The notes under the pieces were generated by a model. The model was not told the DNA's origin. It saw nothing but the letters and a program-made list of their open reading frames with translations, and searched no databases. A DNA stretch of 54,309 nt, taken from contig NW_008246080.1 in assembly GCF_000281045.1 (NCBI RefSeq), positions 710,845 to 765,153 on the forward strand. The letters run 5' to 3'. Position 1 is the first letter of the stretch, and each line of letters opens with the position of its first letter. Origin of the DNA: Saprolegnia diclina VS20. Taxonomy: Eukaryota > Oomycota > Saprolegniomycetes > Saprolegniales > Saprolegniaceae. A program made the position numbers and the translations under genes. This document shows, piece by piece, positions 1 through 54,309 of the stretch.

Positions 1-324
1 GTGCGAGAGCCTCACGTTCGCGGTGGTCGATGGTGCCAAGCGCGGGAGGCAGGCGTCAATGATTTCGCCAAGTATGTACTTATGATTGTCGAGGTACCGC
101 TCTTCACAGAGGATGTTGGCCGCAGAAATGACCTTGCCGGGGTAGAGTGCAGTGATCTGCGCTGCCTGCTTGGCACCGAGCGGGCACGCGAGTGGCGCGT
201 CCAAGCCCGAGAGGCGGAAGAGGAAATGCGCCGGATACAGAAGCGCGTCAGAGGCGACAAACGCGCTCGGGTCTTGAAGCAGATCGTACGCGGCCTCGTA
301 CGCGGCAAGCGCGGGGTTCGACAT
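1..324 (-). CDS. Unknown protein, 3' end cut by window edge
   Basis: This minus-strand frame is open to the left edge, so the C-terminus is missing. The 108 visible codons start at the ATG complementary to 322-324. The frame stays open further upstream to a stop near 397, and a CAG acceptor-like site near 343 allows an upstream exon. The predicted protein is soluble-looking and includes the segment AANILCEERYLDNHKY. I do not recognise a domain. Amino-acid composition looks like genuine protein, whereas the competing frame at 12-569 is Arg/Ser-rich and looks like a shadow. Function unknown. Confidence 0.5.
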   Translation of the reverse strand, partial: MSNPALAAYEAAYDLLQDPSAFVASDALLYPAHFLFRLSGLDAPLACPLGAKQAAQITALYPGKVISAANILCEERYLDNHKYILGEIIDACLPRLAPSTTANVRLSH

Positions 325-1283
325 CGCGTCAAAGTGCAAACTCTGCCACTTGTGTCCGGTATCCGGATATCCGGATATGGGTGCTGCCTCGTCTCGTCAC
401 GAATGCGCATCACTGGCCGCAGCGGTTTAAGTTGAGATCTGGAGGTGGTGGAAGAGCAAAGTCGACGACGTTTGGCAGCGAAGCGCTGTCCGTAGCAGAG
501 GATAGACGGTAGTCGGTCAAGCAGCACGTCGAGCGTCCTTGGTAGCAATGCCAGCCATCTCATCACCAATGCAACGACCGTGCAGATCTTTCATGCGCTG
601 TCGTAGGCGGCTTCGCAACCCTGAGCGTGACGTTCGGGATGACGGGTCGTTGGCAAGCTACGCTGCGATGCTCTCCGTACTCCAGGTGCAGTCGCAACAC
701 GGCTTCCTTGGGTTGCAGCAGCGACGCAACGACCCGAGGCTCGTCCCAACGATGGCTTGGTGGTGCGACTTTCGAACCTGTATCTAGCGTGTGACAATGT
801 CAGAGGTCCGATTCGTACAGTACATTGAAAGGTCCACTGGGTGGCGCCACGCCAGCACATAAAAGAGTGCTGCTCGAGTCACTCCATTGGGTGCTGCGTG
901 CCTGTGGGAAGGGGCGCTCTGTCTGGGTCTGGTCAGCCGACTGGTCTGGTGATGGTGCAACGTCTCCTCGTACCAGCCTGCGTCATCCCTAGCCATGGCT
1001 TCGTCGAGAAATGTGATCCGCGGACCAGATTCCCCACGGCAATCTCACGTGCCTGTCACAGAGGTTGAAGTTGACGCTTCCGCCGTTGTCCGGATAAACC
1101 TTTCGAAACGGATGTTGAGGTGGTCCCAACCACACTATTAAAATACCATATGGTTTGTAAGCTATAAAAAGAAAGCATCTTGATTTTGCACTATCAAATT
1201 TGACAGGCTGCGAGATTGCTCTCCAGCCGGCAAGGGCAAGTGCTGCAATCGCCGAGCCGCCGCCAGCACCGCAGCGAACGTCG
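325..1283. other. Intergenic stretch with a possible decayed minus-strand coding segment
   Basis: No complete gene is visible. A minus-strand frame at about 563-772 reads protein-like (containing SLLQPKEAVLRLHLEYGEH and PVIPNVTLRVAKPP) and then stops. It could be a remnant, or an upstream exon of the edge gene. Positions 359-378 hold a short tandem of the palindromic unit ATCCGGAT. AT-rich sequence at 1130-1200 probably belongs to the promoter of the cyclin-like gene. Confidence 0.3.
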
Positions 1284-2366
1284 ATGGGCGGGGAATCCAT
1301 GCTCGCTGTCTCTATCTCGCCGTCGCCGCCGCTGAAGAAGGTCCATTTCGATGTTGACAGTACGTCGGCTCCTTCTTCGTGGTCCTGACGCCTCGTGCTG
1401 GATCTAGTCGAAGCCGAGCTCTTCCAGCCGACGCATACCGTGTGCACGCCCAAGCTGCGCACGAACGGGCTCAAGTACCGCGCGCCCGACGCCCGCGTCG
1501 ACGTGAGCGAGACGCTGGCGCCGCCCAGCAGCGTGGCGAAACCCAACTACGACGACTCGCTCCGGCGCGTCGCGGTCGTCCTGTACCAGCACATTCGCCG
1601 CTGCGAGAAGCGGTTGCGTGCGCCACTACTGGGATCGACCATCCAGAGCGCAACGATCGCCGAGGCGCCGTCGTCGGTGGCCGAAGCCAGCCACGCGCTG
1701 CGCACCGAGTCGTTCGACGCGTCGACGGTCCACCCGACGAGCGGGCACCTTCCGGGCCTCCACCTCTCGGTCGACAAGGTGTTTGACGAAGAGCACTTTG
1801 TGTCGCCAACATACAAGTATACGTTCGTGCGGCTCCCGACGCTGCATCCGCTCTCGTACTACCGCATGGACAAGGTCAACTGCAAAACGCACATCCCGAG
1901 CGTCGAAGAGATCTTTCGCTTTTGCAAAAACCTCTTCAACCGCGCGCAGCTCAGCGCCGAGTGCACGATCGTATGCCTCATTTACATTGAGCGGCTCATG
2001 GAGCGGGCCAACATCCCGCTGCTCGGGTCGAGCTGGAAGCCCATTGTGCTCTGCGGGCTCTTGCTCGCGTCCAAAGTGTGGCAGGACCTCTCGTCGTGGA
2101 ACGTCGAGATTTCCAACATTTACCCGCAGTTCCCGCTGCACTGCATCAACCGCCTCGAACGCCTCTTTCTGCACTACATTCAGTGGGACCTCTACATCTC
2201 CGGGTCGGTCTACGCCAAGTACTACTTTGCGCTGCGGAGCTTGACAGAGAAGAAGGACTTTCGACGCCGGTACAATTACACCATCAAGATTGACCCGCCC
2301 AACTCCAAGCGCCTCGAAGAACGGTCGGCCGCCGTCAAGAACGAGCTCTATTCCCGTAGCTTGTAA
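1284..2366 (+). CDS. Cyclin Y-like protein
   Basis: Two exons, 1284-1359 and 1408-2366, joined across a 48-nt intron (GTACGT...CTAG), give 344 aa. The join makes the N-terminal run KKVHFDVDIEAELF. The cyclin box lies at about residues 190-305 and includes FCKNLFNRAQLSAEC, WKPIVLCGLLLASKVWQD and the CCNY-typical ending SVYAKYYFALRSL. Cyclin Y proteins activate PCTAIRE/PFTAIRE-type CDKs, often at membranes; that partner is inferred from the family. The length matches animal CCNY (about 340 aa). I see no N-terminal myristoylation context beyond MGG at the chosen ATG, which would nevertheless fit one. The KVHF motif near residue 20 resembles a PP1 docking site. The next gene, SEC10, is convergent. 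Confidence 0.87.
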
Positions 2367-2947
2367 TGTTTGTTGTTGTTGATTTTTGTTGATTTTTTGG
2401 GCCATTCAAGTTAGCAAGTTTGCCTGATGGACTACAAGCATCGGTCGTGTTGGGAGGCTCCGAACTTGACAGCGAAATGGCACATGACTTAGCGCGTCAT
2501 GGAAAGAGCCACGTGGTAGACGTCCCTGCCAACATTGCTGCCGCCGCCTGCTTTACCCCGCTCAAGATCCCCGTTTTTAGGCTGACCAAGCCCACGTAGC
2601 CGACCGTCCTGCACCGCGACCTCCAGTCGCTGACACCGATTCAGTCTCAGGGTCGACCTCGAGAAACGGCGTCGCTTTGTCGACGCCTGGAAGGTCTATA
2701 CGAGGTGCGGTGTCATGGGTGTCACTTGTGGCCACAAGCACCCCGGGGACTATAGAAGCGCCAGACGAGCCCTGCACCACCGCCTGCGCTACCACGGCCC
2801 GGCGAGCGCAAGCCGACGAAGTAGATTGCTGGGTTCTACGTATGCTAAGTCTTTGTGATAACGCAAAACATGTTTATAGTATGTTGGAGAGACGCACGAC
2901 AATAGTGTAATGCGAAAGAGTCGACAAACCTCGCGACGGGATATGCA
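2367..2947. other. Intergenic between convergent genes, with a short coding remnant
   Basis: This lies between the 3' ends of the cyclin-like gene and SEC10. One plus-strand frame at about 2650-2860 reads VDLEKRRRFVDAWKVY onward for roughly 65 codons without an initiator or a recognisable family, so it may be a gene fragment. Nothing else is visible. Confidence 0.3.
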
Positions 2948-5760
2948 TTAAATCGGGATTTTGTCGCCGTTGAGCTTGTAGTCCCAGCGCCGGCGAATGA
3001 GCTCGTGGAGCGACGTTTTGCCGAGCGTGGCCGCGATGCCGCCTTCGGTCACGTAGCTCACGAGCGAGTCGCGGGGCAAAGCGTAGAGATTCGCAAGTCC
3101 GTGCAGAAAATCAAAGTTGGCGTCCACGGACGGGTTGCGGTGCGGCCGAAACACTTGGCGGTAGGCGCTTATGTCCCTAGCCTCCATGTATCAACACTCT
3201 CCACTTGATACAAAAGGATACGTGAGGAGGACGCACGCGCCATCCGGATCAAATTTAAACCGCTTCATGTGCTGGATAAGCGTGTCCTTGAAGATGGCCG
3301 TGAGCCCCGTGATAAACTGTACTCGGTTCGTGAGCTCCTAACGTATTTTTCCACAGTTGAAACATTGAAACATTGAAAGAGGCATACGAGCGCGTCGGCC
3401 GCCACCGTTAGGAGCGGAGAGAGGTAGGCCACGACCTGCTTGCACGCCTTGGTCGTCGACAAGGACACGGCCCCCGTCTTGCTGAGAAAGTCCGACTTGT
3501 CCTGCGCCGCACTGTGCCAACGGAAACATGATGGTGATGAAGGGTATAAGCATTGCGCTACTATGCACCTCAAGATGGCGACGAGGCTCTTCTCGATGGC
3601 TAAGAACGTCTTTTGCAAGCCAAATGCCACGTGTCCTTCGAGTGTCTCAAGCGTTGTGCGCTTGGCTTCCACGCAGACCCTACCCTCGCATGGATAGATA
3701 TACACAAACCCATAGAGACATTTCATTTTAGCAACGTACGTTTGAACGGTCGGGGCACTCGTCAGCGCCGGCGCAATGCTCGCATGGTACTGACGGTCAA
3801 ACGACGCCACATGTTGAATCAAATGCTACGCACGTCCTGCGTACCGACGATCGAATGCGCGTCGAAAGTACCTTGAGAATGACAAAGAAGCGCGTCGCCG
3901 ACTCCATACAGAGCAGTGGTTCTTGCACGAGCTCGTGCGCGAGGTTGCACATTTTCTACGTATTTTCCCATTATTTTTCCGAATTTGCCCAATGTTTCAA
4001 AATTTGAGATGTACCGAGAGATAGGCATCGCCGATGGTCGCACAGTAGAGACCAAACGCTTTGACGTAAAAGTCGACGAGGAGGTCGCTCTTGTGCAAGA
4101 CAATGTCGCCGCGGGCCGTCGTTGCCTACGCCCAAAGCAGGTCATGCAACCCTACCCCTCCTTCCATTTTCAAATCGACCTCGAGCGCAGCGGCAAAGCG
4201 CGCCGGTACCGACGTGTCTTGTGCAATCGCCAGCAGCGTCTCGTAAAACTGCACGTCTTGCTTCTCGGCCTTGGTCTTTTCGGCTTTGGCCGCCGCTGAC
4301 GGACTCGACGGCGGCGTGTCACTCGCTGCTGCCTTGAGTTTGCTCTTGTTTTGCTTGCCAAATGGCGCGACAGGAAATTGCACGCTGTGCAACGTGGTCG
4401 CAAACGCTGTCTCGAGGAGCTCGAGCTCGATCGACATGTACGTGGCGCGGTGCGCGCCAAAGAGCGTCTGCAGCTGCGCTTCCAGGAAAGCATCCATGCG
4501 CGGGCGTTGATTGGGGTCGTCGATCAGCGCCGCGATCGCGTCCGTGAGCTTCTCTGCCTTCTCAAACGTCCACGTCAGCGTCTCGACGTAGGCCTGGGCG
4601 GGCGACGTCGTCAAGAGGCGCTCCAAATGCGACAAGATGCCGAACGCTGGGTCGTGATACAGCCGTGCCACGAGGGTCTCCCGGACGTACGCGACGACGC
4701 TGGATGGAAAGATGCGTGGTACGACTGCAAATTGCTGCTTGCAGATCGCGCGCAGCTTGGTACAGAGCGCGTCCATGTCTTGCGCTGGATCCACCGAGTC
4801 GAGCGCGAGACGATTCCTACGTCACCGCCATGGCACCCGCGTCCTTCTGACTGGGTATATAGAAATGTACTTGGTGAGTCGCTCCTGGATGATGTTCCAG
4901 ACGTAGCGGTCGGCAACCTTGTCCTTGCCATTGTACGCCAGCAGCGACTGGACGTTGAGCTGCATCGTCTCGAAGTCTTGCGAGTTGCCGACGCCGTGGA
5001 GCTCCTGCTCTTGCGCTTCACTGAACCCGTTCAAAAGGTCGGTCTCGATGCTCTGCGTGAGCCGGTCAATCTCGGCGATGGCACCTTGGGTCGCGGCCGA
5101 CGGTGTGAGCTCCTCGGCAAACTCTTGTAGCTTCTTGAGCACACGGCACGCCTACGCGGGATAAGCCACCGTGGATATATTCGCGCGTGGCGCACGTCGT
5201 GTATCTGGGTAGGGTCGCGTAGCGTGTTGAAGAGCTTGTTGGTCGTCTTCTTGGCGCTCACCGGCGCATTGAGCAGTTGAATGACTTCGAGGAGCTCGTT
5301 CGTCTCGAGGGCGCGGGACTTTTCCTTGTCAATGATGGCGAGCCGGTCGCCTAGCGCGTGGTATATGCATCTGTTCAGTAAGCAAGCATGTACCAATGAC
5401 GACGGCCGACGAGCTGACTTTGGTGAACCGATCTTCGAGCTCGTCCATCTCGCTGCACACCGTCTACGCAGCTTCGGTCGTGACGCTCGCAAGGCATGTC
5501 GGTACCTGCAACAGCCGCTCTGGTGCACGCAGGTTGTCGTGGTATCTGGCTGCCGCTGCTGCGCTCTGCTTGGTGAGGTCTGCAATCCTCGCGTTGAGGA
5601 CGTGGCGCTGCGACGTGAGCTTGTCAATCGTCGCCTGGAAGACTGCGTCCAAGCTGTGGAGGTCGCCGGTCGTCGCGCAGAGCTCGTCAAGCAGCACGTC
5701 GCACGAGTACTCGTCATCGGCGCCGGCGCCGAGGAGCTTGGCGAGCTCGGCGCTGGTCAT
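2948..5760 (-). CDS. SEC10: Exocyst complex component SEC10 (EXOC5)
   Basis: Twelve exons give 752 aa: 5506-5760, 5394-5463, 5196-5350, 4871-5151, 4180-4816, 4015-4125, 3872-3955, 3740-3825, 3569-3679, 3388-3511, 3222-3337 and 2948-3176. All exon phases agree. SEC10 is a subunit of the octameric exocyst, which tethers secretory vesicles to the plasma membrane. Sequence support: an N-terminal coiled coil (about residues 30-90), then the segment TDLLNGFSEAQEQ followed by YNGKDKVADRYV, and a C-terminus ending HGLANLYALPRDSLVSY, as in Sec10 proteins. Family length is 700-870 aa. Introns are 42-60 nt. The 54-nt intron 4126-4179 has a weak GTCGAT donor but is needed to remove an in-frame stop. Polarised vesicle traffic would suit a hyphal organism. 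Confidence 0.88.
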
Positions 5761-7026
5761 CTCGCCGCGTGGCACGATCTTTCCGGATAAAAATATCGAA
5801 GCCACAAATATATCAAATATATCGAACAATCTGTGCCACTTGTCGATTCTGAGTTGGCGAAGCGATGACGCGCCGTGGACGGCTGGCACTGAGCACCCTA
5901 CGACCACCTTCGCGCCAAGCGCCGGTCTCTGGATGGCTGTACGTACTGGCTGCTTGTCGAACGAGGGCCAGTGCGTGCGCCACCGTATTTTCCCTGAATT
6001 CGACGACCAGCCAGACCCAATAGCGACCGATGGTGGTCGTTTGTTGTCGGCCGAGAAAAGGCAGCGCTACGCACGCTACCCATGGACGGGCGCGCAGATT
6101 ACTGCATTGCTCAACTGGTTTCCCGGAGCATGCTGCCTGGCCACCAAGAGGGACTGCGTCGACATAGTCGTCGCGCTATCATCCCAAGGGTCCTGTGACC
6201 AGTCGCCATTGGCTACTCCTTGGGCTGGTGCTGGCCGACGGCCACGAACCTCGAACGGTCAATGCAAGATACTGAAAGAAGAGGACCAGAAGCATGGCTT
6301 CAACTTTTGGCCAGCATCCTAATTAGGCACATGCCGATGATTGGACGCTAGCATTCGGCATCGAGTTGCCGCGTCTCTGGGTCGCATTTTGGTGGCAGGA
6401 TGAGGAATGGCCTCGTCGCTGGTGTCGCAAGCGTCGGATGCGACGATGGATGACACGTCGTATGACATGGCTTTACTCTTCTGCAGTCGACTACAGTATT
6501 CGTACATGGTATACTGCCAAGACGACATACCCTGCCGTGGATCCAGCGGCTTGGAAAAACGCTGGTTTGAAACACTGTGTGGCACTCTGGCCCGTCCGCT
6601 CACGCGGCTGTAGCGCATCGCATTTGCGCGCCGAGAAGGTTCGATGACGAGCCCGCTCTCAGCGGCCGCTTCGAAACCCGATGAAGCAATGTAGAGATAG
6701 CCAGCGTCGCCATCGACGGGCGCCATAGATCGTGCACGTTGGTGATGCCCTCTTAAAATCGGCATGTGCCGCGAAATCCGAATTTCGGCAAGGTGTCTGG
6801 AATTTCCGGCCTTTTGATTGGTCCGTCGATAAAATTACAAACCGCGAGCACTGAAACCTCGGGCAAAGTACAGTACAAGTCGGTGGTTTCTCCAGTGTAC
6901 TAGATCCGCCGCCGAGGATCTCCGACAACGACGACGACGACGACGACGACCTCGACGCCTCCAGCAACTTGGCTCCCACTCGCTTCCTCGGCCCGCCCGT
7001 CCTCGTGGCCATCTTCCATCTTTGAC
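5761..7026. other. Divergent intergenic region between SEC10 and the dehydrogenase
   Basis: These 1.27 kb contain the divergent promoters of SEC10 and the first DadA-like gene. Open frames here (plus strand to 6322, minus strand 6319-6765) are rich in Arg, Ser, Pro and Ala and have no recognisable motif, so I do not call them. AT-rich sequence at 5785-5825 lies just upstream of the SEC10 start. A (GAC)n-like run at 6927-6955 precedes the dehydrogenase ATG. Confidence 0.4.
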
Positions 7027-8509
7027 ATGAGCGCCAGCAAGAACCACCGGTCGTCCGCGGCCATGCGGGGCATCGACGCGCCGCCCCGATCGGCCACGTG
7101 CCACCAACGCGTCGTCGTGCTAGGCGGTGGCATCATTGGCCTCACGACCTGCTACTATCTCGCCAAGCGCGGACACGAAGTCGTGTGCATCGAAAAGGAG
7201 AGCCAAGTCGGCATGCTCGCGTCCTTCAAGAATGGCACGTTCTTCGACTCGACGCTCTACAGCAGCTGGGCCGACTTTTCCGTGCTCTATCGCAAGCAGA
7301 TTCACGCGGGCACGTCGTCGCCCAAGGCCAAGTCCAAGCAAAAGGCCTTCCGCATCGAGGCGGCCGCGTGGATGGACCCGGCGTTCTGGTCGTGGGGCCT
7401 CAAGTTTATGACGAGCGCGACCAGCCGCCGGGCCAAAGACAATGGCCGCAAGATCCGCGACCTCGGCTTCTACAGCCAGCGCAAGCTCGACGAGCTCATT
7501 CGCATGCACCCCGAGATTGAAGAGGCCATGGAACAGACCGCCGAAGGCACGCTTGAAGTCTTCGAGTCGGCCGCCGAGCGCGACGAAGTGATGCACTCGG
7601 ACCGCATTTACCACTGCATGGAGTACCGCCTCCCGCTGCAGCCACTCGACGCCAAGGACGCGGCCTGCGTCGAGCCCGCGCTGGCCAAGTCGGTGCTCGC
7701 ACCCGGGGCTATCTACTCGGCCACTGGCACCAACGGTGCGTCTCGTGTCACCCTCGCTCTTTCGACGCCGATTGCGTTCTTGTAGGCGACGTGCACAAGA
7801 CGTGTCTGGCCATGTGGCAGCTCTGCCGGCAGCACGGCGTCATGTTCCGCTTCAACACGGACATCACTGACATCCTCATCGTCGACAACCGCGTCGTGGC
7901 CGTCCAAGCCCACGACGGCGACCTCATTGAAGGCGACTCGTTCGTGCTCGCGCTCGGCAACCACACACCGGCGGTCGCCAAGCTCGCCGGCGTCAAACTG
8001 CCCATGTACCCCGTCAAGGTAGGATGCGTACACCGAACCTCGTCTCTGATCGCGTTGCGGGGTAGGGGTATGTGCTGAGTGTCCCGCGCAACGAAGCGTT
8101 CCCGCCGCTCACGTGCAACGTGTACGCCGGTGGGAACGCCCTCGTGTCGCCCATGGCCGACGGCTCGCTGCGGATATCGGGCGGCGCGGACTTTGCCGGG
8201 TTCAACTACAAGAGCGACCCGAAGCGGGTCAAGTGGCTCTTGAAGCAGGCCAAGCACCTCTTCCCCGAGACGTACCTCGACGAGGCCAAGCTCGAGTCGC
8301 ACGTGTGTCTTCGGCCGGTCAGCGCGGACGACGTGCCGTTCATTGGCCAAACGCTCGTCGACAACCTCTTTGTCAACACGGGTCATGGCTCCAAGGGCTG
8401 GACGCTCTCGTTCGGGTCCGGCGCGCTCCTCGCCGACCAGATCAGCGGCCGGACACCCGAGATCAACATTGAAAAGTACTCGCCGTTGCGCTTTGGCCTC
8501 TTTAGTTAG
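7027..8509 (+). CDS. DadA-like FAD-dependent D-amino acid dehydrogenase, intron-containing copy
   Basis: Three exons, 7027-7735, 7786-8018 and 8066-8509, give 461 aa. The FAD/NAD-binding Rossmann motif VVVLGGGIIGLTTCYYLAKR lies near residue 30. DadA-type landmarks follow: DFMLRFNT-like MFRFNTDIT, MYPVKGYVLSVP, LRPVSADDVPFIGQT and a C-terminal GHGSKGWTLSFGSGALLADQ. Family members oxidise D-amino acids to 2-oxo acids, usually passing electrons to a quinone chain; substrate and acceptor here are inferred. No presequence is evident. The intronless paralogue 0.9 kb downstream on the other strand is read as an uninterrupted protein across both intron positions, which validates the splicing. Overall similarity to bacterial DadA suggests bacterial ancestry, untested. 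Confidence 0.85.
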
Positions 8510-9399
8510 TCGACGACCCCACACAGCATCCCAACTATCGGGTCGATTGAAGACCCGCCCTTCCCACCCTTGTAGGCCACGATTGCGTCCTTAGTTTAAG
8601 CTCTAATATGTATTCCTTCACGCACTCGTGCGCGACACGGCCTCTGTAGAATCAACGCAGAGCTACTCCAATTACATGTAATACCAAGTAGCCATCTACT
8701 GTAGTCGTCGTCGCCAGTGTACCGTACGCCACGTCGAAGTCGAAGGACGCAGTGACAAGTGCGTCCATCGATTCATAATGCCACGCTCCGACACTTGGAC
8801 TTGCTGGGTGCCCACATGGGATCGTCGTAGTAAGAAGTGGCGCCAGGAAGGTGCTGTGATGCACGCACGCGTGAGGCCAGGGCAAGAACGTACGGCCAGG
8901 AAAACCCGGTGATGGTGCAGCCGCATCCGAGTCCGACCCGACCGCTCGCTTCCTTGAGGTCGACATGTCCCGATGCGAGACACTTGCGGGCGTTCCTATG
9001 TGGCTGCGGAAATTTGGCAAGCGCCATCCACGCTTGCACCGCGTCGGCCAAGTCCACTCTTTTCAAGTGTCGCCGACGGCAACTTGAAGCGAATAAGGAG
9101 CTGCGTGACACTCGCATTACGCGCTTTTGGTCGCGGAATTGGTGGTCGCCGCGAAGAGGCCAGTGCAATATGCGTGCTTGATGGGCGTCCCACTCCTGCC
9201 GTGGACATGTCGAGTTACCAACGCGAGGATGGGTCTGGACACGTTCTGTCGGCAGGATCTCTGTACTTGATTGTTGTGAAGATGGTCTTTCGTCGATTAG
9301 TGCACTCGAATAGTCGAAAGGCAAGGAACCGAAGGATTGAGAAATGGTAAAAACTAAATAATACGACAATATATTTCATAGGGCGTCTAGGGCTCACGA
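8510..9399. other. Intergenic between the convergent dehydrogenase paralogues
   Basis: These 0.9 kb hold the 3' flanks of both paralogues. The minus-strand frame 8773-9369 lacks any recognisable domain and has atypical composition, so it is not called. No terminal inverted repeats or integrase-like sequence were seen that would explain the duplication. Confidence 0.4.
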
Positions 9400-10800
9400 C
9401 TAGGGTTGGGGTTGCGTCGTCGCAAAGAGGCCAAAGCGCAACGGCGAGTACTTTTCAATGTTGATCTCGGGCGCGCGGCCGCTGATTTGGTCGGCGAGGA
9501 GCGCGCCGGCGCCAAACGCGAGTGTCCAGCCCCGCGAGCCGTGGCCGGCGTTGATAAATAAGTTTTCGATAAGCGTCTGGCCGATCAGCGGCACTTCGTC
9601 GGCGCTCACCGGCCGCAGACACACCTGCGTCGTCATCTTGGCTTCGTCGAGGTACCCGTCGGGAAAGCACTTTTTGGCGTGCGAGAGCAAGGACGCGACG
9701 CGCTTGGCGTCCTTCTTGTAGTTGAAGCCCGTGATGTCGGCGCCGCCCGAGATGCGAACCATGTCGTCGCGCTCGGGCGAGATGAGCGCTTGCCCGCCCG
9801 CATAGACGTTGCACTTGAGCGGCGTCGCATTCGGTGTCGTCGGCACGCGCAGCACGTAGCCTTTGATCGGGTACATGGGCAGCTTGACGCCGGCGAGCTT
9901 GGCAACCGACGACGTGTGGTTGCCGAGCGCCAAGACAAACGAATCGCCCTCGATCAGGTCGCCGTTCCGGACTTGGACGGCCACGACGCGGTCGTCGACG
10001 ACGAGAACGTCTTCGATCTCGGTATTGCAGCGGAACATGACGCCGTGTCGCTTGCAGAGCTGCGCGAGCGCAAGGCACGTCTTGTGCACGTCGCCGTTGG
10101 TACCAATGGGCGAAAACATGGCGCCGAGCCGGATCGCATCCGGGCGCAGCGCCGGCTCAATTGCGCGGCCCTCGGTCGCGTCGACGGGCTGCAGCGGGTA
10201 TCGGTACTCCATGCAGTGCTTGATGCGGTCCGAGTCCATGATCTCTTCGGCCGTGCTCGCGGCCGCAAAGAGCTCGAGCGTACCTTCGGCGACCGAGTCG
10301 AGCTCGTCCTCGAGCTCCGGGAACATGCGGAAGAGCTCTTGCAGCTTGCGCTGGCTGTAAAAGTCGAGGTCGCGCGTCTTGCGCATGTTGTCCTTGGCCT
10401 TCTTGCTCGACATGTTGAGCATAAACTTGACGCCCCACGACCAAAAAGACGGGTCGAGCCATGCGCGCGGGTGCACGCGGAACGGCTTGTGCTTGGCGTG
10501 GTGCTTCTGGTACAGAAGCGACATGTCGGCCCAGCTCGAGTAGAGCGTCGCGTCAAAGTACGTGCCGTCGTTGGCCGCGGACGCTGTGCAGCCGACGCTG
10601 GCCTCGCGCTCGATGCAGACGACCTCGTGGCCCTTGCGCGCAAGGTAGTAGCACGTTGCTAGACCGACGATGCCGCCGCCGCACACAACGACGCGGTGCG
10701 GCTGGGCCAGGACGCGTGGCGCGTCAAAGCCTCTTGTGACCGCGGACCCGCGGTGGGTGCGACCTTTCATCGGCGGCCGAATTCGAGGAATGGCGTCCAT
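9400..10800 (-). CDS. DadA-like FAD-dependent D-amino acid dehydrogenase, intronless copy
   Basis: A single uninterrupted frame of 466 aa from the ATG at 10798-10800 (the frame extends upstream only through a TTG). It is a close paralogue of the gene at 7027-8509: VVVCGGGIVGLATCYYLARK for FAD binding, MYPIKGYVLRVP, LRPVSADEVPLIGQT, GHGSRGWTLAFGAGALLADQ, and nearly identical ends (INIEKYSPLRFGLF). The N-terminal 40 residues are basic and hydroxylated (MDAIPRIRPPMKGRTHRG) and differ from the paralogue, so the two may differ in location. Predicted reaction: oxidative deamination of D-amino acids. Lack of introns in a window where almost every long gene is spliced is notable; it could be retroposed, or the other copy may have gained introns. 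Confidence 0.85.
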   Translation of the reverse strand: MDAIPRIRPPMKGRTHRGSAVTRGFDAPRVLAQPHRVVVCGGGIVGLATCYYLARKGHEVVCIEREASVGCTASAANDGTYFDATLYSSWADMSLLYQKHHAKHKPFRVHPRAWLDPSFWSWGVKFMLNMSSKKAKDNMRKTRDLDFYSQRKLQELFRMFPELEDELDSVAEGTLELFAAASTAEEIMDSDRIKHCMEYRYPLQPVDATEGRAIEPALRPDAIRLGAMFSPIGTNGDVHKTCLALAQLCKRHGVMFRCNTEIEDVLVVDDRVVAVQVRNGDLIEGDSFVLALGNHTSSVAKLAGVKLPMYPIKGYVLRVPTTPNATPLKCNVYAGGQALISPERDDMVRISGGADITGFNYKKDAKRVASLLSHAKKCFPDGYLDEAKMTTQVCLRPVSADEVPLIGQTLIENLFINAGHGSRGWTLAFGAGALLADQISGRAPEINIEKYSPLRFGLFATTQPQP

Positions 10801-10987
10801 CGTGTAGTATGCAGTACGAGTCGTACTGGAGAAGCCAGGCAGCAATTGAGGCCGTCGTCGTACAGTGTACTGGCCTCTCTGGCGGCCACCACAGGTTCAA
10901 AGGTGCACTCGCCGTGACCAACGTCCTCACTTACTTTGCACTTTCTATCGAACACCACTTACACTGTAAAACTTCGGCGCTTGTCGC

Positions 10988-11054
10988 AGGTGCGCCTTCG
11001 AACTTCGCTCGAAGGAAACGGGGTGCGAAGTCAAGGCGAAGTTCGAAGGCACCT
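10988..11054. repeat. Imperfect inverted repeat with TTCGAA core (hairpin)
   Basis: The left arm 10988-11008 (AGGTGCGCCTTCGAACTTCG plus C) pairs with the right arm 11036-11054 except for a 2-nt bulge. Fifteen central bases, 10994-11008 and 11036-11050, are perfect reverse complements. The spacer is 27 nt. The core CTTCGAACTTCG recurs at 36028-36047 and 36477-36493, and in reverse near 40010. This could be a small mobile-element remnant or a structured regulatory element. Confidence 0.6.
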
Positions 11055-12505
11055 ATGTCCACTGGCACCACGCTGGCGGTCGGAGGAAGGAAGCGCGTAG
11101 TGGATGCTTTTAGGAAATCGCAGTACATTGAGGTTCTGTATGAAATTTACACTGTATGGCAATACATTGTTTCGTGTCGGGCAAAGAGCTAGTAAGTGGA
11201 CACGCTGCGGAGGCGGATGATGTCGGAGCATTGGCGATCGACAGAGGTGGACGTTCTTGGTGCCAAAACTTCAAGGCCACAGGAGGAGGATCGACGGGTG
11301 ATTGTGAGGACAGACCCATTGGCGATGGCACAGCGGCAAGAGGATAGGCGCTGATTGATGTATGTGGGCGCTCATCCTCAGTACGCTTGCACCTTTGCAC
11401 TAGCGTCATCTTCGCTGCGACGATGCTTTCCCGAACCATCACTGGTGATCGTTGGAACACGTTGAAGTGACCATTCTCCCCACCAAGCACAAGCATGGCA
11501 CCGCGGGACCTTCAGCATTTGGAAAAAGGCGAGAGTTCAGAGAACGACGACGGGTGCAACCACCAAAGGATGCGAGGCGGAGGTTGTGGGCAAGCGTGCA
11601 CGGCCTCGCCGCGCGAGATCGTCGGCGGTCTCACAACCAGCACAGCTTGTGTCGTTGATGGATGTGTTTTCAAATTTCATCGCAAGCAGCCAGCAAATAT
11701 TCCTGTGCATTTTCGCTCAGTTTGCCGTTTGTCGTGTCAAAACCAGATGAGTGATTTGCAAAAAGCAAGCAGCGGTCACATTGGGCGCTTGCTTTAAAAT
11801 CTCTGTGCAGATTGACCCTTTTTGTAGCGAGTATTGGATAGCCATGGCGATGCTGGCGCCACTGCTCGTTGTATCCGATACCACGCAAAGACACGTCGTC
11901 GCCGTGCCTTTGCTCCGGTATGTTGCCGTGGACTAGAAGAAGCTACGAGCTCATGGAGAGCCGCCTCGTCACTGCTGCCCTATTGCGATGTGTATCAAAA
12001 CCGCTGCTTGTGACGCGCCGCTCTTTAACTCGTCGTCTCGTCGGCGTCGCTCCGGGCGCTTTTTTGTGCGCTTTGGCTGGCTTATATGGCCTCACGAGTC
12101 TCGTCTTTCGTGTCCTTACGCTTCCCGCAACGCGCCTGCAAATGACGTCGTCTTGGGTCATCGACTTGATAGTGATTGTTACATGGCAGTTGTCGCGGCC
12201 AACGTGCGACGGTCGTCACTCTGCTTTGTGAGGATCTGATGTTCGCGCTTTGATTGGCTCGTCTCTTAGAAAGCACGTGTTCTGATTGGACCCATGGAAA
12301 AATCGATATCGTATTATATTACGCCCGAGAGCATACAAACATCAGTATAGTACTGTAGCGAGCGTCGAAACGACACCAAGGTGGGGGCAAGGTCGATGGC
12401 CATTGCGATCTTCTGCTTGTCGACACGACCACTGCGGCCAGCTTCTCTTCGGGTATTCTCCATTGACTTCTTTTTCGTATCGCGCTTTCGCGCTTATCTC
12501 CAATG

Positions 12506-12528
12506 GCTTGTCAAACGGTTTGACAAGC
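12506..12528. repeat. 23-bp palindrome
   Basis: Two perfect 11-nt arms, GCTTGTCAAAC at 12506-12516 and GTTTGACAAGC at 12518-12528, flank one central base. It lies within the CCAAT-box cluster and about 100 bp upstream of the ATG of a decayed coding region. A dimeric transcription factor site is possible. No function is shown. Confidence 0.6.
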
Positions 12529-12625
12529 TGTACCATGCGTCGCTTTGATTGGCGGAGACCTGTAGATTCAAGCCAATCAGAGTGCAGGCGCTACTTTGCA
12601 CTTTGCCAATCTTTCCGTTTTAGGA

Positions 12626-13420
12626 TATGCCCCGCAAGTCTTTCAGCGCGCTGGCGTCGCCCGATACCTTTGGCACGCAACACCACGTCTACGTCGAGCT
12701 CAAGCTCAAGCTCAAGACCACGCGCAATGGATAACAATGGACGATAAGGCCGCTGCAGACAGGCCGCAGCGTCGAGTCGGCGCACTGCAAACCCCCCATC
12801 CGCGTTCCGCATCTCCAGGCAAAAAAGGACCGCCAAAGTCTCGCCGACAAGGGCGAGGCCGAGTCAGGCGCAGGGACATACCTCCACGCTTATCTGCGTG
12901 GCTCCTGCGCGGTGCCACGTGTAGCACTACGGGGTCGTTATCGACTGCGATTGGTCCGAAGAGCTTGGCAGTCGACTCGTCGTGGATACAGACCACGGAT
13001 GACTTAGCTGACAACTTCCCGTGTCCGTCCCGGACGAGACCTTCCAAGTTGTGACGCTGGCCGCATATGCGCTACGTCCGTTCCATGGCCTCCCAATGGC
13101 ACCCGATCTCGATGAATTCAAGACCACCTTGAAGGAGCTCGTGGCCCGCTTTCTCAGCAACGACCGCCACGCAAACCTCGACGTCTCGGACCTACCGCTC
13201 GACTGCTCGTCGTGGACGCAGCCACCGGATGCGACTTGGCTTTGTGCTTGTTTAACGACATGGCCGTGGGCAAAAGATTGGTGCGTGAAATTCTCGCCTT
13301 TACTCACGCTCAACACCAAGCTAACGGCGACGAGAGCGCGTGTGAGCTGCCCGCACCTCTCGGATTAAGAATTCTAACCCGCGAACGACATCCGACGACG
13401 ACCTTGTAGTCGGTACGCTC
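12626..13420 (+). pseudogene. Decayed coding region in shifting frames
   Basis: It begins with a gene-like start (MPRKSFSALASPDTFGTQHH) that hits a stop after about 35 codons. Protein-like stretches then follow in other frames: SLADKGEAESGAGTYLHAYL, HYGVVIDCDWSEELGSRLVV, DETFQVVTLAAYALRPFHGL, and CDLALCLFNDMAVGKRLVRE. No set of standard short introns that I tried joins them without stops. I do not recognise the parent family. It could also be a real gene with unusual splicing. Confidence 0.35.
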
Positions 13421-14209
13421 TCACTCGTATGCATTGGAGTATTGGCTGTAGAATCCACGGCCAAGAAGGTGGCGCGTCGAGACCCTTGTGCATTAAACCA
13501 CGCCTGACCTCTTACTTACCCGCGTCAGCGATACCCCAAGTACTTATTCCGCAAGCTTGGCTGGATGCGTGGGCTGACCCTCAAGACAGTTCTAAGATCT
13601 TAGGCTCGGTCGTAGCCTCCTCCCGTAGGCAACTCCAAATGTTCAACAGCATACAAGTACGTCATACTCTGGCCACCAACCAAGACAAATAGGCACACAC
13701 TCGTAGTAGCTTTGCCTCGGAAGCTTCGTGGCATTGTCGTACCTTATGTATGGCATCCCACTATGTCGAGCTCACAACGATGGTCGTTCACTAATTTACC
13801 AGTGCTTCGCGGCTAGTCTATTCTAGTCGGAAGCGGTACTGGTGAGCCATCTTGGTCAGTCGGCAGCATGGCGGCCTGTCGTGTACTTGGTGTTTGTATA
13901 CACGGTGCCGCTGAGTCATCGGCCACTTGGTGGGCGAATGACTCATCGGCGACCAGTCTTTTGCCCTTTGGGGACGCCTCTGATTGGCTGATATTCCGGC
14001 GCGTAGGGTAGGGTTCTCGCACGCCTTGAAGTAGCACGTGTCTTTTAATGACGTCATTCATTGTTTCCACACATCTACACTTGCTTTTACTATCCAACAT
14101 TTGCATAATAATTTAATGAGGCGCATATTATTTTGGGGCGCCAGATGGCACTGTCGACCTCGTCGGGTCGATTGCACTTTGCAACTTGCGCCTTGCTACG
14201 CACTTCGCC

Positions 14210-15972
14210 ATGTTCGCCGCCGCCCGCGCCCATGTCCTCCGCCGCACCGCTGCCCGCCGCTTCTCGTCGGCGTGGGAGAAGCCCTTCCCGTCGATCCTCG
14301 TACGTGCAGCATGGAACGACGTAGGCAAGTTGACAAGCGCTCTGTGTAGATTGCCAAGGACAGCGTGTCGGCGCAAGGCTCGTTTGCCGAGGCGCAAGCC
14401 ACGTACTTGCAGCCCAACATGGCGTCCGTGAAGGAGCTCGACGCGCTCCTCGAGAAGAAGAAGCTCGGGATCGTGGCGCATTTTTACATGGACCCGGAGC
14501 TCCAAGGCGTCCTCTCGTCGCTCAAGTGGCCGCACACGCTGGTCGCAGACTCGCTTGCGATGGGCGAAGCCGCGGCCGTCATGGCCAAGAACGGCGCCAA
14601 GGCCGTCGCATGCCTCGGCGTCGACTTTATGTCGGAGAGCGTCCGTGCCAACTTGGATTCGAACGGCTTCCATGACATTCCCGTCTACCGTCTCTCGAAG
14701 AAGAAGATTGGGTGCAGCTTGGCCGAGTCGGCCGAGAAGGCTGCGTACATGGCGTACCTGACCAAGGCCGCGGCGACGCCCAACAGCCTCCACGTGGTGT
14801 ACATCAACACGTCGCTCAAGAGCAAGGCGTGGGCCCACAACATCATCCCGACCATCACGTGCACCTCGTCCAACGTCGTTCAGACGATTTTGCACGCCGA
14901 TGCGCAGATCCCGGGCCTCAACATCTGGTACGCTCCGCTCTTAGCGCGATGATCATGGCTGAGTTGTTGCCTAGGTATGGCCCGGACACGTACATGGGCG
15001 AGAACCTCGAGCAGATGTTCCGCCATTTGGCGACCTTGCCGGACGAGAAGATTCGCCAGATCCACCCCAAGCACACGAGCAAGACGTACGTAATGACTTT
15101 GGACGCATCTGGATCCTCATCATTGGCGCTTTGTGTAGCATCACGTCGCTTCTCAAGCGCTTCGACTACTTTAAGGAAGGCAACTGCGTCGTGCACCACA
15201 TGTTTGGCGACAAGGTCGACAATATTGTCTATCCTTTTGACTCAATTTTGGTATCTAGGTCACGCAGCGCGTCCGGGAGCAGTACAGCGACGTGTACCAA
15301 ACTGCCCATTTTGAAGTGCCCGGCGAGATGTTTACGCTCGCGATGGAGGCCCAGAACCAAGGCCGCGGCGTGGTCGGCTCGACGTCCAACATTCTCAACT
15401 TTATCAAGGCCAAGACCAACGACGCGATCGCGGCCAACTCGAGCGAGAAGCTGCGCTTTGTGCTCGGCACGGAGGCCGGCATGATCACGTCGATCGTGCG
15501 CGGTGTGCAGCAGACGCTCCAAGCGAGCACGGGCTCGTCGACGCCGCAAGTTGAAATCATCTTTCCTGTCGCCGCCGATGCGATCGCCAAGGACGACGAG
15601 AACAACGTGGTGCCTGGTGTCCAAGGCGGCGAAGGCTGCTCGACCGCCGGTGGCTGCGCGACGTGTCCGTTCATGAAGATGAACGACTTGGACGCGCTCT
15701 TTGACGTCGTCGAAGGCGTCGACCTCAGCGCGCCGACGGACCCACTCGCGGCCTACCACCCGCAGACGTACAGCGAGCGCATCCACGGCAAGACCATCTC
15801 GCAGGTTGGGGTCGCGCCCATTTTGCACATGCGTTCGTTCATGGAGGTACGACGACGCTACCTTGCGCTGGTTGACTAATTGATGGTGTAGAACCAGCGC
15901 TTGTCGGACGCATTGGTCAAGGACATTGCGACCCGGACGCCGGGCGCCGGGTGCCCGGAGGCGCGCGCCTAA
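14210..15972 (+). CDS. nadA: Quinolinate synthase (NadA), probably mitochondrial
   Basis: Six exons, 14210-14299, 14350-14927, 14975-15085, 15139-15214, 15259-15846 and 15892-15972, give 507 aa with consistent phases. Quinolinate synthase condenses iminoaspartate with dihydroxyacetone phosphate to quinolinate, the prokaryotic and plant route to NAD. Visible family marks: AHFYMDPELQ near the start of the domain, LVADSLAMGEAA, a Cys in VACLGVDFMSE, CTSSNVVQTIL, and the C-terminal GGCATCPFMKMND. The three [4Fe-4S] ligands are thus in place. Exon 1 encodes MFAAARAHVLRRTAARRFSS, a basic, acid-free presequence typical of mitochondria. There is no SufE domain as in plant plastid enzymes. The intron 15215-15258 has a GTCGAC donor; the others start GTAC. 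Confidence 0.93.
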
Positions 15973-16098
15973 GTACTGAGTGGAGATTGGAAATAGATAT
16001 ATATATGTATTTGAAACATTGATACTTGGACGAAACGCGCACGCAAATAGTGTCGAATCGCCGGAAGATCCACGTATGGGAGTTGCGAAACCATAAGA

Positions 16099-18704
16099 AT
16101 GGACAGCAAGCCGCTCGACGATCCATCGGCGACGTCGGACGCCGAGACCGCGCCCGTCGTGTACGTCCACCTGATGGATCCGACGCGCTCATGGTGCGTC
16201 TGCACAGGCCACGCGCGACGAAGGGCCCGCCCAAGATGGCGCCGCCCAAGGCCGACGACAAGGCCGACGACAGCGTAGGCAGCCCTATTCTAGCAGGTAT
16301 GTAGAATTATATGTAGGTGGACGCAGTCAAGAAGCCCAAGAAGAAGGCGCCGCCGCCGCCGTCGGGCGCGCCACCCAAGTCGGCAGCCGCGGCCCTCCGC
16401 GCCAAGACGAACGGATCGCCGCCGTCGTCGCCGCAGCCCAAAGTCAACGCGTCCGTGCAAAAGATTCGATCGGCTGCGCTCGCTGACAGCAGCGGCAGCA
16501 AGGAAGGCGACGGCGAGAAGCCAAAGCCCAAGAAGAAGCCACCGCCACCGTCGTCGGCGCCACCGCCCGAGGTAGCTGATGCGGATGCCAAGGCCAGCAC
16601 CAACGAGGAGGCCAAGCTTGAGGCCAAGCCCAAGCCGAAGAAGAAGCCGCCGCCACCGTCCAAGGCGCCACCGCCCACGTCGCCGCCGGTGCACGAGGCC
16701 AAGGCCGAGACCGAGCTTTCACTCGAGGTCGAGAAGCCGAAAAAGAAGGTCGTCAAGAAGGCGCCACCGCAGCATGTTGATGTCTTGGCCACTGCACCCG
16801 TGGACGAGCCGGCTTACGTGGCACCCAAGCCGACACCCGCGGTCGCAGCACTGCCCAAGCGACGCAGCATCGCTGAGCTGCTCAACGAAGGCAACGACGG
16901 CGGCGTCGTGCGTAAGAACACGACTGCGCTCATGGAAGAAATCGCGCTGCAGCCAAAGAACCAAGACGTATTTACGCCCATGGCGATGGGGCCGACGACG
17001 GGGAAGGCGGCGCCCATGAGCTCGTCGAACCGGCGCCACATCGACGACGAAGAGACGTTGACGGTGACGCGTCAAGTCAAGAAGCAGCCGCCAGTGGTCG
17101 TGGCCAAACCGGCGCTGGACACGAGCATGGACGACGACATTGAGGAGATTCCGTTCCTCGAGGCGGCCGACGCCAAGGGAGACGATGAGGCAAAGGACCC
17201 GGAGATTGTGATGGAGAAGGCTGCGCCGCGCAGCACGACCCAGCACGATAAGGTCGACGAGCCCAGCGACAACAACGACAACAGTGCGACGCACCCGCTA
17301 CCCAAGTCCAAGACGGCGCTCGCCGACGCGCTCTACAGCGAAATGAAGCAGCTTGAATCCATGGGCAAGGAAGACCTCCATCGACGGCTCCAGGACAGCA
17401 AGCAAGACGACGCCGACGACGCCAAGAAACTGACACCCACCGACGATGACGAGACCGAGCAGTCGGTCGAGGCCAAGCCGAAAAAATCCCGCAAAACCAA
17501 GGCCAAGACCGTCGACGAAGCCAAGCGAGTGTTTGAGGTACCAACTTTGCTCCTTTTTGTTCATTTTGAAACTCTGGGGAATGCTAGTACTTCAACCCGA
17601 AGCGCGTGCCCTATGTCCCCAACCACTTGCTCGACTTTGTGACGCGACCGCTCGAAGCCGGGCGCGGGCATGTGCTCAAGTGTTTTATCGAGCGGAATCG
17701 CGTTGGCCAAAACCGCGTACGGACGATTGCTTGGATTGATATATTGATACATGGAGGTCGACTAGCTCTCGCCGGTGTACACGCTCTTGGTCGAAGTCAA
17801 CAGCTCGAGCGGCCGGCCGATCTTATACTGTCGGCAAAAAGCCACGAGCCAATTTTCGTCGCACTTTGTGTTTAGCCTTAACAAGTATCCGCTCTCTTTT
17901 GGATTCTTGGAGTATAACGAAATGGATAGGGAAGACCTCTTCTTGTCGCGTGCGATGCGCAGCAAGCAGTTTCTCGGCAAGCTGCGCTCGGACACGCGCA
18001 AGATGGAGTATGCGCTCTTTGACCAAGGCGACAACCCAGAAGACATTGACTCGGACTGCGAGATTGATGACGAGATTCGCCAGCACATTCGCGCGCAATT
18101 GTGCATCATTCGCTACCACAACATGAAAAAGGTACGTCGACTGGCGCTCGTGCTCTGGCGACAAGCGACGTAGGACCACCCTCGCAAGATGGAAGTCATC
18201 ATTCCGTCCATCAACGAGACTGGCACCGGGTATCTCGACTGGCGCCCCATCACGCGCGACCAAGCGATGGAGACGCTCTTCAACGAAATTTCGCAAAAGG
18301 TATGCTATCCATCTATCAAGTTGATAGTGAAGAAAGTGTAGGGCGGTGAAAATGTAATCGAAGCCGACAAGTTTATCTGCATGCACAAGCGTGAGACGCA
18401 GTACGACCCGCTCTCGTCCTGCATTGTCGACTTTCGCAGCCGGGCGACGTGCGTCTCGGTCAAGAATTTTCAAATGGTGCACTCGCAGCCGCTCGACCAA
18501 GACCGGTACCGTGACGCGTACATCGCCGCGCACGCCGGCTACCACTACGACGACGAGGGGACCGTGAGTGTGCCCCAAGAGCACGTGCTCTTGCAGATGG
18601 GCCGTGTCGGGCAAAACTGCTTCAATATGGACTTCCAGTATCCGCTCTCGATGCTCCAAGCGTTTGCGATTTGCATTTCCCGCTTTGATTCCAAGCAAAA
18701 ATAA
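16099..18704 (+). CDS. Tubby-like protein with Lys/Pro-rich N-terminus
   Basis: Seven exons, 16099-16160, 16208-16274, 16317-17537, 17588-17716, 17766-18131, 18174-18299 and 18342-18704, give 777 aa. The N-terminal half is low complexity, with repeated KPKKKxPPPPSxAPP units (about residues 45-190), then acidic sequence. The C-terminal ~300 residues form the Tubby domain: FVTRPLEAGRGHVLKCFIER, FLGKLRSDTRKMEYALFD, and the signature end QMGRVGQNCFNMDFQYPLSM followed by QAFAICISRFDSK. Tubby domains bind phosphoinositides at membranes and in TULP3-type proteins deliver cargo to cilia; a role in zoospore cilia is inference. The poly-Pro units could bind SH3, WW or profilin-type partners. The downstream TPR gene is convergent, with stops 20 bp apart. 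Confidence 0.88.
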
Positions 18705-18724
18705 GCCAAAAAAGCGCTCGCTTT

Positions 18725-19838
18725 TTACATTTCATTGTCGTCGTCGTCGTCTCTATCGTTGCTCTGGACTCGACCAGAGAGCTCGTGCATGAGGTACTTC
18801 ATGTCGTTGACAATCGTGGTTTGCTCGGACGGCGTCGCGAGAAGGTACATGTCTTGCATCATTTCCGCCTGCGCGATCCACTCAGCGTCTTGTCCCAGCG
18901 GATAACTCTTACCTTCTTGGCAAGGTCCAGACGCTCGAAATACGTCGTCCAGGGCGCTAACGGGTTGTGAGTCGAGCGATTTAGCGTCACAGGGTACTGG
19001 GAATCGAAAGCTCTTCGTAGTTGACAGCCGGGATAGGCTCCATGTCATTGGACGAATACTTCGAGATACGGCTCGCTACGCAAACAGCCATGACAAATTG
19101 GCTTGCATAAACAAGAGCTAGAGTGTACGGGCACTGGCCCCCGCAAGGAGCTCGAGGAACCGCATGAAGAACGCAAACCGTTCCGGCTTGCTCGACTGGT
19201 TCCAAAAGAGCACGAGGAGACCGAGGCGCATCTTGGTGTCTGCAGCATATACATACATATCGCCGTGTGAAAATGGTGTGCTCTACCCGACAAGTGCGCG
19301 TACACTTGCGTCCACTCATCCCGCGTCCGAATCGTTTTCTAGCTAGCTATAAGAAAAAGTGAGTATTACATCGACAGTACCTCGCGGTCAATCTTGTCGG
19401 CGAGCTTTTTTGTCGACGCAATCTTGGCTTGCACCTCGCGCGTCTTACTGCCGAGCTTGGCAGCGTGCTCGTACGCGGTTTGCGCGCGGCGGACATGGCC
19501 CAACGCCTCGAGCGCTTGGCCTTGCCGAAAATACCCCTAACCCCATGGAACCCTATTCCACGTCGATCCCGATCGCACCTTGGCCCACTGCGGATCGAGC
19601 GCAATGGCTGCTTCGGCGTCGCGCAAGGCGTCGTCAAACTTTTGCAGGTGGAAGCGGGCGGCCGACCGGTTGCCAAAGAGCGCCTATGGCAACGTCAGTC
19701 GATGAGAGCATCGTCGACTGGTCGTACGTGTTGGCGCGGGTCTTGCAGAATTGCTTTGGCGTACAGCGCCTCGGCTTCGTCGTAGCGCTTGGCCTCGAAC
19801 GCGTCGTTGCCTTGGGCGCGGAGGTCGTTGCTCGCCAT
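18725..19838 (-). CDS. TPR-repeat protein (SGT/STI1-like TPR region)
   Basis: Eight exons by eye: 19728-19838, 19579-19683, 19381-19536, 19287-19338, 19129-19239, 18998-19075, 18913-18956 and 18725-18880, giving about 270 aa. Three TPR units occupy residues 1-110 (ASNDLRAQGNDAFEAKRYDE, ALFGNRSAARFHLQKFDDAL, GYFRQGQALEALGHVRRAQT). The remainder includes LGLLVLFWNQSSKPERFAFF and an acidic Asp-run tail, which I cannot place. TPR modules of this kind usually bind Hsp70/Hsp90 C-termini; that is inference. The final intron is uncertain. A 32-nt version (18881-18912) keeps phase but is shorter than all others here, and a 44-nt version with donor GTCTGG also keeps phase. Confidence 0.7.
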
Positions 19839-20272
19839 TGGAATGCTGAGTCGACCAAACGATTATGCGCCGTCCCAGAAGTGTACTCTGCAATGGCTTC
19901 GATTTTCGAATCCCACCGCTCAACCGACTCCAACTGCAGACGCTTGGACAACGACCACCAACGGTCCTCGTCCGACCGTGGCGACGCTAGCTCAATGGTC
20001 CAACGGGAGAGATGGTGCTATGATGTGCAAGTTTCGCGCTCCGTGTCCAGCACATGTAGTAGCTAGCTAGCCATTCGCGTACGCTCGGCTTAGTCAAAGT
20101 CCTCGTTGCTACATCCAACGAAAGGTAATATAGTACGCTCACGCAGCGTCGTCGTACTTGTGCTGCTACCTGCATTGCCCGCCAGCTTGACGCCATTAAG
20201 TTGCGTGTGCATAGCCCCTGGACTGGAATCCCGGCCTGAATTATTATCCGGACAGCAAATATTTGGAGCACA
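19839..20272. promoter_or_regulatory. Divergent promoter region, TPR gene / Dad4-like gene
   Basis: These 434 bp separate two divergent start codons and must hold both promoters. A CTAGCTAGCTAG-like run lies at about 20060-20072. No canonical TATA box is clear. Confidence 0.4.
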
Positions 20273-20582
20273 ATGATGAAGAGTGCGTGGCCGTCGACCT
20301 TGTCGTCCGTGGTGCTGAGACTGCGGATAGATCCGTACGAGGAGAAGCACAAGGCGCTGCTGACGCGCATCACGGGCTCGGTCGTGCGCCTCAACGACGT
20401 CATCAAGGAGATCAACACGCAGCTCGAGGTACGAGGTCGCTGAATGCACGCAACCTGCAATGGGACGGTAGCAAAATGAAAAGTACTACGCCGAGATCGA
20501 GTACACGAGCAGCATCTGGGTCGGCTACAAGAAGCGCGTGCAGGCGTACCGGCCGGCGGCGACCGACGAGGTTGCTGCGTGA
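20273..20582 (+). CDS. Dad4-like DASH (Dam1) complex subunit
   Basis: Two exons, 20273-20428 and 20472-20582, joined across a 43-nt GTACGA...TAG intron, give 88 aa (ATG at 20273 or 20276). The central part, EKHKALLTRITGSVVRLNDV followed by IKEINTQLE, resembles the short alpha-helical Dad4 family (fungal length about 70 aa, typically ...LLSRIIxNxxRLNExxxxLN...). The second exon adds KYYAEIEYTSSIWVGYKKRV. DASH rings couple kinetochores to spindle microtubules. It is too short to be certain from composition alone; a generic coiled-coil peptide is the alternative. Divergent from the TPR gene. Confidence 0.6.
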
Positions 20583-21576
20583 GCTGCCATCACCTCGGCG
20601 CGTCTCGGATTACGTCATCGGTTATTTTTGAATGAACGCCCGGCAGATATGCGATGTGGGAGGTACTTGCGTGCGAATAGCCACTAGAGATTGCTCGTGA
20701 CGTTGTACAGTATTTCCGGGTGCAACAGGATGACTGGATTACTGTGCAGCGTTCGAGAAGGGAGGTTTGGAATCTGCCATCTATATACACAAGGCGACGT
20801 ATGCGAATCGTCGGCTACGTACTACCGGTAGTACCGGCGATGCTATCGCATCTTGGTGCAGTCAAAGGTTCATTCTGGGAGGATCTCGCACCATCGAAAC
20901 GAGCGGATTCGAAAATCAACGGAAATTAGTGTGTCGACGTGAGCCCGTCACGCACAGGATGAAGTTGAACTTGGGCGCATAAAGGCACGTGAGGCGCTCC
21001 GTGTCTCCTTGTCGCAACCGACTCGCAATTCCTTAAAGATCAACAAGCAGACAATTCGTAGCCATCCACCTCGATACGGTAGCTGCCACGAGGCGCTGCA
21101 ACGGGCCGCGATTTGCTGTTAAGGGTGTACTTAGTAGTTCTCAATGTGACGGTCAAGTGGGTTCCAAAGGCTGTAGCGTTGGTATCGCATCCGGTCCTTC
21201 CTTTTGTGCTGGACACAAATCGCTACGTATCGCTCCTGCGACAAAGATAGCATATCTTACGAAGAGTACTGTAGTCGACGAGGGGCTCGCAAGTCGACTG
21301 GCCTCGGTCGAGCACTCAAGGAGAAGCCACGAGCGATCTTTGGCACTTGGTTGACACGCACACTAATTCGTGTGACTAATCGGAGGCAGAAACAGGATCT
21401 GGAGCTTGGCGTTTGTATCCCGGGAACCGCGATGCGATAAAATACGAAAATACTGTGTAAAATCGAAAATAAAATAAAAACACGCCATTTTCAAGCCAAA
21501 GTGAGCCGGTGGCGGCTCCCTCTCTAAATTTATACTGCTGCATTCGGTTCAGCGCGAGCGCAGTAGCGGATCCGGC
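20583..21576. other. Intergenic, nothing recognisable
   Basis: One kilobase without a supported gene. AT-rich sequence at 21440-21535, including a TTTATAC near 21529, is a plausible core promoter for the following ankyrin-like gene. Confidence 0.4.
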
Positions 21577-22632
21577 ATGAACACGAAGAAGCTGTACATC
21601 CACCCGGCAGAGGACATGGCGAAGAAGTCGCCGGTCAACATGGTCGAGCACATGCTCACGTCGTCGCCCAAGCGCGCCCGGCGCGAGGACCACCGGCTCG
21701 ACGCGCTCTTTGCGTCCGTGCTCTGCGACCCGTTCATGTTTGAGCACATCCTGCTCTACTGCCGTGGCATCAAGACCAAGCATTGGGTGAACGCGATCCT
21801 CGCAGCGCGGTCCGGCAACCTCTTCATTCTGCAGTTCCGCGGTCCGCAGCTCAAGTACAACGCGTACGTCTTTAGCGAAGCGAGCGCGCATGGCCACCTC
21901 GCCATTGTCGACTGGTGCCACAAACACAACCATCCGGGCTGCACGACCGACGCGATGGACTACGCGGCGCGCGCGGGCCACTTGCACATTGTACAGTACC
22001 TCCATGCCCATCGCCGCGAAGGCTGCACGAAGCGGGCGATGGACTTTGCCGCGCTGAAAGGCCACCTCCATGTCGTCCAGTGGCTCCATGCGCACCGCAA
22101 CGAGGGCTGCACGACCGAGGCCATGAACGGCGCGGCCTTTGGCGGCCACCTCGAGATCGTCCAGTGGCTCCACGAGCACCGCCGCGAGGGCTGCACGCCC
22201 GAGGCCATGGACGCGGCGGCCGCAAACGGCCACTTTCACATTGTCAAGTACCTCCATGCCAATCGCCGCGAGGGCTGCACAAACAAGGCGATGGATCTGT
22301 CGGCCAAGCACGGCCACAAGCACATCCTCCAGTGGCTGCACAAGCACCGCTGGGAAGGCGCGTCCGTGCGCGCCATGGACTACGCCGCGCAGAGCGGGCA
22401 CTTGGAGATCTTGCAGTGGCTGCATGCGCACCGCCGCGAGGGCTGCACGACCAAGGCGATGGACTGGGCGGCCGGCCAAGGCAACCTCACCATCTTCCGC
22501 TGGCTCCACGAGAACCGCAACGAGGGCTGCACGATCCATGGCGTCGCCGAGGCGTTCAAGCAAGGCCACACGTCCATCATGCAGTTCATCCGCGAAAACG
22601 GTATTTATGGCGTCCACACGTTCCTCGTCTAG
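21577..22632 (+). CDS. Ankyrin-like protein with 28-residue tandem repeats
   Basis: A single-exon gene of 351 aa. After about 115 N-terminal residues, including a basic segment (SPKRARRED), the protein is a chain of near-identical 28-residue units of the form GCTxxAMDxAAxxGHLxIVQ-WLHAHRxE, about eight copies to residue 335. They resemble ankyrin repeats (GHLxIVxWL core helix) but are five residues shorter than the 33-residue canon. Tandem families with this repeat are abundant in oomycete genomes. Likely a protein-interaction scaffold; the partner is unknown. No signal peptide or membrane segment. A long antisense frame (21376-22830) is a codon-bias shadow. Confidence 0.88.
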   Translation: MNTKKLYIHPAEDMAKKSPVNMVEHMLTSSPKRARREDHRLDALFASVLCDPFMFEHILLYCRGIKTKHWVNAILAARSGNLFILQFRGPQLKYNAYVFSEASAHGHLAIVDWCHKHNHPGCTTDAMDYAARAGHLHIVQYLHAHRREGCTKRAMDFAALKGHLHVVQWLHAHRNEGCTTEAMNGAAFGGHLEIVQWLHEHRREGCTPEAMDAAAANGHFHIVKYLHANRREGCTNKAMDLSAKHGHKHILQWLHKHRWEGASVRAMDYAAQSGHLEILQWLHAHRREGCTTKAMDWAAGQGNLTIFRWLHENRNEGCTIHGVAEAFKQGHTSIMQFIRENGIYGVHTFLV

Positions 22633-23256
22633 GAAGAAGCTAGCTTGGAGCTTGAGTAAATATGGTATATATCGACGATTGCCACCGAGGGCGCTTCTTC
22701 TTCTTGCCACGTGGTCGATGTTGTCCTCGGTCTTCGACGTCGATGGCGTCGGGATTGGCTGACGCAGCTGGGCTCCTCGAGCTTTTGCAAGAGTTCCGCT
22801 GCGAACCAAGGTGTTTGTCCTCCGCTCCAAGCAGGTTTGCTGGGCCAGCGCACAAGGCAGTGCTCGGGTGCTCGGGTGTGTTGGTGGTGCATGTGATATT
22901 ACGGTATTTTGCTCACTTTACTGGTATTTGTACGGTGTTATTCCGGCCGGTCGATATAACACTATTTAACGTCAAATGCACCCACCTCGCTGGGACTGCA
23001 GTCGTAAAGCAGCGTGCCATTATTGTGGGCCGCTTGCTGCACCTTATTCTTGTGGCACCTTTTGTAGTACTGTACGTGGCCACGACTCGACGTCGTAGGG
23101 TTGTTGCCATGACGTCTCGTTCGTCTCGATACCAACGCGATGAGAAAATGCACACTATACAATGACAAATATACGCAAATAGTATGCTCGCAAAACGACA
23201 AGGGAGCGTGGGTTTAGTCGAGGAATTCCTGTGGGCTCCATCCGACCTGGCCGACC
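22633..23256. other. Intergenic, nothing recognisable
   Basis: This 0.6 kb spacer lies between the ankyrin-like gene and TAF2. It is AT-richer from 22880 onward. No gene or repeat supported. Confidence 0.4.
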
Positions 23257-26200
23257 ATGATGATGGACTACGACTACCTCCAGCAGCGGCTGCAGCTGCG
23301 CGTGGACCTCCTCGAGAAGCGGCTCGTCGGCGTCTCGGAGCTCATCCTCGCGCCCAAGGCAAGCGACCTCAGCCGCGTCCGCGTGCACTGCCGGCAGATG
23401 AAGGTGGCCCGGGTGACCGTGAACGGCCTCGACGCGCGCTTTGAGCAGCTCGACTTTCTCTCCGAGGTCGTGCACGAGAGCTACCGCGACTGGGCCTCGT
23501 ACGACCTCTTCTACCGCGGTGCGATCGTGGCGTCCAAGGAAGGAACGCTGGTGATCGAGCTCCCGGCGCCCATCGAGCGCACGAACGGCCAAGCGCCGAG
23601 CGCGTCGCAGGCGTCGTCGGCCGACGACAATGACAATAGCAACGTGACCGACGACGACAGCAAGCACGCCAAGGACAATGCGTTCTGGGACTTGGACACG
23701 ATTCCATCGAGCCAGACCGGGTACGAGCCGCTGCGTATCCGCGTCGAGTACGTCCTCGAGGACCCGCGCGGTGGCGTCCGCTTCCTCCTTCCGGACGCCG
23801 ACCACCCGAACCGATCGCCACACATGTACACGTACTGCGGTCCATTTGGCGGCCTCTGCGACGGCGCGCGCATGTGGATGCCCTGCCGCGACTCGCTCAA
23901 GGACACGTGCACCTTCCGCATCGAGCTTCTCGTGCCCGCCTACTGCGTTGCGATCTGCAGCGGGCGGCTCGTGGACCAGTCGCTCGACGAGTCGTACCGG
24001 TCGTTCCGGTACGTTGTCAACACCAAGACCAACTGCTCGATGCTTGGCTTTGCGGTCGGGCCGTTCCGCATGTACATCCCCGAGGCGATGCCCCGCATGA
24101 CGTACTTTTGTCTCCCAGAAGTCTACGAGGACCTCGTGCACACAACGTCGAGCGTCCATCTCTCCAAGTCGAACAAGGAGTCGACGGCCCACCAGCCGTA
24201 CCCAACGACGTCGATTCTCGCGTTTTACGAAGGCTACCTCAACGCACGGTACCCGTTCGAGACGTACCAGCAAGTGTACGTCGAGGACCCGCCGGACGAG
24301 GTGCAGTACTACGCCGGCGCGTCGGTCCTCGACCAGCGCTCGCTCTACGGGCCGACCATCATTGACCGCAAGCTGCCGTCGCACCTGCTTCAAGTCAAGG
24401 CGTTTGTCGGCAGCTGGATCGCCGGTGCGATTGGCATCCAGACCACCAAGGACGCCTGGGTGCTCATTGGCGTCGTCGGGCACCTTGTCAACGCGTACGT
24501 CAAGGTCGTCTTTGGTGAGGAAGAGTACGGGTATCGCATCCAGCTGGCGATGGACGCGCTCACGACGATCGAGCTCACATCCGATGACGCGCCGACGCTC
24601 ATCTACCCGGACGTTGACGTCTACGGCGAGTACGACCCGTCGTACGTACCGTTCCTGGAAGCCAAGGGACCGTTGATTTTGCACATGATTGAGCAGCGCG
24701 TGGGCCAGAAGCACTTGCAAATCTCGCTCCAGCGCATCGTCGCGGGCTCGGTGCCGACCGAGAGCTACGGCAAGCAGCCGTCGAATGGCAACAGCGGCAA
24801 AACCAAGCACGACGACGACGAGAAGGACAAGGAGAACGACGACGACGGCGATGACGGGGACGACGGCAACACGTCCGTCATCAACAGCAACCTCGACGAG
24901 ACAGCAACCAAGACCGGGCAGCCCCAAGCGCTCTCGACGTGGTCGCTGCTCAGCATCGTCAAGAGCATTGCGGGCGCATCAGGTCAAGATTTGTGCCGGC
25001 TCTTTCTCCAGACGTGGATCGTGCACGGCGGCCTGCCCTTCTTTAGCGTCGGTTTTTGGTACAACCGCAAGCAGACGCAAGCCGAGGTCGTCTTGGAGCA
25101 GACGCTCTTGCCCGGCTGTGAAAAGTACACGGGCAACATCAAGATTACGATCGTGGAAGAGCAGAGCGAGTACGTCCACCACAAGCGCATCGAGTCGCTC
25201 CGGCACAAGTGGGAGTTTCCGTGTCATTCGAAGGTCCGCAAGAAGCGCCGCACGCGCCAGAAGCTCGACCAGAGCGACGACGACTACTCGTCGCAAATCT
25301 CGGGCGCGGGCATGGGGCTCAACGACACGCCGGTGTACTGGGTCAAGATTGACCCCGAGTGCGGCTGGCTCCGGCACATTGTCATGTACCAACCCGACTT
25401 TAACTGGATGGAGCAGCTGCTCAGTGACTCGAAATGCGTCCGGTCGCGCGTCCACGCCGCCCGCGCCCTTGCGCTCTACCCGCTCGCGCACGAAAAGTCG
25501 CATGTCATGGCGTGCCGCGTGCTCACCGAATGCATGCACGGCCTCACGACCCACTCGCGCCGGCTCCGCGCCGAGGCCGCGATCGCGCTCGGGCTCTGGC
25601 AGTCGCTGCATGCGCCCATGACCAACGCGCGCACGGACCTCCCGGACTGGAAGGGCATGCACAACCTCGTGCGCATCTTCAAGGAACACTTCTTTGACCG
25701 GACCGCCGACATGCCGCTGCCCAACTACTTTTTGCCGTCGGGCGGCAAGGTCATCTTGGAGGTATCGTTTTCTCTTTGTTTTCATGGGCGGCGTGGGTTG
25801 ATACAATATTGATATTTTTGTCGCTAGTCGGTGGGCGAGGAGCAGTCGACGACGAGCCGTGACATTCAGATCCAAGACTACGCCGAGGGCGAGTACGAGA
25901 TCAAAAAGGCAATCCCGAAAGCGCTCGCGGTCGTCCGGTCGCGCACGGGCTTTTCACCGCCCGAGATTGAAACATTTCTGCTGCAGCTGCTCATGCAAAA
26001 CGACAACTCGAAGAACTATGTCGAAATGGCCGACGAAAGCTCGGTCGCGGACGACTGCTTTTACGTCGGCAGTCTCATCCTCGCGTTGTCCGTGCTCGTC
26101 CTTGAGAACCGCAGCTTGGGGAAGAAGGAGACAGCGACCGAGATCCTCCGCCTTTTGCACTACGACGACGTCCGTCCGAGCTACGGCCACACGATCACGA

Positions 26201-27174
26201 TTTGCTGTCTCGAAGCGCTCTGCAACCTCCAGCTCACGGGCCGCCTCGCCGACGAGAGCGCCGTGCCGTACCACCGGTACGCGTCGCCCAAGTACCCGGC
26301 GATGGTGCGCAAGGCTGCGATCGAGAGCATCTTGCGTCTCTACTTTGCCGAGGACCCGCGTGACGAGGCAGCCTCCAAGAAGACGCGGCCGTTTGGCCCC
26401 GTGGCTGCGATTTCGTATGCGCTGCGACTCGTCGAGACGGAGAGCTCGCCGAGCATTCGCCGCTTTGCGATCCAGGTGTGTCTCAACTGCCTCCGCGGCT
26501 TCCCGCCGAGCGTGGCGGCGCAAGTCCTGGCGACGTGGGACCACGCGTACACGCTCGGGATTATGCACGCGATCCAGATGGAGCACCACGGCGCGTTCTT
26601 GCAGAAGAGCCCGACAAAAGAGTCGATTGCGAGCACGTTTACGCCGCCGTCGCTTCTGTCGCTGCGTGAAGACAGCTTGGCGACGCGCGCGGCTGCTGAG
26701 CTTCTCTGGTCGATCATGAACACGACTGCGAGCACGGACCAACCGCTGCGCGTCTCGCTCGCGCTGCTCTACCGCAAGATCTGGGGCGATGCGACGCCGA
26801 TCTGCCTTGCCCACTCGGTGCAGGTACACACAATGATGATCCGTGAGCATTGTCTGAGCGCAAATGTAGGAGAAACCGGCCAACTGGGCCGGCGGCTACG
26901 AGTCGCTGCGCAAGCTCATCGAAGAGAGCAAGTCCAACACCAAGTCGTCGTCGTCGTCGGGGCACCCGACCAAGTCCAAGCACCACGGCGACGACCACAG
27001 CAAGAAGCGTCCACCGAGCGGGTCGCCTCCGGTACGAGCCGACTCTGTCTCGTTGCCCATTTCGAGTCATGTCCTGTGTAGCTGCCGGGCATGGCAGGGC
27101 CCTTCGATCAGCTCAAGGGCAAGAAGCTCAAGCTCAAGCTCGGCGAGACCGTGGTCATGTCGCACAAGCTCTGA
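23257..27174 (+). CDS. TAF2: TFIID subunit TAF2
   Basis: Four exons, 23257-25761, 25828-26823, 26870-27031 and 27082-27174, give 1251 aa. TAF2 is the large TFIID subunit with an M1-aminopeptidase-like fold that contacts the Initiator element. Family signs: RVHCRQMKVARVTVNG near residue 50, WMPCRDSLKDTCTFRIELLV, KTNCSMLGFAVGPFRMYIPE, and HEAT-like helices in the C-terminal half. The catalytic HEXXH of true aminopeptidases is absent; VVGHLVNAYVKV stands at the expected place, as in a non-enzymatic TAF2. An acidic Asp/Glu insert lies near residues 510-535. The C-terminus is basic (KGKKLKLKL). The start could be either of the adjacent ATGs (MMMDYDYL). Confidence 0.9.
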
Positions 27175-27252
27175 GCCATTTTCGTACACCGACGACAGTG
27201 GGCATAGGACGCTCTTGTTGATTGGAAATGCAATAGTTTATATATCAGTTTT

Positions 27253-27288
27253 GGTGCTGCCCAGATTTCTGGTGCTGCCCAGATTTCT
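27253..27288. repeat. 18-bp tandem duplication
   Basis: Two exact copies of GGTGCTGCCCAGATTTCT, followed by GGAATTGGTGGAATTTGGTG-type imperfect repeats to about 27348. They fill the 230-bp gap between TAF2 and the next gene, close to the latter's probable promoter. Confidence 0.8.
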
Positions 27289-27404
27289 GGTGGTTCCCAC
27301 AGTTGCATTCCACACGGTGGAATTGGTGGAATTTGGTGCAATTTGGGGCTGAAGCGGTGTGTATCATCAGACTGAAACGGCGGGAAAGGCCGACCAGTCG
27401 GAGT

Positions 27405-30400
27405 ATGAACAACGCGGGCGACGAGAGCGTCGCCGCTGTTCTCGAGACGCTCCATGCAATGAAGCCCGAGAAGGCGAAGCAGCGCGCCGCCTCGCGCCTG
27501 CCTCCGTACCGTGGCACCCCCGTTGTACGCTTCTTCTCCATCATCTTCGTCTTATATGTTGACGACGATGATGGCAGAGAGCCGCGAGCACGAGCAGTTT
27601 GGTCCCGCGCCTTCGCAAGCCGATCGAGAAGCCCGTGCGTCGCTTGTCTGCCCGTGCAATCGTTTGAGAAGAATGTGTAGGATGCCCTCACGCGGTCGCA
27701 GGAGCTGCAGGTGGCGGTCACCGACCTCACACAGCGCTTGCGTGACAAGAGCGACCAGTGCGACGAGCTCCATAGCTGTGTGAGCCGACTCAACAAGGAG
27801 CTGCGCCTCTCGGTACGCCGATATAGAGTGACCTCAGTGCGACGATATGGCGTAGGTGGACCAGGCCTCGCTCCTCCAGCACGCAGCGGCCGAAAAGGAC
27901 AAGGAGATTCAGACGCTGCGGGCGCACGTGGATGACTTGTACCAAGTGCAGCAGCAGCTCCGCGCGGAGAGTCTCCAGTCCAAGGCCGCGCTCACCCGTC
28001 GGCAGTCGGAGGGCATAATGGTGCTGCCACCGCCGCCCGAAGCCGACGAGATGCCGGTGCGACGGACGTCCGTGGCGCTCGACGAGACGATGGAGTGTCT
28101 CCGCCTCGAACTCGGTCAACTCGAAGCGCAGTGCCAAGCGCAGTCCAGTGAGCTGACGCGGTCGACGGCCGAGAACGCGGCGCTGCTCGCGTCGATGCGG
28201 CAGTGGCATGCGATGCTGTCGCTGCCGCCCCTTGATGTCCGTGCTGCTGCTCGCCTCTTTGCAAAAGCTCACGAAATACGCTAGGCGGACGAGGGACTCC
28301 ACGAGGCGTTGACGCAGGCGCTGGCGCAGGATACTTCGGCACAACGCCGTCGTCACGATCAGCTTGTAGCAACCTGCGACGCCCAACGCAAGGAGCTTCT
28401 CGCGTTTCGTCTCGAGAAGGCACTGCAGCGTCGGTGCCGCGTGACCACCGACTCGATCTACGACTTGGAGGCGCACGTCGAGGCTTTGGCCGCGGCAAAT
28501 GCGCAGTTGGCGGACGCTGCGCAGAACGAAGCGGCGAGAAGTGAGCTCTGGGCGACGCAATGTAGCGTCGTGCAAGAAGCCCTCGAGGCGCTGAGCGACC
28601 GGTGGGAGGCCTCGCTCGAGGACGAGCGGCAGGCGGCCGACGAAAAGCTCAGCGCTGCCCACGAGCATATTGAAGCGGTTGAGCAGCAGCTGCACGACGA
28701 GGCTAGAGACCACGAAGCGGTGCTGGAGGCGTACGCAGCGTGCCAAGACGATCTCGTCCAGGCCCAAGAGGCACTGAATGCGGCGACAAACCACTGCGAA
28801 TTTGTGCAGAGCCAGCTCCAGAAGCTTCAGGTGACGCGCTGCCAGGCGCGCTGCCACTGCTGTGACGAGAGCACGCAAACAACGGCGACAACATTGGCAT
28901 CGCCATCCACGTCTTGCCAAGAAGACGTCAACAACAACGATGCGACAAGTACAACTTTACGTGGCTTCCTGGCGGCGGGCGGCGTTGTCTCGGTGGTTAT
29001 GGACGGTGCCAGCGTCCTCCCCGGTGACGAAAGCACTCCAAGCATCAACAGCGGTGACGCCACCGCTGCGAGCCACGACAATGAGAATGACACGACAGAA
29101 GAACGTAAGCAAGGACCTTCGCCGGTCAAGGCGACGTCCCAGTGGATCACCGTGATTGAAGCGATGCAGGCCAACCACGAGCTGGAGCTCGACGTCCTTC
29201 GGTCTGACGTCGCAGACGCGCTTGCCAAGCTCGCAGCGCGCGACGCCGAGGTCGACCAGCTCGTCTTGGACCTCGAGGCGAGCCACTGCGCAGCGGGGAA
29301 GCTGCGCGTCGACTATGACGTGGCAGCGGGTGATGGCCCGTGGGAACGCACGACGTTTCCGCACACACCGGGCGGTCGTCTCCTTGCGGTCGCGTGCGAG
29401 TCTTTTGCAAGCGCCGACTGCGAGAGCCACACCGAGCGGATGGCACCAATGGCGGTCGTGCGCATCGACGACAACTCGCCTCCACAAGAAGTCACAACCG
29501 CGCTCGAAGCGCGCGCGCTTGAAATGGCTCTCGAAGAGCTGGAGCTGGCCCACGCCGACGTCGAGTCGCACCGCGCCTGCGTGCGCGATGTTCAGATGCA
29601 GCTTCTGGCGACAGAATCGCAGCTCGCGTCGGCCGTCGAAACGAATCACATGCAGGCGGAAGAGACAGCATACCATCGCAAATACCTCCTCCCGAGCTCC
29701 ACACCCAACCACGTCGGTGATAGCCGCACCCAGATGGAGCAACTTGGCATGCACTTGGAAGACCTCAGCGCGACGTTACTGGCCCATACGGCGTCTGCCG
29801 ATGCGACTCAAAGGGCAATGTCGCATCTGCAAGGCGAGGCAGCCGTGCTGTCGACTCGTGTTGCCGAGGCCGACGCCCGCCTTGGACTGCTCACATCGGC
29901 GGCGAACAACGCAGAAATGACCATTTTTTCGCTGCAAATCAGCACAGCAACGCAAGACGCCGCGCTCGTCGAGGCCAACGCTGCGCTCGACAAGCAAACG
30001 ATGGAGCTCGCGACCTGCCACGCTGAGAACGCTAGCGCCCACGCTCGCCTCGCGGCGCTTGTGACCGACCACGCGGCGACCCTCGCGCAAATGGAACAGC
30101 GCGCGATGCAGAGCGAAGAGTTGTCGCCAGTACCAGGTTTGCAAGACCTTATTACACGCCAAGAGATGTGCTTGGCCACGATGGCGGAAGAGAAAATTGC
30201 ACTCCTAGATCACTTGCGCGCGCAAGCGACCGAGTTGCAACAGCTGCTCTCGCCAGACGCGCCACCGTTGGGTAGCAAGGCTGACGAAGCCCGTCCGACG
30301 CTGCTTCTGCACCAAGAGCTTGTCCAGGAACTCCAGTCTCTCGTGCGCACCTTGCAGTACGACGTTGAAATGTACAAGGCGACGATCGCAACTCTGGAGG

Positions 30401-32132
30401 CGGACCGTCGCGTGCTCACGTGCGAAGACGACGAGTGGCCGCGCCGCATCGAGCTCTCGGCCGAGATTCGAGCGCCAATGGCCACCGATGACGGCGACTT
30501 TGGTCCGTGGGAGTCGGACACGGACGAGTCGCCATGCCTGGAGCGCAGGCTCTGGACGATTCCCGAGACGAATGACGACGTCGAGGGTGACGAGAGCGAC
30601 GTTGCTGATACCTCCGTAAGCCCCAGCGCTGGATCGGGAACAGAGCTAGCAGCGCTACGCTCCGAGCTGGAGCGTGCGACTGGCGATCTGATGACGGCGC
30701 CGATGAACACGGAGGTGCTGCAGCGCCTTGCCAACCACCTCGACCAGCACAACGATGCACTGCATTCGACGAGCGAGTCCGAGTCTGAGATTGTGGCGCT
30801 TCTGCACCACACCCAGAGCCTCCTTACACGTGTCCTCACGACGGCGGCGACAGCCAACGATCCGGTGGCAACTGACAACAACAACACCGACAACGACGAC
30901 GATGACGACGACGGCGAGACGGACAACGACACGACGCCCGACGAGGCCGAGTGTCGCATTTGTTGCTGGGATGCCGTAGACGCGTCGACGACTGACATTG
31001 GTGGTGTCGACAGTGAGGAGCCAGCACCCATCGGGGTTGTCGTGGTGCACATCGGCAGCCACGAGATCCAGGCTGGCGTTGTACGGAGTGGCACAAGCCC
31101 GAACCTTCCCGACCTCCGGCTCCTGGTACACTGAATATGTTCTGACAAACCGACCTCGCCGCCTCTGCTTATAGGCCAAGCACGTTGACACGCGGACGCC
31201 TGCGGTGCGTACCCCGCTCGTCCTAGCCGATGCCAACCTATTTACATAGGAACCGCTCCTGCGCCTCGGTGCGATCCAGGACTTTGACGCGTTCGAGGCG
31301 ACGCTGCGCCGCGTCTTTTCGCTCTTGCAGGTGGCGCCGCCATTGTACAAGGTACTTGCGCGAATGTCTTCCAATGTCACCAAGGTCGTTCATTGAACTA
31401 GATGATTCTCTTGCACAAACCGTCCATCTCGCCGCTCGAGAAGGAGCGCCTCGTCGACATCGCCATTGAGCACTGCCATGCATCGAGCGTCAACCTCGTG
31501 ACGTACGCCCAAGTCGCGCTCGTGGCCGCCGGACGCCACACGGGCCTCGTCGTCGATCTGGGCGTCGACACGCTCTACGTGGTGCCCATCTTTGAAGACA
31601 TGGTGGTACGTCCACCGAAGTCTATCGTCGACAAGTGCAAGTGTTCGACTAGCTCGAACATGCCGTCGTCAAGCTCGCGCTCGCGTCGCCCGTGTGGACA
31701 GCCTCCGAGACGCCCGAGACCGCGCTCGACCGCCTCTTTGCACCCGACGCCGCGCAGTGTAGGCCATCGGACGCCACCACTCGTTTGAATGCGTACCGCT
31801 GTGTAGGCGCCATGGGCGTCGTGACTGCGATCCTCCAAGTGCTGGGGCTATCGACGCCTGTGATCCATGGCACGCTCGTACGTCACATCGTATTGACCGG
31901 CGGCCCGGCGTCCGTCGCCGGTCTCGCGGATCGCCTGCATCGCGAGCTCACCGAGTGCGTCGCATCCATCGACACGGTGCCGCACCCGACGCTGATCCAA
32001 GTCCACGTCGCGCCAGAGACCCTCTACCACGGCGCGGTCGTCCACGCGCAGAAGCTCTCGTCGCACAAGTGGATCACACGCGCCGACGTGCGCCACGACG
32101 GCGCGGCCATCGTGCATACGAAATGCTTTTAA
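27405..32132 (+). CDS. Long coiled-coil protein fused to a C-terminal actin-like domain
   Basis: Nine exons, 27405-27524, 27578-27634, 27681-27812, 27856-28236, 28285-31125, 31175-31204, 31250-31351, 31402-31605 and 31653-32132, give about 1448 aa. Residues ~60-1090 are Ala/Glu/Leu-rich heptad-type coiled coil. An Asp/Asn-rich linker follows (~1095-1140). From ~1144 the protein is actin-like: VVVVHIGSHEIQAGVVRSG (phosphate loop 1), GLVVDLGVDTLYVVPIFEDM (loop 2), HIVLTGGPASVAGLADRLHR (adenosine region), and HKWITRADVRHDGAAIVHTK-CF, matching actin's end [20 protein letters not shown]. The domain is about 305 aa versus 375 in actin, and the loop-1 Asp and part of loop 2 are replaced, so nucleotide binding may be lost. 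A 48-nt segment, 31759-31806, may be an extra intron (GTAGGC...GTAG); either choice keeps frame. The long exon 5 contains coiled coil, linker and the actin start without interruption. Confidence 0.85.
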
Positions 32133-33092
32133 GATTCGCGTATCGTACCGTTCTGCGCGTCCGCCACGCTTGCATGTATGGGTTGGAGGAGCTAGCGCGG
32201 AGTAATGATGCAGCATCGCATGGCGGCTGCCCGTCTCTGCCCACGCAGCCCTCTGCCCAAGCAATTGATGTGCTACGAGTTCAACCATCCCGATCATGGC
32301 CATCTGGTGGCGCGGCCACGCGCCGTCGTCGCCATCGGCGTCGTTTCTTGCCCGGCCACGTCCATGTTCTTCGCCGCCCTTCCAGAAGTTGATGCGAGCC
32401 CCATCATCGCCCCTGTCGCAGCCATCTACCCGCGATTCCGCATGCGCCAGCACCGCCATGGACATAAGCCATCGGCGTCGGCCATCCGCGTCGGCCATCC
32501 GCGTCGGTGCCAAGGCCGGTCGTCGGTGCCATGGCCGGTCGTCGGCGCGTCTCGTCGCGACCGCGGCCGTCGTCGTCACCGCTTGGTGCCATCACGCAGC
32601 AACCTCGGCCTTTGCGCCAATCAAATGGCGTCAAAGCCCGCGAACCGGCGCCATTGCATTCCGTGTATTTTATTGGTCTTTTTCTGTCGAATTATTTCTC
32701 GTTTCTTTGCCAATCCATACAAAACCCAGCATAATGCCTCCTTATCGACAATAAAAAAGATGTTGCTCCTTGCATAAAAATACCGCGCGCGGCGCGGTGG
32801 CACGGGCGGCGGCGCCGCGGCCGTTGGCGGTTGCCGCCACGTTTTCGTTTAAAATGGTCGCCGTATTTAATCACGCGACATGGCCAATAGACTTGGCGTT
32901 TGTATGTGGAGAGAACGGACGTGCCATTGAATCACACAATTTAATGCACAAATTCCGCTGCAGCGTCGCAACAACTGGGCATCGAAGGCGGATTTTGGAA
33001 TGGCGCCGGGCGATGGCCGCTGATGAAAAACGAAAAACGGTGGGCCAGAGACGAATATACTACGTCGGGTGCCTCCGCCACTAAGATCTACG
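32133..33092. other. Intergenic with short tandem repeats
   Basis: No supported gene. It contains GC-rich short repeats (entered separately) and an AT-rich segment at 32660-32770. The plus-strand frames here are repeat-driven and unlike proteins. Confidence 0.4.
32475..32540. repeat. Two adjacent short tandem repeats
   Basis: A 13-bp unit GCGTCGGCCATCC is present twice at 32475-32500. A 19-bp unit GTCGGTGCCAAGGCCGGTC is present twice at 32503-32540, with one mismatch. The units share GTCGG and probably arose by slippage. Confidence 0.75.
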
Positions 33093-33527
33093 ATGCCACG
33101 ACCACCGACACCGACGACACCGACACCGATGACACCGACGACGACGCGGAAGAAAGTGCACTTTGCCGATTGCGCACACGCGTACGAGTTTGCACTTGGC
33201 CATGGCGGCAGCGCGGTGCCGTTGGAGCAAGGCCCGGCGGTGGGCCTCGTCGGCGCCCCGTTGCGCATCAGCGCGATGGCGTTGCGCCGGTCCGAGCGCC
33301 GCCGCCGGCTGCGCAAGTTTGACAAGACCGAACGGGTCGCGATTTTGCGTGCGGCCGGCCACGAGATGAAGGACATTGTGGCCTTTTGCGTCGAAGCGCT
33401 CGACATTCGCATCTCGCGCGGCGCCAACAAACGCACGAGCGGGAAGAAGAAGCGCAGCTCGGAAGTCGCGCGCAACACAGAGATCAACGAGAACGCCAAC
33501 ATTGAGTTTACCCTTGAGGCGTACTAG
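33093..33527 (+). CDS. Small basic protein with KVHF motif, unknown function
   Basis: A single exon of 144 aa from the first in-frame ATG (the frame extends upstream only through a GTG). The N-terminus is a Pro/Thr run (MPRPPTPTTPTPM), followed by RKKVHFADCAHAYEFALGHG, then VPLEQGPAVGLVG and a very basic helix (LRRSERRRRLRKFDKTERV). The order of a KV-F motif, a Gly-rich VPLEQGP segment and a basic region loosely recalls CSRNP-type nuclear proteins, but this is weak. KVHF fits the RVxF consensus for PP1 binding. A nuclear location is suggested by the basic stretches. Family unknown. Confidence 0.65.
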   Translation: MPRPPTPTTPTPMTPTTTRKKVHFADCAHAYEFALGHGGSAVPLEQGPAVGLVGAPLRISAMALRRSERRRRLRKFDKTERVAILRAAGHEMKDIVAFCVEALDIRISRGANKRTSGKKKRSSEVARNTEINENANIEFTLEAY

Positions 33528-33647
33528 ACATGTCAAACCCCACTAAGTTATGAACGTCGTATCGATATCAGTAGTACGTGTCGAGTCGGCGAACGTGCAT
33601 GTTGAGACTGTGGCGATCCGCGCCGCTGCCTTTCCAGCCGCGTCGTT

Positions 33648-33655
33648 TATAAATA
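33648..33655 (+). promoter_or_regulatory. TATA-like box of the ankyrin-DHHC gene
   Basis: TATAAATA ends 39 bp upstream of the ATG at 33694. If functional it implies a very short leader and makes 33694, not the upstream in-frame ATG at 33550, the likely start. TATA boxes are not typical of oomycete promoters, so this is tentative. Confidence 0.4.
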
Positions 33656-33693
33656 GGGAGGCCGTTTGGTTCGTTGGTGGCGGTGGATCGGCG

Positions 33694-35535
33694 ATGGAGC
33701 TGATGGCGTTTGAAGACGTCGAATTTGTGCGGCTCGTGCAAACCACCGCGTCGGCCATCGCCAAGGACCTTCGGCGTGACGCACCCGACGACGCCGAGCT
33801 GCGCCTCGAAGTACTACACCTCGCTCTGCTCGAGTCGCCGGGTCTGGTCTTTGCCGTTGACGCCGATGGGCACTCGCCGCTGCATTGGATCGCACAGCTC
33901 GGATCGATCTCGCTGTTGCAGCTCTTTCTAGATCACGATGCACCACTGCTCGTGCGCGACAAGAACGGACTCCTTCCGTTGCACTGGGCAGCGGCGGCCA
34001 ACAACTTGCCAGCGCTTCAGCTCCTCTTGGCGCAGCCCGAGTCGTGCATTGACGACCGCGATATCGACAAAGGCCAGACGCCGCTGCTACTGGCCGCGCG
34101 GCACGGCCACGCCATGGCGGTGCGTCGCCATCCTCGTTGTTCTGGATCTGAACTGTTGTTGCCTGGGCAGGTGCTCTACCTTCTCAGGCACGGTGCGAAC
34201 CCGTCGATTGTCGACAGCTCCGAGGTTGGGCATCGTGTCGATATCACAATTGCCTACTTGCGATAGGACAACTTTGTGCACTGGGCAGCGTACAAGGGCA
34301 ATGTGGAAATTCTGAGTCTGTGCCACACGTACGCGAGCACGTTTGGCGTCGACTTTGGCCTCTTTCGAGCCCTTGACACGTTTGGACAGTCGCCGTTGCA
34401 CCTCGCGGCCAACCAAGGGTACGTGATCATCGTCAAAGTCGTGACTCCGAGGCATGGGGTGTAGGCACCTCGATTGTGTTGAATATCTCTCGGAAGAGCT
34501 CGACGCCGGCGTCGACGTCTGCGATGCCAAAGGGCACACGCCGCTCCAGCTCGCCCAGCTGCGCGGCCACGCCGCGGTCGTAGCATACCTCGCGGGCAAG
34601 TTTACGCCGGCATGGAACCGGCAGCTCGGTCACGCTTTGTATTTCTGGTGCCTCCACGCAATGAACGCCGAGGCTGTCTCGCTCCAGCCGTTCCTTGGGC
34701 GCCGCGCTCCCATGTACTTTATGGTCGGCAACATTGCGCTTGGTGTCTACTGGCTCCTGCGCATGAACATGGCATCATGTGCGTGGACGGCCCAGCTTTT
34801 GCTGCAGGCCATGGCGTGGAGCGGCTTTGCGTGCGCGGCCTCGATCGCGCCGGGTGCTGTCGTCCACGAAGCGTCGCTGCGCGACTCGTACACTGCGTGC
34901 ATGGATCGCCTTCTCAGCGACGGCGGCGGCGACAGTCTCCACTTGCTCGACAACGTTCGGCTCTGCCATACGTGCTGCGTCGAAAAGCCCGTCGGGTCCA
35001 AGCACTGCCGGTTCTGCAAGACGTGTATACTTCGCTTCGACCACCAGTACACCCCCTCTCGTTCTACCACGAGGTCGCACCCGTCGATTGATGTAGTTGC
35101 CCGTTCATCAACAACTGCGTCGGCCAGCGCAACTATACGTTTTTCCTGCTCTACGTGGGCGCGATGGCCGCTGCCTCCGGGCACTTGGCGTATCACTGGG
35201 CGATGCATGGCACGTCGACGGCAGCCAGCATCGTCGGTGCGCTCTACTATGGCGGTGTCGGCGTCGTGGCTGGCAACTTGTTGTGCTTCCACCTCTTCCT
35301 AGCGTCCATTGACCTCTCGACCAACGAGTACCGCAACCGGCACCGGTACACGCATCTCAAAGACCGCACGTTTGCGTCGTTTACGAGCCCGTGCAGCGAC
35401 GAGTGCGTCCCAAAATGCCTCGCTCGACTGTGCATGAGCCTGCCGCCGCTGCCCCACGGGCTACGCCGCCGCGCTGCGTCGCAGAAAAGCAAGCTGTCCG
35501 CCCACGAGAGCGGCGGGAAGGTTCTCAGCGTCTAG
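33694..35535 (+). CDS. Ankyrin-repeat DHHC palmitoyltransferase (Akr1/HIP14-like)
   Basis: Five exons, 33694-34119, 34171-34224, 34267-34418, 34465-35046 and 35097-35535, give 550 aa. The enzyme transfers palmitate to protein cysteines on Golgi, endosome or plasma membranes. Residues ~45-290 hold ankyrin repeats (DGHSPLHWIAQLGSISLLQL, GQSPLHLAANQGHLDCVEYL). Two membrane segments follow, then the zinc-binding cysteine-rich domain CHTCCVEKPVGSKHCRFCKT, then the catalytic DHHC, CPFINNCVGQRNY, and two more membrane segments. The intron 35047-35096 splits the second His codon of DHHC (CA|T), and removing it restores the perfect motif, which validates the splicing. Substrates are unknown. An in-frame ATG at 33550 would add 48 residues. 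Confidence 0.92.
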
Positions 35536-36574
35536 TCGTTTGCATGTCTTCCGCAACACGAGGCTTTGGTTGTGCGCGTTACTGTGATACACACCGCGTC
35601 ATCACGTCTCGGCCACGACGGCTGCGGTGGAAGGCAGCTGCAGTGCGGACACGCCTTCTCCGCGACAGGAGGCTTGTGGACTCTATCGGAGGAGACGTCA
35701 CTGTGTCACGAGGCGCCGGCTGCGCGTCAAAAACCCTCAGCAGTACTTCAAGCATTGTTCCAACCAGCTTGATTTGGCGAACTGCGTTGGAAATCCCACC
35801 CAAGTTTGGATTCTCCACCGGATTCACCGTACTGTCTGTAGGTACTCAAAGGCAAAGTTTATGCAGGAAGGTATCCATCGAGTTATCCATGGCCTCTGGT
35901 GCAACGGTGTCTGGCGCATGCTGCTTGACGCTACGACCGCGCGTCCTTGTGCAAGCCACTTTTATGCTTGGCGACCTTCACCTACGGTACATTTGAAACC
36001 TTGCGTTGAACCGAACGGCAACTTGACGCTTCGAACTTCGCTTCGAGAGACGTGCGTTTGATTGGCCAGCAGTTAATGACAGGCGCATTGGATTGGCCGG
36101 CCCGACAAGATTTCCTTCGCTCGCCAATTATCCGCGAGCTTGGTTGGGGGTTGTTGTTGAAGATGGTCTTGCGCTTGACCCGTGAAGTCCCTTGGGTCCC
36201 ATAGGCATTCATATTATTCCTTCCTCTGGCGCATAGTATAAGTATACTACCTTAGTTGCAGTGTGCTCCTGGCTCAAAGATAGACTTGGACTCTGAGAAC
36301 GCCAGTCAAAATGTTTTTCCCGTCACGATGTTATCTGGGCGCCTGGTGAGGCCGGGCATCGATGCTCGGCATCCCAAGCTGGTAGCGCACACTATTTTTC
36401 AAGTCCGTACAGGCTGCGCCGGGCGCTATCGCGCCATTCCAGTGATATGTGCACGACCCAGAATCTGGCGCCGCGTCAGCTTCGAACTTCGAGTGTACCA
36501 GATCGTGACCGTGTCTCTGCGAAAGATGTCGGCCCACTTCTTGTTTCAATCCCGACTCGCCTTTGCCGACAATA
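35536..36574. other. Intergenic upstream of the LRR array
   Basis: One kilobase without a supported gene. CCAAT-type GATTGGCC boxes occur at about 36059 and 36092. TTCGAACTTCG motifs lie at 36028-36047 and 36477-36493, the latter about 80 bp before the first LRR gene's ATG. Confidence 0.4.
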
Positions 36575-37766
36575 ATGCTGCGGCGCGTCGTGGTCCTTCT
36601 CTCTGCGGTGGTCGCTGCGGCGCCGGGCACGCTCGTTCCATGCGCGACCAACTGCCTTCGTCTCTCGAATGGCTCGACCGTCGCGCTTCTTCCGACCAAC
36701 GCGAGCGCTATCGACCTCGTGCAGCAAGGTCTCGAGCGCATCGCCGGCCTCCCGAGCACCGTCCTCGCCCTGTACAGACTCATCGTCATGTTGCTGCGCT
36801 CACGCAAATCGTTGCAATAGAAACCTGTCTCGAAATGCCATCACGGCAGTCGATGCGAGTGCCACCCAACTAACGAACCTGTACGAGGCGCTCGATGTCA
36901 GCGAGGCTCACCGATTTGGTGTGTAGGGATCTCAGCTACAACCTTCTCCAAAGCGCAAGCCCGATCACGCTACCAACGACCCTCACAACATTGTATGACG
37001 ATGCACTCGCGGAAGAATGTACGGACGACATGATGATGCGTAGGGACCTGAGCTTCAACAACATGACAAGCCTGGACAACACGACGTTCTATTGGCCGCA
37101 GTTGCCATCGCTCCAGAGCTTGTACGTCTTTTGCTCGACAATTGCTCAACCTGGTTCTTATGCAAGTGCGTAGGAATCTGCGCGGTAATTCTCTCTCTCG
37201 ACTCCACAACGTTCAGTTTCCACCGACGCTGACCCGGCTGTGCGTGTGGCGTATCGCGCGAATTTTCTGATTTTTTTTAAATTAGCGACCTCACCAACAA
37301 CCCGCTGACCTACATTGGCATGGACCAAGCGACGTATGCGGCGCTCTCGTCGCCGCGGGTCGTGATCCTTATGGACCGCAACGTTGTCGGCCGAAGCCCC
37401 GAGTGCCCGACCGGCGTTGTGGCGCCGCTTCAAAATTCGATTCTGGTTTGCATTGAAGATGCCAGCGGCGTCATGAAGGCTGCGCAAGGTACATTTGATC
37501 GCTACTCGATACGTCTTCTCATCCCATTCGTTGGCCAAGTAGACTACATGATGCGGTATTTGGTTGTCATTTCGACGGGCACGTTCCTTGTCGTCATGCT
37601 GCTCCTCTACCGCAAGTACCGGACCGCGTACCTCGCGAGCGAAGACGCCGAGTATCTGCGAGCAACGTGCACGAGCTCCATTTTGCACGACGACGACGGC
37701 CCCACACAATTTGTGGGACTTCCAACACCGGACGAGAAGCCAACTCGTGACACGGTCGCGGTCTAA
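36575..37766 (+). CDS. LRR transmembrane protein, array copy A
   Basis: Seven exons, 36575-36771, 36821-36880, 36927-36992, 37044-37121, 37174-37239, 37286-37488 and 37543-37766, give 297 aa. The signal peptide is MLRRVVVLLSAVVAAAPG. Exons 2-5 each encode one leucine-rich repeat of 20-26 residues of the form LxLSxNxLxxL (LDLSYNLLQS, LDLSFNNMTSL). Every LRR intron falls in phase 2 inside the Leu codon that opens the next repeat. A Cys-containing cap follows, then a membrane span (VVISTGTFLVVMLLLY) and a 50-residue cytoplasmic tail with RATCTSSIL. There is no kinase domain. Probably a cell-surface recognition or co-receptor protein (inference). The last intron (54 nt) has no in-frame stop. Confidence 0.85.
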
Positions 37767-38153
37767 GATCTTGTTTAATATTTTATTTTATTTTATTCGA
37801 CACCAAATATACACTATTTACGGCAACACTATCTCTTGACGGTGTACACCGAAATCGGTGTGACGAGCAAGCGACCTTGGCATCATCTTGTGGATGATGC
37901 GATCACGCCGACGAAGACGGCGACGGATGGAGGCTCGGCGAGAGCACGCGCCTGGCGCAGCTGCATCCACGACCAGTGTCGTCTGGCGCCGCGGTCCACC
38001 TCTCTTGCAGCCAGGATCGATGGATACCCGGCCACGAACCAGGACAACGTAATCTTTTGACACGCACACTAATTCCAGACGTATCCAACTGCGGTGGCTG
38101 TCAATAAGAAATTTGCGTGCGCGGTCATTCGATCATTTCCGACCTGGCGCGCA
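37767..38153. other. Spacer between LRR copies A and B
   Basis: A 387-bp spacer. A TTTTATTTTATTTTATT run at about 37778-37797 just after copy A's stop may include its polyadenylation region. No gene or repeat otherwise. Confidence 0.4.
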
Positions 38154-39386
38154 ATGCTTTCCTGCCTTCTATTTTGCTGGACGCTCGCGCTATTGTTGCA
38201 TCCGCTCGACGCGGCGACCACCAACACCAGCACCCTTACGCTTGGTGCCTGCAACGACGCTGGTTGCCTCGACGACAACACGACCACCGGCGTCATCCTT
38301 CTCAACGCAACATCGACGACTGTGAACGCATCGAGATTGCACATTGACCGTGTGACGAGCCTGCCACCCAATGTCACGAGCTTGTACGCCGCATTGCCTT
38401 GTTTTGCCTGTGAATCATTATGTGGTCCTATAGGGATCTCTCGCAGAATGCCCTCTCGTCGCTCGCTGTCGACGCGTATACATCGCTGACATTTCTGTGC
38501 GTCCCGTGACCAGACATTGTTTTTGGCTTACCAAGGTGTAGGAATCTGAGCCGCAACGCGTTCCAGTCGACGAGCGCGCTGTCGCTGCCGACCTCGCTTC
38601 GCATCTTGTACGCACCGCGTACATGACGTAGGCTCAATGTATTTGGTTAGGGACTTGAGCGAGAACAATGTGAGCTACCTGGATGCGACGACGTGGGACT
38701 GGCAGCGGTATCCGTCCCTCTCCAAATTGTACAGCGGTTGCTTGCTCGTGCGGGTCGAGCTCAATGTTGCGGTGGCTTAGGATACTGCGAAGCAACAACC
38801 TCGTGCGGCTCGAGTGCAACCAATTTCCGGCCTCGATCACCGAAATGTACGTGATTGCCGGTTGATGGCCATTGCTTATGCAGAAATATGCAGTGATCTC
38901 TCGGGCAACCCGCTGGTGTCGTTCACCATGGACCAAGCCACGTACACCGACCTTCTCGCACGGCCCGTCATTATGCGCGTCGACAACACGGCAGGTATTG
39001 TCAAGAACTGTCGTGGGAGTGCTCTTCAGCTCCACGGTACGGTCGTCTGCGTCGGGTCGCGGTCCACAGCCAGCACGTCCCGCGCCTCCCAAGGTACTCT
39101 AGTCTTCTTCTTTCTATCCTATATTGATGTGGTGGTTACTGTAGGCTACGTGTTGCAGTACTTGCTCATCATGCTCGCCGTGACGATTGCGCTCTTGGTG
39201 GTGGTGCAATATCGCAAGCGCCGTGCGCGCACCGATGCCAACGACGACCCAGAGCTGCTCCGCGCCACGTGCACGAGCTCCATCTTGTACGAGCACGATC
39301 CGCTGCAGCTCGTGACGCCATGGCTGCCGCATGAGAAAGACGCTTGCAGCGACGACGACCGGTCGCACGATGGGTCGCGCGTGTGA
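38154..39386 (+). CDS. LRR transmembrane protein, array copy B
   Basis: Seven exons, 38154-38383, 38434-38496, 38542-38607, 38651-38728, 38781-38846, 38894-39093 and 39145-39386, give 314 aa. Signal peptide MLSCLLFCWTLALLLHPLDA. LRR exons of 63, 66, 78 and 66 nt match copy A's 60, 66, 78 and 66, with the same phase-2 breaks (LNLSRNAFQS, LDLSENNVSYLDA). The cap contains LDLSGNPLVSFTMDQATY, closely matching LDLTNNPLTYIGMDQATY in A. A membrane span (LLIMLAVTIALLVVV) leads to a tail with YRKRR and RATCTSSIL. The membrane-proximal intron (51 nt) is also open in frame. N-glycosylation-type NxT/S sites are frequent in exon 1. No kinase. Confidence 0.85.
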
Positions 39387-40074
39387 TATTCTTTTTCGTA
39401 TTTATTTATCGTAATAAAAATAGTGATGACCATGGAATCACACTATTTCGGTTCTTGAAGTTGGTCCTGCTGACACACGCGCGTAGGAGCTCGGAATATA
39501 CTTCTTGTGCTCAAACCTTGACGTTTGTGCTTGTGTACCGTGTCTCGAGTAGCTCCCGAACCGCCGCGGGTCCGGATCGTTGGCCGCTCTGCTTCATGGC
39601 GTGGATCCCAGTAGCTTGTGTTGGCGGGAAAACAGAGAATACCATAAAGAATCCCGGCTCGGTTTTTCGTTCTGAGCACTGTACCGATGTCTCTGCGTCT
39701 CTACGAGTCCTTCCCATGACGGTCGGACTCAGAGGTGCACACACCTCGGTTCTTTCTTGATCCGGTCGCGGCGTCCGTGCGACGACCAGAGAATCCTATG
39801 CCTCTTGATATTTCGAGCAGCACCTAGGTGCCTCCCCGAGGAATAAGCAACGCATCGCAGCAAGCGACGCCCGAAGTCGACATGCTCGCTCGCAAAGATG
39901 TCGCTTGGCCCAGTTCAAGCTGCGATCAAGCCGCAAGCCAGCACTGATATCGTAGTTCGAAGTACGAGAGACATCGAATCGACCAATCCAATCGCTCCGA
40001 GGGCGAAGACGAAGTTCGAGTGTGAATTTTGGAGCACCGCCGTAGTTTTGATCGCGGCTTGCTAGACGTGCGTC
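39387..40074. other. Spacer between LRR copies B and C
   Basis: These 0.69 kb contain no supported gene. TTCGAA-type motifs occur near 39955 and 40010, the latter about 55 bp upstream of copy C's ATG, comparable with the motif upstream of copy A. Confidence 0.4.
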
Positions 40075-41443
40075 ATGGGACTAGCAAGGACGACCCGCCG
40101 ACCGTTGCTGCTGCTGCTGGTCCTGCTTCTCTGTGCTACGCCGTCGGTGCTCGGCATGGGCGCCACGCTGCTTCAGCTCTGCCCGTCGATCACGTCGACG
40201 CCATCGGCCTGCGTGCGCCAAGGTGGCAATGACAGCGTCAGCGTCATCGCTGCCAACGCCTCGGGCGCCATCGACCTCTCCAACATGTCCATCACGACAA
40301 TTGAAGAGCTGCCCGTGCAATTCACGACCTTGTACACGTCATTGCAGCAGGCCCTCGCACTCATGCCACCAACGTCGTAGGAACTTGTCCAACAATCTCG
40401 TCGACTCGGTGCGGTCCATGTACCTCGGCCCTTCACACCTTACGAACCTGTACGAGCCTCGATTCCAATGCGTGGCTCACACAATGTGCGTTAGCGACTT
40501 GAGCTACAATAACATTCAGTCGTACAGCCGCTTGGCGCTGCCGACGACGCTGACCGTGCTGTACGCGCTTGCAAGGATAACACGCCGTCTCATGCACGCA
40601 TAGGGACTTGAGCTTCAACAACTTGACGCGACTCGATGCAACGACCATCAATTGGCTATTGTTTCCAAACCTTACCAAGCTGTATGGGCTGCCACGTCAT
40701 TTCGACGCGTTGACGGACGATATGCGTAGGATCTTGCGCGGCAATAGCATCACGTCCATATCCAGCACGCATTTTCCAGCGTCGCTCCAGCACCTGTACG
40801 ACTGCATGCTCGCTTGTGTCTTCTTGACTCGTGGACGATTCCATCATGAGTAGGGACCTCTCGATGAACCCGATCTGCCGATTTGACATTGATCCGACCA
40901 CGTACTACCAATTCCGGAGCGATTCGTTCGAGTTGATGGCGTCCATGGCCCCGAACGCATTCCAAATGGCATGCGTGAGCTGCCCCGGCACGCTCGTCGT
41001 CGGCCAAGGCCTCGCACTCTGTGTCTTTGAGGGGTCGCGTGAGCACCTCTTGAACCAGACCCAAGGTAGAAAATCGTACATTTTTTGCTTTTTTGCTTTT
41101 TTGCTTTTTTGATTTTTGATTTTTGATTTTTGATTTTGATTGTTTCACTACATATTTTGTAGATTACTTTTTACGCTACTCGATTGCAATTTCGACCATC
41201 ACGGTGCTGCTCATGGCCGTGCTCTGGTTCCGCCGGTACCGGCAAATCCAGCGCGACCGCGCCGAGCTCTCGATGCGCGACACGTGCACGAGTTCCATCT
41301 GCGCGCAGTACGACGGCGTCCCCATGCAATACCGCATCTCGCTGTCGCCCTTGGCCGCGCCACCCTCGAGTAGTACGAGTTGCCTCCCGACCGACACCCA
41401 GCGCACAGACGTCAGCACCGCGACGTCGGCCTTTCGTCCGTGA
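40075..41443 (+). CDS. LRR transmembrane protein, array copy C
   Basis: Seven exons, 40075-40331, 40381-40449, 40495-40560, 40604-40681, 40730-40795, 40854-41065 and 41163-41443, give 342 aa. Signal peptide MGLARTTRRPLLLLLVLLLC. LRR exons are 69, 66, 78 and 66 nt with phase-2 introns inside Leu codons (LDLSYNNIQSYS, LDLSFNNLTRLDA). The cap ends in an LDLSMNPICRFDIDPTTY segment and a Cys-pair region. Membrane span (AISTITVLLMAVLWF), then the tail with RDTCTSSICAQYDG, the most divergent of the three. The last intron is 97 nt and carries a T-rich microsatellite at about 41078-41138, unlike the 51-54 nt introns of A and B. No kinase domain. Confidence 0.85.
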
Positions 41444-41996
41444 AATCGGTCGAGTCTGTTGGATACGACAAGCATGCTCGTGACGCTTAGCAAGACACGA
41501 ACGACTGTACCACTAGCCTAATGATAACTCCTTTGTCTTGCCTCTTTGCTACTCGTGCAGACTACTGTCGTCCCAAGAGGGTTTTATTATTTCCTTGTAG
41601 GTTTATTCTCTTGTAGTACATTCTAGCTCGCACCATTTCTAGTAGAGAAATGAATGAGCCATGTGAATCGATCCATCTATCCAAGCAACGCGATGGTCTC
41701 AAGTTGACATATTGCGAGCGAGACGATACCAAAGCGAGCGTCAAATATGAGAGGCGATGGGGGAGCAGAGTACTTATTAATACCGGTACTGGGAACAAGT
41801 GGCCACCTCTCTACCCGCTGTCAGGCTACTCGTAGGAAGGGCAGCAACCCGTCTCGACGTGGAGCTTGAATGTCGGCGCGATCGCCAGGCGTGTGCGACC
41901 CCAAGTCGGCGCCAATGTGTTGCTGTACGCTGTTCACAAGCGCTCGAGCAAGATGAAGAAAGTAATAAAGAGCTTAATTAATCCGATCGCGCATAC
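41444..41996. other. Intergenic, nothing recognisable
   Basis: Lies between convergent copy C and the MAPEG gene. No gene, repeat or structured element supported. Confidence 0.4.
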
Positions 41997-42473
41997 TTAC
42001 GAGAACGAGCCGACAATGCCGTTGATGGCCATGGTGAGCATCGAGAGGATGCCAAGTGTCCACGCCGACGTGCGCGGCCAAAAGATGTGGTTGGCGAACG
42101 CAAGCGTGTGCACGACGCGGACGATGGTAAAGATGATGTACGCGACCGACGTCACTGACGTGTTGCCGCCCGCGAGGATCGACGTCCACGCCAAGATGAT
42201 GCCGAACGGAAGGTTCTCGAGGTCGTTACCGACAATGCGCTGCCAGCGAATGTCGTCGGCCTTGGCCTGCTGGTACGCGTCGCTGTCGACAACGTTGGTC
42301 GAGAGGCCAAAGTTCTGGCGCGGGATCGCCGAGCTCGCGGCCATGTCCTCGGGCGCGCGCGTGCCGGCCGTGAACTTCTTGCCGCCTTGCACCATGAGCG
42401 CCGCGAGGTACTTGACGTAGAGGATCGCCGTGCAGAGCATGAGCACTTGCGTCGTCGCCGGCGTCGAGATCAT
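41997..42473 (-). CDS. MAPEG-family membrane protein (microsomal glutathione S-transferase-like)
   Basis: A single exon of 158 aa. MAPEG proteins are four-helix membrane enzymes that conjugate glutathione to lipophilic electrophiles or reduce lipid peroxides. The diagnostic segment RIVGNDLENLPFGIILAW (RxxNDLENxxPF type) lies near residue 80, and VRVVHTLAFANHIFWPR near residue 118 matches the conserved R-x-x-H-T region. Hydrophobic helices occupy about residues 8-30, 85-105, 108-125 and 135-155. Length matches MGST1 (about 155 aa). The stop directly follows GSFS. The following GTAAGT could be a splice donor for an alternative ending, but no continuation was recognised. Confidence 0.87.
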   Translation of the reverse strand: MISTPATTQVLMLCTAILYVKYLAALMVQGGKKFTAGTRAPEDMAASSAIPRQNFGLSTNVVDSDAYQQAKADDIRWQRIVGNDLENLPFGIILAWTSILAGGNTSVTSVAYIIFTIVRVVHTLAFANHIFWPRTSAWTLGILSMLTMAINGIVGSFS

Positions 42474-43429
42474 CGTGGCTTCTGCAGCAAAAGTGGAAAT
42501 GAGACTTCACAGACCTTCGTGCCCAGCGTTTCGTACGGTGGTGCAGCCGACGAATCCGCTGCCTTTCTACGCCGCGCAAGGCCATTGGCTCGAATGTTTT
42601 GTCACGGCCAATCAAACGGCTCCATTTGGGAATCTTATGCGGTCGACGGACAGCAAAACGTAGTCGAATCGATCGAATGCCGTCGTTGTTGTTGATGTGA
42701 TCGGACTTCGAGGGCTCGCATCGTGGGTCAAGTCAAAGGCCCCTGATGAGGTCTTCGGTGCAAAGATACTGCGAGGAAGGGCACTTGACTGGCGAAAAAT
42801 CGCAAACAAAAAGCAACGGCTTCCCGAACCGACGGACGAAGACGTCGGAGCGTCAGAGCGTCAGAGTGGTGGTACATGGATCGCAGAGTGATTGTTTGGC
42901 ACCGACGGACGCGTCGCATGCGCTGTCCTTACTATGAAGAATTTGAGGTCGAGGCACACGGTCTCTGGGTCTTATACTGTTTCTTATAGCACCATATTAG
43001 CCGTGTGGACGAGGCCCACCCTAGAGATCGAGCTTCCGCCTGACGACGTCGTTCGTAGCTTGTCGTTCGTTGTTGTTGAAGTGGGTCGATGTCTTCAATT
43101 TATTGCGTGTTTTTCACATTCCGCGGAGACGTAGCGAGCGAAAAACGCAGATGCACCCTCCCGTCTCCACGGAGCTCTCTTTCACGTGTACGAGTACACG
43201 GACCGTCTAGTTCTGTGATTCGGCAACGTGCACACCGTTATAATAATGTATTGGCCGTAATTTGTACAAATAGCTGGGATGACCAAGTCACTGGAATGCT
43301 CTGGTTTGGGGAGCACCACCATCAGAGTGCCCCAACATGGCCACAGTCGTAGTCTCTCCTTTCTGATTTCACAGACCAACGCCACAGACTTCAATTCGTT
43401 AAATTCACTAGTTTCAAAGCAAGTATTTA
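42474..43429. other. Intergenic, nothing recognisable
   Basis: Nearly 1 kb between two minus-strand genes. It includes the MAPEG promoter at its left end. Frames here are short and unlike proteins. Confidence 0.4.
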
Positions 43430-44745
43430 CTAGGCTCGCTGGTGCTTGCGAAACACACTCTCGAGGTGCTTCTTTTTTGGCGCTGAGAACGACGCGATAC
43501 ACGCCACAGGGGTGTCGCCGTAAACATCGACCCGTGCTACGACGGCGCCAGCGCGCAAGAGGTGTTTGATGCAGCTGCCATGGCCCCGAATCGCAGCGAG
43601 GTGCAGCGGCGACCAAAGGTGTTCCGGCTCAACCGCCTGGACGTTGGCACCGCGCTCAATCAAAAGCTCGAGGATCTCGGTGTGTCCTTGCGACGCGGCC
43701 CAGTGCAGACCGTTCCAGCCATGCTAGTGCGTCTTCTGGTTGAGATTGCTATGCGTACGTATAAGGTGGTCGTACCTGGTCGGTAATGTTGACGTCCGTG
43801 TCGTCGCCCAAGAGATCTTGGACGCGCCGGAGGTTGCCGCGGAAGACGGCTTGTAGAAACACTTTGCTTTCACTCGAGACGGTCGGACTCGTCTTCTCGA
43901 CCTCGTCGGCCGCGTCGCTCTGGTTGTCGTCGTCGTTCGCCGGTTGAGCTGCCTTTTTCGCCGGCTTCTTCTTCTTCTTTGCATTTGTATCGTCGTCGTC
44001 GAAGTCCTAGCCCAAGACGCGCTTCATCCAGCGAAATCAAGGGCAAGAAGCGCCTACGTACCGAGTACTCATCGTCGTCCTCGTCATCCTTGTTGTTGTT
44101 GTTGTCATTGTTGTTGTTGGTGCTCTTGGTGGTCGTCGTTGGAGTGGCAACGGCGGGGGTTGGGGCGGTACAAGCCTTTTGAACGACGGCGGCGGCTTTC
44201 TTGAGCGTTGCGGCCACCTGCGCCTTTGTGACGGCCGCGTCCTCGGCGGCGACGGCCCGCGCCGCTTCGACTAGGACAGCGCCGACATTGCTTTGTTGGC
44301 GTGCTTGGTCTTGCTTGACCGCCTTGGATGCGTCGGCAAGAGCGTGGACGACCGCCGCATCGCGCTCCTGCTCGACTTCGTTTGCGATCTGGACAAGCGA
44401 CTGCGTCGGCGCCTTCTGGAACGACGACCGCGAGTCTTGGCGCAGCGTCTTGGCAACAGTCGTAAGCGCGGCGCTGTCGGTGGCGATTGTCGCAGCCACG
44501 GCCGCTTGCAACGACACGCTCGGCGCGGCAGCCACGTCAGCGAGGGTCATCGGCGCTTCCTTGGCGACGGTCAAGAGTGACGGCTTGTCGGCCAAGGCGA
44601 CGCCCATCAACGTCGGCTTGGCCACGACATTTTGCAAGGTGGGCGCGGCGGAGATGGCTGGCGCGGCGTTGGCCACGTCAAGAAGCGAGCGCTTGGCGGA
44701 GCCGCCTTGGTTGGCGACATCGAGGAGCGACTTCGGCGCCGACAT
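43430..44745 (-). CDS. Ankyrin-repeat protein with N-terminal SLLDVA-type repeats
   Basis: Three exons, 44062-44745, 43776-44006 and 43430-43723, give 402 aa. Residues 1-90 carry a short recurring motif, [ST]L[LxQ][DTN]VA, at about 7-15 residue spacing (SLLDVANQG, SLLDVANAA, TLMGVALAD, SLLTVAKEA, TLADVAAAP). Ala-rich helical sequence follows, then an Asn/Asp run and a Lys run (NAKKKKKPAKKA). The C-terminal ~160 residues are ankyrin repeats (GWNGLHWAASQGHTEILELL, WSPLHLAAIRGHGSCIKHLL). No signal peptide. The N-terminal repeats could be docking motifs for a repeated partner; the family is not recognised. Confidence 0.8.
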
Positions 44746-46232
44746 GACAACTCACGACACCGCTTCATAACGGTCCATAACCGCTTCCCGCCACGACGCT
44801 GACGCGCGCCATGGTGCAAAACATGATCCACGAAGCCACGGCGTGTACTGGCTGGCGCCTCGTTGTAGCTCGGGCAGCTAGCTTTCACCAGGGGCGTCCG
44901 CGGATGGACATGTCGCAGTGGTTGGTGGCAGTACACGCCCCTGATTGGCTCTTTGCCAGCTGGCGAGCCAGGAGGATCTTTGCAGTGAAACCCAAGAAAG
45001 ATACGCCGACACACCACCAACGTAACTTGGTGCTTGGCATGGCGCTGCTAAACAACGCGCCATCGACCCGCCATGGTCTTGCGTGTCCATGTCATGGCAC
45101 CCCTCGCGCCTCCCGCACCCGTGCCGGTCACCTGCACATCATTTTATGCTGAATCCCAAGCCGCACATCCGAGCGTAAGCGATGTGCACGCGCATCGGAG
45201 GCCTGGCGCACGTCCGGGCAAGAAGAGATCAAGCTTAGAGGCTCGCAGCACGCAACGCATGTACTTGTCGTCGCCCACCGAAGCAAAACGAACACGGACG
45301 ATGCAAGATCGAGGAGGAGAGCGCTGCAGGCAAGAGGATCGAGAGCGGAGGATGGGTGGCCGCTCGCGCTAGCAGCTCGCCACGTGTGTCTCTGTTGGCT
45401 TGCTTGGGCGTGTCGCTCAGGCTGAGTGGGAAAGACCAACCTTGGCTTCCTGCGCAGATGCGAAGCGAGAGAGCGCCAGTGTATTCAGAGGGCAGCACGT
45501 TGCTGGCCTCGTTTACGTCAGTAGCAACACACGGCCGCACGACGAGACGTGAACCAGCGCGGTGGCGGCCGCCGACGGCCAACAGTTCGAAATCTTATGC
45601 TTGCCCAATAGCGCCAGCACACGAGGAAGGGTCCATGGAGATGGTGTTTGGGTCCCCCCTAAATTGGCGCCAGCCGGCATCCGGTGGCACCTGGATGACT
45701 TGATGTTTGTATACATGACGGCTGGATACTGGCGTCAGCGCACGGAAGATGACCCCGTCGTACTCGAAATGGTCCCTTCCCGGGTCCCCGAATAAAACAC
45801 GACATATTGCATACAAAAAACAAGGTAAGATAAAGTATTTTAATAATTGTGCACCCGGGGCGGGGTCCTGGCCATCCACAAATGCTTGCTTTCGATTGGC
45901 TGGTTTCGAAGATCCCCGACCCCCACCCGGCTGATTTGCCCTACCCCTGGTATCACGTGCACGCGCCACTTGTATCGTGTAAAGTTGCGTTTCAACTTGA
46001 AGTCGTGTCGCACCGAGTGTTTTGCAATATAAAAACGAACTATTAAAAAGTTGAATTTTGCGTAAAGTTGCATCGGGACAGGCGGGATTTCTGCTACTTA
46101 ATGCCAGGTGCTGCGTCTCACGTGCCTTTTAATAAAGTAGCTTGGTCTTTGTATGCAGCCTGCATCGGTCGGAATAAAAATTCGAACGGCGTGGCACCAA
46201 AAATCGAATCCTCCGAGACTCCGAGATTGCCG
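44746..46232. other. Intergenic, divergent promoters
   Basis: A 1.5 kb region between the divergent ankyrin and spermidine synthase genes. CCAAT-type ATTGGCT boxes lie at about 44944 and 45895. TATAAAAA lies at 46028-46035, about 200 bp upstream of the first synthase ATG. No supported gene. Confidence 0.4.
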
Positions 46233-47198
46233 ATGCTGCAGGCCGCGCGCCAGGCGCTTCGCCGACCTCACTTTGCATTTCGCTCCGCCTTGCGCAGTAC
46301 CCGCCTACTTAGCACCATGTCGACGACCCAGTGGTTCAGCGAGACCGAGGCCATGTGGCCCGGCCAGAAGTTCTGCCTCGCGCAGGAAGAAGTCCTCTTC
46401 CACGGCAAGTCGGACTTCCAGGACGTCCTTGTCTTCAAGAGCCAGACGTACGGCAACGTGCTCGTGCTCGACGGCGTGATCCAGGTCACGGAGCGCGACG
46501 AGTTCTCGTACCAGGAGATGATCTCGCACCTCCCGCTCTACTCGCACGCCAACCCCAAGTCGGTGCTCATTGTCGGCGGCGGTGACGGCGGTGTCCTCCG
46601 CGAAGTCGCCAAGCACCCGAGCGTCGAGAAGATTGTTATGTGCGAGATCGACCCGATGGTCTGCGACGTCTCCAAGCAGTTCTTTGCCAACTCGCTCGCG
46701 ACGACGTTCAACGACCCGCGCCTCACGCTCATGCACGACGACGCGGCCGCGTACCTCCGCAACGGCCAGTGCGGCAAGTACGATGTCATCATCGTCGACT
46801 CGTCGGATCCGGTCGGCCCCGCCGAGGTGCTCTTCCGCTCGGAGTTTTACGAGAACATGAAGAACGCGCTCAACCCGAACGGCATTGTGTGCACTCAGGG
46901 CGAGTGCCTCTGGCTCCACATCGACTTGATCGCGGACGTGCTTGGCCGCGTCGGCCAGTTCTTCCCGACGGTCCAGTACGCCTACACCACGATCCCGACC
47001 TACCCGTCGGGCCAGATCGGCTTTGTGCTCTGCTCGCTCGACGAGTCGCCCAACGCGCTCAACAAGCCCAAGCGCATCGTCGACGAAAAGACGGCGGCGA
47101 ACCTCCGCTACTACAACTCCAAGATCCACGAGGCCGCGTTCGTGCTGCCGTCGTTCGCCGAGAAGAAGATCGCGCCGGTCCGCAAGACCACCGTCTAA
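46233..47198 (+). CDS. Spermidine synthase
   Basis: A single exon. From ATG 46233 it encodes 321 aa; from the in-frame ATG 46317 it encodes 293 aa, the usual cytosolic length. The enzyme transfers the aminopropyl group of decarboxylated S-adenosylmethionine to putrescine. Landmarks: LDGVIQVTERDEFSYQEMIS, the cofactor loop VLIVGGGDGGVLREVAKH, the acidic residue in CEIDPMV, and the catalytic VDSSDPVGPAEVLF. The N-terminal extension MLQAARQALRRPHFAFRSAL is basic and acid-free, like a mitochondrial presequence, so two start sites may give two locations. A further upstream ATG (46101) is in frame but less likely. Confidence 0.93.
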   Translation: MLQAARQALRRPHFAFRSALRSTRLLSTMSTTQWFSETEAMWPGQKFCLAQEEVLFHGKSDFQDVLVFKSQTYGNVLVLDGVIQVTERDEFSYQEMISHLPLYSHANPKSVLIVGGGDGGVLREVAKHPSVEKIVMCEIDPMVCDVSKQFFANSLATTFNDPRLTLMHDDAAAYLRNGQCGKYDVIIVDSSDPVGPAEVLFRSEFYENMKNALNPNGIVCTQGECLWLHIDLIADVLGRVGQFFPTVQYAYTTIPTYPSGQIGFVLCSLDESPNALNKPKRIVDEKTAANLRYYNSKIHEAAFVLPSFAEKKIAPVRKTTV

Positions 47199-48082
47199 CA
47201 CCCGCCACATTTTGACCAAATTTTAAATTTAACAAATGTGTATATAGACCAACTGCAATATTGTCACGAGCACATCGACTACACAAAGTGGAGAACGGTG
47301 TCGCTGCCCGACGCAGACCTACACACAGTCGCCTTGTTGCGATAACGAGACGAAGCACCGTGCTGCTGCGGAACAGGTAGCATGGCGGCGTGGTGTGACC
47401 CAGTGGTTTAACCACGGCCAGGTTGAGTCGACTGCTTCCTACGTGGTCAGTGATCTATTCGGCGTAAGGCGATGCCCACGGCAGCCAAGAGCCCTGATTG
47501 ACCGCATGGTCCACGTAACCCTTGATTAGGACCAACGCGCCACACGTCGACGCGACAAGGCGAGCCAACGCTATCAACGTCATACGAGCTTGTCATTTTG
47601 GTGTCGACACTGACGAGTACTTGCATGCACCGCGCTTCTAGTTACAGCAGGGAACCCGAGTCGATGCGGTGGTTGCACGAGGAACGGACGGCTGGCAATG
47701 ACGCGAGGTGCGTGCGCCACGCGTCCTTTCTACGGAGAGCAAGAAGTCGCCGTCGTCGGTAGTCTACCATCGTGTTATAGTACGTGTCGCCATTCCATTG
47801 TGTCGAGCTCCTTTCTGATTGAAAGAAGTTGAGGCATTCGGATGCAACACGTCGACGATCGCAACAGGTTTGGCTCGAATGGCAGGTTTGCCCCAAACCC
47901 GCCGCCCTGAGAGGGTTAAACTACTCTACGTTCTGAATGGTGAGCGCGCAATAAGATCTCGTGCTGTCGACAAATGGTAAGCCGCGCGTGCATTCTAGAT
48001 TCGATGCAACCTTGACGTTCGGTTGGACGAAGATCGCAACACGTGGAGTATCGCGTCAGATACATTTTTCGTCGCTGCGGAC
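47199..48082. other. Intergenic, nothing recognisable
   Basis: These 0.88 kb precede the large surface-protein gene. No gene or structured element supported. Confidence 0.4.
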
Positions 48083-51000
48083 ATGAGTGCACCGATACGA
48101 CGACTGTGGGGGCTCGTGCTGCTGCTGTGGACGACGATCCCCTGCGTTGCTCAGGCGTGTTCGCTCTCGGCGATCGTGGCGGACACGGCGGGCGTCATCC
48201 GTGACCGGACACTCCAAGGAAGAGACAACTACGAGACTGGTATCCACTGCCACTGGCAGATTGCGACGTCAGCACCCGGCACGATCGTCGAGCTCACGTT
48301 CACGCTACTGAATCTCGTTGCTCGTGACGGTGAAAGCAACGACGTCGTGCTTGTGAACCTTGGCCTTGGCGCCGTCGCCCCCGCCGGATGGCGGCAGTAT
48401 ACTCGTCCAGTCGACCTCCAAGGTTTTGACGGTGTTGGTTCTTTTGCGTATGCAACGAGCTCGCTTGCCGAAGACACGTGCAATCAAAGCCGATCTTTTG
48501 ACTCGGTTTTGTGTGATTTGACGTACGGATCGCTGCTCACTGACACGGCGCGCAGTGCGTCGTGGATATACTTTTCGGGCAAAGACGTCGGCGGCGCGAT
48601 CTCGATGCTGTCGACGGCGCCAAATGTCTACGTGATCTACCGGTCGTTCCTCTCCACGTCCCCCGGCGCCGGACTCGATTCGTCCTCGGTCTCCGGCATG
48701 ATGGCCCGCTACGAGTTTGGTATGTTCAAAGCGTCAATGGGATGCGGACCAACGAATAATCCTAGTGCACACCTTGTGCAGCAGCGATGGTGTCGTGTCG
48801 CCGCAGCTGTCGGTCGCCTATGATACAACACCAATGCAGCGCCTCCGATACTTCAGCCACAACAAGCCATACACGACATGCTCGTGGTTGCTGCAGCCAC
48901 GACGATTCGACGCGGCTACTGGCAACCTTGCGCTCTTTGACTCGATCTGGTTGCATCTTGGCTCGTTGGAGCTACTCGGGGTGTCCGAGGTTACAATGTA
49001 AACTCTCTCAGAAAATGTGGCGTCTGGCGATTTGAACATGGCGGCTCTAGATACGACGGCGCGTCGACCAACGCAACGGTCCTCGCCAAGTTTTCGAGCG
49101 GGAGCCCGTCGCTGCCAACGTCCTTCCTCCAAACCGGCGTAGGATCCCTCCAAACCGGCCAAGGATCTCTCTTTCTCACGTTCGCGTTTGTGGATGGCAT
49201 CGACGCCACCGGGTTCTCTATGTCGTGGCAAGCAGGTCGGCAAAAGAATGGGACTATCTCAGATCTGATTCGACCCCGTAGCGTCCTGTTCCAATGAATG
49301 CATGGGGAGTCATACCACGTGCATTCGCGGTGAATGTGTTTGCCTTCCCGACTGGTCAGGGACGTTGTGTGACACACGCGGCGGGCGTCGGCTCACCGAC
49401 ATCAACGACCTGATGCCGCGGCAATACTACGTGGCGCCCAGTAGCTACGCCCCAAGCGATGGAGCTAGCGGCCTCGGCACCCGCGAATCGCCGTTTACGA
49501 GCTCCTTTGCTTACTTGTTTGAGAACGTTCTGCGCGACGGCGACATGCTCACGCTCTTTCCCGGGCGGTATCAAGGCACTGGGTACTGCGGACTCACATT
49601 TCCAACGAGCATTTATGTCACGTCGTTGAGCGGCCCGGCGTGGACCCTAGTCGCGTGCCAAGGAATCTCGCGCGGCTGGCTTCTTACACACACCAAAGGC
49701 CTCTCGGTGATCCGCGGTCTCTCGTTCACCGGCTGCGCGGTATGTCATTGCAAGTTGAAAATCGAAGTGCCTATGGGTGTAGACTCCGATGTCGCCGCTG
49801 TTTGGAGTGGCCCTGTACATCGGCGGCAACGCCTCGATTGAAAACTGCCGCTTTTACGGCAACCAATTCGCGGGCCAAGGCACGGTGGCCGTCGTCGCGC
49901 CCAGTGTCACGACGCTGCGCGGGTGTACATTTGATAGCAACGTTGCGACCGTCGGTGCCGCCGTAGCTGTGCTCTCGGCCACCGCGATTCTTGACAACTG
50001 CACGATCCATGCCAACAACGCCACGCTGAGCGGTGCGGTCTTTGTCTCGACATCTGTATCGACGTCGACCACGCTGCACAATCCATCGACCGTCACCATC
50101 TCCGCCTGCACCTTCACGCGCAACTTCGCCAGCAGCGTTGTCGAAGCCGCGCTGACTGCCAACCAAGCCAGCGTTGTCACGATCGTCAACAGTACCTTTC
50201 GAAGCAACCTTGGCGGCGCGATCGGCCTGGACGCTGCGTACGCCACGATCAACAACTCGGTGATCACGGGTAACGCTGGTTTGGGTGTTAACGCGGTCAA
50301 GACGCAGCTCCACGTGTCGACTACAGTGTTTGGTGACAACAAGGGCGCTGACAAGGGCGGCGGCCTTCGCGCCGAGACGTCGACAGTACGCAGCGTGAGC
50401 AATATGTTTACTGGCAACGCTGCTGTGGTCGCTGGCGGCGGCGTCTATCTCCTCAATTCGTCTTTTGAGGATGCAATGAGCGTATATAAGAGCAACACCG
50501 TGGGCACGAATGCCGACGCCACCAACCGAGGTCTCGGTGGTGCACTCTACGCGCTCAACTGCTACGATACTACGACGCTGCAACCGCTGATTGTGATCAC
50601 CAATGGCACGTTTCAGGCGAACAAAGCGCTGTTTGGTGGTGCCGGTGCGTCGTTCTACTCGATGTCAACCTCATCTCTGCCTATAGTATATTTGGAGCAG
50701 TCGTATACGCTGCTCCAACAGAGTGTGTTTCAATGGAACAAGGCGACGACATTCGGTGGTGCACTCATGGTGACGACCACACGCACCCCAAGCACCCGCA
50801 TGCACGTCCTCCTCCTCGACAGCAATCTGTACGACAGCAACAGCGGCGGATCTGGCGGCGGAAGTCTCTATGTCTCGTCATCCGACTCAGTGTCAACGAC
50901 AAACGACGTGTTTGTTCGCAGCCGTTCGTACGGGACAGGCGGTGCGATTATGCTTGTGGCGGCCTTGGTCTCTGTCAAAAACGGAACGTTTCTCGAAACT

Positions 51001-54000
51001 TCTAGTACGACGGACGGTGGTGCCATCTACGCCGACTCCACCTCTGGCGTCTTCATTGTCGACTCCAATTTTACGTCGTGCGTCGCCTACCGTCACGGCG
51101 GCAGCGTCTACGTGTCGTCCCAACTCATCGTCATCATCAATGTCACAATGACAAACGTACGAGGATGCTATCCTAGTTTACGTGGCTAAGGATGATGTAG
51201 AGTATGGCGTTTAAGTACGGCGGCAGCGTCGTGATCCAGTCGGTCACCCAAACAGCCTATTTTCGGAACATTGCCATCACTACTTCGTCGGCGTCCAAGG
51301 GTGGGGCGTTCTACATCATCGACTCCACTATCAGCGAAACCATTTTCAACGTCTCGATCACCAACACGACGGCCAGAACGATGGGCGGCGCCATGTACCT
51401 CGTGCTTGCAAACTTGACCATCGACCACCTCACGACGAATGGAACGATGGCGGACATTGGCGGCATGATGTCACTTGAAGAATCGGTGGTCGTGTTGTCC
51501 AACGCCAGCATTGTCAAGGCGACAGCAACTGCGAGCGGCGGTGCTTTCTACTCGATCATCTCGAACCTCACTTTGCAGTCCAGTGTCGTCGACCAACACA
51601 GCGCAAGTGCCAACGGTGGCGCGATCTACGGCTTCTCAAGCACCGTGATGCTCCGAGACACACGGCTCGCGCAGAATTCAGCAGCTGCCGGGGGCGCTAT
51701 CGCTGTCGTCTCTTCGACTGTCAATGCGCTGCGCGCTAATTTCGCCCACAACCGTGCTCTCACGGGCGGCGCCCTCAGCGCTGACCTCTCGCACATTACG
51801 CTGGATACGTCAGTGCTGGACGCAAACGCCGCATCTGGGCTTGGTGGTGCCCTCGCTGTTTCCTTCAACTCGCTCACACTGCTTCGCTCGTTGCTGCGCG
51901 ATAACGTGGCCGCCGTCGGTGGCGCCATTTCCGTGTCCAACCTCGCAATGTTCAATCTGAGCTCGAGTCGCTTTGACAACAACTCAGTACTCTCGACGTC
52001 CAGTGTCGCTGCCCAAGGCGGTGCGATCAGCATCACTACGATCACAAACGCGTCGTTTGTGACCAACTGCTCCTTTCACGACAACCGCGCCGAGGCTGCC
52101 AAAGGTGGTGCGATCTACACTTCAATGGGCAGTGCGTTGACACCGCCGACGATCAGCATCGACTCGTCAATTTTTGAACAGAGTCGCAGTGGTTACGGCG
52201 GCGCACTCTACCTCGAAAACGCGCCCACCTTCCTATCGAGGTCACGCTGGACCAACAACATGGCGACGACCGGTGGCGGTGGTGGCATTTACTGGACCGG
52301 CAACGAGCCACAAGCGTTGGACAGCCAAGAATACATAAACAACTACGCTGTGTATGGACCCAACGTGGCGTCGCTACCACATGGCCTGCAGCCGCACTAC
52401 ACACCGCCACCGACGGATGGTGTCACGACCGGCGAAACCAGTGGCCAGGTGTTTGCCGGAACCTTGGTTGTGCACGTCGTGGTACGTTTGCTCTGATACG
52501 TTTGCTCTACCTCTGCGGTAGCCACACCAAGATACGATGTAGGACAAGTACGGTCAAGTTGTGACGACGGACAATGAGACACAAGTCGCGCTGACCAGTC
52601 TCACGACCTCGGCGCTCATCGCGGGAGTGGGCAAGGCCACGGCGGTGCGCGGCATTTGCAATTTCTCCTCGTCTGGCGTTCAATTTACACCAGGTATGGT
52701 CCCTTGAGTACGTCGGGGTTTGGTTCGAGTGCCGCGGTAGGGTTCAACATGACCTTGGCAGTCACTGGTGGCGGCCTTGTGCCACAAAACAATGTCGAAG
52801 TGCATCTTCGGAGGTGCGTCCGCGGTGAAGTGCTTCCGCAAGGCGTTGCGCAGTGCATCAAATGTCCTGTCGGGCAGTTTAGCTGGAATGCCAGTGAGAT
52901 GGCGTGTCAAGAGTGCCCCAATGGTGCCATCTGCAGCGGCGGTGACAGCATCCAAGCCAAAGACGGCTACTGGCGGTTTCCCAACTCGACTGGCGTCTGC
53001 ACCTCGCCCCCCTACGATGGATGCAGTCTCAAGGAGTGTCTGGCAAGCGCATGCAACGGACTGCTCCGCAACAACTACTTGGCATATGCCAACCCGCTTG
53101 TCAACGGAACAATGAGCTTGATCTTGCCCTCAAATGCCTCTGGCTATGAGGTCAATGACACACTGTACGTAGAAGGCGCTACGTACTCGGTGGTGGGGTC
53201 GTCCATGGTATCGTTACCGCTCTCAACTCAACTCCAGCTTTTCGTCACGGGGAGTACACCACTGCCCAACACAGGTGACCCCACTTGTTTTCAACACCCA
53301 AGGATTCAATGACCTATTTCTTATGCATAGGCAGCGTTGCCATCTACAAGGTGCAGCCCGAGACGTGCAAGCCGGGCTTCACCGGGCACCTCTGCTTTAA
53401 GTGTGCCCACGGCTACACGCGCAGTGGCAAGACCGACTGCGCTGCGTGCCCAAGCAATTACACGTTGACGGTTCTGGTTCTTATTGGCGGCGTGGTTCTC
53501 TGCGTCGGTTACGCCACCATACTCATCATGATGGCCATCAACAAGTCGCGGACGAAAATCGGTTTGCTTTCGATCCTCACCAAGATCTTGACGTCGCACG
53601 TGCAACTCGTGGGTCTGGCCGGGTCGTTCGACTTGCCATGGCCCGACATCGCAGCGTCCATGTTCACCACACAGAGCGCAGCGTTCAATCCGGCCGGCAA
53701 GCTCATCTCGATCAACTGCCTCCTGAGCCGCTACAAGGCACAGCTGTCACCAGCCGCGACAAGCCTCTCACCGTACTACGAGCAGCTGCTTATGTACCTC
53801 TGCCTCCCGCTTCTCTGTATTGTCGCCCCGATCGCGTTTTGGCAGCTCAAATGCTTCTTTGCAGTCCGGCGCATCGAGCGTACGGCGTGGCCAGCGCGGC
53901 TACGAGCCAACCTCGATCGCGGCCCCGAAGAGCTGGTCCTCGACACTGAAATCGAAGATATTTTGCGCGCAGTCGGCGAAGACCCGAGCGATATTGTCCT

Positions 54001-54309
54001 TTTGGACGCTCGGTCGATCGAAGCGCTTGCGAAAGAACCGCAGCCGCTGTGCGTCGTCAAGGCCGCGTACCTCGACGCTGTCCGCCGTGAAATGTACGAC
54101 AAGTCGGTGCTCTCGATCATCGTGCTCATGTTCCTCATCCATCCCGGCGTCTCCAAGCACATCTTTGGCATGTTTGCTTGCACGCCGCTCGGCATGGACG
54201 AGCATGGATCGCCCATGTCCTTTCTCGATTTCGACCTGGACGTCCCGTGTTATGATGCGAGCCACTACAAGTGGATGCTCTGTGTCGGTCTACCGAGTCT
54301 TGTTTGTAT
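48083..54309 (+). CDS. Large CUB / EGF / beta-helix / multi-TM surface protein, 3' end cut by window edge
   Basis: Nine visible exons, 48083-48719, 48766-48997, 49051-49235, 49282-49739, 49783-51156, 51201-52481, 52543-52693, 52741-53274 and 53331-54309 (continuing), give at least 1943 aa. Signal peptide RLWGLVLLLWTTIPCVAQAC. CUB-like regions span residues ~20-215 and ~215-350. An EGF-like loop follows (CIRGECVCLPDWSGTLCDTR). Residues ~385-1400 are parallel beta-helix repeats with recurring GGAI/GGAL and N-S-x-F units, like polymorphic outer-membrane-type (Pmp) repeats. A Cys-rich segment (CIKCPVGQFSWNASEMACQE; HLCFKCAHGYTRSGKTDC) precedes membrane helices (LTVLVLIGGVVLCVGYATIL, LLMYLCLPLLCIVAPIAFWQ). 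The multi-span C-terminus resembles channel-like tails of other protist beta-helix giants. Ligand unknown. Confidence 0.82.

Follow-up and report, generated by a model that had tools for sequence, protein, structure and literature searches.

A Saprolegniales gene family joining a predicted coiled-coil rod to a divergent actin-like domain

Results and Discussion

Gene content and structure of the locus

The window analysed here is a stretch of 54,309 bases from Saprolegnia diclina VS20 (C13:710845-765153, in an assembly totalling 54.15 Mb). Its plus strand carries a predicted gene of ten exons, extending from an ATG at 27405 to a stop codon ending at 32132 and interrupted by nine GT-AG introns of 43-53 bases each. 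The spliced product is a protein of 1432 residues, identical letter for letter to the annotated predicted protein SDRG_05228 of this strain. The gene encoding TAF2 lies directly upstream, with its stop codon 230 bases before the ATG.

Exon 1 (27405..27524) holds the start codon and encodes a disordered N-terminus (residues 1-40), followed by exon 2 (27578..27634; residues 41-59) and by exon 3 (27681..27812; residues 60-103), in which the first and best-conserved helix begins (residues 61-153 in the structure model). Exon 4 (27856..28236) encodes residues 104-230, and exon 5 (28285..31125; residues 231-1177) encodes most of a coiled-coil rod, an acidic linker and the 33 initial residues of an actin-like domain, all in a single frame. 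The remainder of this domain is distributed over exons 6 (31175..31204), 7 (31250..31351), 8 (31402..31605), 9 (31653..31758) and 10 (31807..32132), the last of which ends in IVHTKCF followed by the stop codon. The 48-base intron between exons 9 and 10 (31759..31806) is in frame, and its retention explains the length of 1448 residues given in an earlier note on this DNA; the corresponding 16 residues are missing from the annotated protein and from the Achlya and Thraustotheca proteins.

Several other features were observed in the window. A quinolinate synthase NadA domain (Pfam E 3e-17) was identified in this oomycete at 14350-14949 on the plus strand, within frames reaching to about 15879. 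Two similar FAD-dependent oxidoreductase (DAO) genes lie side by side in opposite orientation at 6904-8509 (plus) and 9400-10896 (minus), as seen in a Pfam search covering 6904-7782 and 9403-10896. A stop-free frame of 513 residues (21376-22917, minus) runs antisense to an ankyrin-repeat gene (21505-22632, plus) and is probably an effect of the G+C-rich repeat. Long frames with repeats of the beta-helix type occupy 49783-52496 on the plus strand (Pfam Beta_helix E 1.6e-15 for 49783-51186), and the frame that follows them runs off the end of the window.

The rod is predicted to be a broken coiled coil

The discontinuous rod spans 27684..30468 on the plus strand (residues 61-958, introns included), and an acidic low-complexity linker is encoded at 30847..30951 (residues 1085-1119). 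A structure model of residues 1-1127, computed with four sequences as input, has low confidence (mean pLDDT 53.5, pTM 0.23). It predicts nine helices of 38-136 residues each between residues 61 and 958, amounting to 667 residues, and contains no globular domain. Over ten helical segments, the combined z of a heptad-path test, with scoring values of our own choice, was 8.3, and eight segments reached p < 0.05; for comparison, the actin domain of this protein and that of its paralogue gave 0.04 and -1.1. Fixed windows of 60 residues gave heptad scores of 6.3 to 9.0 in the rods of P0001, P0003, P0004, P0005, P0008 and P0009, and a Fourier periodicity scan of the protein was weak (p < 0.05 in 8 of 66 windows). 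The helix prediction and the heptad test, the stronger of the two periodicity tests, indicate an interrupted coiled coil about 900 residues long, rather than the continuous coil of about 1100 residues previously described. Long helices and heptad periodicity, as found in long coiled-coil cytoskeletal proteins, are thus both present in the rod, the helices in a model of low confidence.

No myosin motor domain was found among Pfam matches to E 0.1, and a fold search with the low-confidence rod model returned no match at E <= 0.001. Pfam matches to DUF7801 in the rod (E 0.0027), and to Rab11-FIP3 (E 0.00057) and GAS (E 0.0007) in the rods of the family, all fell under their respective cut-offs and were rejected as coiled-coil noise.

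The head is an actin homologue lacking most of the ATP site and two subdomains

The actin-like domain, hereafter the head, spans 31027..32132 on the plus strand (residues 1145-1432, introns included). It matches the Pfam Actin family (PF00022) with 97.6 bits, against a curated cut-off of 27, and two orthologous heads do so with 102.5 (P0003) and 74.5 bits (P0004). The predicted model of the head folds with high confidence and contains the core of the actin fold, and the 60 and 50 matches listed by sequence or structure are actins or actin-containing complexes. The profile match and the fold together place the head by homology in the actin superfamily, in agreement with the earlier description of a divergent actin homologue; the HMM placement outside this superfamily that the earlier note had named as contradicting its reading did not occur.

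Subdomains 1 and 3 are retained in the head, and subdomains 2 and 4 are mostly gone. In a structure alignment (A4) of 7 of the 12 proteins found, which omitted P0002, P0006, P0010, P0011 and P0012, the heads on the branch of the window protein fill 10-12 of 37 positions in subdomain 2 and 19-20 of 89 in subdomain 4; the deletion of about 70 residues estimated earlier was inexact. The four subdomains of a conventional actin or ATP-binding actin-related protein (ARP) are hence not all present, and only 66-76 of 265 head positions are equal to the actin of the same genome.

The ATP site, which we take to comprise Asp11, Lys18, Gln137, Asp154 and Asp157 of actin, preserves one of these five residues (Asp154) in all three rows of the window branch, which sets the head apart from ATP-binding ARPs. 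As the earlier note had reported, both phosphate loops are altered: the codon at 31048..31050 places His1152 where loop 1 of actin has Asp11, and loop 2 reads DLGVD (31555..31569; residues 1273-1277), with Asp154 kept and Asp157 replaced by Val. Since Gly156 is retained along with Asp154, some nucleotide binding may remain. Judged by its residues and subdomains, the head is best described as a pseudo-actin, distinct from a conventional ATP-binding actin or ARP. The loss of the catalytic loops points to a non-catalytic and probably non-polymerising, structural role, as previously suggested, whereas no feature observed speaks in particular for the ciliary or centrosomal tether offered there as an example.

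The architecture is conserved within the Saprolegniales

A protein search with the full-length sequence matched 4 of 7690 scored candidates, all of them records of Saprolegniales. The same domain order, which the earlier note had proposed to look for in oomycete proteins, was thereby found in S. parasitica (SPRG_08411), Achlya hypogyna (ACHHYP_00816) and Thraustotheca clavata. Identity to these three orthologues is 85, 56 and 44% in the head versus 78, 40 and 29% in the rod, the head being better conserved throughout, and the reading frame, the splice layout and the C-terminus (IVHTKCF/IVHTRCF) are preserved across three genera. The S. parasitica record (P0002) leaves the family alignment inside the head, with its last 16 residues unrelated; the gene model may be wrong, or the protein may be genuinely truncated.

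The T. clavata record opens with the C-terminal part of TAF2 and then runs into the head-and-rod gene. Since TAF2 is also directly upstream in the window, this most likely represents a conserved neighbourhood combined with an annotation join. Apart from this join in another record, nothing was found in favour of the window gene being itself an artefact uniting two adjacent genes. Exon 5 carries both the rod and the beginning of the actin part in one frame, and the same order recurs in four species and in a paralogue. At the sequence level these observations reject two joined genes, an explanation that we regard as extremely improbable, and uphold the original reading of one gene with a true fusion.

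Full-length searches scored only candidates sharing most words with the query, and two such searches revealed no relatives in Phytophthora, Pythium or Albugo among word-sharing candidates, and no Aphanomyces orthologue of the window gene. A search for unfused close relatives of the head matched none of 7764 scored candidates of 0.55-1.75 times its length, a weak null given that the method needs shared words of five residues. As far as protein records indicate, the architecture is real, conserved and lineage-specific.

A full-headed paralogue and a third family member

Elsewhere in the genome, the sequence most similar to the window gene is found on C37, in a spliced gene of 1471 residues identical to SDRG_10804. 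Its product presents, in this order, a disordered N-terminus, a coiled coil and an actin domain that is complete, matching Pfam positions 6-410 of 410. A full-length search with this protein matched 8 of 7991 scored candidates, again only Saprolegniales records, with orthologues in S. parasitica, Achlya and two Aphanomyces species. SDRG_10804 and its orthologues are annotated as hypothetical, and in Achlya one source uses "actin-like protein". From their sequences, P0010-P0012 look like alternative annotations of the A. astaci gene; P0008 and P0010 show 84% identity over length, mostly through missing exons.

Like the window gene, SDRG_10804 combines a coiled coil with an actin domain that ends in KCF and has lost the same ATP residues. 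Unlike that of the window gene, its actin domain is whole, subdomains 2 and 4 included, and it has an additional disordered N-terminal region with IPSYLR/VPSYMR-like motifs. In the N-termini of P0005-P0008 an IPSYLRSTSSS-like motif is followed later by a VPSYMRQT-like one, a pattern shared by these four records as far as Aphanomyces.

In the actin parts of the two genes, introns occupy corresponding positions: the first follows LRLL/LKLP, the second precedes MILLHK/VIVTHK and the third follows FEDMV/YEDMI. A further phase 1 intron precedes the last exon in both. The exon ahead of the third matching intron (exon 8 of the window gene, exon 5 of the paralogue) has 204 bases in both genes, and the last exon has 326. 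The exons of the subdomain 2 region measure 30 and 102 bases in the window gene (exons 6 and 7, the former a remnant of this subdomain) versus 99 and 189 in SDRG_10804, and the subdomain 4 region is a single exon of 106 bases (exon 9) versus three of 141, 146 and 113 (400 bases). Actins in general possess subdomains 2 and 4, as does SDRG_10804, which suggests that the loss occurred in the window branch. A single fusion, followed by divergence of the two genes, is the likely origin of both, though the rods of the two proteins show no significant similarity (best E 0.21).

A gene on C38 (L018 = C38:494500-501500; 4267 to about 2480, minus strand) represents a third family member, with a very divergent actin-like domain. 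Its N-terminal region is short, with one predicted-looking helix by eye, and its actin-like part matches P0005 (E 1e-14) and P0001 (E 1e-10), the 3' end being modelled incompletely. It has a 204-base exon between introns at places shared with the window gene and SDRG_10804. A divergently oriented open frame adjoins this gene (L018 4395-5291, plus); its start resembles the N-terminal region of the C38 gene (34% over 101 residues, E 2e-06), and it is possibly a diverged copy of that gene without the actin part.

Phylogeny and other actin-type loci of the genome

Eleven loci of the genome have Actin matches. C1 is Arp1 (341 bits, versus 300 for the best actin), and C4 and C87 we take to be Arp2 and Arp3. 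On C22 (510586-511793), an actin-like gene near actin (282 bits with the top-scoring PDB actin) keeps Asp11, Lys18 and Gln137, but positions 154 and 157 are occupied by Glu and His.

Trees included 8 of 12 proteins (P0002, P0010, P0011 and P0012 were left out) and seven genome loci; C38 entered only the 16-row tree and C2 none. In the 16-row tree, the window-branch heads, the paralogue heads and C38 separated from actin, Arp1 and five actin-type loci with 100/100, and the window-branch heads formed a clade, likewise with 100/100. The same split was recovered with 100/100 when C38 was removed and the columns were restricted to those with an occupancy of 90% or more. A grouping of the window-branch heads with the genome's actin, named after the first tree, was rejected (p-AU 7.4e-06). 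A separate clade of paralogue heads was not rejected (p-AU 0.37), and the window branch may have arisen inside or beside the paralogue group.

The branch leading to the window-branch heads measures 0.78-0.89 changes per column, and these heads evolve faster than those of the paralogue. Together with the loss of two subdomains and of the ATP site, and with an S. parasitica record that stops inside the head, this would be expected of a decaying remnant drifting towards loss while the rod does the work. Against such decay, frame, splice layout and C-terminus persist in three genera, the head outdoes the rod in conservation in each orthologue pair and its model folds with high confidence, making this an unlikely account.

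A further alternative is that the window gene provides the lineage's dynactin Arp11/Arp10 pointed-end cap, with a fused arm. A protein that has shed its pointed half would be well suited to capping, and in dynactin Arp10/11 ends the Arp1 filament (PMC3583065). The same survey reports Arp11 in oomycetes, however, and an 85-residue unspliced piece of C2 has its best matches among Arp10/11 chains (44 bits, versus 25 for the best actin), which makes C2 the better Arp11 candidate. The window gene would thus not be needed as Arp11, and we consider this assignment very improbable.

Surface conservation and proposed function

The longest conserved stretches within the head correspond to actin 105-118 and 160-178, the latter including the W-loop of subdomain 3, an element of the barbed face. 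In the region around 160-178, a set picked after viewing the alignment, 14 of 19 positions are invariant in the window branch (p 0.0016), and 10 of 19 when the paralogue is added (0 of 5000 draws). Two further named surface sets are taken here to represent the barbed side of subdomain 3 and the cleft. The former is no more conserved than the rest of the head (7/20, p 0.70); the cleft set is enriched within the window branch (17/30, p 0.022) and not in window branch plus paralogue (6/30, p 0.25). Partner-binding positions in the cleft differ from actin, with His346 and Lys355 conserved as non-actin residues.

These patterns bear on whether the head could be an orphan pseudo-actin, a decoy actin surface on a scaffold that recruits not actin itself but actin-binding proteins of the profilin, cofilin, WH2 or formin type. 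Conservation of the W-loop region, the best conserved in the head, and of the cleft within the window branch would fit such a role. The non-actin character of the conserved cleft residues, the missing enrichment once the paralogue is included and the partly post hoc choice of residue sets all speak against it, and we regard it as possible but rather doubtful.

We favour, with a probability of roughly 0.6, an elongated scaffold in which a broken coiled-coil rod would carry a nucleotide-independent pseudo-actin binding head, a reading based on sequence comparison and predicted structure. The ancestor of the head would have been a full actin domain like that of SDRG_10804. Most ATP-site residues would have been lost in the family, and the window branch would later have shed the greater part of the pointed-end half (subdomains 2 and 4), leaving subdomains 1 and 3, the barbed-end half. 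Such a head would neither hydrolyse ATP nor sit inside a filament. The rod would dimerise and display heads in pairs, each a nucleotide-independent surface for actin, the paralogue or an actin-binding protein, and the scaffold would bridge this partner to whatever the rod holds.

A more speculative version would seat the barbed face of the head against the pointed end of a filament of actin or an ARP, anchoring or capping it, so that nothing could add to the head once seated. The Saprolegniales rod-and-head family would then descend from an actin already devoid of its ATP site, and the head trimmed to its barbed half in one branch would be a built-in, nucleotide-independent pointed-end cap tying filament ends to a coiled-coil scaffold. 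The subdomain 3 set is not enriched and the cleft residues are non-actin, and hence we prefer the general binding head over this cap, which appears improbable.

The head illustrates how far an actin domain can be trimmed with its core still conserved, and the full-headed SDRG_10804 constitutes a natural control in the same genome. Should ATP be dispensable for binding of the head to filament ends or to actin-binding proteins, the protein would be a simple means of studying the binding surfaces of actin apart from the ATPase cycle, and a component specific to this lineage would be added to the little-known water mould cytoskeleton.

Comparison with known systems

The earlier note knew of no described ARP with this architecture. 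This stands insofar as no coiled-coil-plus-actin protein of oomycetes was found described in the open-licence PubMed Central literature searched; N-terminal fusions to actin domains as such have precedents in filactin and ARP8/SUSA2. Dictyostelium filactin has a C-terminal actin domain behind a long N-terminal extension, a plan resembling that of the window protein, but its actin domain is described as highly homologous to that of conventional actin (PMC2441452), whereas the head has 66-76 of 265 positions equal to the actin of its own genome and lacks two subdomains. Plant ARP8/SUSA2 likewise joins an N-terminal partner domain to a divergent C-terminal actin domain, and SUSA2 function remained intact after changes at nucleotide-site residues (PMC7562919). 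Its partner domain is an F-box instead of a coiled coil, and no F-box was found in the window protein among Pfam matches to E 0.1; the passages on ARP8/SUSA2 in PMC7562919 speak of no missing subdomains. By analogy, ARP8/SUSA2 is a precedent for an actin fold usable as a binding surface.

Dynactin Arp10/Arp11, a very divergent ARP at the pointed end of the Arp1 filament (PMC3583065), offers a comparison only in the way it works, and differs in that the genome appears to own a separate Arp11 (C2) and Arp1 (C1). Conventional actin differs from the head in having the ATP-site residues, mostly absent here, and the pointed half. Set beside these systems, the window gene and its relatives look like a real cytoskeletal protein family, as yet uncharacterised, and not like an error of annotation.
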